NCBI RefSeq assembly: GCF_000817735.3
Contig: NZ_JTJC03000005.1
Location: 310,001 to 374,000, forward strand
Direction of reading: 5' to 3'
Source of the DNA: Scytonema millei VB511283
Lineage (GTDB): Bacteria; Cyanobacteriota; Cyanobacteriia; Cyanobacteriales; Chroococcidiopsidaceae
DNA length: 64,000 bases
In this document: piece after piece, positions 1-64,000 of the stretch
Layout of the letters: the number at the start of each line of letters is the position of its first letter
Numbering within the stretch: the stretch's first letter is position 1
The notes under the pieces: model-generated
Told to the model about the DNA's origin: nothing
The model's database searches: none
What the model saw: only the letters and a program-made list of their open reading frames with translations
Position numbers and translations under genes: made by a program

Positions 1-624
1 TTTTATCCCGCAAACTGGGTGCGCTTGGCAGCAATCGAAGCTCTTTACCAAGGTCGTTATAAAGCAGTCTCCGTCGAGCAAATCTTAAGTATCTGGCAGC
101 GGCGAGGTCAGATCCAACCTCATTTTAATTGCGAGTTTGAACGACTTGTCTGCGGCAACATTCAACCACGCTTGAGCGCCCAGCCCAGCTATCCGTTATT
201 ACCCGAAGTTCATTATCGTCCAATCGCGATCGCACCTGTTACACCACTGAATCGTGGCGATCGCCGAACCAGTGGAGCGATAACGGATACCACTTCTACT
301 CAACCTAGGCAACTGAATGATGTTGCTCGTCACCTTCATAAAATCAGAGCTAACGCCAGTCATAAACGATCGGCTGCGGTTGCAGTCGTAGAGATTGCTC
401 CTAATGCTACTCCTGCAACTGCTGAACAACATCAGGCATCAGAGCGAGAGACTCAGTGCGATCGCCACGAGTCCGATCTAAAGCGCCATCATCCCTTACC
501 AAGTAGTGCTTCACCTAAATCGAGCGGTAGTTTCCACCAGCCACCAATTCGTCAATTTAACCCAGGAATTACCAAAGCTTCTGATTTTTGTACTAAACTC
601 AAAGCAATTTCTCAATATCGCTAA
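1..624 (+). CDS. Hypothetical cyanobacterial protein, 5' end cut by the window
   Basis: The reading frame is open from the first base, so the GTG at position 19 is probably an internal valine and the gene starts upstream of the window. The first 50 or so visible residues are well ordered (LAAIEALYQGRYKAVSVEQI then WQRRGQ) and look like the conserved tail of a cyanobacterial protein of unknown function. The remaining 150 residues are rich in Ser, Thr, His, Arg and Pro, carry no motif I recognise, and are probably disordered. Several HIP1 octamers lie in this part. The function is unknown. A repeat-filled gap separates it from the convergent cpcS gene. Confidence 0.7.
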   Translation, partial: FYPANWVRLAAIEALYQGRYKAVSVEQILSIWQRRGQIQPHFNCEFERLVCGNIQPRLSAQPSYPLLPEVHYRPIAIAPVTPLNRGDRRTSGAITDTTSTQPRQLNDVARHLHKIRANASHKRSAAVAVVEIAPNATPATAEQHQASERETQCDRHESDLKRHHPLPSSASPKSSGSFHQPPIRQFNPGITKASDFCTKLKAISQYR

Positions 625-762
625 CAGCAGGGAACAGGGAGCAGGGAGCAGAGAGTAGAGAAAGAAATATGGCTCCTAACTTCTGAATTGGAGACTTCTC
701 CCCCCTCTTCCTTATCTCCCTTGTCTCCCTTGTCTCCCTCAGCTCTCTTTCCCGTTCCCTCA
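625..762. repeat. Short tandem repeats between convergent genes
   Basis: Head-to-tail copies of a GGGAGCAG-type heptamer run from about 628 to 662. They are followed by pyrimidine-rich copies of CTCCCTTGT from about 700 to 740. This is the same repeat family found elsewhere in the window and inside pabB and the ECF T gene. No gene is visible here. Confidence 0.7.
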
Positions 763-766
763 AAAA

Positions 767-1327
767 TTAGTTTGCATTAAAAGCTTCTACTGCTTGTGCA
801 GATGGCTGCACTCCGCCCATGCGAATTTCAGAGGTAAAGGAAGCCATGCTGAAGCCACCAAACCGCTTTAAGACGCTAACTCGCATCCGTAAATTAGGGC
901 TAGCAAACCACAGCCTCTCTTCGGAAAACATGGTTTCGTACTCAGTAATTAGAGTCAGTGCTTTATCGCCACCCATCATGTAGCGTCCGGCAACAGGTGC
1001 TTTTTCAGCATAACCCATTTCCCGTAACAGCTTACCTCGATCGGGGTTATCGGCATCAGGGACAGAAACCAGCACGGTAGAGCCAGTGTGTTTTTCTTCA
1101 TCCCATTCCATCGTCCCATTCCAGCTGACTCGCGCCCCGCACGTTGCCAAGCCAGGTTCGATTTCATATTGTTCGCAAAGCTTAATGACCTCTGGGCAAT
1201 CCAACGCCAGCGTTTCAATTACAATATCCGATTTGCCATCCTCAGCTTGTTTAAAGGCAAGGTGGTGACTGGTGCGATGGGAAAACCATTTACCAGCACT
1301 CAGCTCAAAAAACTCTTGAATATTCAT
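767..1327 (-). CDS. cpcS: Phycobiliprotein lyase, CpcS/CpeS family
   Basis: The 186-residue protein matches the CpcS/CpeS lyase family in length and sequence. It starts [20 protein letters not shown] and has the family's central [11 protein letters not shown] stretch and a [13 protein letters not shown] segment near the end. CpcS-type enzymes are lipocalin-fold bilin lyases. They attach phycocyanobilin to the Cys-84-equivalent position of allophycocyanin and the phycocyanin beta subunit in the cytoplasm. The gene is monocistronic here. The next gene on the same strand is a HEAT-repeat protein of the kind often linked to phycobilisomes. Family assignment is secure, but the exact subunit substrate cannot be read from sequence. 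The ATG start fits the family N-terminus. Confidence 0.93.
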
Positions 1328-1549
1328 GCAGCTACGATCCTAAAGCAACAGTTCTTAAAATTTCTCTTAATTTAGAGTAACAGGAGTCAGTTGTCAGTTG
1401 TCAGTTATCAGTTATCAGTGAATAGGAGTTGTAGGGGCGGGTTTTGAGTCTATAGAGCGATCCGCCTGAGTCGTGAATTTTTTACTAAACCCGTCCGTAC
1501 TGACGTTTCAGAATTTTGAATTTTGAATTCTAACTGTCCCCCTTGTCTA

Positions 1550-2221
1550 CTAAACCGACTCCCCCAAGCGTTGGAGTGAGATTCTGGCGGCTTCTGCAAC
1601 TTGAAAATGATTGTCTTTTTCCATGTATCTGAGGGCAGAAAAGCTTTTAGGACTGGGAAGGTTGCCCAATGCTTCTGCGAGGCGCTGTCTCACCAACCAA
1701 TCTTCTGATTGAGCGAAGCGAAGGATTGGCTCGATCGCTTCTAAGTCTCTAATTTCCCCAATTGCCGCGATCGCTGCCTGTTGTATGACTATTTCATCAC
1801 TATCTAAGGCTTGTAGCAAGACTTGCCGAGCGCGAGGATCTTTGAGGTTGCCCAGCGATACTGCTGCACTAAAGCGGACTAACCATTCCGTATCTTCATA
1901 GAAAGCCCGAATTAATGGTTCAACTCCACGCGGGTCGCCCAAATACCCTAACGCGCCAGCGGCATCAGCGCGAATGCCGTAGTCTGCGTCGGTTTCTAGC
2001 AAGCGCACTAAAATTGGATAGCATTCGTCTGTATGCTTTATACCTAGAGCAAATACAGCCATCGAGCGAATTTGCAAAATCTCATCATCGAGGACTTTTT
2101 TAATCAAAGGTACGGCTTCAACAGCTGGGACGTGACGCAGCTGGGCTAAAGCCACCATGCGATCGCGACTATTGGGGCTGTCTAGCTGAGCAGAAATTTC
2201 CTCTGTGCTAGGATGAGCCAT
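1550..2221 (-). CDS. HEAT-repeat protein (CpcE/NblB-like)
   Basis: The 223-residue protein is built almost entirely of HEAT-like helical repeats of about 31 residues. Recurring signatures are IRADAAGALGYLGDPRGVEP, VRFSAAVSLGNLKDPRA and VRQRLAEALGNLPSP. Cyanobacterial proteins of this build include bilin lyase subunits (CpcE/CpcF) and the phycobilisome degradation factor NblB, and the neighbouring cpcS fits such a role. I see no feature that separates lyase, NblB or a general scaffold, so no symbol is given. The start ATG is followed by MAHPSTEEISAQL, and the following 700 bp contain no gene on this strand except a possible short ORF. Confidence 0.85.
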   Translation of the reverse strand: MAHPSTEEISAQLDSPNSRDRMVALAQLRHVPAVEAVPLIKKVLDDEILQIRSMAVFALGIKHTDECYPILVRLLETDADYGIRADAAGALGYLGDPRGVEPLIRAFYEDTEWLVRFSAAVSLGNLKDPRARQVLLQALDSDEIVIQQAAIAAIGEIRDLEAIEPILRFAQSEDWLVRQRLAEALGNLPSPKSFSALRYMEKDNHFQVAEAARISLQRLGESV

Positions 2222-2930
2222 GAATTTAGAACCACCTTTTACAATCTTCTCTAGTCTAGAATTATCATTCTTTGAGCCTATAAATAAATTCTTCCAATAG
2301 AAGTAATTGAAATGGTTGGGAATGAATAATTAGTAGGCGATCGCAGTTACGTCTGCTCCCCCTATAAAAAGCTATCCGCTCCTACTAGGGATCTTGCGAT
2401 CGAAGTAAGAGCGGTCTAGTTGGGTCTTCAGATTGAAACCTGACTGCCGGAAGGAACTCCAAACCAGCCTGGGTCTTTGAGTTATCTCAGTCTCAAAAAG
2501 ACTAAGGCTAACTTTAGAGAACGGCTCCGGCGCGCAGCCGGCTAGCTTCAACCTGATGACCCATGCATTTACTACTTTCTATCATGGGCATCACCTCCTT
2601 GTTGCCTAAGCGGTCTTAGTCTCAAGAGGTCAGAGCGTGTAGCCCTGCCGTCGTTTGCTTTACTTAAGATAACACACGATTTGCGTTTTGCGTGAAATCA
2701 GTTGTCAGTTATCAGTTGTCGTAGGGGCGGGTGCGCGCAAACAGATTCACGGCTCAAGCCATAATCTTCGTTCCAAACCCGCCCGTACAGTTATCAGTTA
2801 TCAATTACCGTCAATCCTCAACCGTCTTCACGTAGCGTTTACTGTCAGCTGTCAACTGTTAACTGTCAACTATTCCACTTCTTCATACTGAGCGATCGCC
2901 AAAACAAGATTTGATTAAGCAGAGCAATTT
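2222..2930. other. 709-bp intergenic region: structured part plus repeats
   Basis: Positions 2340-2680 are unlike the surrounding repeats. They contain several inverted repeats and, on the minus strand, a short ORF with a very strong Shine-Dalgarno sequence (separate entry). Positions 2692-2880 are repeat DNA: GTTATCAGTT heptamers and a pair of inverted GTAGGGGCGGGT / ACCCGCCCGTAC ends about 80 bp apart. I see no protein gene longer than 60 codons. Confidence 0.6.
2514..2585 (-). CDS. Possible 23-residue peptide in a structured transcript
   Basis: On the minus strand the sequence AAGGAGGTGAT, an 11-nt complement to the 16S rRNA 3' tail, lies 4 nt before an ATG. The ATG opens 23 codons beginning MIESSKCMGHQ and ending RLRAGAVL, then TAA. 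The Shine-Dalgarno sits in the loop of a short GGCA/TGCC stem. Inside the ORF, CCGGC-TGCGC-GCCGG can form a hairpin. A GAGACTAAG before the ORF can pair with CTTAGTCTT after it. A possible extended -10 (TGTTATCTT) lies near 2664-2672. I do not recognise the peptide; it could be a leader peptide, a small regulator or chance. Confidence 0.4.
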   Translation of the reverse strand: MIESSKCMGHQVEASRLRAGAVL

Positions 2931-2957
2931 GTGATACTTTTCATTATCCGTAGGGGA

Positions 2958-3194
2958 ATGCTTTCAGCAGAATCGAAGCACGACTTATTGATTATGCTGG
3001 CAGCAAAACCCAAGCCTAAACTTTCTACCCTTCTATTTTTTATTGCCTTCAGCTTGGCTGTACCAGCATTTTTTAACCTCAAAGTTTGTCTTCCTCCTGC
3101 AATGTTTTGCTTTCTGCTAGGAAGCTTAGTAGAGGGAGTCGAAGTCGTAGCAGACAAGAATCAGAAGCATCGAGATAAAAGATTCAAAGCGTAA
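2958..3194 (+). CDS. Possible small membrane protein, unknown function
   Basis: A 78-codon frame with two hydrophobic stretches, LSTLLFFIAFSLAVPAFFNL and LPPAMFCFLLGSLVEG, and a basic, charged tail. An ATG at 2958 is preceded by TAGGGGA, but with almost no spacing. A GTG at 2931 in the same frame is the alternative start. The hydrophobic pattern favours a real gene on this strand, but nothing in it is recognisable and length alone does not exclude chance. It ends just before the psbD terminator. Confidence 0.3.
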   Translation: MLSAESKHDLLIMLAAKPKPKLSTLLFFIAFSLAVPAFFNLKVCLPPAMFCFLLGSLVEGVEVVADKNQKHRDKRFKA

Positions 3195-3221
3195 TCGGTC
3201 TCATCAAAATGCAAAGCACAA

Positions 3222-3249
3222 AAAGCCTCCACTAAGTTGTGGAGGCTTT
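3222..3249 (-). terminator. Rho-independent terminator of psbD
   Basis: An 11-bp perfect stem (AAAGCCTCCAC with GTGGAGGCTTT) has a 6-nt loop. Read on the minus strand it is followed by a T-run (TTTTTG). It lies about 95 bp beyond the psbD stop, which shows that the psbD transcript ends here and does not continue into psbC. Confidence 0.85.
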
Positions 3250-3342
3250 GGTTTATAAAAGGAAGAAAGTTAACATCCTATCGCAACCCATAGATTGCTG
3301 ACCATCAAGTCGAGAGGTTCGTAAACACTTCTCTTGACAAGA

Positions 3343-4401
3343 TTAGAGTGCGTTACCGCGAGGTAGAACCTCCTCAGGGAACTCGAAGTTTTCGTGGGGT
3401 TGGTCTTGAGGTGCCATCCAGGCACGGATGCCCTCGTTGAGCAGAATGTTCTTGGTGTAGAAAGTCTCGAACTCGGGGTCTTCCGCTGCCCGCAGCTCTT
3501 GAGAGACGAAGTCATATGCCCGCAGGTTCACCGCCAAGCCGACGACTCCCACTGCACTCATCCACAAACCAGTCACTGGCACGAACAGCATGAAGAAGTG
3601 CAACCAGCGCTTGTTGGAAAAGGCAATCCCGAAAATCTGCGACCAGAAGCGGTTTGCCGTCACCATCGAATAGGTCTCTTCCGATTGAGTCGGGTTGAAG
3701 GCAGGGAAGGTGTTGGAGCTATCGCCGTCTTCAAACAGCGTGTTTTCCACCGTTGCCCCGTGAATCGCGCACAACAGCGCTCCTCCTAATACCCCGGCGA
3801 CTCCCATCATGTGGAAGGGGTTGAGCGTCCAGTTGTGGAACCCTTGGAAGAACAGCAAGAAGCGGAAAATCGCCGCGACTCCAAATGAAGGCGCAAAGAA
3901 CCAGCCGGACTGTCCTAAGGGGTAGAGCAAGAAGACGCTGACAAAGACCGCAATTGGTCCGGTGAATGCTAAAGCGTTGTATGGTCTGATCCCCACCAAG
4001 CGGGCAATTTCTAACTGCCGCAGGCAGAATCCAATCAGCGCAAATGCCCCGTGTAAGGCGACAAATGCCCACAAGCCCCCCAACTGACACCAGCGCGTGA
4101 AGTCCCAGTTCGCTTCTGGTCCCCACAAAAACAGCAATGAGTGTCCCATGCTGTTGGCTGGGGTCGATACGGCTACGGTTAAGAAGTTGGCTCCTTCCAG
4201 GTAGCTGCTGGCAATCCCGTGGGTGTACCACGAGGTGACGAATGTGGTTCCGGTCAGCCATCCACCTAGTGCTAGGTAGGCGCAGGGGAATAATAATAGC
4301 CCTGACCAACCGACGAATACAAATCTATCGCGCTTGAGCCAGTCGTCGAGAACGTCAAACCATCCTCTTTGACTCGGTGCGCGTCCTACTGCGATTGTCA
4401 T
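3343..4401 (-). CDS. psbD: Photosystem II D2 protein, stand-alone copy
   Basis: Full-length 352-residue D2, starting [16 protein letters not shown] and ending [10 protein letters not shown]. It has the five-helix reaction-centre core. Visible key residues are His117, Tyr160 (YD), His197 (P680 ligand), His214 and His268 (non-haem iron) and Trp253 (QA pocket). D2 usually overlaps a psbC start downstream; here a terminator follows instead and psbC is absent. Loop residues 227-240 ([15 protein letters not shown]) differ from the usual D2, with Pro at position 233 where Arg is normal. It is probably one of two or more psbD copies in the genome. GGAG lies about 10 nt before the ATG. Confidence 0.97.
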
Positions 4402-4706
4402 GAGGACAAATCTCCAAATCTTCTTATGATTACTTTTTTGCGAGCTTTACGCCCAACTTTAAAAGCGTTTACTTTCACGTTAGGCAGAAAGTAGACCGAG
4501 TTGTAAACTCACTTTACGAATCTTAACTCACTCTAATTATTATTTGTACAACTGAACCATAAAATGCAACAACCCTATTGGATGAATTCGATCGCGAGAT
4601 TGCAGATTTTTTCCTGCTCGTAGCAAGATGTAACCCCTAGTTGAACCCGTCTAAGGACGTATCATTTGGAAAATATGATTGGATAATTTTATGAATTGAC
4701 TTCAAG
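4402..4706. promoter_or_regulatory. psbD upstream region
   Basis: This 305-bp AT-rich gap separates psbD from the upstream permease on the same strand, so it should hold the psbD promoter and a long 5' leader. No single -35/-10 pair is convincing. TAATAATTAG near 4535-4545 on the minus strand is the best -10-like stretch. No coding sequence is seen. Confidence 0.4.
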
Positions 4707-5885
4707 TTATAAGTTTTTTCTTGCTTCAGTTGCCGCAGCTGACACACTTAGATCTTCCATTTCTGAGAAACGTTTGGTTGAAGTTATACCATCCACCTCA
4801 GCATCTGCATCGACATCATCAGCAAAAGGATTGTGGAAGAAAGACCCCGTTTGGGGTGGTAGAGTCGGATCGAGAACAATTTCTGCCAAACTTTTTGCGA
4901 CTCCAGTTAGGGGAATGGCAAGGATCACACCCAAAAATCCGCCCAATTGCGCCCCCAGTAATAGAGAGATGAAAATAGCCACAGGCGATAAACCCGTCAG
5001 ATTGCCCATAATCCGAGGTGCAACTAAGTTATCTTTGACTTGTTGTAGGGCAACTGCGATCGCCAAAACCTGAAGCGCAAGCCACCAGTCGATAAAAGCA
5101 ACTACGATCGCGACTGTACCAATCCCTAAAGTCGCACCGATAAACGGAATAACTTCTGTTAAGCCAATAAAAACAGCAAATAAGAGGAAAAACGGCACTC
5201 GCAGTGTCGAAAAAGCGATGGTGAGCGTGACAGCCATAAATAACCCTAGCAAGAGCTGTCCTGAGACAAAGCGCTGGAGATTGCGTTGCAAGGCAGCAGT
5301 TAAGCCAGAGCGAATTTGAGGCGAGAGGATACTCGTCAAACTATTCCACACCCTTTCCCCATCAATTAGCATGTAGAAGGAGAGGACTAAAATTAGAATT
5401 GCGTCCAAAAACCAATTAAACGTACCAATCGCCAAGCCTAGACTTTTAAATGCGATCGCTTCAGCCTGGGTTTGCAGCCGATCCAATAACAGCGATACAA
5501 GCAACTGGACATCAAAGGGTAAGTTATATTGAGCGCTCCAGGCTTGAAAAGTATTTAATTGTTCCTGAGCCGAATCGAGAATGGTTGGTAAGTTATTCAC
5601 CAACTGCCGCGCCTGGTTAAATACAAGCGGCACTACAGTCAACGCGACAATCGCAAAGACAAATCCCGCTCCCAAGTAGACGAGTCCGGCTGCTACTGTG
5701 CGGGGTAAAAAAGTTTGCAATCCAGCTACGGCATAGTTGAGTAAGAAGGCAATTAGAGCGGCGCTAATGACAATACTTAATAATTCGCCCACGTAACCCA
5801 AGGCTCGAAGCGTCACCGACACTGAAACCAAGATCAGCAGCCAAGTGATCAGAAATTGTTGAATCGGTAAAAAGGCGCGGTTCAT
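4707..5885 (-). CDS. AI-2E (PerM/UPF0118) family membrane permease
   Basis: The 392-residue protein has about eight hydrophobic segments. It carries the family's C-terminal signature PFIGATLGIGTVAIVVAF, followed by VKDNLVAPRIMGNLTGLSP and a LLGAQLGGFLGVILAIPLTG helix pair. The AI-2E exporter family has mixed proven roles (AI-2 export, Na+/H+ antiport); the substrate here is unknown. The 40-residue C-terminal tail is polar. It lies directly downstream of a second paralogue on the same strand, separated by about 80 bp of repeat DNA, which suggests an old tandem duplication. Confidence 0.9.
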   Translation of the reverse strand: MNRAFLPIQQFLITWLLILVSVSVTLRALGYVGELLSIVISAALIAFLLNYAVAGLQTFLPRTVAAGLVYLGAGFVFAIVALTVVPLVFNQARQLVNNLPTILDSAQEQLNTFQAWSAQYNLPFDVQLLVSLLLDRLQTQAEAIAFKSLGLAIGTFNWFLDAILILVLSFYMLIDGERVWNSLTSILSPQIRSGLTAALQRNLQRFVSGQLLLGLFMAVTLTIAFSTLRVPFFLLFAVFIGLTEVIPFIGATLGIGTVAIVVAFIDWWLALQVLAIAVALQQVKDNLVAPRIMGNLTGLSPVAIFISLLLGAQLGGFLGVILAIPLTGVAKSLAEIVLDPTLPPQTGSFFHNPFADDVDADAEVDGITSTKRFSEMEDLSVSAAATEARKNL

Positions 5886-5892
5886 CGTTAGT

Positions 5893-6000
5893 GAGTGAAG
5901 AAAGGGTGTAGGGTGTGGGGTGTGGGGTGTAGTAGATTATTAACTGGTCACTGGTCACTGATAACTACTCGCTGCTCCCTGCTCCCTGCTCCCTGCTCCC
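5893..6000. repeat. Repeat array between the two permease genes
   Basis: Two repeat types are joined: GTGTAGGGTGTGGG units at 5905-5935 and CTGCTCC heptamers at 5970-6001. The second array runs into the 3' end of the upstream permease gene and encodes its last dozen or so residues. Confidence 0.75.
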
Positions 6001-7071
6001 TTTAAAATGTAATGTCTCTGCGGGATTTAAAGCATCTTCTGACACGGGGAGGAAGAGATCGAAAAGGTTTTTCAAACAACTCGCGATCGGGACGGCTGTG
6101 AGTAAACCCAGTAACCCCCCAATTTTAGTCCCTACTGCCAAAGCTATTAGCACTCCAATCGGGCTTAAGCCTGTAAAACTACCCAATAACCGAGGAGCGA
6201 TCGCCTGATCGATAATTTGGTCAATTACTACAGCTACTGCTAATGTTTTGGCTCCCAGCCAGAAGTCATGTACTGCGACTAACAGTCCAACGAGGCTGAA
6301 ACTTAAAACGTCTCCAAAGGGAATTAAAGTCATTACGCCGATTCCTAAGCCGAATAGCAATCCGAAAGGGACTCCTAAAGCCACAAATGCTAAAGTCATG
6401 GCTGTACCGACTAGTGCGGCTAGTGCCACCTGACCGATCAGATAATTTTGAAAGTTTTGCTGAAGCGATCGCTGTATTGGAATACTCCAGCGAGATGGTA
6501 AACGTCCAAAAATGCCATGCCAAAGCCGTTTGCCGTCCAATAAGAGGTAAAACGTCAGCACGACGGTTAAAATTGCCTCGGAAACGCTATCAATCGTGCC
6601 AATAATCAGCGTTACTAGTTCTTCGCCTAGAAACTGTAATTCATCTGGGAGGCGATCGCTTACTTGTGTGGTTAAATGAGTCAGATTGAAAGGCAACTGC
6701 TGCGTTTGTACCCAAGTGTCTATCATTTTTAGCTTTGCCGTTCCAGCGTCAATCCATTGCGGTAGTAGTCTCGCACCTTCGCTTAACTCTTCTATGAGTA
6801 GTGGAATTAAGGTAATACCTAAAGCGATCGACGCGACTAAAGCTATGAGAAAGACTAAGAATACTGCATATTGGCGTTGTACTTGGCGCTGTTGAAGCCA
6901 CTGCACGGGATAATTCAGAATGAAGGCTAAGACCGCTGCTAAGCCGAATATGGTGATTAGAGGTTGAAAATACTGAAAAACTAGGAGTGCCAGCCATCCA
7001 TTAAATACAAGTAAGGGGAACGGTAGAGCGATCGCCAACCATTGCCACAATTTATTTTTGGAACCATTCAT
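5965..7071 (-). CDS. AI-2E (PerM/UPF0118) family membrane permease
   Basis: A 368-residue paralogue of the next gene downstream. It has the same architecture: paired N-terminal helices, a soluble middle segment, then PFGDVLSFSLVGLLVAVHDF, IDQAIAPRLLGSFTGLSP and KIGGLLGLLTAVPIAS. Transport substrate is unknown. The last residues (about 355-368, KGSREQGAGSSE) are a translation of the GGGAGCAG heptamer array that follows. The natural C-terminus has apparently been replaced or lengthened by repeat DNA. It is divergent from the UPF0367 gene, with a 139-bp shared promoter region. Confidence 0.9.
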   Translation of the reverse strand: MNGSKNKLWQWLAIALPFPLLVFNGWLALLVFQYFQPLITIFGLAAVLAFILNYPVQWLQQRQVQRQYAVFLVFLIALVASIALGITLIPLLIEELSEGARLLPQWIDAGTAKLKMIDTWVQTQQLPFNLTHLTTQVSDRLPDELQFLGEELVTLIIGTIDSVSEAILTVVLTFYLLLDGKRLWHGIFGRLPSRWSIPIQRSLQQNFQNYLIGQVALAALVGTAMTLAFVALGVPFGLLFGLGIGVMTLIPFGDVLSFSLVGLLVAVHDFWLGAKTLAVAVVIDQIIDQAIAPRLLGSFTGLSPIGVLIALAVGTKIGGLLGLLTAVPIASCLKNLFDLFLPVSEDALNPAETLHFKGSREQGAGSSE

Positions 7072-7210
7072 ACCCTTTCACACCTAGCATCAGTCTGCGA
7101 TCGATTTTCGCTCAAAAGATGCAATGCTCACCTCTTTCTTGCGATTCCATCAGGTAGTTCAGTCGCAAAGGTTAAGATGAGAGCAGCTTAGTCACGATGT
7201 TGAAGATAAA

Positions 7211-7480
7211 ATGTTCACGATCGACTTGACAATCAAAAACACAGCCTTTCCGGTGTCAGTACAACGGAAGGAAACTGCGGATGCAGAAGCAGCATACAAT
7301 CAAATTCTGGCAGCAATGCGCAGTGGAAATCCAGAGATTATCGAACTGACGTGCGATCGCCAGCCAGAAAAGAAAGTCGCCGTCCGTACCAGCGAAATTT
7401 CTGGGGTGCAGATCTCGCAAAAAGACAGCACAGCTGCTGGCAAAACCCCCGGCTTTTTTGCCTTTACCGAATCTAAATAA
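7211..7480 (+). CDS. UPF0367 family protein
   Basis: This 89-residue protein starts MFTIDLTIKNTAFPVSVQRK and contains the MRSGNPEIIELTCDRQPEKK and VAVRTSEISGVQI stretches typical of the UPF0367 family, a small protein conserved across cyanobacteria. Function is unknown. There are no membrane segments or metal-binding motifs. The ECF-type ATPase gene begins about 15 bp after its stop, so the two are probably co-transcribed, ending at the hairpin at 8170-8200. Confidence 0.88.
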   Translation: MFTIDLTIKNTAFPVSVQRKETADAEAAYNQILAAMRSGNPEIIELTCDRQPEKKVAVRTSEISGVQISQKDSTAAGKTPGFFAFTESK

Positions 7481-7495
7481 CTAGCTGGGGTGTCA

Positions 7496-8164
7496 ATGGC
7501 TGAATCTGCCATTCAAGTTCGGGATTTGTGCTTTAGTTGGTCTAGCGGAGAACAAGTTTTTCAATCTCTCTCTTTAGAAGTACCAAAGGGAGAGTTTTGG
7601 ATGTTGTTGGGAGTCAACGGTAGCGGTAAGTCTACTTTACTGCGGTTGTTAGCAGACTTGTTAACACCTCAGTCCGGTCAAATTGGCATCGTGCATCCAG
7701 TTGGCTTTGTCTTCCAAAATCCCGATCACCAACTCGTAATGCCGACTGTGGGGGCTGACGTGGCTTTTGGGTTGGTGGAAGAAAAACTCTCCATCTCCCA
7801 AGTCCGTCAGCGAGTCACAGAAGCGCTGGCTGCGGTAAATTTATTAGAACTACAGCGTCGTCCGATTTATGCCCTGAGTGGAGGACAAAAGCAGCGCGTT
7901 GCTATTGCTGGGGCGATCGCCCGTCGTTGCGAAGTTTTGTTGCTTGACGAACCTACAGCCCTCCTCGATCCCGATAGTCAACTCGATTTGGTGGCGCAGG
8001 TGCAAAATTTGGTTAAAAGTCGGGGAATGACAGCCCTTTGGGTGACGCATCGTCTCGACGAGTTGAACTATTGCGACGGTGCTTTTTTACTCGAACGCGG
8101 TTGTCTGATCGATCGAGGAGAACCAAAACGGTTGCGACAAAAACTGATGGAAGTCGCAGCATAG
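7496..8164 (+). CDS. ABC ATPase of the ECF/CbiO type
   Basis: A compact ABC ATPase of about 222 residues. It has Walker A GVNGSGKST, a Q-loop in FVFQNPDHQLVMPTVGADVA, signature LSGGQKQR, Walker B VLLLDEP and the switch His in WVTHRLDEL. The FQNPDHQ segment is typical of energising subunits of energy-coupling-factor vitamin or metal transporters (CbiO/EcfA). A matching T component (CbiQ/EcfT) lies about 11 kb away at 19148-20149. No S component is in the window, so the substrate is unknown. ATG 7496 has GGGG upstream; GTG 7490 is an alternative start. Confidence 0.87.
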   Translation: MAESAIQVRDLCFSWSSGEQVFQSLSLEVPKGEFWMLLGVNGSGKSTLLRLLADLLTPQSGQIGIVHPVGFVFQNPDHQLVMPTVGADVAFGLVEEKLSISQVRQRVTEALAAVNLLELQRRPIYALSGGQKQRVAIAGAIARRCEVLLLDEPTALLDPDSQLDLVAQVQNLVKSRGMTALWVTHRLDELNYCDGAFLLERGCLIDRGEPKRLRQKLMEVAA

Positions 8165-8169
8165 GACAC

Positions 8170-8200
8170 AGCAAGGGCTTGACAGTGTCAAGCCCTTGCT
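8170..8200 (+). terminator. Terminator after the ECF ATPase gene
   Basis: A near-perfect inverted repeat (AGCAAGGGCTTGA with TCAAGCCCTTGCT, 5-nt loop) begins 5 bp after the stop codon and is followed by ATTT. The hairpin is strong but the T-run is short. Confidence 0.75.
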
Positions 8201-8289
8201 ATTTGCCCCTGAGTGTCATGCGTGATACGCAAACAAAGATTAAAATTGTGAATAATAAATTTTATATTTAGTAACATTCACAGCGAACC

Positions 8290-8841
8290 ATGTCACCCCC
8301 TTCGACTCAACCTGTTTTGCTAGTAGACGGCTACAACATCATTGGCGCTTGGCAACACCTGAAAATAGCCCGCGATCGCGACGGATTAGAGGCAGCGCGG
8401 TGGCAGTTGGCAGAAGCTTTAATTAGTTACAGTGCTTTTAAGGGATTAAGTACTCAAATTGTTTTTGACGCTCAGTATCAACAGACGATTGGGACTCAAG
8501 AAGTCAAAACAGAAAATCTATCTGTATACTACACCAATTTCGGCGAAACGGCAGACACATATATAGAAAGAATCTGCGCGGCATACTACAGGCAGTATTT
8601 AAATCGCTCGCTCTGCTCCCGCTTAATTGTTGCTACCTCCGATCGCGCTCAGCAACTAACTGTAATGGGTTACGGTGCGGAATGGCTCTCGGCTTTGCAA
8701 TTAAGACAAGAAGTCGAGGCGGCTACAGTGCGATCGCGCCGCAAACACAAACAAGGCAAACAATCATCAGGGAGATTTCTGGCTTCGGCGATCGACCCGA
8801 AAGCGCGGCAAAAGCTAGCTAAAATGCGCTTTGGCTTGTAA
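8290..8841 (+). CDS. NYN-domain (YacP/Rae1-like) nuclease
   Basis: A 183-residue protein starting with the NYN/PIN-like signature VLLVDGYNIIGAW. Further acidic positions are in VFDAQYQ and TADTYIERI, and there is a RLIVATSDRAQQ strand; together these would make the metal-binding site of a YacP-type single-strand RNase. The C-terminus is very basic (RSRRKHKQGK), suited to RNA contact. The Bacillus relative Rae1 cleaves mRNA on the ribosome; whether this protein does so is not shown. tRNA-Asn follows on the same strand. Confidence 0.85.
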   Translation: MSPPSTQPVLLVDGYNIIGAWQHLKIARDRDGLEAARWQLAEALISYSAFKGLSTQIVFDAQYQQTIGTQEVKTENLSVYYTNFGETADTYIERICAAYYRQYLNRSLCSRLIVATSDRAQQLTVMGYGAEWLSALQLRQEVEAATVRSRRKHKQGKQSSGRFLASAIDPKARQKLAKMRFGL

Positions 8842-8929
8842 TTTGGTGCGGCAGAAAACAAATTCTCAAAAAAAAATTAGACAGAGACTTGCAAAACCTG
8901 TTTATAAGGGTTATTATAAATATTCGCAA

Positions 8930-9001
8930 TCCTCAGTAGCTCAGTGGTAGAGCGGTCGGCTGTTAACCGATTGGTCGTAAGTTCGAATCTTACCTGGGGA
9001 G
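8930..9001 (+). tRNA. tRNA-Asn (GTT)
   Basis: A 72-nt cloverleaf. The acceptor stem is TCCTCAG with CTGGGGA (one T-G pair) and discriminator G. The D arm is GCTCAGTGGTAGAGC, the anticodon loop CTGTTAA with anticodon GTT at 8962-8964, and the T arm GTAAG-TTCGAAT-CTTAC. CCA is not encoded, as is common in cyanobacteria. Confidence 0.97.
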
Positions 9002-9099
9002 TTTAAAACATTAATTGACATCAGATCGAACCCTCAAACAGCTGACGGAAAAGCGATCGGCGGCTAGACTAGACGCAGCTGAGCATAGGAGAGTCTAGT

Positions 9100-9702
9100 A
9101 TGACAGACCGCGACTACACTTTAATTCTTGACAAAAGCGGCAGTATGTCTACTCCCGACCAACAGGGGGGTAAAAGTAGATGGGAAGTTGCCCAAGAATC
9201 TACTTTAGCCGTGGCGAGAAAGTGCGAACAGTTCGATCCTGATGGCATTACTGTATATGTTTTTTCCGGTAAATTTAAGCGTTACGATGATGTGACATCA
9301 GCGAAAGTCTCTCAAATCTTTTTAGAAAACGATCCGGTGGGGACGACGAATCTAGCATCCGTGCTACAAGATGCGACTAATAATTACTTTCAGCGCAAAG
9401 CCAAGGGACAGACAAAGCCAGAGGGAGAAACTATTGTCGTCGTGACTGATGGAGAACCAGACGATCGCCGTGCGGTGTTTGAAGTTATCATCAATGCTAC
9501 CCGTCAGATGGAACGGGATGAAGAATTAGCAATTTCGATGATTCAAGTTGGTTCCGATCCGCAAGCCACCAAATTTCTGAAAGCTTTAGACGATCAATTG
9601 CAGGGAGTTGGTGCTAAATTTGATATCTGCGACACGGTGACGTTGGACGATTTAGAGGATATGAGTTTATCTGAAGTGCTGATGAACGCTATTGGCGATT
9701 GA
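9100..9702 (+). CDS. von Willebrand factor type A domain protein
   Basis: The 200 residues form a single VWA domain. The MIDAS metal site DKSGSMS is at residues 10-16, with Thr at about 86 (DPVGTTNLAS) and Asp in VVVTDGEPDD at about 114. No signal peptide or membrane anchor is seen, so it is a cytosolic VWA protein, the type found in chaperone-like or stress (TerD/TerY-like) systems. Its partner is not obvious. An Slr1339-like gene follows in the same orientation 65 bp downstream, probably in one operon. AGGAGAG lies about 10 nt before the ATG. Confidence 0.88.
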   Translation: MTDRDYTLILDKSGSMSTPDQQGGKSRWEVAQESTLAVARKCEQFDPDGITVYVFSGKFKRYDDVTSAKVSQIFLENDPVGTTNLASVLQDATNNYFQRKAKGQTKPEGETIVVVTDGEPDDRRAVFEVIINATRQMERDEELAISMIQVGSDPQATKFLKALDDQLQGVGAKFDICDTVTLDDLEDMSLSEVLMNAIGD

Positions 9703-9767
9703 GCTAAAATGGCGATCGCGGCTTGCTGAAACAAGGCAGAAGGCTGAGGGCAGAAGAGGAAATATAT

Positions 9768-10154
9768 ATGGATGAGATCGATCGCCTGCTATCCCAACTC
9801 AAAGCAGAAAATGAAAAGCAGCCTGCAAAACCCAGTCCTCAGCCGCCAGTAGAAAGTTTTTCTACAGCTAAATCGAGTGGGGCGATCGATCGTATCTTAG
9901 AGCAAGTAAAATCCGATCGCGATCGCCAAGATCGCGAACAAGAAGAAATTAGACAAGCACAATTAAAAGCCGAACAACTAAAACAACAGCAACTTCAGCA
10001 AGAAAAACGAGAAGAGTTGAAAAAAACGGCTCAAGTGTGGTTAGAAAAGTTAGATCCGTTTTCTCCTGAAGGATTATGGTTTGAACGGTTTGCCGAGAAA
10101 TACGAATCGAAACTAGCAGCAGCAATTGATTATTTACTAGAAAATTCTGGGTAA
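9768..10154 (+). CDS. Slr1339-like salt-stress family protein
   Basis: A 128-residue acidic/basic coiled-coil protein. An N-terminal MDEIDRLLSQLK helix is followed by a Pro-rich linker, then a long Glu/Gln/Lys-rich helix (about 50-90), and a conserved C-terminal block LDPFSPEGLWFERFAEKYES. This tail matches the cyanobacterial family annotated as salt-stress protein, Slr1339 family. Biochemical function is unknown. I chose the ATG at 9768, preceded by AGAGGAAA, over a longer frame whose extra N-terminus lies in noncoding-looking DNA. It pairs with the upstream VWA gene. Confidence 0.78.
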   Translation: MDEIDRLLSQLKAENEKQPAKPSPQPPVESFSTAKSSGAIDRILEQVKSDRDRQDREQEEIRQAQLKAEQLKQQQLQQEKREELKKTAQVWLEKLDPFSPEGLWFERFAEKYESKLAAAIDYLLENSG

Positions 10155-10199
10155 ATTGTTATTCGGAAAAGCTTTATTTGAAATCTCGCGCAAAAGCGA

Positions 10200-10283
10200 G
10201 TTCATTATACCTCTTTGCGCCTTTGCGTCTAACGCTACGCTAACGGCTTCGCCTTCGCTATCGCTAACGCCTACGGCTGATGC
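10200..10283. repeat. GCTAACGC-type palindromic repeat
   Basis: A patch of TAACGCTACGCTAACGGCTTCGCC and related words, ending in GCCTACGGCTGATGCGTGA. Similar patches occur at 25000-25085, 59020-59085 and 62925-63016. They are intergenic, rich in short inverted repeats, and look like REP-type elements. Confidence 0.55.
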
Positions 10284-10442
10284 GTGACAAAATCTTTTGA
10301 GATCGCCCTTCCGCAAGCATGGGATAATAGAAAACCGTTAGAAGCAGAAAACTATGCTTTATTGCTGGATATATTGTTGAATTCTCTGCCTCAACCATGC
10401 CACCCCGCAAGCAAACAACAGAGCGATCGGTTTATCAGCTGA
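10284..10442 (+). CDS. Possible short ORF or gene remnant before the pRiA4b-type gene
   Basis: A 52-codon frame from GTG 10284 reads like protein for about 37 residues (SFEIALPQAWDNRKPLEAEN, then YALLLDILLNSLPQP). It then runs into the first bases of the next gene in another frame. The composition resembles a truncated conserved domain more than random sequence, but I cannot name it. It may be a remnant or an overlapping small gene. Confidence 0.22.
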   Translation: MTKSFEIALPQAWDNRKPLEAENYALLLDILLNSLPQPCHPASKQQSDRFIS

Positions 10443-10966
10443 AAATAACGCTTCAAGATTTGCGTCCGCCGATTTGGAGACGAGTGCAAGTCTACAGCGA
10501 CATCACGCTGGCTAAATTGCATCGAATTATTCAAGAGGCAATGGGCTGGACAAATTCCCATCTTCATGCTTTTACAATTCAAGGCGTAGAATATGGGCAA
10601 CCAATGCCAGACTACGAGCTCGATATGCGGAACGAACAGACGGCAAAATTAAGCCAAGTCGTGCCAGGGGAAAAGTTCAAATTCCACTATACCTATGACA
10701 TGGGCGATTCTTGGGAACATGAGATTTTAGTCGAAAAGGTACTATCACCCGAACCGCAGACGCACTATCCACTGTGTTTAACCGGTAAACGTGCCTGTCC
10801 GCCAGAAGACTGTGGCGGGGTTTGGGGTTATGCAGAATTTTTAGAAGCAATTCAAGACCCAAATCATCCAGAACATGAATCGATGTTGGAATGGATTGGT
10901 GGTACATTCGATCCCGAAGCTTTCTATCTAGACGAAGTAAATCAACAACTGAAGCAGATTCGGTGA
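10397..10966 (+). CDS. Plasmid pRiA4b ORF-3-like protein
   Basis: A 189-residue protein with the characteristic order of this family. YQLKITLQDLRPPIWRRVQV is near the N-terminus, then LHRIIQEAMGWTNSHLHAF, a YTYDMGDSWEHEI strand, and GKRACPPEDCGGVWGY, which carries the two conserved cysteines. The family (PF07929) is widespread, often single-domain and mobile, and has no proven function. No partner gene is evident. The previous 240 bp hold repeats and a possible gene remnant, consistent with a locally reshuffled site. Confidence 0.9.
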   Translation: MPPRKQTTERSVYQLKITLQDLRPPIWRRVQVYSDITLAKLHRIIQEAMGWTNSHLHAFTIQGVEYGQPMPDYELDMRNEQTAKLSQVVPGEKFKFHYTYDMGDSWEHEILVEKVLSPEPQTHYPLCLTGKRACPPEDCGGVWGYAEFLEAIQDPNHPEHESMLEWIGGTFDPEAFYLDEVNQQLKQIR

Positions 10967-11077
10967 AACGGCTAAGTCAACAATTTTGACTTTTGTACGG
11001 GCGGGTTTAGATAGTAATTTACTAATAATTCATGAGAAAACTGAGAAATAAACCAACCCCTACTGAACTTTTGACTT

Positions 11078-13747
11078 TTATTCTTCTTCGAGTACTTCGT
11101 TAACTGGGAAACGATCCATCAGTTGAATTGCCCGATAAGCATTGCGACGTAAAGATTCTGACAAAAATGGAACGTGAGGGATTTGAGAGAGTAAATCTAA
11201 CGTTCGGCGCAGCAATCTGACGACATCACCTTCATCTAAACTCGTATTAGCACATAATTCCCTCCATTCTACGCCTAGCGACCACTGCTCGATTAAAGCG
11301 ACTAAATCGTATTCCAACCAAATTGGAATTGTGACGTTATAGCGCCGCTGTAATTGAAATAACTGTCGCCGAATCGGACGGATACTCGCCAAGGCAATAT
11401 CGACTTCTTCTGATAAGAGATAGCGTACCCAACTATCGGGGCGGGGTGTTTCCGTGACTAGCGCGGCGATCGCCGCAGCGAGGTGATGGGGGGCAAGATT
11501 GTCTAGTTCGCCACTGGCAAGGGCTAAACCCAACCACAGTTCGTTATCTCCTCTGACAGCAGCAGCAATTTTGCCTAAGTTGGTTGGCGTAAGATCGTCC
11601 AAAGCCCCAAATCGCTGCAAAATTTCCATTAAGTGCAGAAATTCTTCCCAGTGATGGTGGGCGTAACGTTCTAACTCTGCATGTCTTTCCTCAATTTCTG
11701 TTTGCAGTTGAGCAATTCTAGTCTTGCGTTTGAGAATACTAGCGGGATTGCCTAGATGATGCAAAGGATGAGCTGTTAGTTGCTCTTGTACGGCAATAAC
11801 TCGGTGTTGTTGTTCTAAAACCTCTGGCGCAGCGTGCCACGGGGGTAGATCGGGAATCTGCGCCGCAATTACTGCTGTTTCTTCATTGCCTTTACGCGCT
11901 TGCCCTGGTTTAAGTGGCATTTCTACGGGCGGCATCAGATGTTCGGGAATATCTAATCGAGCAAACTCGGCAAATAAATCTGCTATATCGCTACTAGCTG
12001 CTACGTACCAGCGATTATCTCGACCCAAACAAATAAAATAAGGTGCTTGTCCCGAACCAGGAATTTTCGCTACCAACACCGCTGGAATCGGCGTTGATGT
12101 TTGGACGTGCTTGCCGCGCAAACTCAATAACGTACCCGACATGGCAAAATTAATCGTCAGGCTCAATTGCTCTAGTCGTGCCTCTAATGCCTGTTCTTCC
12201 AGCACCTTCAAGAGTTGGCGTTCGACTTTGAGCCGTTGTCGCAATTTTTCATAATGATTTAACCGATCCTCATCGACCGACTGCATTTGAGTTTGCAAGT
12301 CGGCAAGTCGATCTTCCATCTCGGCGATCGCATCGTATTGGGGTTTCAAATACAATGTAGCGAGATATTGCCCAAAACTACGCTCGATCAGCTCTTTCGC
12401 TTCTGCTAAATTATGAATTTGCAGCAGATTTAACACCATGCCGTAGCTGGGAGCAAACTGACTCACTAGCGGGTCTGGTTTAGCAGTGGCTAGATATACA
12501 GCTTCTTTCGCGCCTTCAAATGGCGTTTGCAAAGTGACGACGTGACCGAGCTTATCCATACCTCGCCGTCCGGCGCGTCCTGCCATTTGCAAGAATTCGG
12601 AAGGATTGAGCAAGCGGTGTCCGCGATCTGTACGTTTGGATAAGGTAGAAATTACCGTCGTCCGCGCTGGCATATTAATTCCTGCCGCTAGGGTTTCAGT
12701 CGCGAAGACAACTTTAATTAAACCCTGCTGAAACAATTCTTCTACTAACCCCTTCCAGGCTGGTAATATACCCGCGTGGTGAGCGGCAATCCCGCGATAG
12801 AGTGGTTCTACTTGTCCGACACGTCCTGCATCTGGGTTGCGGCGCAAAAATTCATCAATTTGGATTTTGAGTTGAGCCGCTTCTTCTGGATTAACTAGCG
12901 TTACGCCTGCCAGTTCCTCGACGGCTTTATCGCAACCGCGACGGCTGAAAATAAAGTAAATGGCTGGTAGCATATCTCTAGAGTAGAGATGCCCCACGGT
13001 GTCAATTAACTTAGGAGTTTCCGGTCTGGGTCCCTGCTTTCTGTCGCTACTACCCTTTTTCGGTCGCAGTCGCGGATTGAGTTTTCCAGTCTTGGGATCG
13101 AGTAAAGGAAATATTCCTTTAGGATTGCCAAAATAAAATTCGAGCGGGACGGGACGAAATTCAGAATAGATTAGTTCTGTGGGTCCATGAACGCGACAGA
13201 TCCAATCTGTCAGTTGGTCGCTATTGGCGATCGTGGCTGAAAGTGCTACCAGTTGAATATCTGGCGGACAATAAATAATAGATTCTTCCCATACTGTCCC
13301 CCGCTGGCGATCGTTCATGTAATGGCATTCATCCAAAACCACCGCTTCTACACCTTCAAGGGATGTTCCCACTTCACCAATGGGAGTACCGTAGAGCATA
13401 TTACGAAAAATTTCCGTAGTCATCACCAAGATTGGTGCATCACGGTTGATCGAAACATCGCCTGTTAACAATCCGACCAAATCTGCCCCAAAGCGATCGC
13501 GAAAGTCGCGTAATTTTTGATTCGATAGCGCTTTCAGCGGCGTAGTGTAAAAAACTCTCTTGCCTCTAGAGAGGGCGCGATAGATCGCGTATTCCCCAAT
13601 TAAAGTTTTGCCAGAACCCGTAGGCGCACAAACAACTACGGAGCGATTGGCATTCAGTGCCGCGATCGCCTGTCGTTGGAACTCATCCAGCTCAAACGGA
13701 AAGATACTCTCTAGATTTAGGTCAGCTTGCAGTTGGGGAATTTTCAC
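11078..13747 (-). CDS. Ski2/Mtr4-type DExH RNA helicase
   Basis: An 889-residue superfamily 2 helicase. Motif I is CAPTGSGKT (about 40-48), motif II DECHYMNDRQRG, motif III LSATIAN, motif VI QMAGRAGRRGMD. A DSHCT-like helical C-terminal domain holds VRLLRRTLDLLSQIPHVP. A coiled insert of about 460-530 sits between the helicase core and the C-terminal half. This is the bacterial/chloroplast branch related to ISE2 and yeast Ski2, expected to unwind structured RNA for maturation or decay. It is monocistronic. An RNA substrate is inferred from the family, not shown by the sequence. Confidence 0.93.
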   Translation of the reverse strand: MKIPQLQADLNLESIFPFELDEFQRQAIAALNANRSVVVCAPTGSGKTLIGEYAIYRALSRGKRVFYTTPLKALSNQKLRDFRDRFGADLVGLLTGDVSINRDAPILVMTTEIFRNMLYGTPIGEVGTSLEGVEAVVLDECHYMNDRQRGTVWEESIIYCPPDIQLVALSATIANSDQLTDWICRVHGPTELIYSEFRPVPLEFYFGNPKGIFPLLDPKTGKLNPRLRPKKGSSDRKQGPRPETPKLIDTVGHLYSRDMLPAIYFIFSRRGCDKAVEELAGVTLVNPEEAAQLKIQIDEFLRRNPDAGRVGQVEPLYRGIAAHHAGILPAWKGLVEELFQQGLIKVVFATETLAAGINMPARTTVISTLSKRTDRGHRLLNPSEFLQMAGRAGRRGMDKLGHVVTLQTPFEGAKEAVYLATAKPDPLVSQFAPSYGMVLNLLQIHNLAEAKELIERSFGQYLATLYLKPQYDAIAEMEDRLADLQTQMQSVDEDRLNHYEKLRQRLKVERQLLKVLEEQALEARLEQLSLTINFAMSGTLLSLRGKHVQTSTPIPAVLVAKIPGSGQAPYFICLGRDNRWYVAASSDIADLFAEFARLDIPEHLMPPVEMPLKPGQARKGNEETAVIAAQIPDLPPWHAAPEVLEQQHRVIAVQEQLTAHPLHHLGNPASILKRKTRIAQLQTEIEERHAELERYAHHHWEEFLHLMEILQRFGALDDLTPTNLGKIAAAVRGDNELWLGLALASGELDNLAPHHLAAAIAALVTETPRPDSWVRYLLSEEVDIALASIRPIRRQLFQLQRRYNVTIPIWLEYDLVALIEQWSLGVEWRELCANTSLDEGDVVRLLRRTLDLLSQIPHVPFLSESLRRNAYRAIQLMDRFPVNEVLEEE

Positions 13748-13798
13748 TCAATAATTTATTCAACACCCTTTATTAATAGGGTAACCAATCTTGGAAAT

Positions 13799-13975
13799 TT
13801 AGGGAGCAGGGACGAGCTGGGAGCAGGCAGCTGAGGAAGCTGAGGGAGCAGAGGGGCAGAGGAGCAGAGGAGAAATACAAAATTCTCCACCCCCACACCC
13901 TTTCTTCACGCACCCCACACCCTACACCCTACACCCCACACCCTACACCCTACACCCCACACCCTTTCTTCACCA
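13799..13975. repeat. Compound repeat array between helicase and proC
   Basis: Purine-rich GGGAGCAG-like units at 13801-13870 are followed by CACCCTACACCC units at 13905-13970, which reach the proC stop codon. The second type matches the array at 5905-5935. Confidence 0.75.
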
Positions 13976-13976
13976 C

Positions 13977-14822
13977 TCACTGATTCCCCAGTTCTCGCGA
14001 TCGCTTTGTTGCAGCAACTACGGCTTCAATTAGGGCAGAACGAAAGCCTGCTTTTTCTAAGGCTGAGACTCCCGCGATTGTCGTTCCGCCGGGGCTAGTG
14101 ACGCGATCTTTTAATTCGGCTGGATGAATGCTTGTTTCTTGCAATAGCTGCAACGTGCCTTTGACGGTTTGCTGGGCGAGTTGGTTAGCAATATTTCGGG
14201 GTAAGCCTGCGGCTACGCCACCATCGGCTAATGCTTCTACTAAGATTGCGACATAAGCTGGACCCGAACCAGAAAGCCCCGTAACGGCATCCATGAGGGA
14301 TTCTGAGACTTCTACAACTTCTCCTACTGCTGAAAAGAGTTGCAGGGCAATTTGTTTGTGAGAGTCGCTGGTACGAGCGCCTAAAGCGATCGCCGTCATA
14401 CCTACACCAACTGTAGCAGGGGTATTGGGCATTGCCCGAATCACTGGTAAATGAGAAAAAGCCGCCTCTAGCTGCTGTAAGGTTACGCCTGCCATGATGG
14501 AAATTATCAACGGCAATTGTGTTGTAGTAGGGGCGGACATTTGTGCGCCCCTACTGGATACATCTGCTAAGTCTTGGCTAATTGCTGCAAATATCTGCGG
14601 TTTTACTGCCAATACAACTGTATCTGCCGATAAGACTTTGGCATTTTCTGTTGTTACTTGAATGCCATATTGTTGCTGCAAAAAATTGCGACGTGACGGC
14701 TGCGGTTCGCTGGCTATGACTTCTAGAGGTTGATAAATTTGCCCACTAATAAGGCGGGATAAAATGGCTTCTCCCATTACCCCGCCACCAATAATACCTA
14801 ACTTAATTGACGATTTTTCCAT
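13977..14822 (-). CDS. proC: Pyrroline-5-carboxylate reductase
   Basis: The enzyme reduces 1-pyrroline-5-carboxylate to proline with NAD(P)H. Visible are the Rossmann motif LGIIGGGVMGEAIL, the VIRAMPNTPATVGVG block and the C-terminal dimer signature LKDRVTSPGGTTIAGVSALE. I chose the ATG at 14822 (MEKSSIKLGIIGG), which fits the family; an ATG at 14858 would add 12 residues that seem to come from repeat DNA. Between QDLADV and LPLIISIMAG the gene carries about 14 extra codons derived from a GTAGGGGCG palindrome. sepF, pipY and pipX precede it on the same strand. Confidence 0.95.
   Translation of the reverse strand: MEKSSIKLGIIGGGVMGEAILSRLISGQIYQPLEVIASEPQPSRRNFLQQQYGIQVTTENAKVLSADTVVLAVKPQIFAAISQDLADVSSRGAQMSAPTTTQLPLIISIMAGVTLQQLEAAFSHLPVIRAMPNTPATVGVGMTAIALGARTSDSHKQIALQLFSAVGEVVEVSESLMDAVTGLSGSGPAYVAILVEALADGGVAAGLPRNIANQLAQQTVKGTLQLLQETSIHPAELKDRVTSPGGTTIAGVSALEKAGFRSALIEAVVAATKRSRELGNQ
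14527..14554. repeat. GTAGGGGCG palindrome inside proC
   Basis: GTAGGGGCGGACA and TGTGCGCCCCTAC form an imperfect hairpin of the same family as the intergenic palindrome at 45121-45148. It is read in frame within proC (around SSRGAQMSAP). Confidence 0.8.
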
Positions 14823-14955
14823 AGCGATCGGCTCATAGCTATCAGTCTGTTTTGTCATTTGTCATTTGTCGTTTGTCATTTGTATTTCTTGATGTTTGTA
14901 ACCAATGACTCATGACTGATGACGATTGACCGTCTAGGAGCTGAAGAACCGTATT

Positions 14956-15519
14956 TTAGCCAGATTGAGCTATTCTAGTCGATTCAGCCGTCCATGCGGG
15001 TGCGGGTGCGCTCATGCGCTGGGGACGTGTTGGTACGGCTTGTGGGAGGTCGTGACCCAATGTTCCTGGGGTTGTAACCTGAACGCATAGCGGTGTAAAT
15101 AGGAAGATGCTTTCACCCACTCGCTCTTGATGTCCGTCCATAGCGTAGGTTCCGCCAGCCACAAAATCTACAGCGCGTTGTGCTTGGTCTGGTTCCATCA
15201 TTGTTAAATTTAACACTACCATCTTGCGATCGCGCAGAGCTTGAATGGCTTGTGGCATTTCCTCAAAGGAACGCGGCTCCATCAGAACTACTTCGTAATT
15301 ACCGTTCAATGCTCCATGCATATCAATTACATTCCCTTTACCACCTGCGTTAACTTGATTCCAACGACGCTGCTGGCGCGTTTCTTTTTCTGGCACAGGG
15401 GTAGGTTCGGGTGAGTATGCCTCATCCCCTGATTCTTCAATATCATCGAATTCGTCTTCGTATTCGTACTCTTCGTTAGTACCAACGAGCCAATGCTTTA
15501 ACTTAGAAAACGTACTCAC
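14956..15519 (-). CDS. sepF: Cell division protein SepF
   Basis: A 187-residue SepF. It has an N-terminal membrane-targeting helix ([12 protein letters not shown]), an acidic linker (about 15-60), and the C-terminal SepF fold with [32 protein letters not shown] and the glycine segment [10 protein letters not shown]. It anchors and bundles FtsZ at the division site. I prefer the GTG at 15519, preceded by AGGGAGAG, over an ATG at 15576, because the helix then lies at the N-terminus as the family requires. The C-terminal 40 residues are Pro-rich. It lies between pipY and proC, a common cyanobacterial order. Confidence 0.93.
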
Positions 15520-15894
15520 TTCACTCTCCCTTGCGTTACACGCTACAAATCTACTGGGAAAAACCGTTTCGAGCAACTACCAAATAAGCAATGATTTAGG
15601 AAGTTGGCGTTCATGTTATCCGCCTTTTTGAGGTTTCACTGCGAATCTTAGCAATTCTTGAAATTTGATAAATCGCCTATTTTGTAGTCAAATTTACAAG
15701 TTTCGGCTATTTCTCAGCTAGAATTTTGACTTCACAGTATACAGTTGTCAAGTCTATTTTTCGGAAATTTTTAATATTCACTTTGGTTTTTCTTCCAAAA
15801 GTTATTTGACATGCGAAATAATAAATTAGAAACTGAGGACTAAGAATTATCTGAGAAGTCAACCGCTCTCTGCTCCCTGCTCCCTGATAACCGG

Positions 15895-16569
15895 TCACTG
15901 ATAACTGCGATCGCCAAAAATTATCCGTCCTAAACGTACCATTGTTGCTCCAGCTTGGACGGCTAATTGGTAATCGTCAGACATTCCCATTGATAGCTGG
16001 TGCATCTGAAGATTAGACCAGTGTTGCTGCCGAATTTTATCGGCTAAATCGCGAGTTTGCTCGAAAACATTGAGGATTTCGACATCATTCAAATCTAAGG
16101 GTGGAATTGTCATCAAGCCTTCGATTTGCAGGTTGTGACAGCGATTTAATTCTGGTAAGCTGGCTAACAAATCGGGAATAGTCCAACCAGACTTATTTGG
16201 ATCGCTGAGAATTTTGACCTGCAAACACACTTGAGGACGGCAAGATAGCTCTTGTGCCAGTCGGTCTAGACGTTGAGCTAACTTTAAGCTATCGAGAGAA
16301 TGAATCCATTGAAAAAGTTCTACAGCTTTTTTGGCTTTATTGCTTTGCAAGCTACCAATTAAGTGCCAAGTGATGTCTGGTAAATCTTGTAACTGCTGCT
16401 GTTTGCTAGCGGCTTCTTGAATGCGACTTTCGCCAAAATCCCGAATTCCGGCTTGATATGCTACTCGCATCGCTTCTACGGATACCTGCTTGGTGACGGC
16501 GATTAACCGGACGGTAGCTGGAAGTTGTTGACGGATAAGCGCAATACGTTCGGCAATCTGAATAGTCAT
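15895..16569 (-). CDS. pipY: PLP homeostasis protein PipY (YggS/COG0325 family)
   Basis: A 224-residue single-domain PLP-binding barrel. The cofactor lysine is in LIAVTKQVS (about residue 27), with FGESRIQEA, WHLIGSLQSNKAKKA and the phosphate-binding end MGMSDDYQLAVQAGATMVRLG. The family has no catalytic activity of its own and keeps free PLP and amino/keto acids in balance. In cyanobacteria it is co-transcribed with pipX, and here its start overlaps the pipX stop by 4 nt (ATGA-type coupling), which supports the PipY name. Confidence 0.95.
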   Translation of the reverse strand: MTIQIAERIALIRQQLPATVRLIAVTKQVSVEAMRVAYQAGIRDFGESRIQEAASKQQQLQDLPDITWHLIGSLQSNKAKKAVELFQWIHSLDSLKLAQRLDRLAQELSCRPQVCLQVKILSDPNKSGWTIPDLLASLPELNRCHNLQIEGLMTIPPLDLNDVEILNVFEQTRDLADKIRQQHWSNLQMHQLSMGMSDDYQLAVQAGATMVRLGRIIFGDRSYQ

Positions 16570-16838
16570 TGGAAGGTGGCTTGCAAAGTCTTCTGTAATC
16601 GATCGTACTCTTGATATTGACCGTTACGACGTAAGAACCGCAGTCGAGTCTCCAATAGTAAACGAGCTTCAGAGCGGCTCACTGGCTCGAATTTCATCCC
16701 TGAAGCTTCAAGTGTCACCAAAAAAAATAAGCGCTGGGCGTAGAGCGTGGTGAAAAGTTCTTGATGTTCCTCCAAAAGGCAGATGCGGAATAACAACCCA
16801 AATGTAGGATGATTCAAATAATTTTCTGTATTCATCAA
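16566..16838 (-). CDS. pipX: NtcA co-activator PipX
   Basis: A 90-residue PipX. It has the TLP-type N-terminal domain (NYLNHPTFGLLFRIC, TTLYAQRLFFLVT) and a C-terminal helical pair (SRSEARLLLETRLRFLRRNG). PipX binds PII when nitrogen is plentiful and NtcA-2-oxoglutarate when nitrogen is scarce, raising NtcA-dependent transcription. This is relevant because a strong NtcA box lies upstream of the guanidine locus in the same window. It is coupled to pipY by a 4-nt overlap. Confidence 0.95.
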   Translation of the reverse strand: MMNTENYLNHPTFGLLFRICLLEEHQELFTTLYAQRLFFLVTLEASGMKFEPVSRSEARLLLETRLRFLRRNGQYQEYDRLQKTLQATFQ

Positions 16839-17021
16839 CGGCGATCGCAGCTTAAAACATGTATTTTATGGCAGTGAAGGATATCAATTGTCTAAATTTG
16901 TAATTTGTATTTCATTATTCACAATTTGTTTTAAGTTTATTGGGATAATTTCTAAATTCTTCTGTCTTTATGTAGAACTATAAAGTTGCTGGCAACGATC
17001 GCCTTGAGAATGCGACCGCTC

Positions 17022-17411
17022 CTAAGAACAGACGAGGATCGCCGTAGCGATCGCGTAATCTCCGTCATGGCTCAAACTCAACTGCCACTGCAACTGTCCC
17101 CAAGCATCTACGAGCGCTAACGCTCGTGCGTGTAATTGTACGGTAGGAACGCCGCTCGGTTGACGGCAAATCTCAACGTCAGTGTAGCCTACGCCCAGCC
17201 AGCCAGTCCCCAAAGCTTTGACCACAGCTTCTTTCGCCGCCCATCTACCAGCTAGTTTATTCATCGCATTACGACTAGGAGCATTTTGCTCGTAACGACA
17301 ATCCAATAGCTCATTTGGCGTGTAGACGCGCCGCAAAAAGCGATCGCCAAATTGCTCTATAACCTTCTCAATTCGAGGAATGTAAATAATATCCGTTCCT
17401 AAACGTAGCAT
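17022..17411 (-). CDS. acpS: Holo-[acyl-carrier-protein] synthase
   Basis: This 129-residue enzyme transfers 4'-phosphopantetheine from CoA to acyl carrier protein. It shows LGTDIIYIPRIEK (Mg-binding Asp at position 7), FLRRVYTPNEL, LAGRWAAKEAVVKALGTG (catalytic Glu/Lys), and the closing LSLSHDGDYAIATAI. Length is normal for AcpS. It lies alone between pipX and pabB with a repeat-filled gap after its start. Confidence 0.95.
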   Translation of the reverse strand: MLRLGTDIIYIPRIEKVIEQFGDRFLRRVYTPNELLDCRYEQNAPSRNAMNKLAGRWAAKEAVVKALGTGWLGVGYTDVEICRQPSGVPTVQLHARALALVDAWGQLQWQLSLSHDGDYAIATAILVCS

Positions 17412-17496
17412 CAGTTGTCAGTTATCAGTGATTAGTGGCTAGTGGCTAGTGACTAGTTAATTCTTACTTACGATTTACAACTTACGACTTACGACT
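17411..17496. repeat. Repeats between pabB and acpS
   Basis: TCAGTTGTCAGTTATCAG at 17411-17430, TAGTGGCTAGTGGCTAG at 17433-17455 and ACTTACGACTTACGACTT at 17474-17495. Each is a two- to four-copy heptamer array. Confidence 0.7.
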
Positions 17497-19158
17497 TCAT
17501 TTTTCCGTTCTTTTCAAGGCGATGATTTGGGCTTGAGCTTTGTGCAAAGACTCATACCATTCTCGCTCGGGGTCGCTGTCAGCAACGATCCCCGCTCCAA
17601 CTTGTCCCCAAACTTGATTGCGGGAGTCGGGAGTTGGGAGAGTGGCTAGTGGCTGGTGGCTAGTGGCGCGTGATTTTTCTCCCTCAGCCTCCTCAGCGCC
17701 CTCAGCTCTCTTACTCTGCTCCCTGCTCCCTGCTTTCTGCTCCCTGCTATACAGCAGAGTCCGAATCAAAATATTCAAGTCTAAATTACCGCGCCAGTCT
17801 AAGTAACCGCAGGAACCGTAAAACAAGCTGCGGCGGACTGGCTCCAATTCTTCAATAATTTCCATGCAACGGACTTTAGGACAGCCAGTAATCGTACCCC
17901 CAGGAAACACGGCGCGAATTAAATCGATCGCATTGTATTCTGGTTTGAGCGTACCAGTAATATTACTCACAAGGTGCATGACGTGACTGTATCGCTCAAT
18001 CGCTAGTAATTCATCGACAACGACAGAACCCCATTCACAGACACGCCCTAGATCGTTACGTTCCAAATCTACGAGCATGATATGTTCGGCAATCTCCTTA
18101 GTATTGCTTAACAAATCTTGAGCTAAATCACGGTCTTGGGCGGGAGTAGCTCCCCGAGATCGCGTGCCTGCAATTGGTCTTGTTTGGACTTGGCGATCGT
18201 GTAATTGCACCAATCTTTCTGGCGAACAGCTAATGACTGCTCCCCAAGGAGTCTGCCAATAACTAGCAAAGGGAGACGGATTAATTTGTTGCAGTGCTTG
18301 ATAAATTTGCCAGCTACTAGCGCTCGTGCTGGTTTCAAAGCGCAAAGAAAGATTTGCCTGAAAAATGTCTCCAGCTTGAATGTACTTTTTTGCTCGGCAG
18401 ACAGCCGTTTCGTATTCTTCTTGATGGGTGAGTAGTAAGAATTCGGAATAACGCTGCGCTTCGCCTTCGGCTGACTGAATTCGGAATTCGCAATTATTTT
18501 TAACTTTTGACTTTTGACTTTTGACTTCTGACTTTTCAAGTCGCTCTTGTAAATCGTCTAACTGCTGTGGTACGGAAACAGCCAGCCACAAAATTTGTTC
18601 TAAGTGGTCGAGAACGGCGAAACACTCAGGCTCGTACCAATAAGCAACAGGAAATGGTAAGGGATCTGATTTTACATAGGGTAACTTTTCAATCTCCCAA
18701 GCCAGATCGTAACCCAACCAACCCAGCCATCCTCCAGTAAAAGGGAGGGAGTCGGGAATCGGGAGTCGGGAGTCGAGTGAGTGGCTAGTGGCTAGTGGCT
18801 GGTGGCTAGTGGCTGGAATTGCTCCCCCAGCTCTTTCCCCCCCTGCTCCCTGCACCGAAGCGCTCCCTGCTCCCTTACATTCCAATAGCTGCTGCAAAAA
18901 TGGCAAAATCTCCCCAACAGGTGGTGTCCACAGTTGCGGCTGTCCGTCGATAATGCGGGGTATGCCAGCACAGATAGAGTAACGCGCCAGTTGAGAACGA
19001 TCTTCGGATGTGGGAGCAGGACTTTCTAGTAGAGTTGCGATCGCGTCTGGATTGGCATCGGGGCGAAATAGGGCTGCAAATATTTCAGAACCGCTACGTT
19101 GTTCTAAAGGAAGCGATCGCCAATACCAAGGCTGCATGGGTTTCATGTCAAATTTCAC
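17497..19158 (-). CDS. pabB: Aminodeoxychorismate synthase component I with three repeat inserts
   Basis: Chorismate-utilising enzyme of 553 residues. It has GGWLGWLGYDLAWEIE, YIQAGDIFQANLS, SCSPERLVQL, TRPIAGTRSRG, IMLVDLERNDLGRVC, FPGGTITGCPKVRCMEII and YGSCGYLDWRGNLDLNILIRT. This order fits PabB (4-amino-4-deoxychorismate for folate) better than TrpE. About 115 residues are foreign low-complexity sequence at positions 94-138, 210-236 and 471-515, each a translation of intergenic repeat families. All catalytic blocks remain in frame. The gene start overlaps the ECF T gene stop (GTG 19158; ATG 19146 is an alternative). Confidence 0.9.
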   Translation of the reverse strand: MKFDMKPMQPWYWRSLPLEQRSGSEIFAALFRPDANPDAIATLLESPAPTSEDRSQLARYSICAGIPRIIDGQPQLWTPPVGEILPFLQQLLECKGAGSASVQGAGGERAGGAIPATSHQPLATSHSLDSRLPIPDSLPFTGGWLGWLGYDLAWEIEKLPYVKSDPLPFPVAYWYEPECFAVLDHLEQILWLAVSVPQQLDDLQERLEKSEVKSQKSKVKNNCEFRIQSAEGEAQRYSEFLLLTHQEEYETAVCRAKKYIQAGDIFQANLSLRFETSTSASSWQIYQALQQINPSPFASYWQTPWGAVISCSPERLVQLHDRQVQTRPIAGTRSRGATPAQDRDLAQDLLSNTKEIAEHIMLVDLERNDLGRVCEWGSVVVDELLAIERYSHVMHLVSNITGTLKPEYNAIDLIRAVFPGGTITGCPKVRCMEIIEELEPVRRSLFYGSCGYLDWRGNLDLNILIRTLLYSREQKAGSREQSKRAEGAEEAEGEKSRATSHQPLATLPTPDSRNQVWGQVGAGIVADSDPEREWYESLHKAQAQIIALKRTEK

Positions 19159-20149
19159 TGCCCCAAGTTAGGCGTATTCCCCAAAATGCAACCAAACACG
19201 CCAAGGCAATCCAGTCTCTAACAGTAAAGCGCAGTTGATGCCATTGGACGCGATGAGTATTCGGAGTGGTAAATCCCCTTACCGTCATCGCTTTAGCCAT
19301 TTGTTCGGCTCTCAGGAGTAAGTTTTCTAGCAATCGTTCTGCCACTACCATCCACACCCGCAATGCTCCCTTGATGCCTAGCTTTTTCCAATTTATTGCC
19401 CGGGTTCGCACGGAACGAATCAGATTTTGCACTTCTTCCATCACCAGGGGAATAAATCGCAATGACAGCGTTAGAGTCAGCGCAATTTCAGTTACGGGCA
19501 ATTTAAACCGTCGCAAAGGTAGCATCAAGCTTTCCAAACCTGCGGTAATTTCTTCTGGTGCAGTTGTGAGTAAATATAAATTCGTGCTGTAAATCAAAGT
19601 AAACAGGCTCGTACTCAAGCGCAATGCCAGCTCGACCGAGCGGCGCGTTACCGTAATTATCCAATATTGAAATAATACGTATTGGTAGTTGGTAGTTGGT
19701 AATTGGTAGTTGGTAGTTGGTTGACGTTGTCCCCCTTGTCCCCCTTGTCCCCTCTGCTCCCTGCTCCCTGCTCCCTGCTCCCTGCTCCCTGCTCCCGCAT
19801 CAAACTCATTGCCCAAAACCAACATCTCACTCTGTTCGGCAGTTGGCAAGCGGGGTTGAGGATCTACGCCTAAACCGTCAGGACTTACCGCGCCCAAAAT
19901 CAAGACGAAAAACGACAACGTGAGCAGCCAACCCATTTGTTGTCGCCAAACTCGCCAGGGAATCCCTGCTGTTAAAGTAATCAAAATGAGCAAGATGACT
20001 AAACTCACTCGGTATAGAGAGTTTGCCATAATTGGCGCTGCTAAAAAGCTGAGCAACCAAGCCAACTTCACCCTCGGATCGAGTCGATGCAGCCAAGCAA
20101 TCGGTTGTTCTAGATATAACCCTATGGGTAGCGATCGCAGTAAGTCCAT
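19148..20149 (-). CDS. ECF transporter T component (CbiQ/EcfT family)
   Basis: A 333-residue membrane protein. It has the N-terminal LHRLDPRVKLAWLLSF motif, several transmembrane helices, and the C-terminal coupling motifs AEQMAKAMTVRGF and the preceding LLENLLLRAEQ helix. The T component couples S subunits to the ATPases; a CbiO-type ATPase is at 7496-8164. Residues about 118-156 (AGAGSREQGAGSREQ, then a Gly/Gln-rich stretch, then PTTNYQLPTTNYQ) are translated repeat DNA in the loop between two helices. The 3' end overlaps the pabB start, an odd pairing for function. Confidence 0.88.
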   Translation of the reverse strand: MDLLRSLPIGLYLEQPIAWLHRLDPRVKLAWLLSFLAAPIMANSLYRVSLVILLILITLTAGIPWRVWRQQMGWLLTLSFFVLILGAVSPDGLGVDPQPRLPTAEQSEMLVLGNEFDAGAGSREQGAGSREQRGQGGQGGQRQPTTNYQLPTTNYQYVLFQYWIITVTRRSVELALRLSTSLFTLIYSTNLYLLTTAPEEITAGLESLMLPLRRFKLPVTEIALTLTLSLRFIPLVMEEVQNLIRSVRTRAINWKKLGIKGALRVWMVVAERLLENLLLRAEQMAKAMTVRGFTTPNTHRVQWHQLRFTVRDWIALACLVAFWGIRLTWGSEI

Positions 20150-20252
20150 TGTGATAGAGAGCAGGGAGCAGGGAGAAGAGGGCTGAGGGAGCTGAGGGGG
20201 CTGAGGGAGCTGAGGGGGAGAATCTAATTCCGAGTTCCGAATTCCGAATTCT
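20150..20252. repeat. Repeat array between der and the ECF T gene
   Basis: GAGCAGGGAGCAGGGAG at 20158-20176, GAGGGAGCTGAGGGGGCT units at 20182-20218 and CCGAGTTCCGAATTCCG at 20230-20248. It separates two genes on the same strand. Confidence 0.7.
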
Positions 20253-20253
20253 C

Positions 20254-21612
20254 CTACACGCGGGTAGCGCGATTTGTGCTTTTTTCTACGTCGCGGGCTT
20301 GTTTGCTACGCCAAAATAACCGGATCGGCGTGCCAGTAAAACCTAGTTGTTGGCGAAATTGTCGTTCGATGTATCGACGGTAGTTATCGTTGAAGCGCTT
20401 GGCATCGTTGACGAATAATGCGATCGCTGGAGGTTGAACGCTGACTTGCGTGCCATAATAAATTCTTCCTTGTCGTCCTTGGCGAGTTACTGGGGGAGAA
20501 TGCCACCTCAAAGCCTCTTCGAGTACTTCGTTGACAACTGCTGTCGAGACGCGCCGTTTGTGAGATTCGGCGGCTCGGTCTACTAATTCTAAAATCTTTT
20601 CTACTCGTTGTCCGGTCATAGCACTGACAAAAATTGCCTCTGCCCAGTCTAGAAACTGCATCCGCTCTCGCAGATTTTTTTCGTAGTCGTAAATTGTGTA
20701 TGTATCTTTTTCGATCGCATCCCACTTATTCACGACCAGAACGCAAGCCCGCCCTTCTTCAACTATACGTCCGGCGAGTTTTTGGTCTTGTTCGGTCACG
20801 CCATCAAGCGCATCAATGACGAGTAAAACTACGTCAGCGCGGCGAATTGCCTTAAAAGCACGATTGATGCCAAAAAATTCGGGTCCGTATTCGACGTTTT
20901 TCTTTTTGCGAATTCCGGCTGTATCGATTAAGCGATAGGTTTGACCCTGGTGTTCGACTACGGTATCGATTGAATCGCGTGTCGTACCGGAAATTGGGCT
21001 GACGATCGCCCGACTTTCGCCTACAAAAGAGTTTAACAAGCTAGATTTACCAACGTTCGGTCTACCGACAATCGCTACAGCAATCTCATTGGTTGGAGTA
21101 ATTTCTTCTGGTTGGGGTAAGTGGGCGATCAGTTGGTCTAACAAATCTCCCGTACCGTTGCCATGAATGCCAGAAACAGCATATGGTTCGCCCAGCCCTA
21201 GTTCCCAAAACTGCGCTGCTTGCATCAGACCTTGTTCGAGCGATTCACACTTATTGACAGCAAGTAGCACGGGTAAGGATTGTTGCCGCAACCACGCCGC
21301 CACTTCCTCATCGGCTGGCAGTGGTCCGGTTTGACCGTCAACGACAAATAGCACTGCACTTGCTTCGCTCAAAGCTGCCATGACTTGCTGTCGGATCAGG
21401 GGTAAAAATTCGGTGTCGTCGTCGAAGACTAAGCCGCCTGTATCGACTACCAAAAATTCGCGATCGCACCAGTAAGCAGGCATGTAAGTGCGATCGCGCG
21501 TCACGCCTGGTTCGTCATACACAATCGCCTCCTGTACTCCAGCCAGACGATTAGCAAGCGTAGATTTGCCCACATTAGGGCGACCGACTATGGCAACAAT
21601 TGGCAAAGGCAT
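20254..21612 (-). CDS. der: Ribosome biogenesis GTPase Der (EngA)
   Basis: A 452-residue tandem GTPase. The first G domain begins [18 protein letters not shown], with DTGGL and NKCE. The second begins [18 protein letters not shown], with DTAGI and NKWD. A KH-like C-terminal domain contains [19 protein letters not shown]. Der acts in 50S subunit assembly. Start and length agree with the family. Confidence 0.97.
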
Positions 21613-22396
21613 ATAAGTGGCTGAAGCATCAAACTTTCATTGTAGCGACTCTCTAGAGTTTCGATCGCAACTTGAGTTGGCAGAGATTTTTTTGGCAAAA
21701 TCTTTTTTTATGATTGAAATACTCGTTAAGTAAAGTAGTTTTTTTGATAAAACACTTAAAAAAACTAAATCAAATTCTGTTTTCCCCGACCGCAGATTTG
21801 CTGTATTATTCCTTTAAATAAATGAGTCAAAGTAGTAAGAATTGCCTCTTTCTAACTCTTGTTAGAGCTTGGCTATTTTCTCCTGCTTTTGTTTCAAAAA
21901 AGACAAAGTTTTTGCAAAGATTCAAGCCAAAGGTGCAAAATTTGCACGAATGAAATGTATGATTTTTCGATATAAACTTTGTCAAAAAAACAGTTTGAGT
22001 TTGACAATATGTCGTGTATATTGAGAAGATATTCGCGGATTAAAGTTGTTTTCAAACTTAACCGAGAAAATTGCCGATTGGCTCTCGGCAAGCATTTGGA
22101 TGTTAGATCTACCACAAATCAAGAGTAAAGTTTAGGCTAAAAGCAGTCATCTAGAGTTTTTTGTCTTCATTTTAGGGCTGAAGTCAAGCAGAGACAAAAC
22201 TAATTAATACAGATAGTTAGCACAGAGGCGATCGACGCGATCGCAATTAGCCATCAATTACAAGCAATAAGTTATGAGCTATTAGCTATTAGCTAATGGT
22301 GATAGAAAGGTGCGACACAATATCACCTCACTGTACCGATCGCTGATAACTGATAACTGATAACTGATAACCGACATCAGGAGGATACAAATTTAA
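21613..22396. other. 784-bp AT-rich intergenic region
   Basis: The region separates der from the divergent copper-oxidase gene. From 21680 to 22140 it is AT-rich with no credible ORF, RNA motif or strong hairpin that I can identify. From 22258 to 22380 it holds TATTAGCTATTAGCTA and CTGATAACTGATAACTGA arrays. AGGAGG at 22380-22385 is the Shine-Dalgarno of the next gene. Confidence 0.6.
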
Positions 22397-23926
22397 GTGA
22401 TTCAACACGAACTACTTAATTTACCTACCAAGAAATTTGGCACTGGGACGCTCATAGCCCAAGGCAGTGGTGTAGGTAGCTGGCAACTTCTGTCCTATCA
22501 AGTTCCGATCAACCCCGTCCATGCAGCATTACTACGAACGGGAAAAGTCTTTTTCTTCACTGGTTCGGGAAATAACCCCACGCGAATCAATTCTCCCTTC
22601 AACAGCGTGGTTTGGGATGTAAATAGCGGTACGTTTACCAGCCAATCGCCACCAACAGATCCATCTGGATTACCCATCGATCTTTTCTGTGCCGGACAAT
22701 CGTTTCGCGCTGATGGTCGCTTAATGATTGCAGGTGGAACTCTGCAATACGACCCTTTCTATGGAGCAACCTCTGCTTTTTTATTCGATCCGAGTAACGA
22801 GCAGCTGACAGCCATAGCCTCAATGAAGTACGGTCGCTGGTATCCTACAGTCCTAACGCTAGGCAACGGTCGAATTTTTGCCTTATCGGGGCTGGATGTG
22901 AATGGCAATCTAGCGATCAACCCAGAAATATATTCCAGCTCTTGGAGAGCTTTTTCTCAAGCTACCAGTCCTTTCGAGCTTTACGCCCATCTGATCTTGA
23001 CCGCTACGGGGCAAGTTTTTTATACAGGAGGCTATTTTGCCTTTAACAATGGTGTTTCCGCTCGCCTGCTCACCTTACCAGGAAACTTCAATCAAAGAAT
23101 TACTGAAACGCCCGTAGGTGCATTGCAACAGCCTGACTCTGGCGCTCAAGCTGCTAGCGTACTGCTTCCACCAGCTCAAGACCAACGAGTCATGGTAATT
23201 GGGGGTGGAAATCCCAATCAGGCAACCAATAGAGTCAGTATCATCAACTTAAACGCAAGTAACCCTGCATATGCAGCTGCACCATCGCTCAACTTTGCTC
23301 GCAAGCACCACAATGCCGTAATTCTGCCCGATCGCACGGTTTTAGTTTGTAATGGGAGCGGATTTGATGAAGCTGGGAATGCTGCTACACTGACCGCAGA
23401 GATCTACGACCCGATCGCCAATACTTGGACGCTTACAGCTCCAGCTAACCGAGTTCGCCTCTATCACTCCGTTGCCTTACTGTTACCAGATGGCAGAGTT
23501 GTCACCACAGGTGGTAATCCCAGGCGGTTAAATGAATGCGATAGCAATGGCAACCTTCCAGGCAGTTCGCCACCGCTACCTTGTGAGGATAGGCAAATTG
23601 AAATTTACAGCCCGCCTTACATCTCGCAATCGCGACCGACAATTCAGAACGCACCCGCAGAAATCTCCCTGGGCAATACATTTACGGTTACGACCCCCCA
23701 AGCGCAGAACATCCAATGGGTCAGCCTAGTTAGACCAATGGCAACAACGCACGGACTAGATACAGAACAAAGGCTGGTAGATCTGCCGATCGCCTCTAGA
23801 ACCAGTACTTCCCTATCCGTGACTCTGACATCTAATCGCAATATTGCCCCTGCTGGTTGGTACATGTTGTTCGTTAGCAATAACAGTCGCGTACCTTCAG
23901 TGGCTAGATGGATACGAATCAGTTAA
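22397..23926 (+). CDS. Galactose-oxidase/glyoxal-oxidase-like copper radical oxidase
   Basis: A 509-residue kelch-propeller protein with a C-terminal DUF1929 immunoglobulin-like domain (about 412-505). All ligands of the galactose oxidase copper site can be matched: Cys98 (DLFCAG) and Tyr149 (GRWYP) for the thioether-linked radical pair, Tyr356-His357 (RLYHSVALLLPDGRV) and His452 (MATTHGLDTEQR). It should oxidise primary alcohols or aldehydes and produce hydrogen peroxide. No signal peptide is visible from GTG 22397, which is fixed by an in-frame TAA just before it and AGGAGG 12 nt upstream. Cytosolic location would be unusual for this family. Confidence 0.85.
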   Translation: MIQHELLNLPTKKFGTGTLIAQGSGVGSWQLLSYQVPINPVHAALLRTGKVFFFTGSGNNPTRINSPFNSVVWDVNSGTFTSQSPPTDPSGLPIDLFCAGQSFRADGRLMIAGGTLQYDPFYGATSAFLFDPSNEQLTAIASMKYGRWYPTVLTLGNGRIFALSGLDVNGNLAINPEIYSSSWRAFSQATSPFELYAHLILTATGQVFYTGGYFAFNNGVSARLLTLPGNFNQRITETPVGALQQPDSGAQAASVLLPPAQDQRVMVIGGGNPNQATNRVSIINLNASNPAYAAAPSLNFARKHHNAVILPDRTVLVCNGSGFDEAGNAATLTAEIYDPIANTWTLTAPANRVRLYHSVALLLPDGRVVTTGGNPRRLNECDSNGNLPGSSPPLPCEDRQIEIYSPPYISQSRPTIQNAPAEISLGNTFTVTTPQAQNIQWVSLVRPMATTHGLDTEQRLVDLPIASRTSTSLSVTLTSNRNIAPAGWYMLFVSNNSRVPSVARWIRIS

Positions 23927-24035
23927 CAGTTAACAGTTAACAGTTATCAGTGGTTAGTGACTAGTGACTAGTAACTGGACTCAATTCTTGTCACCAGCCA
24001 CTAGTCACTAGCCACCAGTCACGCACCACGCACCA
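23923..24035. repeat. Repeat array downstream of the copper oxidase
   Basis: CAGTTAACAGTTAACAGTT overlaps the stop codon at 23923-23945. It is followed by GTGACTAGTGACTAGTAACT, CACTAGCCACCAGTCAC and GCACCACGCACCAC units. Confidence 0.75.
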
Positions 24036-24045
24036 CTTATTTCAT

Positions 24046-24963
24046 ATGGAAATTAGAATTTCTCGTCGTCGGTTTGGACAATTGGCGATCGCCACAACTA
24101 CAATTGCCGGATTTAGCTACCTGGCTAGCAAAACATCGGCACAAACGTCAGGTTTGGCGATCGCGGGTATTAGCTCTAGGGGAACTGTTACTACCCCAGA
24201 TTCTAGTAGTACTGATGTTTCTAGTCCCTCTGTGGAAACGGGCGATGCCCCCGATACCTCTGATACATCCCAACAAGTCATTATTAGCTCGATTGACTTG
24301 CCAACAGGGAGAAGGCAGAGGGGGGTAACATCTGCAATGCCCACGGATGAGAGTATTAGCGGTTTTGCTTACTTAATCGACGGTACGCCTGTAGTTGCCA
24401 TGACTCCCGCTAGAACCAGTAGAAGGAAAGGCAGAAACCCGACACGCCTCAGCTTTCCTGGGATATCTCGCGCCGATGTGACAGTTTCAGGACTTACACC
24501 CCAGCAAAGACTCGAAAGTTTGATGGTAACTTCAGATGGCACGCTGCTTGGTTTGGTTGCCAATAAGAACGGGACACCACCTGTAAGACTGGTAGAAGTC
24601 AACCCCAATACGGGAATTTTTAATGTCAGACTTAGCCTACCGTCTGACCAAAAATATAGTACCTTAGCAATCTGTCCCAACGGCACGATTTATACAACTT
24701 CCGTTGCTAACGGTGCTACTACTCTCGTCAGAATTAACTTAGCGCAAGCTAGTGTCACGCCGTTAGTACAATTGCGGTTGAATAATAACTCTTGGGGTAA
24801 TGGCTTGCAAAGCCTACTATGCAACAACGCTAACCAGCTGATTGCTTTTGGCGCACCGAGATACGTACAACCAAATGCCCTTTATACTGTAGATTTAAGC
24901 AGTGGCGCTATGGCTAAGCTGGTAGACTTTGACGCTGCTAGAGTGGCAATGCGGACTGTATAA
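24046..24963 (+). CDS. Tat-exported protein of unknown function, probable beta-propeller
   Basis: A 305-residue protein with a twin-arginine signal: ISRRRFGQLAIA at residues 5-16, a hydrophobic run, and a likely cleavage after SAQ near residue 33. A Ser/Thr-rich linker (about 45-80) is followed by repeated beta-strand units such as LMVTSDGTLLGLV, LAICPNGTIYTTSV and LLCNNANQLIAFG, which suggest a propeller or similar repeat fold. No catalytic motif is recognised. It follows the copper-radical oxidase gene on the same strand. Tat export usually means folding or cofactor loading before export, so a shared extracellular pathway is possible but not shown. Confidence 0.72.
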   Translation: MEIRISRRRFGQLAIATTTIAGFSYLASKTSAQTSGLAIAGISSRGTVTTPDSSSTDVSSPSVETGDAPDTSDTSQQVIISSIDLPTGRRQRGVTSAMPTDESISGFAYLIDGTPVVAMTPARTSRRKGRNPTRLSFPGISRADVTVSGLTPQQRLESLMVTSDGTLLGLVANKNGTPPVRLVEVNPNTGIFNVRLSLPSDQKYSTLAICPNGTIYTTSVANGATTLVRINLAQASVTPLVQLRLNNNSWGNGLQSLLCNNANQLIAFGAPRYVQPNALYTVDLSSGAMAKLVDFDAARVAMRTV

Positions 24964-25138
24964 AGGTCATTGGTCATTGGTAGTAGACGGTAAACCCTAA
25001 ACGCTAAACGCTAAACGCTTCACTACACTATGTGAACGCTACAACTCCCTTGCTTAAGCAAGCTACGCGAACGCTAAACTACGTGAAACCAGGTTACTGA
25101 CAACTGACAACTGATAACTGATAACTGACAACTGATTT
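24964..25138. repeat. Repeat-filled gap
   Basis: ACGCTAAACGCTAAACGCT at about 24995-25018, a GCTACGCGAACGC REP-like patch at 25020-25085, and ACTGATAACTGATAACTGA at 25100-25130. No gene is seen. Confidence 0.65.
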
Positions 25139-25146
25139 GTTTGCTA

Positions 25147-25890
25147 GTGAAAAAAAACAATTTAGAGTTTTACGATCGCAGTGCTGCCCAGTGGTGGCAA
25201 CCTGATGCGAAAGTTTACGCCCTACACCGCCTTAATCCCCTTCGCTTTCAGTACTTCGATCGCCATTTAACCAATTGGCAAGGGCTGAGAGTTTTGGATG
25301 TTGGTTGTGGTGGAGGGTTTTCTTGCGAATTTTTAGCCGCACGGGGCGCAAAGGTTTTCGGCATCGATCGCTCTCAAAGTTGTATCGCTACAGCGAAAGC
25401 CCATGCTGCAACTTCTGGGTTCGAGATTGACTATCAGTATGGATATGCCGAAGATCTGCCCTATGCCGATCGCTATTTTGATGTGGTTGTTTGTGTCGAT
25501 GTTTTAGAACACGTAACAAATTGGCAACAAACTGTCACGGAAATTCATCGCGTCTTGCAGCCTGGAGGAACGTTTTGTTTTGACACGATCAACAGGACTG
25601 TACAATCGCAGTTGATGATGATTTGGTTTTTGGAGGGAGTCGTCAAAGCGATCGATCGCGGGATTCATGACTGGGAGAAATTCATCAAACCAGAGGAGTT
25701 AACGAGTTTGATGCAACAGCAGAGTTTTACGAATATTGATATTAAAGGCTTTAGCCTATTTGGAAGTTCACCCTGGGATGCGATCGCTACTTTCTGGCAC
25801 TACAAGAGAACGGGTAGTTTGAGGGCAAGCATTACAGATAATACGTCAGTCATGTATATTGGCAAGGCAGAAAAAACAGCGCGATCGTAA
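25147..25890 (+). CDS. SAM-dependent methyltransferase, UbiG-like
   Basis: A 247-residue class I methyltransferase with LRVLDVGCGGGFSCEFLA (motif I), GIDRS after strand 2, YAEDLPYADRYFDVVVCVDV (motif II) and VLQPGGTFCFDT (motif III). The opening (FYDRSAAQWW and LHRLNPLRFQYFD) and GIHDWEKFIKPEEL are like UbiG O-methyltransferases. Cyanobacteria make plastoquinone by another route, so the substrate is unclear. Start could be GTG 25147 or TTG 25141; neither has a clear ribosome binding site. It is co-directional with the oxidoreductase that follows. Confidence 0.85.
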   Translation: MKKNNLEFYDRSAAQWWQPDAKVYALHRLNPLRFQYFDRHLTNWQGLRVLDVGCGGGFSCEFLAARGAKVFGIDRSQSCIATAKAHAATSGFEIDYQYGYAEDLPYADRYFDVVVCVDVLEHVTNWQQTVTEIHRVLQPGGTFCFDTINRTVQSQLMMIWFLEGVVKAIDRGIHDWEKFIKPEELTSLMQQQSFTNIDIKGFSLFGSSPWDAIATFWHYKRTGSLRASITDNTSVMYIGKAEKTARS

Positions 25891-26024
25891 AAAACTGCTA
25901 AAGTCTAGCCCCGCGATCGCGTAGAGTGCGTCAAGATCGAAGCAAGTCAAAAGTCAAAACTCAAAAGTCAAAATGCTGGAACTTGAATTCAATCCGTGAC
26001 AGCATATGACCGCAAACACTTAGT

Positions 26025-27572
26025 ATGAAGCACTCTGTAGATATTGCGATCGTCGGCGCTGGGCATAATGGATTAGTAGCGGCATTACTACTTGCCCGTC
26101 AGGGATTGAACGTGTTGGTTCTGGAAGAAAAACAGGCGATTGGTGGGGCTTGTCGGACAGAAACACCTTTTCGTACTGCGCCCAACTTAGGTATTTCTAC
26201 AGGCGCGTATTTATTGGGGTTAATGCCACCAGAACTACTAAAAATTTTAGATATCGATCTACCGACGATCCGGCGCGATCCTCACTATTTCGTCCCGACA
26301 ACAGATCGGCGCTACCTACTGTTTGGTTCCGATACGGCACAGATGCAGCAGCAGTTTACTGGCTTTTTTTCAGAAGCTGACTGGCAAGCAAATTTGGCAC
26401 TGCAAGAGGAACTGACACAGCTAAGAGAGGATATTGCCCCGACGTGGTTAGAGGAACCGCTATCGATAGAAGAGACAGCAGAAAAATACGTGCGATCGCA
26501 CCTAAAATCTACATTTGTCGATCTGTGTCGCAAGTCTGTTGGCGAATATCTCGATCGCTTTGATTTTAAAAGCGATTTAGTTAAGGCAATGTATGCTGTC
26601 ACCGATGGATTTACAGGAGTATTCGGGACTTGGGATACTCCAGGTACGGGAATGAATTTTCTCGTCCATAATATGTGTCGCCTCCCCGGAAGTGATGGGA
26701 CTTGGATGGTGGTACGAGGCGGAATGGGGACAGTAACTAATCGTCTGGCAGAGGTGGCGGTGAAAGCTGGAGCCAAAATTGTTACAGGGCGTGGTGTAGA
26801 TAAAATTTTAGTTTCTCAGAATGTAGCAACGGGTGTTGTGTTGCAGGATGGCACTGAAATTGCTGCTAACACTGTAATTGTTAACGCCGATCCATTTCGG
26901 ATGCGTCAACTTGTCGGTACGGAGAATTTTGCTGCCGACTACAACCGCAGGCTAGATAGTTACTTGCGAGATGGCACAACTTTTAAAGTCAATATGTGCT
27001 TGCGAGAACTGCCCCAGTTTACTTGTTTGCCTGAAAATCAGGGTCAGTATGGGACGACGATTCATTTATTACCGGACGAATCGGAAGTGATGATGCATCT
27101 GTATCAAGCTTTTGCGGATGTGGAAGCGGGAAGACTGCCAGAATTTCCGACGATTGAATGGTACATTCATACAACTCTCGATCCTTCTTTACAAGACGGG
27201 CAAGGACATCATAATTCAGCTTTGTTCGTGCAGTGGGTTCCTTATGAATTACAAGGGACAACCTGGGAAGATGAGGAAGAGAATTATGTAAGACATTTGC
27301 TATCAATTTGCGATCGCTTTGCCCCTGGTACTTCCAATCTCGTTCAAGAAGTTTTTGCCCTCCATCCCCAGAGGTTAGAACAGCATTTTGGTTTGACACG
27401 CGGACACATTCATCACGTCGATAATTCTTTTGGGTTTAGCGATCGCTTGCCATATGCTACACCGATTCAGGGTTTATACTCAGCTAGTGCAGGTTGCCAC
27501 CCCGCAGGTTCGGTAATTGGTGCGGCGGGACACAATGCCGCAATGCGAGTTATGCGCGATTTAGGATGCTAG
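26025..27572 (+). CDS. FAD-dependent oxidoreductase, PYROXD2/phytoene desaturase-like
   Basis: A 515-residue flavoprotein of the carotenoid-desaturase superfamily. An N-terminal dinucleotide fold (DIAIVGAGHNGLVAALLLAR, then LVLEEKQAIGGACRTE) is followed by a VVRGGMGTVTNRLAEVAVKA block and a C-terminal FAD contact in YSASAGCHPAGSVIGAAGHN. It is closer to PYROXD2-type proteins than to CrtI/CrtH because of the HPQRLEQHFGLTRGHIHHVD segment. The substrate is not known. The upstream methyltransferase lies 130 bp away, separated by a GTCAAAA repeat patch. Confidence 0.87.
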   Translation: MKHSVDIAIVGAGHNGLVAALLLARQGLNVLVLEEKQAIGGACRTETPFRTAPNLGISTGAYLLGLMPPELLKILDIDLPTIRRDPHYFVPTTDRRYLLFGSDTAQMQQQFTGFFSEADWQANLALQEELTQLREDIAPTWLEEPLSIEETAEKYVRSHLKSTFVDLCRKSVGEYLDRFDFKSDLVKAMYAVTDGFTGVFGTWDTPGTGMNFLVHNMCRLPGSDGTWMVVRGGMGTVTNRLAEVAVKAGAKIVTGRGVDKILVSQNVATGVVLQDGTEIAANTVIVNADPFRMRQLVGTENFAADYNRRLDSYLRDGTTFKVNMCLRELPQFTCLPENQGQYGTTIHLLPDESEVMMHLYQAFADVEAGRLPEFPTIEWYIHTTLDPSLQDGQGHHNSALFVQWVPYELQGTTWEDEEENYVRHLLSICDRFAPGTSNLVQEVFALHPQRLEQHFGLTRGHIHHVDNSFGFSDRLPYATPIQGLYSASAGCHPAGSVIGAAGHNAAMRVMRDLGC

Positions 27573-27967
27573 AATTTGCCATTGTCCCCCTTTTTAAGGG
27601 AGGTTGGGGAGATCTAGATGCACGATATTCTTCTCACTTGTACACGGCAGTTAGCTAAGCTAAATCGATTCAAGAACTAGCTACAGCTTTACAGTGTTTT
27701 TTATTGTTTTAGCAGCGATCGCCTATCCCGATCTATAGCGATTCTATTTGAGTCATGAACCGATCGTTGTGGTGGTTGACTGTTAACAGTTGACAGTTAA
27801 CCGTTAACCGTTAACCGTCAACCGTCAACAAGCAATATCCCAGATTCACAAATCATTTAGGCTCGCTATATATGGATTGAATATGAGTTCAAGCAGTGCA
27901 AAAATCATTATAGTTTTGTAAGATATATTTGTATAAAATAGAGTTTTGTGAAACGCTGCTTAGAAAA
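27573..27967. other. 395-bp intergenic region with repeats
   Basis: Holds GTCCCCCTTTTTAAGGGAGG at about 27585, a CAGTTAACCGTTAACCGTTAACCGTCAACC array at 27778-27830, and the AT-rich promoter region of the peroxiredoxin gene (27860-27967). I see no gene or RNA here. Confidence 0.55.
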
Positions 27968-28507
27968 ATGGTACTAACTTCAAACGATTTTAGCGGCTTA
28001 CTCAACGAGCGTTTTTTTCGTAATTTCTTGCCAATTCCAGCTACTAGCGGTCTAGATTTAGGTACAATAACACCAGACTTTCGATTGCCAGATATTACTA
28101 ATGGTAGAGAAGTTAAGCTTTCAGAATATCGAGGCAAGCAACCAGTTATTTTGGCGTTTACACGGATTTTTACGGAAAAGCAGTACTGTCCTTTTTGCTT
28201 CCCGCATATCAAAGATGTGAATGAGAAATACGATCGTTTTCGCGATCGCGGTGTTGAGTTAATAATGATTACGAGTACTGATGAAAAACAAAGTCAGATC
28301 GTCGTCAGAGATCTAGGTTTAAGAATGCCGTTACTGAGCGATCCTAGCTGCAATGTATTTAGAGCATACGGCACGGGGCAAGCTCTGGGTGCGCCTTTAC
28401 CCGCTCAGTTTGTATTAGATAAACAGGGCAGATTGCGTTACAAACACTTGTTTTCTTTCCTCGACCACAATGCCAGTGTAGAGCAAATGTTAGCAGTAGT
28501 TGATTGA
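27968..28507 (+). CDS. Peroxiredoxin-like redoxin (AhpC/TSA)
   Basis: A thioredoxin-fold protein of 179 residues with ITPDFRLPDITNGREVKLSE, then VILAFTRIFTEKQYCPFCFP and LRMPLLSDPSCNVFRAYG. The peroxidatic cysteine is probably Cys74 in the YCPFC motif, with Cys77 as possible resolving partner; this CxxC spacing differs from typical 2-Cys peroxiredoxins. It would reduce peroxides in the cytoplasm. I chose the ATG at 27968; a longer frame adds 13 residues without family support. Confidence 0.85.
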   Translation: MVLTSNDFSGLLNERFFRNFLPIPATSGLDLGTITPDFRLPDITNGREVKLSEYRGKQPVILAFTRIFTEKQYCPFCFPHIKDVNEKYDRFRDRGVELIMITSTDEKQSQIVVRDLGLRMPLLSDPSCNVFRAYGTGQALGAPLPAQFVLDKQGRLRYKHLFSFLDHNASVEQMLAVVD

Positions 28508-28516
28508 GTTTTGGTT

Positions 28517-28537
28517 GGGTGCGTTACAAACGCACCC
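28517..28537. terminator. Bidirectional hairpin between convergent genes
   Basis: GGGTGCGTT-ACA-AACGCACCC is a perfect 9-bp stem in the 37-bp gap between the peroxiredoxin and DnaJ-like genes. It can serve both strands. The word also occurs widely as a cyanobacterial repeat. Confidence 0.65.
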
Positions 28538-28544
28538 CACAAAT

Positions 28545-29588
28545 TTATAAGTGGACTTGTGGCAAGCGATCGCGGGGATTAAAACTACGACTACTGCGAA
28601 TCTTTTCATAATACTCCCGCTCCGTACTGCTTAAATCTTTGGGTGGAACGATCGCAATTTTTACCAGCAAATCGGTGCGTCCACCTTTTGGTAGAATCCA
28701 ACCTTTACCGCGTAAACGTAGAGATTGACCGGAACGAACTCCAGCTGGAACATTAAGCTTGACAGAACCATCGGGAGTAGGAACGTCAATTGCTGCACCA
28801 AGAACTGCTTCATCGGGAGTAATTGGCACTTCGCAGACGAGATTGTCGCCTTCAAACTTGAAGAAAGAGTGCGGTTGAATGTCCACTTTCAAGTACAAAT
28901 CGCCTCGTTGCTGCGTAGCAGGATTAACTAAACCCTTGCCCCGTACGCGGACGCGGCTACCAGGTTTTGCCCCTGGCGGAATGCGGACTTCAATAGTTTC
29001 ACTACCAATACTCAGCCGTTTTTGTACGCCGTGAAACGCTTCTGATAAAGTGAGGGCGATCGCTGCCTCTCTGTCGGTGCTAGCTGCGGAACCATCAAAA
29101 CCAGCCATTGGATCGGTGAAACCGTCAAAACCGCTCGTTCCAGAAGATTTTCTACCAGAAGTGGTATAACTATACGTCTGACGAGTTCCACTAGTCCGCG
29201 CCCCAGGTGTGCCAGGTGCGCCAGCACCACCAAAACGACCGAGGAGATCGTTGATAAACTCATCAAAACTGCCGTATCTACCAAACTCAAAATCGTCGAA
29301 ACCAACATTAACCCCACCAGCACCAGCGCCACCAGGCGACCAAGCTTGTCCGGCTTGCTTCCAGTACTGACCGAATTGATCGTATTTACGGCGCTTGTCT
29401 GGATCTGAAAGCACTTCGTAAGCTTCGTTGACTTCCTTGAATCGCGCCTCGGCTTGCTTGTTACCTGGGTTAACATCCGGGTGAAATTTACGGGCTAGCC
29501 TGCGAAAAGCCTGTTTAATTTCATCGTTACTGGCAGTCTTGTTGACTCCCAAAATACTGTAATAGTCCTTAAAATCAGTAGCAGCCAT
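28545..29588 (-). CDS. DnaJ C-terminal domain co-chaperone (CbpA-type, no zinc fingers)
   Basis: A 347-residue J protein. The J domain is at 1-75 with FHPDVNPGN (HPD motif), followed by a long Gly/Ser-rich region (80-180) and the two DnaJ C-terminal beta domains ([11 protein letters not shown]-like and [14 protein letters not shown]). The CXXCXGXG zinc-finger region of DnaJ is missing, unlike the dnaJ at 53729. It would stimulate DnaK and deliver substrates. AGGAGG lies before the ATG (CAGGAGGCTGATAGCT on the minus strand). It is monocistronic. Confidence 0.92.
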
Positions 29589-29769
29589 CTAGCTATCAGC
29601 CTCCTGAGTGCGATTCAACCTAATTTTATGTGTAGGGATAAGCCCACTAAGGCACTGTGTAGGCGACAAATCAGCACCTAGTAGGGATAGTTTCGGGTAT
29701 ATACATTCTGCCCTAAACTTAGCAAACGGTTACATTGAATCGAGTTCGGTTCTTGCTCAAGTTGCGATC

Positions 29770-29925
29770 GCAATTGCCCTAAATGAGGGAGCAGGGGGAA
29801 GAGAGCTGGGGGAGCTGAGGAAGCTGGGGGAGCTGGGGGAGCAAGACAATTTAAAATTCCCCACACCCTACACCCTATTTACTACTAGCCACTAGCCACC
29901 AGTCACTAGCCACTCACTGACTCCC
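29770..29925. repeat. Repeat array between dnaJ-like gene and aspS
   Basis: GGGAGCAGGGGGAAGAGAGCTGGGGGAGCTGAGG at about 29788-29845, CCCCACACCCTACACCC at 29860-29876 and CCACTAGCCACCAGTCACTAG at 29887-29910. These are tandem heptamer-type units. Confidence 0.75.
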
Positions 29926-31716
29926 TACTCCTACTTTTGGTTGATAAGTCGAAGCGACATGTAACTCTTTTAACTGTTTTGCATCGACTCCAGAAGGTGC
30001 ATCAGTTAGTAGACAACGAGCTTGTTGCGTTTTTGGAAAAGCGATCGCATCCCGAATTGATTCTTCCCCTGCGAGTAACATCACCAAACGGTCTAATCCG
30101 TAGGCGATCCCGCCGTGGGGAGGAGTGCCGTATTCAAATGCTTCTAGGAGAAAGCCAAATTTGTTATAAGCTTCTTCTATCGACAAACCAATTGCGGCAA
30201 AAACCTGTTCTTGGACTTCCCGTTGATAAATCCGCAAGCTTCCGCCGCCGACTTCAAAGCCGTTGAAGACTAAATCGTAAGCTTGGGCGCGGGCGGTTTT
30301 GAGGTCGTGTAGGTCGTCGGGATGGGGGGCTGTAAAGGGGTGGTGTAACGCTTCTAGACGCTTTTCGTCGGCATTCCATTCAAACATGGGGAAATCAGTC
30401 ACCCACAACAAATTGATTTTGCTGGGATCGATATGCCCCAATTCACAGCCGATAACTTGTCGCAAGCGGTCTAAAGTTTTGTTGACTACATCCGTGGCTC
30501 CAGCACCAAATAGTAATAAATGTCCTGGTTTTGCCCCAGTGCGACTTAAGAGTTCTTGTTTTTGTTCGGGGCTGAGGTTGTCTTTAATTGCTCCAATCGT
30601 GTCGATTTCTCCGTCTTCACGAACGCGGATATAAGCAAGTCCCTTTGCACCTGCGCTTTCGGCTTCCTTAAATAAGTCGCCGCCTGGTTTGATCCGCACG
30701 TTGGAAATGGCTTCATTGCCGTTGGGAATAGGTAGAATTTTGACAATCCCTCCAGATTTTACAGCACCGGAAAAGACTTTGAAGCCGGAGTCTTTGACGA
30801 GATCGGAGACATCGACTAATTCCAGACCGAAGCGGGTATCGGGTTTATCGCTTCCGTAGCGTGCCATCGCTTCGGCGTAGGTGAGGCGGGGGAAAGGACG
30901 GGGTATATCGATCCCTTTCACTGTCTGGAAAATATGACAAACTAAACTTTCGTTAAGCTCCAAAATTTCTTCTTGAGACATGAAACTCATTTCCATGTCT
31001 AGTTGAGTAAATTCTGGCTGACGGTCTGCCCTTAAATCTTCATCGCGAAAGCAACGGGCAATTTGATAGTAGCGGTCAAAACCCGATACCATCAGCAATT
31101 GCTTGAATAATTGCGGCGATTGTGGTAGAGCAAACCACTCACCCGGGTTGGCGCGACTGGGAACCAAGTAGTCTCTTGCACCTTCGGGAGTAGAACGGGT
31201 AAGAATGGGGGTTTCGATTTCAATAAAGCCTTGTGCGTCTTCTAGAAAACGGCGCATGGCTTTGATAACTTGGTGGCGTAGTTGCAGATTGCGATTCATG
31301 CGATCGCGACGCAAATCTAAATATCGATACTTGAGGCGCAATTCTTCCCGTACCGACTCGGTTTCAGCCGTACTGACTTGAAAGGGTAGCTGTTTGCTGA
31401 CAGCATTGAGCAACTCAATTTTATCGGCATAGATTTCGACTTCCCCTGTCGGTAGCTTGGGGTTGAGAGATTCTGGAGGACGCTGGGTAACTCTACCCGT
31501 AATGCAGACTACGTACTCGTTCCGCAGTGCTTCCGCTTGATGGTATGAATCGGGAGTGCGTTGAGGATCGCTGACAATTTGGACGAGTCCCGTGCGATCG
31601 CGCAAATCCAAGAAAATCACTCCTCCGTGATCGCGGCGACGGTCTACCCAACCATACAGGGTAACTGTTGCTCCAATATCTTCTGTGCGGAGGTCGCCGC
31701 AATAGTGGGTTCGCAT
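29914..31716 (-). CDS. aspS: Aspartyl-tRNA synthetase
   Basis: A 600-residue class II synthetase of the bacterial type. An OB-fold anticodon-binding domain (about 1-110, [20 protein letters not shown]) is followed by the catalytic core with motif 2 [20 protein letters not shown], the bacterial GAD insert (about 300-410), and motif 3 [13 protein letters not shown]. Length and C-terminus ([19 protein letters not shown]) are as expected. It charges tRNA-Asp. Whether it is non-discriminating cannot be decided here. Confidence 0.97.
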
Positions 31717-31825
31717 AACTATCGATTCAAACTCAGGTTAGTAATGACAATGCTAGGAATTGACAAAGCTTTCCTATTATCTAGCATTCCGATCGGTCAT
31801 TGTTGTTTGTTTTTTACGGGCGCTG

Positions 31826-32371
31826 TTAATACACTGTAAAAGACTTAACCATTTGCTGTAGCTTTGGTGCGGCTTTTTGCCAACGCTGTTCCGTGGTGGA
31901 GGCGTTGAAAGTAAAGAGTTTGCCACGACTAACGGCAACACTAGCAAGATTGTGCCGTTGTTGCCGATCGGGTAACTTTACAGCATATTCTAGTATGTAG
32001 TAAGTTTTCCCGTTATAGTCTTGCTGCCCAGCATTGATTAATTCTGCTTCTCGTCCTGAATCAGGGGGTGCGATCGCACTTTTGCCCAGTTTATAACCCA
32101 CATCGCCAGGAGTTCCCAAATCGGCTAGGGTTTTGCCATCTGCGATGGAACCGATAACGACAGAAACATTCTCTGTGGTTTCAATCAAATCGTGCAATAC
32201 GATATCGGGACCGTCTGTTACTTTAACTGGTAGCCAGCCGTTAGGGTACAAGAACTCATATCCATCAACGCTATCGACAAAGCTTTTGAGTCCAGCAGTT
32301 GAGAGTACGCAACCCGATAGACTCAGCGCCATCAGTACTACGAGTAAAATCGATGCAATTCGTTTCAACAT
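31826..32371 (-). CDS. PsbP-domain lipoprotein (CyanoP)
   Basis: About 181 residues with a lipoprotein signal (ASILLVVLMALSLSGC, cysteine at about 20) and a PsbP domain marked by DGYEFLYPNGWLPVKVTDGPDI, GTPGDVGYKL, YYILEYAVKLP and RQQRHNLASVAVSRGKLFTF. CyanoP is a lumenal lipoprotein associated with photosystem II assembly, especially with D2. I chose the ATG at 32371; an upstream ATG at 32398 adds residues that read from a GGTCATTAGTCATT repeat. Confidence 0.9.
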   Translation of the reverse strand: MLKRIASILLVVLMALSLSGCVLSTAGLKSFVDSVDGYEFLYPNGWLPVKVTDGPDIVLHDLIETTENVSVVIGSIADGKTLADLGTPGDVGYKLGKSAIAPPDSGREAELINAGQQDYNGKTYYILEYAVKLPDRQQRHNLASVAVSRGKLFTFNASTTEQRWQKAAPKLQQMVKSFTVY

Positions 32372-32384
32372 TTTTAGTAGTGAG

Positions 32385-32480
32385 TGGTCATTAGTCATTG
32401 GTCATTAGTCATTGGTCATTAGTCATTGGTCATTAGTCATTGGTCGCTGCTCCCTGCTCCCTGCTCTCTGATAACTGATT
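32385..32480. repeat. GGTCATTAGTCATT repeat array
   Basis: At least four tandem copies of GGTCATTAGTCATT at 32388-32445, then CTGCTCCCTGCTCCCTGCTC at 32446-32467. It separates CyanoP from the divergent guanidine locus. Confidence 0.85.
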
Positions 32481-32565
32481 TGTATTGTCCCACCCCAGTA
32501 ACCTTCACGACTCCAGAAAGATAGCAAACAATTATGTTAGGAAATTTAGACATTTAATAAAATTA

Positions 32566-32607
32566 GTAACATTTAATACAGTTGCCCGATCCGGCGGTTG
32601 ATAATGT
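32566..32607 (+). promoter_or_regulatory. NtcA-activated promoter of the guanidine locus
   Basis: GTAACATTTAATAC at 32566-32579 is an exact GTA-N8-TAC NtcA box. After 22 nt comes TAATGT at 32602-32607, a TAN3T -10 element. This box-to--10 spacing is the class II NtcA promoter layout. Transcription would start near 32613, about 110 nt before the riboswitch. The locus feeds nitrogen metabolism, which supports the assignment. It has not been tested here. Confidence 0.7.
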
Positions 32608-32721
32608 CGCTATTAGCAGGTTGTATACAGCATTCAAATACTACAGAGAAGTAAACTCAAAAGTAAACAGAGTTTGCTTTTAGCTGAGTAAGGAATGCCG
32701 TTCAAAGACAAGTTTATAATA

Positions 32722-32917
32722 CCAAGCTTCTAGGGTTCCGGTTTGTAGCGTCTCAGCTGACGCTGTTAGCTCGCGTAGCAAATGCAGGTCCAAGAGAAGC
32801 GAGCTAGCAGTGCTAAGAATTTTCTGAGTTTTTAGTCGAGTAGCTAGTGACACGGAAGGAGAAAAGCCTGGGAGGAATATCAGTTGACATGACTGATGTT
32901 GTCTCCTGGGCTTTTTG
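32722..32917 (+). promoter_or_regulatory. Guanidine-I (ykkC-type) riboswitch with terminator
   Basis: The conserved guanidine-I words appear in order: CTAGGGTTCCG (32730-32740), AGGTCCAAGAG (about 32786-32796) inside a GTTAGCTCGC/GCGAGCTAGC stem, then GACACGGAAGGAGAAAAGCC and TGGGAG up to 32874. The 3' word AAAAGCCTGGGAG (32862-32874) can also pair with CTCCTGGGCTTTT (32903-32915), followed by T. That makes an intrinsic terminator competing with the ligand-bound aptamer, so guanidine should allow read-through. An inner ATCAGT/ACTGAT hairpin stabilises the terminator. The downstream genes for guanidine hydrolysis confirm the ligand. Confidence 0.93.
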
Positions 32918-32966
32918 CATAAATAGCAACTTAATCTAGTTTGAACAATTGAGCGAGGGCGATCGC

Positions 32967-34169
32967 ATGACTCATAATTCTGAAAATCCTTTGTTTCAGA
33001 GTCCAGACAATAACACTCATCAACCACCTACTGAAGCCCAACGCGCTTTAGAATTAGAAACACGACTGCCGATGACAGGTTGGCAGCAAGAGGTATCGAA
33101 AGGACTGGAATACGGATTAGAAGCAGCGCAGAGTATTCGCGATCGCACGATTCCTACCTTTTCTCGTGGCGAGTTACCCCACTACGCCGGAATTAATACT
33201 TTCCTCAAAGCCCCATACTTAGAAGATGTGCGTCAGGTAGGAAATTACGACGTGGCGATCGTTGGCGTTCCCCATGACTCCGGTACGACCTATCGACCTG
33301 GAACCAGATTCGGACCTCAGGGTATCCGTCGCATTTCTGCTTTGTACACGCCTTATAACTTCGAGTTAGGTATCGATTTACGCGAACAAATTACGATTTG
33401 CGATGTTGGAGATATCTTCACCATTCCCGCCAACAACGAAAAATCCTTCGATCAAATTTCTAAAGGCATTGCCCACATTTTCAGTTCTGGGGCATTTCCA
33501 ATTATTCTGGGTGGCGATCACTCAATCGGTTTCCCCACGGTACGGGGTGTATGTCGCCATTTAGGAGATAAAAAAGTTGGTATCATTCACTTCGATCGCC
33601 ACGTAGACACCCAAGAAACCGATTTGGACGAACGGATGCATACCTGCCCCTGGTTTCACGCCACTAATATGAAAAATGCGCCAGCGAAGAATTTAGTCCA
33701 ACTGGGAATTGGTGGTTGGCAAGTCCCAAGAAACGGGGTAAAAGTCTGTCGCGACCGCGCTACCAATATTCTCACAGTTACAGATATCGTCGAAATGGGC
33801 TTAGACGCAGCCGCAGAATTTGCCATCCAAAGAGCAACAGACGGTACAGACTGCGTTTACATCAGTTTCGATATCGACTGCATCGATGCAGGATTTGTCC
33901 CTGGTACTGGCTGGCCCGAACCAGGCGGTTTGTTACCCCGCGAAGCCCTGTCACTACTGGGTAAAATCGTGCAAAAAGTCCCCGTTTGCGGTTTAGAAGT
34001 TGTAGAAGTATCGCCCCCCTACGACATCAGCGATATCACCTCTCTAATGGCAACTCGCGTAATTTGCGATACAATGGCGCACCTTGTCCTATCGGGACAA
34101 CTACCCCGCAAAGAGAAACCAGCTTACATTCATCCCGAATCCCAACCCGAACTCGTCGCTTGGACTTAG
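32967..34169 (+). CDS. gdmH: Guanidine hydrolase, ureohydrolase family
   Basis: A 400-residue member of the arginase/agmatinase fold matching the nickel-dependent guanidine hydrolases (Synechocystis Sll1077 type), which split guanidine into ammonia and urea. Metal ligands are His185 (GGDHSIG), Asp210-His212-Asp214 (HFDRHVDTQE) and Asp302-Asp304 (SFDIDCID). An N-terminal extension of about 85 residues and the segment HTCPWFHATN are typical of this branch. The upstream guanidine-I riboswitch and downstream HypA/HypB-like maturation genes make the assignment strong. ATG 32967 has GAGGG upstream; TTG 32949 is an alternative. Confidence 0.93.
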   Translation: MTHNSENPLFQSPDNNTHQPPTEAQRALELETRLPMTGWQQEVSKGLEYGLEAAQSIRDRTIPTFSRGELPHYAGINTFLKAPYLEDVRQVGNYDVAIVGVPHDSGTTYRPGTRFGPQGIRRISALYTPYNFELGIDLREQITICDVGDIFTIPANNEKSFDQISKGIAHIFSSGAFPIILGGDHSIGFPTVRGVCRHLGDKKVGIIHFDRHVDTQETDLDERMHTCPWFHATNMKNAPAKNLVQLGIGGWQVPRNGVKVCRDRATNILTVTDIVEMGLDAAAEFAIQRATDGTDCVYISFDIDCIDAGFVPGTGWPEPGGLLPREALSLLGKIVQKVPVCGLEVVEVSPPYDISDITSLMATRVICDTMAHLVLSGQLPRKEKPAYIHPESQPELVAWT

Positions 34170-34297
34170 TTTGTCAGTTATCAGTTATCAGTTATCAGTT
34201 GTCAGTTGTCAGGGTATGCGGTGTAGTGGATTGTTAACTGGTCACTGGTCACTGGTCACTGGTCATTGCTCACTGGTCACTGATAACTACTCCCTCT
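34170..34297. repeat. Repeat array between gdmH and ghaA
   Basis: GTCAGTTATCAGTTATCAG copies at 34172-34213 and GGTCACTGGTCACTGGTCAC copies at 34239-34281. They fill the spacer inside the guanidine operon. Confidence 0.8.
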
Positions 34298-34299
34298 CT

Positions 34300-34662
34300 A
34301 TGCACGAAACCGATATGACCAAAGCGCTGATTCTTACCGTGCGCGACTGGTGGGAAGCACAGCCAGAAAAACCGAAAATCTCGCGAATTCACCTGATTGT
34401 AGGTCAGTTTACCTGCGTAGAGCCTGCCAGTTTGGAATTTGCCTTTGAAGTTCAAACGCGCAATAGCTTTCTTGCAGAGGCAAAACTAGCAATTCAGGAA
34501 ACACCCTTAATCGCCTTTTGCCATCGTTGCCAACAAGAATATCGTCCTGAAATTGGACTGCAATATGCTTGTCCGCAGTGTAAATCTCCTATGGACGACA
34601 TTCGCTCTGGACGAGAACTAAAAATCGATCGCATCGAATATTCAAATAAGGATGAGGGGTAA
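34300..34662 (+). CDS. ghaA: HypA-like nickel metallochaperone for guanidine hydrolase
   Basis: A 120-residue HypA/HybF-family protein. It has the N-terminal nickel ligand in MHET (His2), IHLIVGQFTCVEPASLEFAF, and a zinc site made of CHRC (about 68-71) and CPQC (about 88-91). In the guanidine pathway HypA- and HypB-like accessory proteins load nickel into GdmH. No hydrogenase genes are nearby and the gene sits between gdmH and ghaB, so this role is more likely than hydrogenase maturation. I chose the ATG at 34300 because His2 is required; upstream frame is repeat DNA. Confidence 0.9.
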   Translation: MHETDMTKALILTVRDWWEAQPEKPKISRIHLIVGQFTCVEPASLEFAFEVQTRNSFLAEAKLAIQETPLIAFCHRCQQEYRPEIGLQYACPQCKSPMDDIRSGRELKIDRIEYSNKDEG

Positions 34663-34740
34663 TTGGTAAGTCAAAAGTTAAAAGTCAAAAGTCAAAACTA
34701 ACTAGTCACGGATAACTACTCACTACTCACTTCTTGCTAT

Positions 34741-35442
34741 ATGCACCAAACATCTGATGCTGCCCTTGGGATTAATTTACTCCATGCCAATCAGGAAGGG
34801 GCTGATCGCAATCGCGCCCATTTTGATGAGTGGGGAATTACCTGTTTCAATGTTATGAGTAGCCCTGGTGCTGGTAAAACAGTATTACTCGAAAAAACAT
34901 TGGCAGCTTTAAAAGACGATCTCAAAATTGCTGTCATTGAAGGCGATATGACTACTGAATTAGATGCCGATCGCCTGCGTCAATACAATGTACCTGTTAT
35001 CGCAATTAATACTGGACGTGCTTGCCATTTAGATTCAAAAATGGTGGCAGGTGGCATTCATCAATTAGAACATCAATACAATCCCGCCGATCTCGATTTA
35101 GTCCTAGTAGAAAATGTTGGAAATTTAGTTTGTCCGGCTGAATTTGAAGTAGGCGAACACGCCAAAGTTGCTCTCCTAAGTGTTACGGAAGGAGAAGATA
35201 AACCGCTGAAATATCCAGTCATGTTTCGCGAAGCTGATTGCTTGCTCATTACCAAAATCGATTTAGCAATCCATTTAGATATGAACATTGACACAATAGT
35301 GGCAAATGTACGTCAAATTAACCCAAACGTGAAGATTATTCCCGTATCGGCGAAGACGGGAGAGGGTTTAGCAGTATGGTTTGACTGGGTGCGATCGCAA
35401 ATTGCTAAAAAAGAGCTAGAGGTCAGTAGAATCAGAGGTTAG
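34741..35442 (+). CDS. ghaB: HypB-like GTPase for guanidine hydrolase maturation
   Basis: A 233-residue SIMIBI GTPase of the HypB family. It has Walker [13 protein letters not shown] (about 40-51), the switch [12 protein letters not shown] with metal-binding Cys96-His97, [16 protein letters not shown] with Cys132, TKIDLA (G4) and [10 protein letters not shown] (G5). The His-rich N-terminus of some HypB proteins is absent. With GhaA it should deliver nickel to GdmH at GTP cost. It starts 78 bp after ghaA, with a GTCAAAA repeat between. Confidence 0.9.
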
Positions 35443-35694
35443 AAAAGAGAAAACATTAGTTTCTAAATCTAAAAATAGAAATTTTGGCATATATTAAGTA
35501 TGCCGAATAACCTACTGCAAATATCTAATTCTTTTGGAAAAATATGAAATAATTAAAAGTTTCAAATTCTCTAAAAAGTGTAGCAAAAGTAACGGATAAA
35601 AAAGGGCTTACTCCGTTAGTCTAAAGCGTATTAGATTGTAAGATTTTTAGCTGAAAGATCGCGTCAGTGAATACACTTTTTAGTAGAAAAAGCA
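35443..35694. other. 252-bp AT-rich spacer before the transporter genes
   Basis: No GTA-N8-TAC box and no second riboswitch are seen here. An imperfect AATTTTTAGAAA-like dyad and several AT-rich -10-like words exist, but no promoter can be called. The transporter may be read from the upstream promoter or from a weak local one. Confidence 0.4.
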
Positions 35695-36735
35695 ATGAAA
35701 CTGCGATCGATAATTCAATCAATTTTTCTGTTTGTCATTAGTCTAGCGATCGCAGCAGGTTGCACTAATCCCGCAGTTTATATTACAACTACCACTGATG
35801 TTGCTGCTTCTGGTAATGCTGCTCCTAACGCTGCTAGCTTGGGATTTAGTGCGTGGCCTGGTTGGCTTCCTTGGCAAGTTACCCAAGAGCAAAAACTCTT
35901 TGAAGCAAACCAAGCTTCAGTCAATTTGAAATGGTTTGACGGCTATTTAGAATCGATTAATGCTCTAACAACCGAACAAATTAATGCTAACAGCCAGACT
36001 CTTAACGATACAATCAGTGCCGTGTCAGGTGGTGCAGATAAAGTCGTCATACTAGTCAACGACAACTCTACAGGCAACGATAAAGTCATCGTTCGTGAAG
36101 GCATCAATACAATTGCCGATTTGAAAGGCAAAAAAGTTGCCGCAGAAGAAGGCGCTGTAGATCATTTCCTATTGTTATTAGGAATGAAAAAAGCAGGCAT
36201 GAAGCCAGAAGACATCCAATTTGTCCCCTTAGAAACAGGACAAGCCGCAGCCGCTTTTGTTGGTGGACAAGTAGATGCAGTTGCCGTGTTTGCACCATTT
36301 ACCACTCAAGCCTTAAAGCGTCCTGGTAGTAAAGAACTCTTTAGTTCCAAAGAATTTCCTGGAGCAATTCCCGACCATCTAGTCGTCAGCCGTCAGTTTC
36401 TAGCAGAAAGTCCCGAAAAAGTGCAAGCAATGGTCGATTCCTGGTTTGCCACCCTTGATTACATGCAAAAAGAACCAGCCAAAGCAACAGAAATTATGGC
36501 AAAACGGGCAGGAGTTAGCGTTGCAGAGTACGAGGAATACGCCAAAGGAACCAAGATATTCACCTTGGAAGAAAACCTCAAAGCCTTTCAACCAGGTAAC
36601 AACATGACTTCGCTGATGTATGCAGCCGGAGAAATGACTAAATTTCTTGAAGAAGTCGGCTTAGCCAAACAAAAACCAGACCTAACTAAACTCTTCGACG
36701 ATCGCTTTGTCAAAGCATACGCTGAGAAACAGTGA
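35695..36735 (+). CDS. ABC transporter substrate-binding lipoprotein, probable guanidine uptake
   Basis: A 346-residue periplasmic binding protein of the NMT1/NrtA/SsuA type. It has a lipoprotein signal (FLFVISLAIAAGC, cysteine at 23), an opening FSAWPGWLPWQVTQEQKLF, LKGKKVAAEEGAVDHFLLLL and GGQVDAVAVFAPFTTQAL. It lies with permease and ATPase genes directly after gdmH-ghaA-ghaB, which suggests guanidine as substrate; related nrt-like genes also follow the guanidine hydrolase genes in other cyanobacteria. The sequence alone cannot separate guanidine from nitrate, sulfonate or thiamine precursors. Confidence 0.85.
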   Translation: MKLRSIIQSIFLFVISLAIAAGCTNPAVYITTTTDVAASGNAAPNAASLGFSAWPGWLPWQVTQEQKLFEANQASVNLKWFDGYLESINALTTEQINANSQTLNDTISAVSGGADKVVILVNDNSTGNDKVIVREGINTIADLKGKKVAAEEGAVDHFLLLLGMKKAGMKPEDIQFVPLETGQAAAAFVGGQVDAVAVFAPFTTQALKRPGSKELFSSKEFPGAIPDHLVVSRQFLAESPEKVQAMVDSWFATLDYMQKEPAKATEIMAKRAGVSVAEYEEYAKGTKIFTLEENLKAFQPGNNMTSLMYAAGEMTKFLEEVGLAKQKPDLTKLFDDRFVKAYAEKQ

Positions 36736-36812
36736 ACAGTTATCAGTTATCAGTGACTAGAGATCGGTTAATTCTGACTTACGACTTACGACTTACGACT
36801 TCTTCCCCTAGT
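36735..36812. repeat. Short repeats before the permease gene
   Basis: CAGTTATCAGTTATCAGT at 36736-36753 and ACTTACGACTTACGACTT at 36777-36802. The frame through them is open into the permease gene but reads as low-complexity sequence. Confidence 0.7.
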
Positions 36813-36821
36813 CCCTCAATT

Positions 36822-37661
36822 ATGAATACAGGCTCGATTCGTCCCCCATCTAATCCAAAAACGCTTAGCCAGACGGTTTTTTGGCGGTTGGCTGAAGATA
36901 TTCCCAGACCATTAAATGCCTTACTAGTAGCAACTTCTATCGGCTTGCCCTTGCTGATTTGGTGGCTAGTGACAACATTTGGTAGCGTAGATCCCAAGTT
37001 TCTGCCCTCGCCTGCTAGGGTACTCGAAGCATTTGGGCGATTGTGGAGGACTCGCGAACTGCTGAAGGATACTGTAGCGAGCCTCTGGCGAGTGGGTGTA
37101 GGGTTTTTGTTAGCAGTCGTGTTGTCGATTCCAGTTGGGGTGTTGATGGGCAGTTTTGCCAGTATTCGCGCTTTATTAGAACCATTATTTGGTTTGATGC
37201 GCTATATGCCTGCGCCTGCTTTTATTCCATTACTCATTCTCTATTTAGGAATTGGAGAAGAGCCGAAAATCACTTTGATTTTCATCGGCGTGTTTTTCTT
37301 CAATTCTTTAATGGTGATGGATACGGTCAAGTTTGTACCAAAAGACTTGATCGAAGCCACCTATACTTTGGGTGGCGATCGCTGGCAGACATTGACTCAA
37401 GTTATTTTTCCCCACGTTTTGCCAGGAATCATTGATGCTTGTCGAATTAACCTAGCAGCCGCATGGCAATTAGTCATTGTCTCAGAACTAATTGCTGCAA
37501 CCGAAGGTTTAGGACGCAGAATCAGCGTCGCCGGTCGATTTCTCAAAACCGATGAAATCTTTGTTGGCTTAATCGTTATTGGAATCATCGGACTCACTTT
37601 TGACCTCTTGTTCCAATGGCTCTTACGTGTTTCTTGTAAGTGGGCAAGTCAGAAGAGATAA
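36822..37661 (+). CDS. ABC transporter permease, SsuC/NrtB type
   Basis: A 279-residue inner-membrane permease with six predicted helices. The EAA-type coupling loop is EATYTLGGDRWQTLTQVIFP, and the C-terminal LGRRISVAGRFLKTDEIFVG is typical of the nitrate/sulfonate/taurine family. I chose the ATG at 36822 (MNTGSIRPPSN) because the longer open frame is translated repeat DNA. It is the membrane partner of the binding protein upstream and the ATPase downstream. Confidence 0.9.
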   Translation: MNTGSIRPPSNPKTLSQTVFWRLAEDIPRPLNALLVATSIGLPLLIWWLVTTFGSVDPKFLPSPARVLEAFGRLWRTRELLKDTVASLWRVGVGFLLAVVLSIPVGVLMGSFASIRALLEPLFGLMRYMPAPAFIPLLILYLGIGEEPKITLIFIGVFFFNSLMVMDTVKFVPKDLIEATYTLGGDRWQTLTQVIFPHVLPGIIDACRINLAAAWQLVIVSELIAATEGLGRRISVAGRFLKTDEIFVGLIVIGIIGLTFDLLFQWLLRVSCKWASQKR

Positions 37662-37765
37662 ATCAGTTATCAGTTATCAGTTATCAGTCAACCGTCAACT
37701 GTCAACTGTCTTCACGCAGTGTAGCGCCACGTTTACCGTCAACCAACTACCAATTACCAACTACC
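37662..37765. repeat. Repeats between permease and ATPase genes
   Basis: CAGTTATCAGTTATCAGT, CAACCGTCAACTGTCAACTG and CCAACTACCAATTACCAACT arrays fill the spacer. The reading frame is open through them into the ATPase gene, but the true start follows at 37766. Confidence 0.75.
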
Positions 37766-38542
37766 ATGTATCTACAAATCACCAAACTCCATAAAAATTT
37801 CGAGACAAAATCGGGAACGTTAGTTGTCCTCAAAGACATTAATATGTCGATCGAGCGGGGTGAATTTATCTGTGCTGTGGGTGCATCGGGTTCGGGTAAG
37901 TCTACTCTACTGCGCCAGATTGCCGGACTCGATTTACCAACAGCGGGAGAAGTGAAAATCGATGGCGTGCGCGTTCAAGGACCAGGACCAGATCGGGGCA
38001 TGGTGTTTCAGCACTACACGCTTTATCCTTGGATGAACGTACAGGAAAATGCTGAATTTGGACTCAAACTTCAGGGATTTTCCAAGCGGGAACGACGGGA
38101 AAAAGCTAGTTACTATTTGAGCGTAGTTGGACTGACTAAGTTTGCTAAATCCTTGCCCAAGGAGTTATCTGGTGGAATGAAACAACGGGTAGCGATCGCC
38201 CGCGCTCTCGCCTCAGAGCCTAAAGTATTATTGATGGACGAACCTTTTGGTGCTTTGGATATTCACACTAAAGAGTCTATGCATGAATTCATGCTGGATC
38301 TGTGGCAGCGTACCAACATCACCATTTTCACGATCACCCACGATGTGGAAGAAGCTGTATTTCTCTCAAATCGGATCTACGCTCTCGGCGCTCGTCCTGG
38401 TACGGTCAGAAAAGAAATTTCAATTAAACTCCCCGAACGCACCCACACCGTCAAGCGTCATTCTATATTCCACGACTACTGCGACGAATTGATGGATCTG
38501 CTCCGGGGACACTCACAGGAAGCTCTGGCAGTGTCTTCTTAG
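37766..38542 (+). CDS. ABC transporter ATPase, SsuB/NrtD type
   Basis: A 258-residue nucleotide-binding subunit with Walker A GASGSGKST, Q-loop MVFQHYTLYPWM, signature LSGGMKQRVAIARAL, Walker B VLLMDEPFGALD and switch His in ITHDVEEAVFL. It matches the ATPases of nitrate/sulfonate/taurine-type importers and completes the ABC set with the two preceding genes. The start is ATG 37766 (MYLQITKLHKNFE). The stop overlaps the convergent VOC gene by 4 bp, so transcription of the locus ends about here. Confidence 0.9.
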   Translation: MYLQITKLHKNFETKSGTLVVLKDINMSIERGEFICAVGASGSGKSTLLRQIAGLDLPTAGEVKIDGVRVQGPGPDRGMVFQHYTLYPWMNVQENAEFGLKLQGFSKRERREKASYYLSVVGLTKFAKSLPKELSGGMKQRVAIARALASEPKVLLMDEPFGALDIHTKESMHEFMLDLWQRTNITIFTITHDVEEAVFLSNRIYALGARPGTVRKEISIKLPERTHTVKRHSIFHDYCDELMDLLRGHSQEALAVSS

Positions 38543-38883
38543 GCGGGTTGAAGTAAACTGAGCAAATGTCCGTCAGGAGTCCGCATAGCAGCAACTTTGC
38601 CAAAAGAAGGTTCTCGGACGCGCCCTTCGAGTTTAGCCCCCATATTTTCTAGATTGGCGATCGCCCCATAAACATCGTCTACATGGAAGCTCAAAATCGG
38701 AGAATTCCCCGTTTGCGCTTGACTCTCCGCAGCATGGAGCGCGATCGTCGTGCCATCAGCATCCAATTCTGCCCAACCAGGACTTGCCATTTTTACTTTT
38801 AGTCCCAGTCCTTCTTGATAAAACTTCACCGTTGCTAAAACGTCTGTCACCATCAGCATGACGTGCTTAAACTGTGCTGTCAT
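38539..38883 (-). CDS. VOC-family (glyoxalase/bleomycin resistance-like) protein
   Basis: A 114-residue single-domain VOC protein made of two beta-alpha-beta-beta-beta modules: FKHVMLMVTDVLATVKFYQE and LSFHVDDVYGAIANLENMG. Possible metal ligands are His7, His67 and a Glu/Asp near the end. Function cannot be assigned beyond the fold; such proteins include lyases, dioxygenases and antibiotic-binding proteins. It is convergent with the guanidine transporter ATPase. Confidence 0.85.
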   Translation of the reverse strand: MTAQFKHVMLMVTDVLATVKFYQEGLGLKVKMASPGWAELDADGTTIALHAAESQAQTGNSPILSFHVDDVYGAIANLENMGAKLEGRVREPSFGKVAAMRTPDGHLLSLLQPA

Positions 38884-39148
38884 GAAATCTCCTCGACAAA
38901 GTTAGTTCCTTATCGATCTTGCACTATATTCAAGGATTGGTAGTTGGTAATTGGTAGTTGGTAATTGTTAGTTGCTCCCTCAGCTCCCTACTCCCTATTC
39001 CCGACTCCCCGATCGCCAATAATAAAGATTTACTTTTCCTCCGCTAGACTCGATCTATTTTTGCAACTCTACCCGATAAAATACTGTAATGACTTGCAGT
39101 AGATAGGAATCTTTAGCAACAAACTACTTGTAATTGCAGAGACAATAC

Positions 39149-39799
39149 ATGCTATTCAACAGACTGTTCACCGCAGGCGGCGTGGTTATGTGGCCCCTGC
39201 TCGGATTTTCTATACTAGCGATCGCCCTAATTATCGAGCGGGCAATTTTTTGGGTGCGGATAAATAAGCGCCAGCGTCGCGTCATCCGTGAGGTATTAAA
39301 CCTCTACCGCTTGGAAAATGTCGTCACCGCGATCGAAAGGCTGAAGCAAAATGCCGACTTGCCTATGGCACGCATATTTCTCGCTGCCTTAGAACTCGAA
39401 CGCCCCACACCTGAAGAGTTTCGCCTTGCTCTAGAAAGTGAAGCACAAGCAGAGATTCCTGTCTTGAAACGATTTAACACTATCTTTGAGACAATCATTA
39501 GCATTGCACCCTTATTAGGTCTACTCGGTACGGTTTTGGGTTTGATTGCCTCCTTCGCGTCCCTCAACATTGCCAACGTTGGGGCTAGCCAAACCGCTGG
39601 AGTCACGGGTGGGATCAGCGAAGCGCTAGTTTCAACGGCTTCCGGCTTGGTAGTCGCTATCTTTACGCTTCTATTTGCCAATACATTTCGAGGATTGTAC
39701 GTGCGGCAAATGGCATCAATTCAAGAGTATGGCGGTCAGCTAGAACTACTCTATCGTCGTCTTTACGAACGGGGAGAAACCTATGCGTCTGCAAGATGA
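39149..39799 (+). CDS. exbB: MotA/TolQ/ExbB proton channel family protein
   Basis: A 216-residue membrane protein with an N-terminal helix, FETIISIAPLLGLLGTVLGL as second helix and GISEALVSTASGLVVAIFTL as third, the classic ExbB/TolQ layout. With ExbD it turns proton flow into energy for TonB-dependent outer-membrane transport. I chose the ATG at 39149. It overlaps exbD by 17 bp, and a TonB-dependent receptor gene lies 1 kb downstream, which favours ExbB over TolQ. No tonB gene is in the window. Confidence 0.88.
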   Translation: MLFNRLFTAGGVVMWPLLGFSILAIALIIERAIFWVRINKRQRRVIREVLNLYRLENVVTAIERLKQNADLPMARIFLAALELERPTPEEFRLALESEAQAEIPVLKRFNTIFETIISIAPLLGLLGTVLGLIASFASLNIANVGASQTAGVTGGISEALVSTASGLVVAIFTLLFANTFRGLYVRQMASIQEYGGQLELLYRRLYERGETYASAR

Positions 39800-40184
39800 G
39801 CCAGAAATTCAAGCACAGATTAATATCGTGCCGATGATTGACGTGATCTTCGCGATTTTGACATTTTTTATCATGTCAACCTTATTTCTCACTCGTTCTG
39901 AGGGGCTATCGGTCAATTTACCTCAGTCAAAATCAGCTCAAGCGCAGCCAAAAGCACCGATTACAGTCACAATTGATGCCAAAGGTCAACTCGCCGTCAA
40001 CCGCAAACCGACTCAACTCCAAGCACTCAGTGGAGAAATACGGCAGCTAGCACAGCCAAACCAAGAGGCACTTGTAATAGTCAATGCCGATAAATCAGTC
40101 AACCACGGACAAGTTGTCTCCGTGATGGATGTGGTGAGGCAACTACCAAACGCAAGACTGGCGATCGCCACGCAGAGGGAATAA
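39783..40184 (+). CDS. exbD: ExbD/TolR family biopolymer transport protein
   Basis: A 133-residue protein with one N-terminal membrane helix (INIVPMIDVIFAILTFFIMS) that carries the essential membrane aspartate (PMIDV) and a periplasmic ExbD/TolR domain (VTIDAKGQLAVN, ALVIVNADKSVNHGQVVSVM). It is translationally coupled to exbB through a 17-bp overlap. A palindromic repeat follows the stop codon and may act as terminator. Confidence 0.92.
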   Translation: MRLQDEPEIQAQINIVPMIDVIFAILTFFIMSTLFLTRSEGLSVNLPQSKSAQAQPKAPITVTIDAKGQLAVNRKPTQLQALSGEIRQLAQPNQEALVIVNADKSVNHGQVVSVMDVVRQLPNARLAIATQRE

Positions 40185-40187
40185 CAA

Positions 40188-40217
40188 TGTAGAGACGTTA
40201 CATGTAACGTCTCTACA
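40188..40217. repeat. 30-bp palindromic repeat, copy 1
   Basis: TGTAGAGACGTTACA and TGTAACGTCTCTACA form a perfect 15-bp inverted repeat just after exbD and before the convergent DUF3574 gene. A second copy with the same 28-bp core lies at 57643-57672, between gshB and recA. It probably ends transcription from both sides. Confidence 0.85.
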
Positions 40218-40228
40218 CCGATCGCCGA

Positions 40229-40687
40229 TTAAAAACTTACCCGTGCGGGTACATCTGTAACGCGCAAGACCGATTCTTGTTGAAATTTTGACTTATAAGC
40301 GTCAATAATTTCCTGAATGGATCTTTCTCGTTCTGGAGTACTGACATAGAGCAATATTAAAACTTTAGAATCTTCTCTAGCTAGAATTCCAGCACTGTTA
40401 AGAAACTGACCGTAAGCATCTATTACCGTTAATCCATCGGGAAAACGAGGTGTCACTTCAGTATCTACAAACTTTTGCCATTGTTCTTCTGTGACTTCTC
40501 CTCCCCCTGGTTGCGATCGCCCAAAATACAACTCATCTCTGACGTATGCTTCGCTGTTGGCAGTAGTTTCTGCTGCCGGAGTTTGAGCGCTAACTTGATG
40601 TATGTAGTTAACTGAACCTGTTAATAACAAGCCAGACAGAAAAAACGCACCTAGAATTTTGCGTCTGGTGAGTAAGGTAATATTCAT
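40229..40687 (-). CDS. DUF3574 family exported protein
   Basis: About 152 residues with a Tat-like signal (TRRKILGAFFLSGLLL, cleavage near VSAQ at about 35). The DUF3574 domain shows DELYFGRSQPGGGEVTEEQW, TPRFPDGLTVIDAYGQ and SIQEIIDAYKSKF. Function is unknown. ATG 40687 has GAGG six nt upstream, better than the TTG at 40699. It is divergent from the TonB receptor gene. A 10-bp dyad lies about 100 bp before its start. Confidence 0.85.
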   Translation of the reverse strand: MNITLLTRRKILGAFFLSGLLLTGSVNYIHQVSAQTPAAETTANSEAYVRDELYFGRSQPGGGEVTEEQWQKFVDTEVTPRFPDGLTVIDAYGQFLNSAGILAREDSKVLILLYVSTPERERSIQEIIDAYKSKFQQESVLRVTDVPARVSF

Positions 40688-40786
40688 TTCTATCCTCAAT
40701 TTGTTGACTTAATACGACGGTCTGTTTGGAATGGCTGCTAACTATTACTTCAGACGTACACCTTTAGTTTTAGATATATATAAATT

Positions 40787-40809
40787 TTTTGTAATATCGT
40801 ATTACAAAA
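40787..40809. promoter_or_regulatory. Perfect 10-bp dyad, candidate operator
   Basis: TTTTGTAATA-TCG-TATTACAAAA is a perfect inverted repeat in the region between the DUF3574 gene and the TonB receptor gene. Its length, symmetry and AT-rich context suit a regulator binding site. It is not an NtcA box (spacing is 9, not 8) and does not resemble a Fur box. Confidence 0.5.
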
Positions 40810-40892
40810 GTTAGCTTTTATTTATTCTCGATCGTTGACACGTACAAATTTACTATTCGGATTTTTTACAACTAATATAGCAAGCAAGAAAT

Positions 40893-40930
40893 AACTGATA
40901 ACTGATAACTGATAACTGATAACTGATAAA
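40893..40930. repeat. ACTGATA repeat array
   Basis: Five tandem copies of ACTGATA. The surrounding 40700-41232 gap also has a HIP1 site and no credible gene; the short open frames in it read as random sequence. Confidence 0.85.
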
Positions 40931-41232
40931 GTTTGACAGCTTGTCTTTTGACTAAACGCAACTGCGATCGCCATGATTGGTATAAGTGCAAACGCACTTT
41001 GTCCGTAAAAATAACAAGCAAATTAGAGGAATGTTTCAACCACGCGGCTAAATATAAAGTCTGCGTGTATGTTTGCGTGCATCTGCATCCAGCGATTTAT
41101 CTATATGCGATCGTACACGGACACAAATGAAACCAAACAATCTATAAGCGTGCAAATTGGAAAGGAAAGTGAATTGTAAGTCGTAAAAATACACCTGATA
41201 ACTGATAACTGGGAAGTGATAACTAATAGAAG

Positions 41233-43362
41233 ATGGGACTGAAATTTTTGTTATTGCCTACGGTATTGTTAAGTTTAACCATAGGCTCTGCTGCACTAGC
41301 AAATGAACTAGAAAACAGTAAAAATAATGCGATCGCTTTAAAATTAAAATTGCATCAAGCGAGAAGAAATTCACAACCAAAACTACCCCGCTTGAGCCAA
41401 AGAGAAAAATTTTCTACAGATGCTATTTGGTTAACACAAAAACCATCATCAACAATAGATGTGGCACAATCAATATCTTCTGAAGTAGAAGAATCTGCTA
41501 TTGAAGACACTGACGAACTTTATATCGAGGTTGAAGGGAAAAGAGAGACAATTTCTGAAACATCAAGTCCCGTCTACATCATTCCTAAAGAAGAAATTGA
41601 AAAACAACGTCCGAATAGCGTCGCAGAAATTTTACGCAATCTACCAGGATTTGCAATTAATGATGCAGGTTTTGGTGCAGATATTCATACGGGAACATAT
41701 TATCGAGGAAGCTCGATCAATCAGTCAGTTTTCTTACTCAATGGTAGACCAATTGGATCTAATATTAACACCTACCACGGCGCTACCGATCTGAATAGTA
41801 TTCCTGTAGAATCTATCGAACGAGTAGAATTATCGAGCGGTACGAGTTCTACTTTATATGGTTCGCAAGCGTTTGGCGGAGTTGTCAATATTGTTACTAA
41901 GCAAGGCTCAGAGATTCCCCAGCTAAACGGTTTAGTAGAGTACGGTTCTTATGACCAAGATAACTATCGCATAAGTTATGGTAGCAGTGGTGGTAATTTA
42001 AAATATAGCCTTGGTTTTGAACAATACGATGCTGAGAACAATTATCGCGTCCCTGAAGGAGCAGCAAATCGAGATTCAGATGGACGTTTATTTAATGGTG
42101 ATACTGCGACGAGTAACTACTTTGGTAGTCTCAGTCTCGATCTAAATTCTCGTAACACTCTCAGTTTAGATGCTTACAAAATTAGCAGTCGTCGCGGCTT
42201 ATTGTACTTTGGTTTTCCCCTACAAAGAGATCGTTTAGACCACGATGTTTTTAACATTGGTTTATCTTGGAAAACTTTGCTAGGCAATGGAAAAGACTCT
42301 GTTCTTAGAGCGACAGTCGCCTACAATCAAGATTATTTCAATACCTACGGTCCTACACAAAACATTTTTTATCGTACGGGAACGCTCAATTCTCAAGCTG
42401 TAACCGCAAGGTTAGAACACGATTGGAAAATTAACACTAGTAATAATTTGCGCTGGGGCATAGATGTCAAAAATGACTTTTTGAATGGTGATGTTTTAAG
42501 TACGGCTCCGAATAGAGTCAACTTAAATGAAGAAGAAGAAAGAGAAAGATTTCAAACTGCATTATTTGCTTTAAACACCTGGAAAATTACCAATAATTTT
42601 CAAGCCGATCTAGGATTGAGGCAGAATTTTACTAGCGAGTTTGGTAGTTATTTAAATCCTAGTGTTGGGTTACGATGGGCAATGAGTCCAGGGGTAGCTT
42701 TACGGGGAAGTTGGGCATCAGTACAGCGCGATCCTGGTATCGATCAATTATACGTTTATGACACGGTACATAATTGGTTGCCAAACCCAGATCTTGAACC
42801 AGAAGTAGGTTCTTCATGGACAGCAGGAGTTGATGTCAAATTTGCCGAGAATTTAACCGGACAGTTTACGTATTTCGGTAGTAGCTTAACAGATCGCTTG
42901 GGCATTCAAGCAGGTCGCTGGACGAACATTGGATTAGTTAATACTAACGGTTTAGAAGCAGCATTAAAATGGCAAATTAATCCGCAGTGGTCAACTTTTC
43001 TCAACTATACTTATACCGATGCAAAAATTAAGTCAGGAATTGAAGAAGGATTACAACTAGGTTTAGTCCCCTATTCTGTCGGTCAAATTGGTTTAGGATA
43101 TCAGTCGGGAGGATGGGAGGTTAATTTATTTGCTAGCTATTATAGTGGAGCGCGACGAGCTTTTTTTAATAACCCAGGTGATAGTAATACCGATTTTTCT
43201 CCCTCTTGGTTGAGTCTAGATTTAGGGGCGCGAATTCCAATCACAAGAAACTTGGGATTAACAGTTTATCTAGAAAACTTAGGCGATCGCGCCTACGAAA
43301 AAGCCAATCGAATTTACCAGCCTGGTTTAACTTATCGAGTTGGCATTTCTTCTAATTTCTAA
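41233..43362 (+). CDS. TonB-dependent outer-membrane receptor
   Basis: A 709-residue receptor with signal peptide (cleavage near ALA at about 23), a TonB-box-like DELYIEVEGKRE (about 94-105), a plug domain (VAEILRNLPGFAIND, FLLNGRPIGSNIN, IERVELSSGTSSTLYGSQAF, GGVVNIVTK) and a 22-strand-type barrel ending YRVGISSNF with terminal Phe. The ligand is unknown; barrel sequences resemble siderophore or cobalamin receptors. exbB-exbD upstream supply energy coupling. No AMIN domain, often seen in cyanobacterial siderophore receptors, is visible. Codon use is more AT-rich than in its neighbours, which may indicate transfer. Confidence 0.92.
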   Translation: MGLKFLLLPTVLLSLTIGSAALANELENSKNNAIALKLKLHQARRNSQPKLPRLSQREKFSTDAIWLTQKPSSTIDVAQSISSEVEESAIEDTDELYIEVEGKRETISETSSPVYIIPKEEIEKQRPNSVAEILRNLPGFAINDAGFGADIHTGTYYRGSSINQSVFLLNGRPIGSNINTYHGATDLNSIPVESIERVELSSGTSSTLYGSQAFGGVVNIVTKQGSEIPQLNGLVEYGSYDQDNYRISYGSSGGNLKYSLGFEQYDAENNYRVPEGAANRDSDGRLFNGDTATSNYFGSLSLDLNSRNTLSLDAYKISSRRGLLYFGFPLQRDRLDHDVFNIGLSWKTLLGNGKDSVLRATVAYNQDYFNTYGPTQNIFYRTGTLNSQAVTARLEHDWKINTSNNLRWGIDVKNDFLNGDVLSTAPNRVNLNEEEERERFQTALFALNTWKITNNFQADLGLRQNFTSEFGSYLNPSVGLRWAMSPGVALRGSWASVQRDPGIDQLYVYDTVHNWLPNPDLEPEVGSSWTAGVDVKFAENLTGQFTYFGSSLTDRLGIQAGRWTNIGLVNTNGLEAALKWQINPQWSTFLNYTYTDAKIKSGIEEGLQLGLVPYSVGQIGLGYQSGGWEVNLFASYYSGARRAFFNNPGDSNTDFSPSWLSLDLGARIPITRNLGLTVYLENLGDRAYEKANRIYQPGLTYRVGISSNF

Positions 43363-43365
43363 TTC

Positions 43366-43424
43366 TTGTAGGGTGGGCAACGCCCGCCTTGTCTTGTAAA
43401 GTAGACTTAGCAACGCCCACCGCT
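43366..43424. repeat. GTAGGGTGGGCA palindromic repeat
   Basis: GTAGGGTGGGCAACGCCCGCC, then GCAACGCCCACC, lies between the convergent receptor and uppS genes. It is related to GTAGGGTGGGCATTGCCCAC at 62521-62541. Confidence 0.65.
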
Positions 43425-43430
43425 CAAAAA

Positions 43431-44168
43431 TTAGGAAGCAATCTGACCAAAACGACGATCGCGGTTTTGATAAGCGAGTAAAGCGTGATGAAAGGCAGTG
43501 CGATCGAAGTCGGGCCACAAAATATCTGTAAAATACATTTCTGTATATGCCATTTGCCACAATAAAAAATTACTCAATCGCATTTCTCCACTAGTACGAA
43601 TCAATAAATCTGGATGAGAAGTTCCAGTAGTGTAAAGATATTTTTCAATCAAATCTTCACTAATTTCTTCAATTTCAATCTTTTGTTGTTGAATCTGTAA
43701 AGCAATTTGCCGACAAACTTGAGCGATCTCTTTGCGACTACCGTAATTTACAGCCACAGTAAAGTGAATGGCTGTGTTATTAATTGTGTGTGCGATCGCA
43801 CGTTCTATTTCTCTTTGCAAAGACTGAGGTAATACTGACAAATCTCCAATAAAGGAAATTCGTACTCCTTCTTTTTGTATTTGAGCTAATTCGCGTTGTA
43901 ATAGTCGCTCAAACAGTAACATGAGAAAATCGACTTCTTGTATAGGTCGTCGCCAATTCTCGGTCGAAAAAGCGTAAACTGTTAGTGCTTCGATTCCCCA
44001 ATCTTTACAGCAGCGAAGTAGTTCTTTTAAAACTTTTGCTCCTTGGCGATGCCCAGCAAGACGCGGTAATCCTTTTTTGGTAGCCCAGCGTCCGTTACCA
44101 TCCATAATTACAGCAACGTGTTTGGGTAAGTTTTGAGAATCTAAATCGATAGGTAGTTTATATTGCAT
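43431..44168 (-). CDS. uppS: Isoprenyl transferase (undecaprenyl diphosphate synthase family)
   Basis: A 245-residue cis-prenyltransferase. [20 protein letters not shown] is the substrate-binding start (Asp in MDGNGRW), followed by [34 protein letters not shown], and the C-terminal [20 protein letters not shown] with [13 protein letters not shown]. It makes the lipid carrier for peptidoglycan. I chose the ATG at 44168 ([10 protein letters not shown]); a longer frame adds a hydrophobic stretch not seen in the family. Confidence 0.95.
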
Positions 44169-44270
44169 GGAATTTATAGATAAAAATGTTACGCAAAGAC
44201 AAGAAAAAGTAGACACACCTACTGATACGAGCTTGAGAATCAAGGAGAAGATCTCGGCTCTGTTTCTCAT

Positions 44271-44485
44271 AGCTTAAAAGTCAAAGAACTAGTTTTCAGT
44301 CGGTTAAAGTCGGCAAGTTTATCTATTCAAAAGTCGGAAAATTCGGAAAAGTCGGAACTCAAATGTACGACTAAGCGACTAAATACATAACCGCGATCGC
44401 CACGCAGTAGAGGGGAGAAATAAGACTACCAAGGGTAATGCAATACCACACTTTTAGACGCACAAATTTGAATGCATGAATCTAA
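44271..44485. other. Intergenic gap, no feature seen
   Basis: Contains AAGTCGGAAAATTCGGAAAAGTCGG repeats at about 44330-44357 and a HIP1 site. It should hold the divergent promoters of uppS and the acetyltransferase gene, but none can be called. Confidence 0.4.
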
Positions 44486-45094
44486 ATGCAAGAAACATCC
44501 TCAGTAGAAATATCTATTCGTCAGGCTCGTACTAGCGATCGCGATCGAATCATCCAGTTGCATAGTCAGTCAATTCAGCAACTTTGTACGGCTGATTATA
44601 ACCCGGCACAAATTCAAGCTTTGCTAGAAGATAAAAAAGTGTATGGGACAAAATCGTGGGGTGATGTTGTCTTAGTAGCAGAGTATGGCGAAGAGATTGT
44701 AGGGTTTTCGGCTTTGATGCAGGGTACGATAAGTGCAATGTACGTCCATCCAAAATGGACGCGACAAGGTATTGGTAGGCGTTTGTTACAGGCGATTGAA
44801 CGAGAAGCTATATTTCGGCGATGGCAATGGTTATTTGTGAAAGCTTCCGTTACGGCTGTACCTTTTTATCGAGCTTGCGGCTATCAAATTCTACATCCCA
44901 CCCAAATGATGGTTGCTCGTAGAGAGTGGGTTCCTTGTGTTGATATGCAAAAGCAATTAGTGGCAACAATTAGCCAACAGCGATTGCCTTCTCGACAAAC
45001 AGCAATTTGTTGGCAAATTGTACAATTATGTTTAGTTGGTCTAATCGTATTAGTCGCGATCGCAAAGATGATGCAATGGTTATTACCTCGATAG
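44486..45094 (+). CDS. GNAT acetyltransferase with C-terminal membrane helix
   Basis: A 202-residue protein. Residues 8-150 form a GNAT domain with IRQARTSDRDRIIQLHSQSI, ISAMYVHPKWTRQGIGRRLL (acetyl-CoA loop Q/RxxGxG/A) and VPFYRACGYQ. After a short linker, IVQLCLVGLIVLVAIAKMMQ is a single predicted transmembrane helix at about 178-198, which would place the enzyme on the membrane facing the cytoplasm. The substrate is unknown. The GTAGGGGCGCACA palindrome follows the gene. Confidence 0.85.
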   Translation: MQETSSVEISIRQARTSDRDRIIQLHSQSIQQLCTADYNPAQIQALLEDKKVYGTKSWGDVVLVAEYGEEIVGFSALMQGTISAMYVHPKWTRQGIGRRLLQAIEREAIFRRWQWLFVKASVTAVPFYRACGYQILHPTQMMVARREWVPCVDMQKQLVATISQQRLPSRQTAICWQIVQLCLVGLIVLVAIAKMMQWLLPR

Positions 45095-45120
45095 CGATCG
45101 CATTTAATTACAATACATTT

Positions 45121-45148
45121 GTAGGGGCGCACAGCTGTGCGTCCCTAC
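45121..45148. repeat. GTAGGGGCGCACA palindrome
   Basis: GTAGGGGCGCACAG and CTGTGCGTCCCTAC form a strong hairpin followed by TTTT, between convergent genes. It is the same family as the in-frame copy in proC at 14527-14554. It probably works as terminator for the acetyltransferase gene. Confidence 0.8.
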
Positions 45149-45176
45149 TTTTATCTGTTTTCGTTACTATTTCCTT

Positions 45177-45752
45177 TCATCTAGCCAAATTTTCAGGAAA
45201 TGCCTCTTCTATATCCTCTACTGAAGTTGGAAGGCGATCGATAAAAGGTAAACTAGCTCCTTGTAAACCCCGTTTAATGCGTTCTGGAGTTTCAGGAAAA
45301 ATGATAAATAGTGGAAAAATGCTATTAGCTCCTTCACTAAAAATGTGTTGATAAGGAAGAGGCATAATCCACTCGTATTCTTTATCCAATAACACTTGCG
45401 TTTGTCGCCAGCGTCCTAAGAAATCGGAAAAATCTTCATTGGGACGATAAATAAATAGAAAAATTTCTACTCCAGTTTTAATTTTCCACTCTGGATCGCA
45501 CATGAGAAAAGCAAGATCGCAGGGTAACAAAGTCGTTTCTGTAGCTTTGATTGTATTGCGTTCTTTACTGGTTGATGTTGAATGTCGCAGCCGAATTATA
45601 GGTAAAGGAATTGGAATTACACTTTCATGAGGGCGGCGTAAACTTGGAAGCATTTCTAAATAAGGACGATGCTGCTTCAATAAGGCGATCGCTGCTGCGC
45701 GATCGCTATACTCTGCTAAACATTCTTCATAACAAGATTTTTTAATAGTCAT
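45177..45752 (-). CDS. Hypothetical protein
   Basis: The 191-residue protein begins MTIKKSCYEECLAEYSDRAA and has no motif I recognise, signal peptide or membrane helix. It contains ordered-looking segments (GVEIFLFIYRPNEDFSDFLG, YEWIMPLPYQHIFSEG) and a C-terminal FIDRLPTSVEDIEEAFPENL. It precedes pilC on the opposite side of the transcription order (downstream of it on the same strand, 66 bp after pilC), so it could be co-transcribed with the pil genes, but I see no pilus-related feature. Confidence 0.6.
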   Translation of the reverse strand: MTIKKSCYEECLAEYSDRAAAIALLKQHRPYLEMLPSLRRPHESVIPIPLPIIRLRHSTSTSKERNTIKATETTLLPCDLAFLMCDPEWKIKTGVEIFLFIYRPNEDFSDFLGRWRQTQVLLDKEYEWIMPLPYQHIFSEGANSIFPLFIIFPETPERIKRGLQGASLPFIDRLPTSVEDIEEAFPENLAR

Positions 45753-45818
45753 AATTATTTCATTAATAGTTAATAGTTAATGGTTGAACGAGTTAACCAC
45801 TAACTACTAACAATTTAC

Positions 45819-47048
45819 TTAACCCAATTTTTCAAATACCTTGAACATAGGTAGGTACATCGAAAGAAGAATTCCCCCAACCATACCACCTAAAACTACA
45901 ATCATAATTGGCTCAATAATACTAGTGAGAGCTTTAACAGCTTGCTCGACTTCATCTTCATAGAAATCAGCAACTTTCATTAACATACTATCTAATTCAC
46001 CAGTTTCTTCACCAATACTAATCATCTGAATTGCCATGACGGGAAAAACTCGTTCTTTTTGTAGCGCTAAACTAATCATTCCTCCTTGTTGAATCTCTTT
46101 ACGAGCTGCATCTACAGCATTGGCAATAATTTGATTACCAGCTGTGTCGCGAACAATTTCTAGAGCAGTTAAAATCGGCACTCCCGAACGAGTTAAAGCA
46201 CCAAAAGTACGACTAAAAAGAGCTACAGATGATTTTTGAATTAAGTCACCGAATAATGGAACTTTCAGAGAAATTCGGTCAATGGTTTCCCGACCTAATC
46301 GAGTTTTGTAATATTGTCGATAAACAAAACTACCACCAATAAAAACTACTACGGGAATTATTGCACTTGGACTTCTTAGAACTGCACTGATCCACAACAT
46401 GAATTTTGTCAGTTCTGGTAATTCTACTCCTAATTGCTTAAAAATATCAGCAAAAATAGGTATGAGAAATATAGTCATACCAAGAAAAATCAGTACGGCT
46501 ATAATTCCAACTGCAATTGGGTAGGTTAAAGCAGATTTAATCTGATTTTGCAGTCGAGCGCGGTCTTCTAATAACTTAGATAATCGGTTCATGACTTCAT
46601 CAAGAACACCACCAACTTCTCCAGCTTGTACCATACTGACGTACATATAATCGAAACAACCTGGATGTTTCCGCATTGCCTCAGACAAGTTCATCCCCTG
46701 CTGTACATCAGAACTAATGTCTATTAAAGCTCCTTTCAGTTTTGGGTTAGTACATTGTTCTGCCATTACACCCAGGCTTCTTACAATTGCTACACCTGCA
46801 TTAATCAGGGCAGCAAATTGACGAGAAAATACAGCTTTATCTTTAACAGATACCTTTGCTAGAGCTGCCATCAGAGGATCTAAGCTGAGATTACCACTCA
46901 ACTTAAATTCTTCTGCTTGTTTGAGTTCTTGAATAAAAAGACCTTTCGATCGCAAGCTAGAACGTGCTGCTGCTATTGTGTCAGCAACCACTTTTTCTTT
47001 TTTAGCGTTTCCTTTCGCGTCACGAACGCGAGCAACAAATGTAGGCAT
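45819..47048 (-). CDS. pilC: Type IV pilus inner-membrane platform protein PilC
   Basis: A 409-residue protein of the type II secretion F family with two homologous T2SSF domains (about 70-195 and 275-395). FSRQFAALINAGVAIVRSLG and FSRTFGALTRSGVPILTALE are the paired domain starts, and there are hydrophobic helices at about 170-190, 220-245 and 375-400. PilC links the PilB/PilT motors to the growing pilus. It lies downstream of pilT and pilB on the same strand, the usual cyanobacterial pilBTC order. Confidence 0.95.
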   Translation of the reverse strand: MPTFVARVRDAKGNAKKEKVVADTIAAARSSLRSKGLFIQELKQAEEFKLSGNLSLDPLMAALAKVSVKDKAVFSRQFAALINAGVAIVRSLGVMAEQCTNPKLKGALIDISSDVQQGMNLSEAMRKHPGCFDYMYVSMVQAGEVGGVLDEVMNRLSKLLEDRARLQNQIKSALTYPIAVGIIAVLIFLGMTIFLIPIFADIFKQLGVELPELTKFMLWISAVLRSPSAIIPVVVFIGGSFVYRQYYKTRLGRETIDRISLKVPLFGDLIQKSSVALFSRTFGALTRSGVPILTALEIVRDTAGNQIIANAVDAARKEIQQGGMISLALQKERVFPVMAIQMISIGEETGELDSMLMKVADFYEDEVEQAVKALTSIIEPIMIVVLGGMVGGILLSMYLPMFKVFEKLG

Positions 47049-47133
47049 ATTTCAGATCTTTTATGAGATAGAGAATATAGAAGTTGTAGAGACATAATCT
47101 ATGTGCCTCTACAGATGATTTCCTAAGAATTAT

Positions 47134-48258
47134 TTAATGCATAGCAGCACCTGCTCTCATACCAGCTTTTGCGCCACCTCCTGGAGTATTACCAATCAAA
47201 CGCTGTAATTCATCCGGTTTAGATGTTTTAGACATTGCTGCTTCAAACGAAATTAGACCAGTTTTGTACTGATCTGCTAAAACTTTTTCCAAAGTTTGCA
47301 TACTCAAATTTCCTCCAGTTTGAATTGCCGAGTAAATTTGAGCTGTTTTTCCTTCACGAATTAAGTTAGAGATAGCAGGGGTAACAATCATAATTTCCTG
47401 AGCCATAACTCGACCGTATTCGCCTGGTTTAGGGTTCTTTTTAGATACGAGAGTTTGACTGAAGACTGCCACAAGTGAGTTAGATAACTGAACTCGAATT
47501 TGTTGCTGTTGTTCTGGAGGGAATACATCTACCATCCGGTCAACAGTTTGAGCCGCAGAACTCGTGTGTAGCGTACCAAATACTAAGTGTCCTGTTTCTG
47601 CTGCCGAAATCGCTAACTGAATTGTTTCTAAGTCACGCATTTCACCTACCAGAATTACATCTGGATCTTCCCGTAAAGCTGCCCTGAGCGCATTAGCAAA
47701 ACTTTTTGTATCTTCTCCAACTTGACGCTGATGAATCACACTCTTGATTGGTTCGTAGACAAATTCAATCGGATCTTCAACTGTGATAATGTGTTCTGCT
47801 CGCGTTGTATTAATATTATTAATCATGGATGCTAGGGTAGTAGACTTCCCCGACCCAGTTGGTCCTGTTACCAAGACTAATCCTCGTGGTTTTTCTGAAA
47901 TTTCCCGCACAATATTCGGCAAATTTAAAGTTTCCATGCTAGGAATTTTGGATGCTAGCGCTCGCAAACAAGTGGCATACGTACCTCGGTCTTTATATAC
48001 GTTGACACGAAAGCGAGCTAGTCCCTTAATTCCGTAAGAACAGTCTAGTTCCCAGTTTTGTTCTAGAGTTTTACGCTGGGTATTATTTAACATACTAAAA
48101 ATTAGCCTTTGACACTGTTCTGCTGTGAGTGGTTCGTGTTCCGTTGGAGTCAACTTTCCACTGATACGGATGTATGGTGGTAAACCTGCTGAAATGTGTA
48201 AGTCCGAACCACCCGAGTTAATAACTTCTTCCATTAAGTCTTCAATCATTAATTCCAT
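47134..48258 (-). CDS. pilT: Type IV pilus retraction ATPase PilT
   Basis: A 374-residue hexameric ATPase with an N-terminal PAS-like domain (SDLHISAGLPPYIRISG), Walker A GPTGSGKST, the Asp box EDPIEFVYE, Walker B LVGEMRDLETI, the His box HLVFGTLHTSSA, and the retraction motif AISNLIREGK (the PilT AIRNLIRE box with one change). It powers pilus disassembly and thus twitching and DNA uptake. It lies between pilB and pilC. Confidence 0.96.
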   Translation of the reverse strand: MELMIEDLMEEVINSGGSDLHISAGLPPYIRISGKLTPTEHEPLTAEQCQRLIFSMLNNTQRKTLEQNWELDCSYGIKGLARFRVNVYKDRGTYATCLRALASKIPSMETLNLPNIVREISEKPRGLVLVTGPTGSGKSTTLASMINNINTTRAEHIITVEDPIEFVYEPIKSVIHQRQVGEDTKSFANALRAALREDPDVILVGEMRDLETIQLAISAAETGHLVFGTLHTSSAAQTVDRMVDVFPPEQQQQIRVQLSNSLVAVFSQTLVSKKNPKPGEYGRVMAQEIMIVTPAISNLIREGKTAQIYSAIQTGGNLSMQTLEKVLADQYKTGLISFEAAMSKTSKPDELQRLIGNTPGGGAKAGMRAGAAMH

Positions 48259-48363
48259 GAGTTAATCTCCTTGAAAGTTATATTTGTAATTTGTAATTGG
48301 TAATTGTTGGTTGTTCGTTTTGACTTTTGACTTTTAACTTTTGACTTGCCCATCACCGATTGT

Positions 48364-50373
48364 CTAGTCACTAAATCGTGGAGTCATACAATAAGGACAC
48401 TCAAACCACTCTGGTTGTAATTCTGCATGACAAGTTTTGCACTCTAGCGAACTTTTACGTTTTGCTTTCAGTTCCGCTTCCAAACCAGAATCAGTAAAAG
48501 TGACGCGCTCTACTTCTTCCAAAGTCGTGTTACCTTGCATAACTAACTCCAGACTATAAGCTAACAACGTTTTCATGCCCTCTTCTACGGCTGCTTCTTT
48601 AATCCGTTCGCTGGGCGCTCCTTCAGTAATTAAGTTTTGTAGTCGTTCTGTGACGCGCATAACTTCATATACACCACAACGCCCTTTATATCCAACACCA
48701 CCGCATTTAGAGCAAAGTTGATTTTTAGCTTTAGCGTCTTGAATTTCTTCTGGCTCCAAAGATTTAGCTTTGTAAAGCGTTAGTTCGACATCTTTAGAAC
48801 TCGCCAGCCCAAACCGAGCTAACTCATCAGCACTGGGAGTATAAGGAATGCGACAATCAGAGCAGACGCGCCGCATCAAACGTTGAGCCACAACCCCTAG
48901 CAGCGCACCGGACACCATGAATGGTTCTACACCCATTTCGTCTAAACGAGAAATTGCCCCAGCAGCATCATTAGTGTGTAGAGTTGTCAATACCAAGTGT
49001 CCCGTTAGTGCTGCCTCAATAGCGGTTTTTGCCGTTTCCTTGTCCCGTGTTTCACCAACTAGAATTACGTCTGGGTCTTGTCGTAGAAAAGCCCGCAAAA
49101 TCGAAGCAAAATCCATTCCTTTTTCTCGAATCACCTGAACTTGGGTAATTCCTGGTAGAGAATACTCAATTGGGTCTTCAGCCGTGCTGATATTTACCCC
49201 TGGATCGTTGCGTTCTGCCAAAATTGAGTACAGGGTAGTCGATTTACCGCTTCCCGTCGGACCCGTAACCAAAAGCAGTCCAAATGGACGACTTGCCAAG
49301 TCCCTCACAATTTGCAGACTCTCTGTATCGCTAATTAATTTGTCTAACCCAAGTTGGGTTGATGAGTTATCCAAAATTCGCAAAACAACTTTTTCCCCGT
49401 AACGACTGGGTAGGGTGTTGACGCGAAAATCTACTTTTCGTCCTTCAAAGACGCGGCGGATGCGACCATCTTGGGGTGCGCGTCGTTCGGCAATATCTAA
49501 TTCAGCAATAATTTTAAATCGAGCTGTCACCGCAGGAACGATTTGTTTGGGTAGGGGGTCAAAAGCCTGCCGCAATACTCCATCTCTACGAAATCGGACG
49601 CGCAAGTACTCTTCTTGGGGTTCAATGTGAATATCTGAAACTTTTTCTTGTAACGCTTTGATCAGAATTTTATTCACTAGGGCAATTACAGGAGCTGCAT
49701 CTGCATCTTTAAGAGATGCACCTAAATCTGCGTCACCCTCCTCTGGTGCATCCTGTAAATCAAGTCCGTCTAAATCTACGGTGAAATCAACGGCATTAGC
49801 ATTATTTCTCTGAGTATCTGCCTGCTGTTTTTGTTTTTCTACATTTTCATCTAAATATTTAGAAAGAAGTTCTTGGAAGTCTTCTAGTGTAATGACCGTC
49901 CTTTGCAATCCAATATCGCGGGGGCGAAGAATACGGTTTAAATTATCTTGGGCATCCAAATTATCTGGATCGACCATTGCTATCAAAACGGACGGAGGCT
50001 CATCACTTTTTGATATAGGTAGCAGCCGATAGCGACGACAAATATCAATCGGGATTAAAGTATCGATCAACTCACCAACTTGACTAGTGCCAATCTGATT
50101 GATTTCTGGATCGAGAAACTCTACACCGTAGAGAATTTTTAGCTCGAATAGCTGTTGTTTTTTATACTGTCTAATTAAATCTGGTGGTAGTTGTCGTCCA
50201 GTTATAGCTTCTAAAATCTCCGGTAGCGATCGCCCGGTCGAGCGACTTTCGCTCAAAGCCTGCTTCATCTGCTCTTTACTGACATACCCAGTCTCAACTA
50301 CTTTGTTGCCAAAAGGAGACAAGTCATTTTTGACAATTAAGGCACGTCGCTGCATTGAAGAGGAGTAAGACAT
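48364..50373 (-). CDS. pilB: Type IV pilus extension ATPase PilB (GspE family)
   Basis: A 669-residue ATPase. An N-terminal GSPII_E domain (about 30-190) is followed by the core with DIHIEPQEEYLRVRFRRDG, Walker A VTGPTGSGKSTTLYS, EDPIEYSLPGITQVQV, Walker B ILVGETRDKETA and HLVLTTLHTNDAAGA. A tetracysteine zinc element follows (CSDC at about 505 and CSKCGGVGYKGRCGVYE). The extreme C-terminus adds a second zinc ribbon (CKTC and CPYC), a feature of cyanobacterial PilB. It drives pilus assembly. Confidence 0.96.
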   Translation of the reverse strand: MSYSSSMQRRALIVKNDLSPFGNKVVETGYVSKEQMKQALSESRSTGRSLPEILEAITGRQLPPDLIRQYKKQQLFELKILYGVEFLDPEINQIGTSQVGELIDTLIPIDICRRYRLLPISKSDEPPSVLIAMVDPDNLDAQDNLNRILRPRDIGLQRTVITLEDFQELLSKYLDENVEKQKQQADTQRNNANAVDFTVDLDGLDLQDAPEEGDADLGASLKDADAAPVIALVNKILIKALQEKVSDIHIEPQEEYLRVRFRRDGVLRQAFDPLPKQIVPAVTARFKIIAELDIAERRAPQDGRIRRVFEGRKVDFRVNTLPSRYGEKVVLRILDNSSTQLGLDKLISDTESLQIVRDLASRPFGLLLVTGPTGSGKSTTLYSILAERNDPGVNISTAEDPIEYSLPGITQVQVIREKGMDFASILRAFLRQDPDVILVGETRDKETAKTAIEAALTGHLVLTTLHTNDAAGAISRLDEMGVEPFMVSGALLGVVAQRLMRRVCSDCRIPYTPSADELARFGLASSKDVELTLYKAKSLEPEEIQDAKAKNQLCSKCGGVGYKGRCGVYEVMRVTERLQNLITEGAPSERIKEAAVEEGMKTLLAYSLELVMQGNTTLEEVERVTFTDSGLEAELKAKRKSSLECKTCHAELQPEWFECPYCMTPRFSD

Positions 50374-50699
50374 AATCGCTACTAAAATTTTGCATAATCA
50401 AGTATTCCCAAATAGAGTGTTCCCAAATCTCAAGAGAAATATTACAGAGGCGAGAGGCAGTGAAAGAAGTCGTAAGTCGTAAGTCATAAGTCATAAGACA
50501 TTCTCCCTGCTCCCTACTCCCTGCTCCCTTTCTTCGCTGATAACTGACTCCCCGTGCAACTGCGCCTGCAATTATTGCATCCTAGAAGAGATAAGTTTGC
50601 GCACAAGCTCAAGGCTAGTGGCTGGAGTAAACCATATATCTGTATATCTGTAACCTCTTCCACAGCCGCACAGTTGTTAGGATTTAGGATTGGGACATA
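50374..50699. other. 326-bp divergent gap between pilB and grpE
   Basis: Has GTAAGTCGTAAGTCATAAGT at 50471-50498 and CTGCTCCCTACTCCCTGCTC at 50507-50527. The rest should carry the pil and heat-shock operon promoters. I find no CIRCE element (TTAGCACTC-N9-GAGTGCTAA) and no clear RNA. Confidence 0.5.
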
Positions 50700-51464
50700 A
50701 TGATTGACGAAGAAAAGCAGACGGAAAACGCAGCTAACCAAGAACCACAACAGCAAACACAGCAAACGACGAACGAGGTAACAGCCAAAACAATGAACTC
50801 AAATGCATTCGGAGAATTTGAAACACAGGCAAACGCTCCAGAAGTAGATGCTAATGTGGCATCGAACGAGAACTCAGTTGAAGTAGAAAAGCCTGACACC
50901 ACCTCCACCGCGCCTGAAGCCGATAATCGAGCTGCTTTGTTAGAAAAGGAGCGGGAGATCGAGTCACTCAAAGCTAGCTTGGAGGAGCGTACCACTCAAT
51001 ACATGCGCATGGGTGCAGATTTTGAAAATTTTCGCAAACGCACGCTCAAAGACAAAGAAGACTTAGAGCAAAAGATTAAACAGAATACTCTACAAGAAAT
51101 TCTACCTGTGGTAGATAATTTCGAGCGGGCAAGAGCGCAGCTCAAACCGCAAACCGATGCTGAAATGAATCTTCACAAAAGTTATCAGGGAGTATACAAG
51201 CAACTGGTAGATTGTCTCAAGCGGCTGGGTGTTTCGGCAATGCGACCTGAAGGCAAAGAGTTTGACCCGAACCTACATGAAGCGGTCATGAGAGAACCAA
51301 CAAGCGAGTACCCTGAAGGCACGGTGATTGAAGAATTGGTCAGGGGTTACTACTTAGGCGATCGCGTGTTGCGCCATGCTTTGGTAAAAGTAGCTACTGC
51401 CCCAGAAGAAACACCGTCAGAAACAGTAGTAGCAGAACCTCCATCCGAAGTGACAGAAAGTTGA
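50700..51464 (+). CDS. grpE: Nucleotide exchange factor GrpE
   Basis: A 254-residue GrpE. A long acidic, Gln/Thr/Glu-rich N-terminal region (1-80) is followed by a coiled coil ([20 protein letters not shown]), [31 protein letters not shown] and the beta domain [20 protein letters not shown], then [20 protein letters not shown]. It releases ADP from DnaK. It is first in a grpE-dnaK-dnaJ cluster. Confidence 0.96.
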
Positions 51465-51591
51465 GTGAAAAAATATCTTGGGAGTGAATGCATTGAGACA
51501 AATTCTGGGAAATATATCGTAGAGCCAATTTACTGCGCCGATCGCGATCTGGGACGACGCTACATCAATAAACGCCACCTTACTGCTGAAT

Positions 51592-53505
51592 ATGGGAAAA
51601 GTTATTGGGATTGACTTAGGAACAACGAACAGTTGTGTTGCCATTTTAGAGGGCGGTCAACCATTGGTGATCCCCAATTCAGAAGGTGGACGAACAACTC
51701 CCAGCGTGGTTGGCTTTGGTAAAGCCAGCGATCGCTTGATCGGTCAGTTGGCAAAGCGTCAAGCCGTCACGAATGCCGAAAACACTGTTTACAGTATCAA
51801 GCGGTTTATCGGGCGGCGTTGGAACGAAACTCAAGCAGAACGTCAGCGCGTCCCCTACAAATCCGTTAGAGGACGCGATGACACTGTAGATGTCCAAATT
51901 CGCGATCGCACCTACACTCCCCAAGAAATTTCTGCCATGATCCTGCAAAAGCTCAAGCAGGATGCAGAAAATTTTTTGGGAGAAAGCGTAGACCAAGCAG
52001 TAATTACCGTACCAGCCTATTTTACCGATGCCCAGCGGCAGGCAACCAAAGACGCTGGAACGATCGCGGGATTGGAGGTTTTACGTATTATCAACGAACC
52101 GACAGCCGCCGCTTTAGCTTACGGCTTGGATAAGCAAGACCGAGACCAAACAATTCTCGTCTTCGACTTAGGCGGGGGTACTTTTGACGTTTCTATTCTG
52201 CAATTAGGAGATGGGGTATTTGAAGTTAAAGCCACCTCTGGCAACAATCAACTTGGCGGCGACGATTTTGATAACTGTATCGTGCGCTGGATGATTTCGT
52301 GCTTTCTAGACAATGAAGGTGTAGACCTGACTGCCGATCGCATGGCACTCCAGAGGCTACGAGAAGCAGCAGAAAAAGCCAAAATCGAACTGTCTACCCT
52401 TGGCAGCACGACAATTAATTTACCTTTTATCACGGCTGATGCTACCGGACCAAAACACTTAGAACAAGAGCTAAGCCGCGCCAAGTTTGAAGAGTTGGTC
52501 TTGCCTCTGATCCAAGCCACGATCGAACCGATGGTGCAAGCCCTCAAAGACTGCGGTTTACGCCCCCCAGATATCGATAAGATCGTGCTTGTGGGTGGTT
52601 CCACCCGCATTCCTGCCGTACAAAATGCCGTGCAAAACTTTTTTGGTGGCAGAACAGCCGAGCGATCGGTCAATCCCGATGAGGCTGTTGCACTAGGTGC
52701 GGCAATCCAGGGTGGAGTGTTGGGGGGCGAAGTAGAAGATGTCTTGCTACTGGACGTAACTCCGCTTTCTCTTGGAATTGAGACTTTAGGGGAAGTCTTT
52801 ACAAAAATTATCGAACGCAATACAACCATTCCCACCAGTAAAGCGCAAATTTTCTCGACTGCTACCGACGGACAAACCTCTGTAGAAATCAAAGTTCTTC
52901 AGGGAGAAAGAGCTATGGCACGGGACAACAAAACTTTGGGAAGTTTTGTACTGACTGGAATTCCTCCTGCTCCTAGAGGCACGCCCCAAATTGAAGTTGC
53001 CTTTGAGATTGATGTCAACGGGATCTTAAAAGTGGCAGCATCAGATAAAGGCACTGGCAGAGAGCAAATCCTGCGGATTACTAACACAGGTGGCTTGAGC
53101 GCGAGTGAAGTAGAACGGATGCGCCAAGAAGCAGAAATGTTTGCCGAGCAAGATCGAAAACGCTTGGAACTGATCGAACTGAAAAACCAAGCAGAACACT
53201 TGCTACAAAGTTATTTTGTGACGCTAAGAGATAATAAAGAGCTAATTACTGAAGAGTTTAAAGCTCAGGCAGATGAAAAAGTTGCCGCACTCAAAACAGC
53301 CTTTGCTGACCCAGCTTCCACTGTTGAAGCGATCGAGCAAAGGCTGCAAGACTTCCAGCAAAACTTATTTGCTCTTGGAGCCAGCGTTTACGAACAAGCT
53401 CATCGCAGTAGCTCTTTTACTTCATCAGGTATGGACGACACCTTCACTTCTTCCTTTGGCGACGATAGTACGTATGCAGTAGACTACGAAGCAATTGAGG
53501 AGTAG
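51592..53505 (+). CDS. dnaK: Chaperone protein DnaK
   Basis: A 637-residue Hsp70 with [18 protein letters not shown] (phosphate 1), [50 protein letters not shown] (phosphate 2), [13 protein letters not shown] (adenosine) and the linker [14 protein letters not shown]. The substrate-binding domain runs from about 395 to 510, with a helical lid after it. Linkage to grpE and dnaJ is typical of the essential cyanobacterial DnaK2. The C-terminus (VDYEAIEE) is acidic and short. Confidence 0.97.
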
Positions 53506-53516
53506 TTATTTGTTAT

Positions 53517-53583
53517 TTTTGAGTGGCTAGTGGCTAGTAGCTAGACTCTTTTCTAGTCACCAGCCACTAGCCACTAATAACTG
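53517..53583. repeat. CTAGTGG/CCACTAG repeats between dnaK and dnaJ
   Basis: GTGGCTAGTGGCTAGTAGCT at 53522-53541 and CACCAGCCACTAGCCACTA at 53557-53576 are inverted relative to each other and could form a hairpin in the intercistronic RNA. Confidence 0.65.
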
Positions 53584-53728
53584 AAAAGGATCGGTTTTGC
53601 CACCTTGTTGAAAGTACGGTGATTTGTCTACAGTGATTATGGAACTTTTGTAACTAAGCTGAAACGCGATCGCCGCAGGACAGCGTACAGACTCATCCCT
53701 CTTCTAACCACTAAACCAGCAGCGCTCT

Positions 53729-54858
53729 ATGGCTCGTGACTATTACGAAATTCTGGGTGTTTCCCGCAGTGCGGATAAAGAAGAAATCAAACACGCCTAT
53801 CGTCGCCTCGCTCGGAAATATCACCCCGATGTGAATAAAGAAACTGGAGCTGAGGAGCGGTTCAAAGAAATCAACCGAGCTTACGAAGTGTTATCGGAAC
53901 CGGAAATGCGGGCGCGATACGATCGCTTTGGCGAAGCTGGTGTCGCAGCTGGTGCTGGGGCAGCTGGTTTTCAGGACTTTGGCGATATTGGCGGTTTTGC
54001 TGACATATTTGAAAGCTTCTTTAGCGGTTTTGGTGGTGCGGGCGCTCAAGGTGGGACGCGGCGGCGGAGCGGACCAGTCCGTGGCGACGACCTGCGGCTA
54101 GATTTGAAGTTAGATTTTAGAGAAGCGGTCTTTGGCGGAGAGAAAGAAATTCGCATTTCTCACCTAGAAACTTGTGAAGTTTGTAGCGGTTCTGGTGCAA
54201 AGCCTGGAACGCGACCGCGTACTTGTACGACTTGTAGCGGCTCGGGTCAGGTAAGGCGCGTTACCCGCACTCCCTTTGGTAGTTTTACGCAGGTTTCTAC
54301 TTGTCCCACTTGTAACGGTACGGGACAGATGATTGAAGACAAGTGCGAAGCTTGCGACGGGAAAGGCGCTAGGCAAGTAACGAAGAAGTTAAAAATTACC
54401 ATTCCAGCTGGGGTTGACAACGGTACGCGCTTGCGCATTTCTGGGGAAGGTGATGCAGGCGATCGCAACGGTCCGCCAGGAGATTTATACGTTTACATCT
54501 TTGTCAACGAAGACGCAGAATTTCGCCGCGACGGGATTAACGTTCTATCAGAAATTAAACTCAGCTACTTGCAAGCAATTTTAGGCAGCCGCATAGAAGT
54601 TAATACAGTAGATGGTCCGACTGAATTGATCGTGCCTGCTGGTACTCAACCAAATACTGTGATGACTTTAGAAAATCACGGCGTGCCGCGCTTGGGTAAT
54701 CCCGTCAGCCGAGGCGATCACCTCATCACAATCTCAATCGATATTCCCACCCGCATTACCCCCGAAGAACGAGAATTGCTGGAAAAGTTAGCTAAAATTC
54801 GAGGCGATCGCACTGGAAAAGGTGGTATAGAAGGATTTTTGGGAAATCTGTTCCACAA

Positions 54859-54862
<4 letters not shown>
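53729..54862 (+). CDS. dnaJ: Chaperone protein DnaJ (type I)
   Basis: A 377-residue J protein. The J domain (1-70) carries HPD in [11 protein letters not shown] Gly/Phe-rich linker with [12 protein letters not shown] follows, then four zinc-binding repeats [32 protein letters not shown] (about 143-210) and the C-terminal substrate-binding beta domains. It works with the dnaK and grpE products encoded just upstream. Its stop codon overlaps the start of the tusA-like gene by 4 bp. Confidence 0.97.
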
Positions 54863-55149
<287 letters not shown>

Positions 55150-55207
55150 TTTTCAACGATCTTGGCTATTTGCTAGTTTTCTAAGCTTGAGAGTTTGTTA
55201 GTCATGC

Positions 55208-56314
55208 ATGAATGATTTGCACAATTCTGAAATTCAACTCATAGAGGACACTTCACCTCTAGTGGGTACGGTAGTAGCAGTACAAGCAAACTACTACTGG
55301 GTAAGGTTAGATGCTCCAGGTTCAGAATTAACTACTCCCTCAGCTCCCTCAGCTCCCTCAGCTCTCTTGTGTACGCGGCGGGCGCGGTTGAAAAAGCTAG
55401 GACAGCAAGTCATGGTTGGCGATCGCGTTGTCATAGAAGAACCGGATTGGGCTGGTGGTCGAGGAGCAATTGGGGAAGTCTTACCCCGTCAAAGTCAGCT
55501 CGATCGTCCGGCGATCGCGAACGCGCAGCAAATTTTACTCGTATTTGCCCTGGCGGAACCAGACCTCGACCCGTATCAATTGAGTAAGTTTTTAGTCAAG
55601 GCAGAGTCTACGGGGTTAGAAATTTGTCTGTGCTTGAATAAAAGCGATTTGCTGTCAACCCAGCAGATTCATAATTGGCGCGATCGCCTAAATCACTGGG
55701 GCTATCAACCTTTATTTATCAGCGTCCATCAAGGAGTTGGAGTCGATCGAGTGAGCCAGCGTCTGCAAGCGAAAATAACCGTCATTGCTGGACCCTCTGG
55801 TGTAGGAAAATCGAGTTTAATCAACATGCTAATCCCAGAAGCGGGGTTGCGAGTTGGAGAAGTATCAGGGAAGCTGTTGCGGGGTCGCCACACAACGCGG
55901 CACGTCGAACTGTTTGAATTACCTACAAGGGGATTGCTAGCCGATACTCCTGGCTTTAATCAACCCGATCTTGACTGTACTCCAGAAGAGTTAGCTAGCT
56001 ATTTTCCAGAAGCAAAACAACGCTTAGCTGTTGCTAGTTGTCAGTTTAGCGATTGCTTGCACCGCGACGAGCCGAATTGTGTCGTGCGGGGCGACTGGGA
56101 ACGTTACCAGCACTATTTGGGGTTGTTAGAGGAGGCGATCGCCGATCGAGAACAACTGGCTCGTCAAGCCAATCCCGAATCAAATGTGAAGCTGAAAACC
56201 AAACGGGGTAAAAGTCAGTACGAACCCAAACTAGAAACGAAAAAATATCGCCGCCAGTCTCGCCGGACGCAACAGCAATCTCTCCAGGAGTTGTATCGAG
56301 AAGCAGAGGAATAG
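55208..56314 (+). CDS. rsgA: Ribosome small-subunit GTPase RsgA
   Basis: A 368-residue circularly permuted GTPase. An OB domain (about 18-90) precedes the GTPase order G4 LNKSDL, G1 AGPSGVGKSSLINML, G2 RHTTRHVEL and G3 DTPGFNQPDL. A zinc-binding C-terminal part with CQFSDCLHRDEPNC and a basic tail follow. It checks late 30S maturation. Residues about 41-53 (TTPSAPSAPSAL) in an OB-domain loop are the translation of a CCCTCAGCT repeat. It is downstream of dnaJ-tusA on the same strand. Confidence 0.94.
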   Translation: MNDLHNSEIQLIEDTSPLVGTVVAVQANYYWVRLDAPGSELTTPSAPSAPSALLCTRRARLKKLGQQVMVGDRVVIEEPDWAGGRGAIGEVLPRQSQLDRPAIANAQQILLVFALAEPDLDPYQLSKFLVKAESTGLEICLCLNKSDLLSTQQIHNWRDRLNHWGYQPLFISVHQGVGVDRVSQRLQAKITVIAGPSGVGKSSLINMLIPEAGLRVGEVSGKLLRGRHTTRHVELFELPTRGLLADTPGFNQPDLDCTPEELASYFPEAKQRLAVASCQFSDCLHRDEPNCVVRGDWERYQHYLGLLEEAIADREQLARQANPESNVKLKTKRGKSQYEPKLETKKYRRQSRRTQQQSLQELYREAEE

Positions 56315-56359
56315 GGTCTAAAATTTAAAAAATGTTAACCTAAAAAATTGGAGATTTGT

Positions 56360-56632
56360 ATGGCTCCTAAAGTCGAAATCTACACTTGGAGATCCTGCCC
56401 ATTTTGCATTCGTGCCAAACAACTTCTTGCCAAAAAAGGCGTTGATTTTATCGAATACAGTATTGATGGCGATGAAGCTGCTCGCAAACAGATGGCACAG
56501 AGAGCAAGCGGTCGCCGTTCCGTACCCCAAATCTTTATCGACGATCGCCACATTGGGGGATGCGACGACATCTACGATCTGGATTTCCAAGGTAAGCTCG
56601 ATCCGCTGCTAACCTCGGCTCAAGGAGCGTAA
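56360..56632 (+). CDS. grxC: Glutaredoxin 3
   Basis: A 90-residue glutaredoxin with active site WRSCPFCIRAK (CPFC at 12-15 or so), the cis-proline loop RRSVPQIFIDDRHIGGCDD and an FQGKLDPLL end. It reduces disulfides and mixed disulfides with glutathione. It lies 4 bp before gshB, the glutathione synthase gene, an arrangement conserved in cyanobacteria and a clear functional pair. ATG 56360 has GGAG eight bases upstream. Confidence 0.95.
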   Translation: MAPKVEIYTWRSCPFCIRAKQLLAKKGVDFIEYSIDGDEAARKQMAQRASGRRSVPQIFIDDRHIGGCDDIYDLDFQGKLDPLLTSAQGA

Positions 56633-56636
56633 GCCA

Positions 56637-57608
56637 TTGAGTTTAAAACTAGTTTTTATTATCGACCCGATCCATAAACTCGATCCAGGTCACGATACGA
56701 GCGTTGCTTTGATGGAAGCAGCGCAAGCTTTGGGACATGAAGTGTGGATAACTGAAGCTAGCCGCTTGGGGGTAGCTGAAGGGAAGGCATGGGCTGTTTT
56801 AGAACGGTTACAACTGAAACCAGTGCAATTGGTAGACGGGCGTTGGGTAGCGGAATTGGTTTGGTACGATTTGAGCGATCGCACCTGGATGCCTTTAGAA
56901 AATTTTGATGCTGTGTTCATGCGGACAGATCCGCCTGTAGATATTCCCTACCTCTACGCTACTTACATTCTCGACTTCATCGACCAGAGCAAAACTTTAG
57001 TCGTGAATAATCCCCAAGGGTTGAGGGCAGCAAATGAAAAAATGTTTGCCCTGCAATTTACCGATTTGATGCCAGAGACGATTGTGAGTGCGGATAAAAA
57101 AGTGATTCGCCAATTTTTAGCAGCAAAAGGGGCAGCGATTCTCAAACCACTGGGACTCAAAGCAGGTGAGGGAATTATCTATCTGGAAGAGGGCGATCGC
57201 AATTTCAACTCAATTGTAGAAATTAGCACTTACCAAGGCAAAATGCCCGTGATGGTGCAAGAATTTATCCCTGCTGCGAAAGAAGGAGACAAGCGGATTA
57301 TTCTACTCAATGGCGAACCCATTGGAGCTGTGAATCGAATTTCCACCAGCGACGACTTTCGTAATAACATGGCAGCTGGCGGTACGGTAGCCAAAACCGA
57401 AATTACGGACAGAGAATATCAGATCTGTAAGGATTTAGCCGCTAGCCTAAGACAAAACGGCTTATATTTTGTTGGAATTGACGTTATCGGTGGTTATTTA
57501 ACTGAAGTCAATGTCACTAGCCCAACAGGGATCAGAGAAATCGATAGACTCGATGGAATTCGTCTAGGAGAAACAGTGATGAAATGGTTGGAAAAGGTAA
57601 AAGGCTGA
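56637..57608 (+). CDS. gshB: Glutathione synthetase
   Basis: A 323-residue ATP-grasp enzyme joining gamma-glutamylcysteine and glycine. It has FIIDPIHKLDPGHDTSVALM, MRTDPPVDIPYLYATYILD, LKPLGLKAGEGIIYLEEGD (ATP-grasp lid), EFIPAAKEGDKRIILLNGEP and the C-terminal EVNVTSPTGIREIDRLDG. The start is probably TTG 56637, preceded by GGAGCG. It is coupled to grxC. A palindromic repeat follows before the convergent recA. Confidence 0.96.
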   Translation: MSLKLVFIIDPIHKLDPGHDTSVALMEAAQALGHEVWITEASRLGVAEGKAWAVLERLQLKPVQLVDGRWVAELVWYDLSDRTWMPLENFDAVFMRTDPPVDIPYLYATYILDFIDQSKTLVVNNPQGLRAANEKMFALQFTDLMPETIVSADKKVIRQFLAAKGAAILKPLGLKAGEGIIYLEEGDRNFNSIVEISTYQGKMPVMVQEFIPAAKEGDKRIILLNGEPIGAVNRISTSDDFRNNMAAGGTVAKTEITDREYQICKDLAASLRQNGLYFVGIDVIGGYLTEVNVTSPTGIREIDRLDGIRLGETVMKWLEKVKG

Positions 57609-57642
57609 AACGGGAAGCGTAAAGGCGTGACGCACGTAGAAA

Positions 57643-57672
57643 TGTAGAGACGTTACATGTAACGTCTCTACG
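57643..57672. repeat. 30-bp palindromic repeat, copy 2
   Basis: Carries the same 28-bp core (GTAGAGACGTTACA and its inverse) as 40188-40217. It lies in the 86-bp gap between the convergent gshB and recA genes and is well placed as a bidirectional terminator. Confidence 0.85.
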
Positions 57673-57694
57673 TTTGTTAGGTATCAACTAAGTA

Positions 57695-58768
57695 CTACTC
57701 GTCGTCAGCTTCCATTTCTTCGTCTTCATCTTCTTCGTGAGCTTTCACGGAGTTAGCTGAGACAACAGCACCCATATCGAGTTTTTCTCTGACGAGCTTC
57801 TGAATTTCCTGAGCGACCTCAGTATTCTCTTCCAAGTACTTAATCGTATTGTCACGACCTTGGGCAATGTTCTCGCCTTTGTAGCTATACCACGCACCTT
57901 TGCGCACAATTACGCCTGTTTCTTCGGCAATGTCTACCATACAACCTAACGTAGAAATGCCTTTGCCGAAGATAATATCAAACTCGGCGATCCGAAATGG
58001 AGGCGCAACTTTGTTTTTAGCAACTTTAACTTTGACGCGGTTACCAAATTCTTCCGTTCCCTTTTTCAAAGTTTGAATTCGACGAATATCTAACCGCACG
58101 GAAGCGTAGAACTTAAGGGCATTACCTCCAGTTGTCGTCTCTGGGTTGCCATAGGTTACGCCAATTTTTTGGCGTAGCTGGTTGAGGAAAATTACGGTAC
58201 AACCAGATTTACCGATGTTACCCGTGATTTTTCTTAAAGCTTGGCTCATCAAACGCGCTTGCAATCCGACGTGGGTATCTCCCATTTCGCCTTCGATCTC
58301 GGCACGAGGAACGAGTGCAGCGACGGAATCTACAATTACAATATCAACCGCAGCCGATCGCACTAATTGATCGACAATTTCTAAACCTGCTTCGCCTGTA
58401 TCTGGCTGGGAAACGAGGAGATTCTCAATATCTACACCCAAAGCCGCTGCGTAGGTCGGGTCGAGGGCATGTTCTGCGTCTACAAAGGCAGCAATCCCAC
58501 CTGCTTTTTGCACTTCTGCGATCGCGTGCAGTGCTACTGTCGTTTTACCAGAACTCTCTGGACCGTAGATTTCAATTACCCGCCCTTTTGGTAAACCGCC
58601 GCCTAGAGCCAAGTCCAGCGTCAACGAACCGCTAGAAATAGTTTCCACGCGCATTCGGGTCGCATCTCCCAAGCGCACGATCGCCCCTTTGCCGAAATTG
58701 CGTTCGATTTGATTCAGGACTAGATTCAGGGCTTTTTGCTTGCCAGCAACATCATTGTTAATAGCCAT
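57695..58768 (-). CDS. recA: Recombinase RecA
   Basis: A 357-residue RecA with Walker [35 protein letters not shown] (Walker B and L1), [20 protein letters not shown] (L2) and an acidic C-terminal tail [13 protein letters not shown]. It forms the strand-exchange filament. The start ATG is preceded by AGGAGG (CTATCCTAGAGG-type stretch on the minus strand). Tandem TAACTAGT words lie 40-50 bp upstream. Confidence 0.97.
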
Positions 58769-59106
<338 letters not shown>

Positions 59107-60345
59107 ATGTCCTATACTTTCGAGTCCCAACTAGAAGAGGCTGTCATCTCGGTGGCTGGTCTAACCTCATATATTCAATTATTGCTGGAACATGATGAAG
59201 TGCTGCGGCAAGTGTGGGTGGTGGGAGAAGTTTCAAGTCTTAACCGCCATCCTAAAGGTGTGTTTTTGACGCTGCAAGATCCAGAGACAAATGCTGAGAT
59301 TAAGTGTGTGGTATGGAATAGTCAGTTGTCGCGCTTAGCACAAATACCAGTGCAAGGGGAGCAAATCGTAGTTTTGGGTAGTATTCGCCTGTATCCTCAA
59401 CGGGGACAATACCAACTGACAGTGTGGCAGGCTTTACCAGCGGGAGAGGGGTTGCTGGCGTTGAGACTGCGGCAGTTACGCGATCGCCTGGAGGCAGAAG
59501 GTTTATTCGATTTAGAACGCAAGAGAACTCTGCCAGCTCATCCTCAAGCGATCGCAGTTGTGACCTCACCGACGGCTGCGGCTTGGGGTGACATTCAAAA
59601 AACGCTCAAACGCTGCTATCCTGGTTTATCCGTTCTGTTTTCGCCTGCTACCGTGCAAGGAGAGCAAGCGCCGACATCTATAGTCAAGGCGATCGATCGC
59701 GTGGAACGAGACGGACGGGCGGAAGTGTTGGTACTTACCCGTGGTGGGGGCGCAGTGGAGGAGTTGGCTTGTTTTAACGATGAGAGAGTCGTGCGGGCAG
59801 TAGCTGAGTGTTCTATGCCCGTGATTACCGGAATCGGGCATCAGCGGGACGAGACTTTAACAGACTTGGTGGCTGATGCGTGCGCCCATACTCCTACAGC
59901 AGCAGCGGAACTCGTCGTCCCAGATTTAGCGGTTGTGTATGCCGAGCATCGGCAGAGGATAGAGACGTTACAGGCAGTTGTACAGCAACAATTAAATGTA
60001 GCAGGCGATCGCTACTATTCTCTCAGCAGTCGGTTGGGGCGTTTGCGTTTAGACCGAGAAATTCAGCGCGAGATTGAGTTTTTAAATTGGAAAAAGCAAC
60101 AGTTAATTCAGGTGACTCAACAGCGATCGCAAAAAGCACGGCAACACTGTCATTTATTAGCACAGAAACTTGCTAGCCTCGATCCTCATGCGGTGTTGAA
60201 ACGGGGTTACGCTGTAGTTCGGCAAGAAAACGGTGCGATCGCTCGTTCGGCTGCTCAGTTAGCCCCAGGACAAGAGTTATTAATTCAGCTCAGTCAAGGA
60301 AAAATCAAAGTTAAAGTTATCGAGAATTATCAATCTGAAATCTAA
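59107..60345 (+). CDS. xseA: Exodeoxyribonuclease VII large subunit
   Basis: A 412-residue XseA. It has an N-terminal OB domain (VWVVGEVSSLNRHPKGVFLT) followed by the catalytic block with IAVVTSPTAAAWGDIQKTL, VLTRGGGAVEELACFNDERV, VITGIGHQRDETLTDLVADA and AHTPTAAAELVVP. A coiled coil ends in LDPHAVLKRGYAVVRQ. With XseB it degrades single-stranded DNA. The small subunit gene is 2.3 kb downstream, with a pectate-lyase-fold gene between them. Confidence 0.96.
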   Translation: MSYTFESQLEEAVISVAGLTSYIQLLLEHDEVLRQVWVVGEVSSLNRHPKGVFLTLQDPETNAEIKCVVWNSQLSRLAQIPVQGEQIVVLGSIRLYPQRGQYQLTVWQALPAGEGLLALRLRQLRDRLEAEGLFDLERKRTLPAHPQAIAVVTSPTAAAWGDIQKTLKRCYPGLSVLFSPATVQGEQAPTSIVKAIDRVERDGRAEVLVLTRGGGAVEELACFNDERVVRAVAECSMPVITGIGHQRDETLTDLVADACAHTPTAAAELVVPDLAVVYAEHRQRIETLQAVVQQQLNVAGDRYYSLSSRLGRLRLDREIQREIEFLNWKKQQLIQVTQQRSQKARQHCHLLAQKLASLDPHAVLKRGYAVVRQENGAIARSAAQLAPGQELLIQLSQGKIKVKVIENYQSEI

Positions 60346-60469
60346 ACTTCTTAGTACTACAGACAAAAGCCACTGACACAGGTTAAAACTTTCTACAGTA
60401 TGGTGAGTCCGTGCAGATGGGCTTAGTTATTGTCGTCACGAATTTCGTTCGCTGAGGAAGAAGTTTTAT

Positions 60470-62482
60470 ATGAGAATTTCCGCAAAATTACGTAAATTTA
60501 TTTGGTTGTTAATTTTATTTATATGGGTAGCTTTAGGGGCAATTTTTCTAGTACCACAATTAGCTCTAAAGTTTACAGAAATAACACTTTCGCGATCGGC
60601 AGACATAGCTAGCTCTAATATCCCTAAAACCGATTCGTCAGTACCATCTATTTCTGCATCACCTGGAGCGACTACCAACTCTATTAAATCAACACTTGTA
60701 GAAACTACTAATACCATCAAACCAATTATCTTTACTAGTAATGCAATCGATCGCAATCCAATCCAAAAAGTTTTTCCGAGCGATTTTATCTCAGCTAACG
60801 TTAAAACTCAATATGGTGCAAAAGGCGATGGTGTTACAGATGATACAGCAGCAATTCAAAAAGCTTTAGATGACGAACGCGACGAAGAACAAGATTATTT
60901 TGGCAAGCCAAAAGCTCTGTATTTTCCGGCTGGAACTTACTTAATAAGTAATACCTTAACTTGGAAAGGATGCTGCATAAATTTACAGGGACAAGGGGCA
61001 GGAATTAGTATTATTAAACTCAAAGACAAGACGAAAAGTTTTGGCGATCGCAATGCTCCTAAACCAGCGATACGGACTATAGATGGTAATATGTCATTTC
61101 GCCAAAATATTACAGATTTAACAGTAGATACGGGAAAAAATAATCCAGGTGCGATCGGCATTGACTATATTTCTAATAATTTTGGTTCTTTGTGGAATGT
61201 CTCAATTCGCTCTGGTGACGGACGAGGAAAAGTTGGTTTAGATATGTCGAGGCAATGGGCTGGACCTTGTTTAATTAAAGATGTTCAAATTCACGGCTTT
61301 GATTACGGCATTGTTACTAAGAACTTAGAATATGGTCCTACATTCGAGCGAATTACACTTCAACAGCAAAAAGTAGCAGGTATTCTAAATGATGGCAACA
61401 CTTTAGCAATTCGCAAACTGCAAAGTATCAATTCTGTACCAGTAATTCAAAATCAAGCACAAGCAGGGATGATAATTGTTGTAGATGGTAATTTTCAAGG
61501 TGGTGCGGCAAACATCAGTGCTATTGAAAACAACGGTTATCTATATGCTAGAAACATCAATACTAGCGGTTATAAATCGGCAATTCATCACAAAGAAAAT
61601 ATGGTTCCTGGTACAAGTATCAGTGAATACGTTTCTGACAAAGTTTATAATTTATTTGATAGCCCAAAGCGATCGCTCAATTTACTAATTGAAGAAACAC
61701 CAACTTTTGAAGATAAAAATCTAGCTAATTGGATAGCTTTTTCTCCTCAATGGTATGGAGAAACTGATACTTTACAGGATGCATTAAATTCGGGTAAATC
61801 GACTATTTATTTTCCTTTTGGTGCATACTTCTCTCACGATAAAAAAGTTTTCAATATCCCTGCATCAGTTCGACGTATTGTTGGTTTTTCGTCTGTTGTC
61901 AATGGTGGTGGAATTGTATTTCGTGTCGAGCAAAATAGCGATAAACCACTAATTATCGAACAATTTGGCTATGGAGTGTCAGTAGAACACGCTTCGCCAC
62001 GTACTGTTGTCGTCAAACATGGCGGTTACGAATACAAAGACTTTCCAAAATCTGGCAAGGTATTTTTAGAAGATGTAGGAGTGAGTTTGCGAATTAACTA
62101 TCCCCATCAAGTTTGGGCGAGACAGTTAAATGTTGAAACTTTAGATGCAGCACGTACTAAAATTGAGAATAAAGGCGGGACACTCTGGATTTTAGGACTG
62201 AAAACTGAAGGTAAAGGTTCAGTAATTAATACTACTAAAGGTGGTATAACGGAAGTTTTGGGAACTTTGATTTATCCAGTACATGACTTTACTGCTAAAG
62301 AAAAGCAGGACGCTGCATTCATCAGCAATAACTCTAGTCAATCATTGATTTATTCTGTCAGTGCTTATGGTGAAAACAAAAATTATGAGATTCAAGTAGA
62401 AGAAACTCGTAATGGTGTGAAGCGCCAACTACTAAGTAAGGATTTTTCTGGTAGAATGCCTTTGTTTGTAGGCTATAAATAG
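60470..62482 (+). CDS. Membrane-anchored pectate-lyase-superfamily (GH55-like) protein
   Basis: A 670-residue protein with an N-terminal membrane helix (residues 10-32), a Ser/Thr-rich linker (40-95) and a right-handed beta-helix. The typical start is VKTQYGAKGDGVTDDTAAIQ (about 111-130), then LYFPAGTYLISNTL and LQGQGAGISIIKL; a second partial repeat (TLQDALNSGKSTIYFPFGAY) begins at about 435. The family includes glucan and pectin lyases and phage tail spikes. It probably acts on an exopolysaccharide at the cell surface. Its composition is more AT-rich than xseA and xseB, between which it sits, suggesting insertion. Confidence 0.82.
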   Translation: MRISAKLRKFIWLLILFIWVALGAIFLVPQLALKFTEITLSRSADIASSNIPKTDSSVPSISASPGATTNSIKSTLVETTNTIKPIIFTSNAIDRNPIQKVFPSDFISANVKTQYGAKGDGVTDDTAAIQKALDDERDEEQDYFGKPKALYFPAGTYLISNTLTWKGCCINLQGQGAGISIIKLKDKTKSFGDRNAPKPAIRTIDGNMSFRQNITDLTVDTGKNNPGAIGIDYISNNFGSLWNVSIRSGDGRGKVGLDMSRQWAGPCLIKDVQIHGFDYGIVTKNLEYGPTFERITLQQQKVAGILNDGNTLAIRKLQSINSVPVIQNQAQAGMIIVVDGNFQGGAANISAIENNGYLYARNINTSGYKSAIHHKENMVPGTSISEYVSDKVYNLFDSPKRSLNLLIEETPTFEDKNLANWIAFSPQWYGETDTLQDALNSGKSTIYFPFGAYFSHDKKVFNIPASVRRIVGFSSVVNGGGIVFRVEQNSDKPLIIEQFGYGVSVEHASPRTVVVKHGGYEYKDFPKSGKVFLEDVGVSLRINYPHQVWARQLNVETLDAARTKIENKGGTLWILGLKTEGKGSVINTTKGGITEVLGTLIYPVHDFTAKEKQDAAFISNNSSQSLIYSVSAYGENKNYEIQVEETRNGVKRQLLSKDFSGRMPLFVGYK

Positions 62483-62483
62483 T

Positions 62484-62560
62484 GAGAAAAGTCAAAAGTC
62501 AAAAGTCAAAAGTCAAAAGTAGTAGGGTGGGCATTGCCCACCTATACTATTATTGAAGTA
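62484..62560. repeat. GTCAAAA array and GTAGGGTGGGCA palindrome
   Basis: Four GTCAAAA units at 62489-62518, then GTAGGGTGGGCA-TTGCCCACC at 62521-62542, a strong hairpin that may end transcription of the preceding gene. Confidence 0.8.
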
Positions 62561-62624
62561 AGCTTACTAATATGTAAAATAAAAGTTCGTTTAGCAAACT
62601 CTCTTATTCGCAAATTTTTTTGAT

Positions 62625-62873
62625 ATGTCTCGTAATTTCAATTCCAAAACTAAATCAAACGCTTCACCTTTACCTGATGCTTGGAAATATGAATTAGCCG
62701 TAGCAGAAGTCGAGTCAATTATCTCTCGTATTGAAGCAGGTGAGTTGGAATTGGAAGAGGTGTTCGAGCAATTTACTCAAGCTGTAGAGCAGTTAAAACA
62801 GTGTGAAAAATTTTTACACCAGCGACAGCAACAAGTCGATTTACTAATTGAAACTTTGAATAATGAAATGTAA
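62625..62873 (+). CDS. xseB: Exodeoxyribonuclease VII small subunit
   Basis: The 82-residue protein has the XseB helical core: [40 protein letters not shown] and [13 protein letters not shown]. It binds XseA to form the active nuclease. It is separated from xseA by the pectate-lyase-fold gene. Confidence 0.92.
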
Positions 62874-62924
62874 CTAAACAGTTTTTTGCGTTCTTCTTTG
62901 TGCCTACTCTACAAAAAGTTGCTT

Positions 62925-63016
62925 TGCGTCTAACGCTAACGCTGCGCTACACTTCGTGAACGCTTCGCCTAGCCTGCGGCAACTCTTCGAGTACGGCTGG
63001 TGCGGCTTTGCGTGAC
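62925..63016. repeat. GCTAACGC REP-like patch
   Basis: GCGTCTAACGCTAACGCTGC, CACTTCGTGAACGCTTCGCC, GAGTACGGCTGGTGCGGC and TTTGCGTGA. This is the same family as the patches at 10200-10283 and 25020-25085, in the gap between convergent xseB and glsA. Confidence 0.6.
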
Positions 63017-63037
63017 ATAAAATTATATCTTTAAACG

Positions 63038-63943
63038 TTAGCCAAATATACTCAAATTCAAATTTTGAGCGAGTTGCTGGATTAGAAATATACTAGCTTT
63101 GGAATTACCTGTTTCGTCTAAACCAGGACTGTAACACGCGATCGCACCTTGAGTCGGTACAATTGATAAAATTGCCCCACTAACCCCCGATTTCGTCGGT
63201 AAGCCTACTTCGACAGCAAAACGCGCCGAAGCTTGATATAAGCCACAAGTCGTCATAATTGCATTTACTATACGACAGTTTTGGGGCGCGATCGCGTCAT
63301 GAGCTTGTACGAGTAACATTCCTATCCGTGCTAAGTCAGCTACCGTACCCGCTAAACAGCAAACATGATTGTATGCATCTAGAGTAGTTTCTGGCGAGTG
63401 AATATTGCCAGATTTAGTTAATAATCGAGTTATAGCTAAGTTGCGATCGTTAGGTAAAGAACGCACAGAATCGAGCATTTGGTTATCTAAAACTAGCTGA
63501 CAACCTGCGGTTTGATTCAGCCACAAACGTAGATTTTCACAGCGAGAAAATGCATTTATACCAGGTAGAAGAGAACAAAGTGCGATCGCACCACTGTTGA
63601 TCGTCGGATTACGAGGAAATCCTTTATCTGCTATCAGTTGTGTGAGAGAATTAAAAGGCAGATCGGATGGTTTCATTCCTACATGAGAAAATACTATTTC
63701 TGCGCCTAATTGCTGTAACAAAAATAGCAAAATAAAGGGCTTGACAACACTCATTAACGGGAAAGTGCAATGAATATCGCCTGCGTTGTAGTTTTGTCCC
63801 GTCACAGTTTGAATTTGCACTGCTAGCCAATTTGGATTAGCTTGGGCTAATAGAGGAATGTAGTTAGGTAGTTTTCCTTCTTGAGTATGCATTTTTGCTT
63901 GCATTACCCAAGTTTCTAGTTGTGCTGGAGTTAAAGAATTCAA
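63038..63943 (-). CDS. glsA: Glutaminase
   Basis: A 301-residue serine-dependent beta-lactamase-like glutaminase with the catalytic Ser-x-x-Lys in PLMSVVKPF (about 63-71), GMKPSDLPFNSLTQL, PRNPTINSGAIALCSLLPG, and the late motif TKSGVSGAILSIVPTQGAIA. It converts glutamine to glutamate and ammonia. The common family form has SxSK-like context QSISKVF; here it is MSVVKPF, which keeps Ser and Lys. GGTAGTTGGTAATT repeats lie before the start, at the window edge. Confidence 0.92.
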   Translation of the reverse strand: MNSLTPAQLETWVMQAKMHTQEGKLPNYIPLLAQANPNWLAVQIQTVTGQNYNAGDIHCTFPLMSVVKPFILLFLLQQLGAEIVFSHVGMKPSDLPFNSLTQLIADKGFPRNPTINSGAIALCSLLPGINAFSRCENLRLWLNQTAGCQLVLDNQMLDSVRSLPNDRNLAITRLLTKSGNIHSPETTLDAYNHVCCLAGTVADLARIGMLLVQAHDAIAPQNCRIVNAIMTTCGLYQASARFAVEVGLPTKSGVSGAILSIVPTQGAIACYSPGLDETGNSKASIFLIQQLAQNLNLSIFG

Positions 63944-63947
63944 ATGT

Positions 63948-63985
63948 GGTAGTTGGTAGTTGGTAATTGGTAATTGGTATTTCTC
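63948..63985. repeat. GGTAGTTGGTAATT repeats at window end
   Basis: Tandem GGTAGTTGGTAGTTGGTAATT units. The same array occurs at 38940-38970 and inside the ECF T gene (19682-19723). Confidence 0.8.
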
Positions 63986-64000
63986 TACAATTCTTAATTG

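Follow-up and report, generated by a model that had tools for sequence, protein, structure and literature searches.

The closest described counterpart of the locus analysed here is the sll1077-sll1082 cluster (gdmH-ghaA-ghaB-ABC) of Synechocystis sp. PCC 6803, which is preceded by a guanidine-I riboswitch (PMC8390497, PMC10094980, PMC12186494; throughout, PMC numbers refer to the parts of the articles available to us). The window, by which we mean the whole stretch of 64,000 nucleotides under analysis, has the same gene order and the same type of switch. Promoters activated by NtcA have been described as carrying GTAN8TAC near -41.5, combined with a -10 element of the form TAN3T (PMC3898017). 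In Synechocystis, gifB is controlled by NtcA at initiation and by a glutamine riboswitch in the leader (PMC6316151). An NtcA site at the gdmH operon is not stated in the available parts of PMC12186494, PMC10094980, PMC12930504, PMC8390497, PMC13226834, PMC13192157, PMC8400943, PMC3898017, PMC6316151, PMC10119275 and PMC2242806, and literature from 2017, 2022 or 2025 may report one.

We propose, with a probability of about 0.88, that the guanidine-assimilation operon of the window is transcribed from a class II NtcA-activated promoter, and that promoter and riboswitch together form an AND gate responding to low nitrogen and guanidine.

The operon is located on the + strand. Its first gene, gdmH (32967..34169), encodes a probable Ni-dependent guanidine hydrolase, a predicted activity, and the product matches Pfam Arginase. 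The best solved relative is 7esr/7oi1 (E 1.6e-237), titled 'Probable agmatinase 2', which we take to be Sll1077/GdmH, a guanidinase; the NCBIfam agmatinase models match below cut-off only. The next two genes encode a HypA-type nickel chaperone (ghaA, 34300..34662, TIGR00100 above cut-off) and a HypB-type nickel GTPase (ghaB, 34741..35442, TIGR00073 above cut-off). Both features that characterize GdmH, a ureohydrolase close to 7esr/7oi1 and partners of the hypA/hypB type, are found here. Further downstream lie the genes for the substrate-binding protein of a probable guanidine importer of the ABC type (35695..36735; TIGR01728, SsuA family, above cut-off), a permease (36822..37661; TauC/SaoP-like, below cut-offs) and an ATPase (37766..38542; TauB/SaoA-like, below cut-offs). 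Guanidine is the probable substrate of this importer, as judged from synteny with sll1080-1082 (PMC8390497, PMC10094980).

The candidate class II activator site, GTA-N8-TAC with the letters GTAACATTTAATAC, occupies 32566..32579 on the + strand, and a -10 element of the TAN3T type, TAATGT, is located at 32602..32607, 22 nt past the box. Both were read directly. The first-pass annotation had described this geometry as that of an NtcA-activated promoter about 150 nt ahead of a riboswitch. The geometry is exact on the + strand, and the distance from the start of the box to the start of the aptamer is 153 nt (164 nt from the box to the aptamer core, in the top tenth of the loci compared). Two sequence features of class II NtcA promoters, GTAN8TAC (minimum GTN10AC) and TAN3T about 22 nt past it, are both present in the window. 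In promoters of this class the NtcA site replaces the -35 hexamer of the sigma-70 type, and a pattern scan of 32380-32980 found no sigma-70-type -35/-10 pair ahead of the aptamer. With the box centred at -41.5, +1 falls 48 nt after the start of the box, and the predicted transcription start is position 32614 on the + strand.

A guanidine-I (ykkC) riboswitch aptamer, RF00442, is located at 32719..32876 on the + strand (61 bits, E 2.8e-10, all 107 model positions), and is the sole match to this family in the genome at E 0.001. A default Rfam scan omitted the aptamer because its score lies 2 bits under the gathering cut-off of 63. When the aptamer was folded by free energy on its own, the structure given by the covariance model was not recovered, and the aptamer structure therefore rests on the covariance-model match. 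An intrinsic terminator follows at 32866..32916 (+ strand), consisting of a hairpin (32866-32911, -27.7 to -30.9 kcal/mol) and five T. It was missed by the pattern scan, which listed no terminator in the promoter region of the window, because the stem contains a bulge. In RNA starting at 32862 the hairpin has a folding energy of -30.9 kcal/mol, and the 3' arm of aptamer stem P3 serves as its 5' arm. Aptamer and terminator compete because both use this arm. The ligand control at elongation that had been suggested for the locus is well founded in this respect, since the 3' arm of the guanidine-I aptamer can also form the 5' arm of the terminator. Such a competing pair is the arrangement of a guanidine ON switch, and a response to guanidine is predicted.

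The predicted leader RNA that precedes the aptamer (32614..32718, + strand) is longer than in most relatives. Compared with shuffled sequences, it folds with a z-score of -4.8 over 110 nt, and the corresponding values in two genus mates are -5.4 and -5.3. It contains a hairpin of 12 pairs with an 11-nt loop (32647..32681, + strand), which is present in both genus mates and in which a U.G pair is C-G in one of them (G387). A comparison with Rfam at E up to 1 gave no family for the hairpin. The sequence AGTAAAC occurs twice, and the two copies could be rivals for one 3' arm. Among 17 other leaders of at least 60 nt, z-scores were -6.7 (L042), -4.7 (L026) and -2.7 (L159), and above -1.7 for the other 14.

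In the mechanism that we propose, NtcA loaded with 2-oxoglutarate would bind the box at about -41.5 during nitrogen shortage and recruit RNA polymerase. PipX aids NtcA in general and would help it at this box. Transcription would begin near 32614, and the polymerase would then read the aptamer. With guanidine absent, the terminator at 32866-32916 would form and the transcript would end; with guanidine present, the aptamer would hold P3, and transcription would continue into gdmH, the nickel chaperones and the importer. The operon would be fully on only with nitrogen limiting and guanidine present, an AND behaviour that follows if the NtcA initiation step and the guanidine termination step both hold. 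We infer the initiation step from geometry and conservation, and guanidine-dependent continuation from the competing RNA structures. In Synechocystis, ammonium lowers the expression of sll1077-1082 (PMC10094980), a response that fits NtcA control of the operon. The same response depended on Slr1821, and only 17/46 NtcA-activated genes were repressed by ammonium (PMC10094980). Other regulators may therefore act, and NtcA may not be the sole control.

A perfect TATAAT at 32715-32720, directly before the aptamer, is present in both genus mates as well, and could be the -10 element of a constitutive promoter that drives the operon, in which case the NtcA box would be a relic or a modulator only. 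By hand reckoning, the start point of such a promoter would be at ~32725-32727, inside the 5' arm of P1, and the aptamer would therefore be cut. For this reason we rejected TATAAT as the main promoter. No -35/-10 pair passes the pattern scan at this place, and the NtcA box and its -10 element, in contrast, recur across families. We consider it improbable that the operon depends on this element.

In the window, GTAN8TAC gives 36 counts over the two strands; the motif is palindromic, and the number of sites is therefore 18. From 60 first-order simulations, 19 counts or about 9.5 sites are expected. With TAN3T at 20-24 nt there are three box/-10 pairs in 64 kb compared to 1.5 expected, and with TAN3T at exactly 22 nt there is one compared to 0.38 expected. 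These numbers are within what chance would give in 64 kb. The motif would not be significant on its sequence alone, and conservation therefore had to be examined.

The gdmH gene is 99% identical in the two genus mates (G386 and G387). A comparison with close relatives had been recommended in the first-pass annotation, and it left the proposal standing: in both genomes the 14-nt box and the hexamer at -10 are the same as in the window. There are four variable columns among the 22 nt that separate them, and the sequence farther upstream of the box has diverged. In the psbP-promoter interval, at ~32386-32445, the window has short tandem repeats of the TCATTGGTCATTAG type, where other sequence is found in the genus mates.

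For a broader comparison we used two sets of loci, which share species. The named set was taken from the best 80 of at least 574 gdmH relatives; 69 of these have a 5' aptamer core and, together with the window, make up 70 loci. The phylum sample partly overlaps this set and comprises 386 genomes, 121 of them with the riboswitch. Of its 129 riboswitch places 92 were analysed, namely all 69 outside family f31 and 23/60 in f31, and 53 switches in the sample, including that of the window, are linked to gdmH. Merging yielded 115 loci; only loci with identical 200 nt upstream were removed (8), and related species remain.

The range searched for the box, 30-230 nt upstream of the aptamer core (CTAGGG), was picked after an initial view of the data. 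Exact GTAN8TAC occurs in this range at 49/70 loci of the named set, at 33/53 gdmH switches of the phylum sample, and at 77 of the 115 merged, non-identical gdmH riboswitch loci. When all 64 palindromes of the form XXX-N8-revcomp(XXX) are compared at the 115 loci, GTA ranks first with 77, followed by AAA (29) and TTT (22), with a median of 4. A control stretch at -630..-430 contains the box in 5/108 loci. The most frequent control pattern in the named set was GTAN7TAC (11/70), followed by TCAN8TGA (10); that GTAN7TAC is also somewhat frequent counts against the box reading. At least one exact box was found in 18 of the 20 families of the phylum sample that have riboswitch-linked gdmH.

The spacing between box and -10 element mostly recurs as well. 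Of the 77 boxed loci, 59 have TA at exactly 22 nt; at other distances between 8 and 44 nt TA is found in at most 13, save for 28 nt (28 loci) and 39 nt (18 loci). The full TAN3T is present at 22 nt in 26/77 boxed loci, compared to at most 8 at other distances. A logo of the boxed loci has T at -4..-2, A/T at +14, and T at +16 and +17, and these candidate sites agree with the A/T positions (3, 4, 21, 23 and 24) described for the extended NtcA site (PMC3898017). For all 82 boxes within 400 nt, the closest box-to-core (CTAGGG) distance is at least 55 nt. Since +1 is expected 48 nt after the start of the box, ~55 nt is the shortest distance that leaves P1 whole, and we infer that this minimum agrees with a transcription start set by the position of the box. 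Altogether, the same box and -10 element in the genus mates, recurrence in most families and the mostly 22-nt spacing support the earlier assignment as a class II NtcA promoter. One locus of the set (L033) comes from a record titled Candidatus Gracilibacteria and has a gdmH 86% identical to that of the window, with switch and box; the contig is probably cyanobacterial and mislabelled.

That the box is a functionless chance match in the genome would be in line with the numbers for the 64-kb window, where box/-10 pairs are only slightly in excess. It is opposed by the identity in the genus mates, the presence in 18/20 families and at 77/115 loci, and the sharp peak of TA at 22 nt, and we rejected it on this comparison across loci as very unlikely. 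It is conservation that raises the candidate box above chance.

An exact box in range is lacking at 38 loci; at 13 of these a box with one mismatch is followed by TA at 21-23 nt, compared to 1.3 expected. In family f25, GTAN9AC is located 58-62 nt before the aptamer core in 13/13 loci (L088, L095, L097, L102, L169, L172-L175, L201, L204, L208 and L209), with no TA at 21-23 nt after this degenerate box. The arrangement is a putative variant form of the promoter, and NtcA was found over cut-off in 3/3 f25 genomes examined. At 12 of the 115 gdmH riboswitch loci there is no box in any form tried within 230 nt; one of these (L059) has its exact box at 234 nt, followed by TA at 21-23 nt. In family f8, the box of L183 lies in a run of T and reads GTA-N10-TAC, while that of L156 has the N8 spacer; it looks as though the former had been disrupted by slippage.

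The box counts leave out 11 named loci without a recognisable 5' aptamer core (L006, L011, L036, L047, L048, L050, L051, L062, L069, L077 and L081). In one of them (L050) TA stands 22 nt after a box, two others have a box that lacks TA at this distance, and eight are boxless within 500 nt of gdmH. At the gathering level, Rfam returned only tRNAs for the 11 loci. L050, from Symploca sp. SIO1C2, has its NtcA box 72 nt upstream of gdmH and no recognisable guanidine switch, and L006 retains the 3' half of the aptamer without the 5' core.

Guanidine-I switches of SMR/SugE exporters belong to the same aptamer family, RF00442, as the switch in the window, but they serve detoxification. All 23 analysed f31 switches, which are the best-scoring matches among 60 and not a random draw, stand ahead of a gene whose product carries the SMR N-terminal motif, and 3/3 f31 proteins scanned are of the SugE type above cut-off. 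A box precedes 3/23 of these switches versus 33/53 gdmH switches (Fisher p 1.1e-4, indicative only because the genomes are related). In the same search, NtcA was over the model cut-off in 0/23 f31 genomes versus 9/9 other genomes. A further 16 switches lie outside f31; their operon labels were assigned from translations, with one DUF1989 member confirmed by Pfam. The box is present before 5/6 DUF1989 (carboxyguanidine-deiminase-type) operons (L158, L162, L167, L170, L200 and L203), before 3/8 importer operons headed by a substrate-binding protein, which is a lower share than for gdmH operons, and before 1/1 symporter-type gene and 0/1 ATPase gene. By a rough folding test, a terminator that shares an arm with the aptamer is found at 61/70 named loci, 32/53 gdmH loci of the phylum sample, 12/16 of the other loci and 19/23 f31 loci.

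NtcA itself is encoded in the genome, with a score of 388.7 bits compared to a cut-off of 245 and a full-length match to the NtcA in 8h3v, and GTAN8TAC also occurs upstream of ntcA. The genome contains seven further, weaker matches to the NtcA model, and another protein of the CRP/FNR family might use the site instead. Only one of the eight matches is over the NtcA cut-off, however, and GTAN8TAC at -41.5 with TAN3T is the pattern described for NtcA (PMC3898017), which makes a different regulator hard to credit. The least probable reading is that the box serves the divergent neighbour psbP (31826..32371, - strand; NF040946, 263.8 bits), which starts ~195 nt from the palindromic box on the other strand but is not thought to use it, and which we rejected on account of its wrong -10 spacing (by eye, the minus strand has no TAN3T 20-24 nt past the box, the nearest being at 17 and 26) and its lack of linkage outside the genus (among 107 loci, and within the flanks searched, psbP is near gdmH in the window and the two genus mates only, while the association of the box with gdmH extends across families).

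With NtcA as the preferred regulator, we speculate on a more general scheme, which as a whole we regard as doubtful. The AND gate of NtcA initiation and guanidine-I terminator would be old and nearly phylum-wide, present at most gdmH operons and most operons of the carboxyguanidine-deiminase type, and absent from switches that serve export alone. The leader hairpin found in the genus, between start and aptamer, would then be a third, undescribed control step.

The proposed control would place guanidine, whose role as a nitrogen source has come to light only recently, under the master regulator for nitrogen in cyanobacteria. As the arrangement recurs at most of the operon copies examined, the gdmH-operon genes are probably expressed only under nitrogen scarcity with guanidine available. 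The resulting switch has two inputs and is clean and testable. Two uses of a single riboswitch class are also set apart, the food-type switches being mostly behind an NtcA site and the examined exporter-type switches mostly not. The guanidine-I riboswitch has been adopted as an expression tool in cyanobacteria (PMC13226834), for which a nitrogen dependence of the native promoter would matter. Each of the components, NtcA promoter, guanidine switch and gdmH, was known before, and the main gain is the breadth of conservation, which remains new even if the work from 2017, 2022 or 2025 already reports NtcA at sll1077.

To our knowledge, none of the NtcA-activated genes glnA, nirA, urtA and ntcB carries a downstream riboswitch. 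Their promoters have GTAN8TAC near -41.5 and a TAN3T -10 element, as in the window (PMC3898017). The combined control of one gene by NtcA and a riboswitch for a nitrogen metabolite has a precedent in gifB, which shares this layout with the window (PMC6316151). The two differ in the sign of the NtcA effect and in the ligand: at gifB, NtcA represses from a site at -7.5 and the riboswitch ligand is glutamine, whereas in the window NtcA is predicted to activate, and the ligand is guanidine, the substrate itself.
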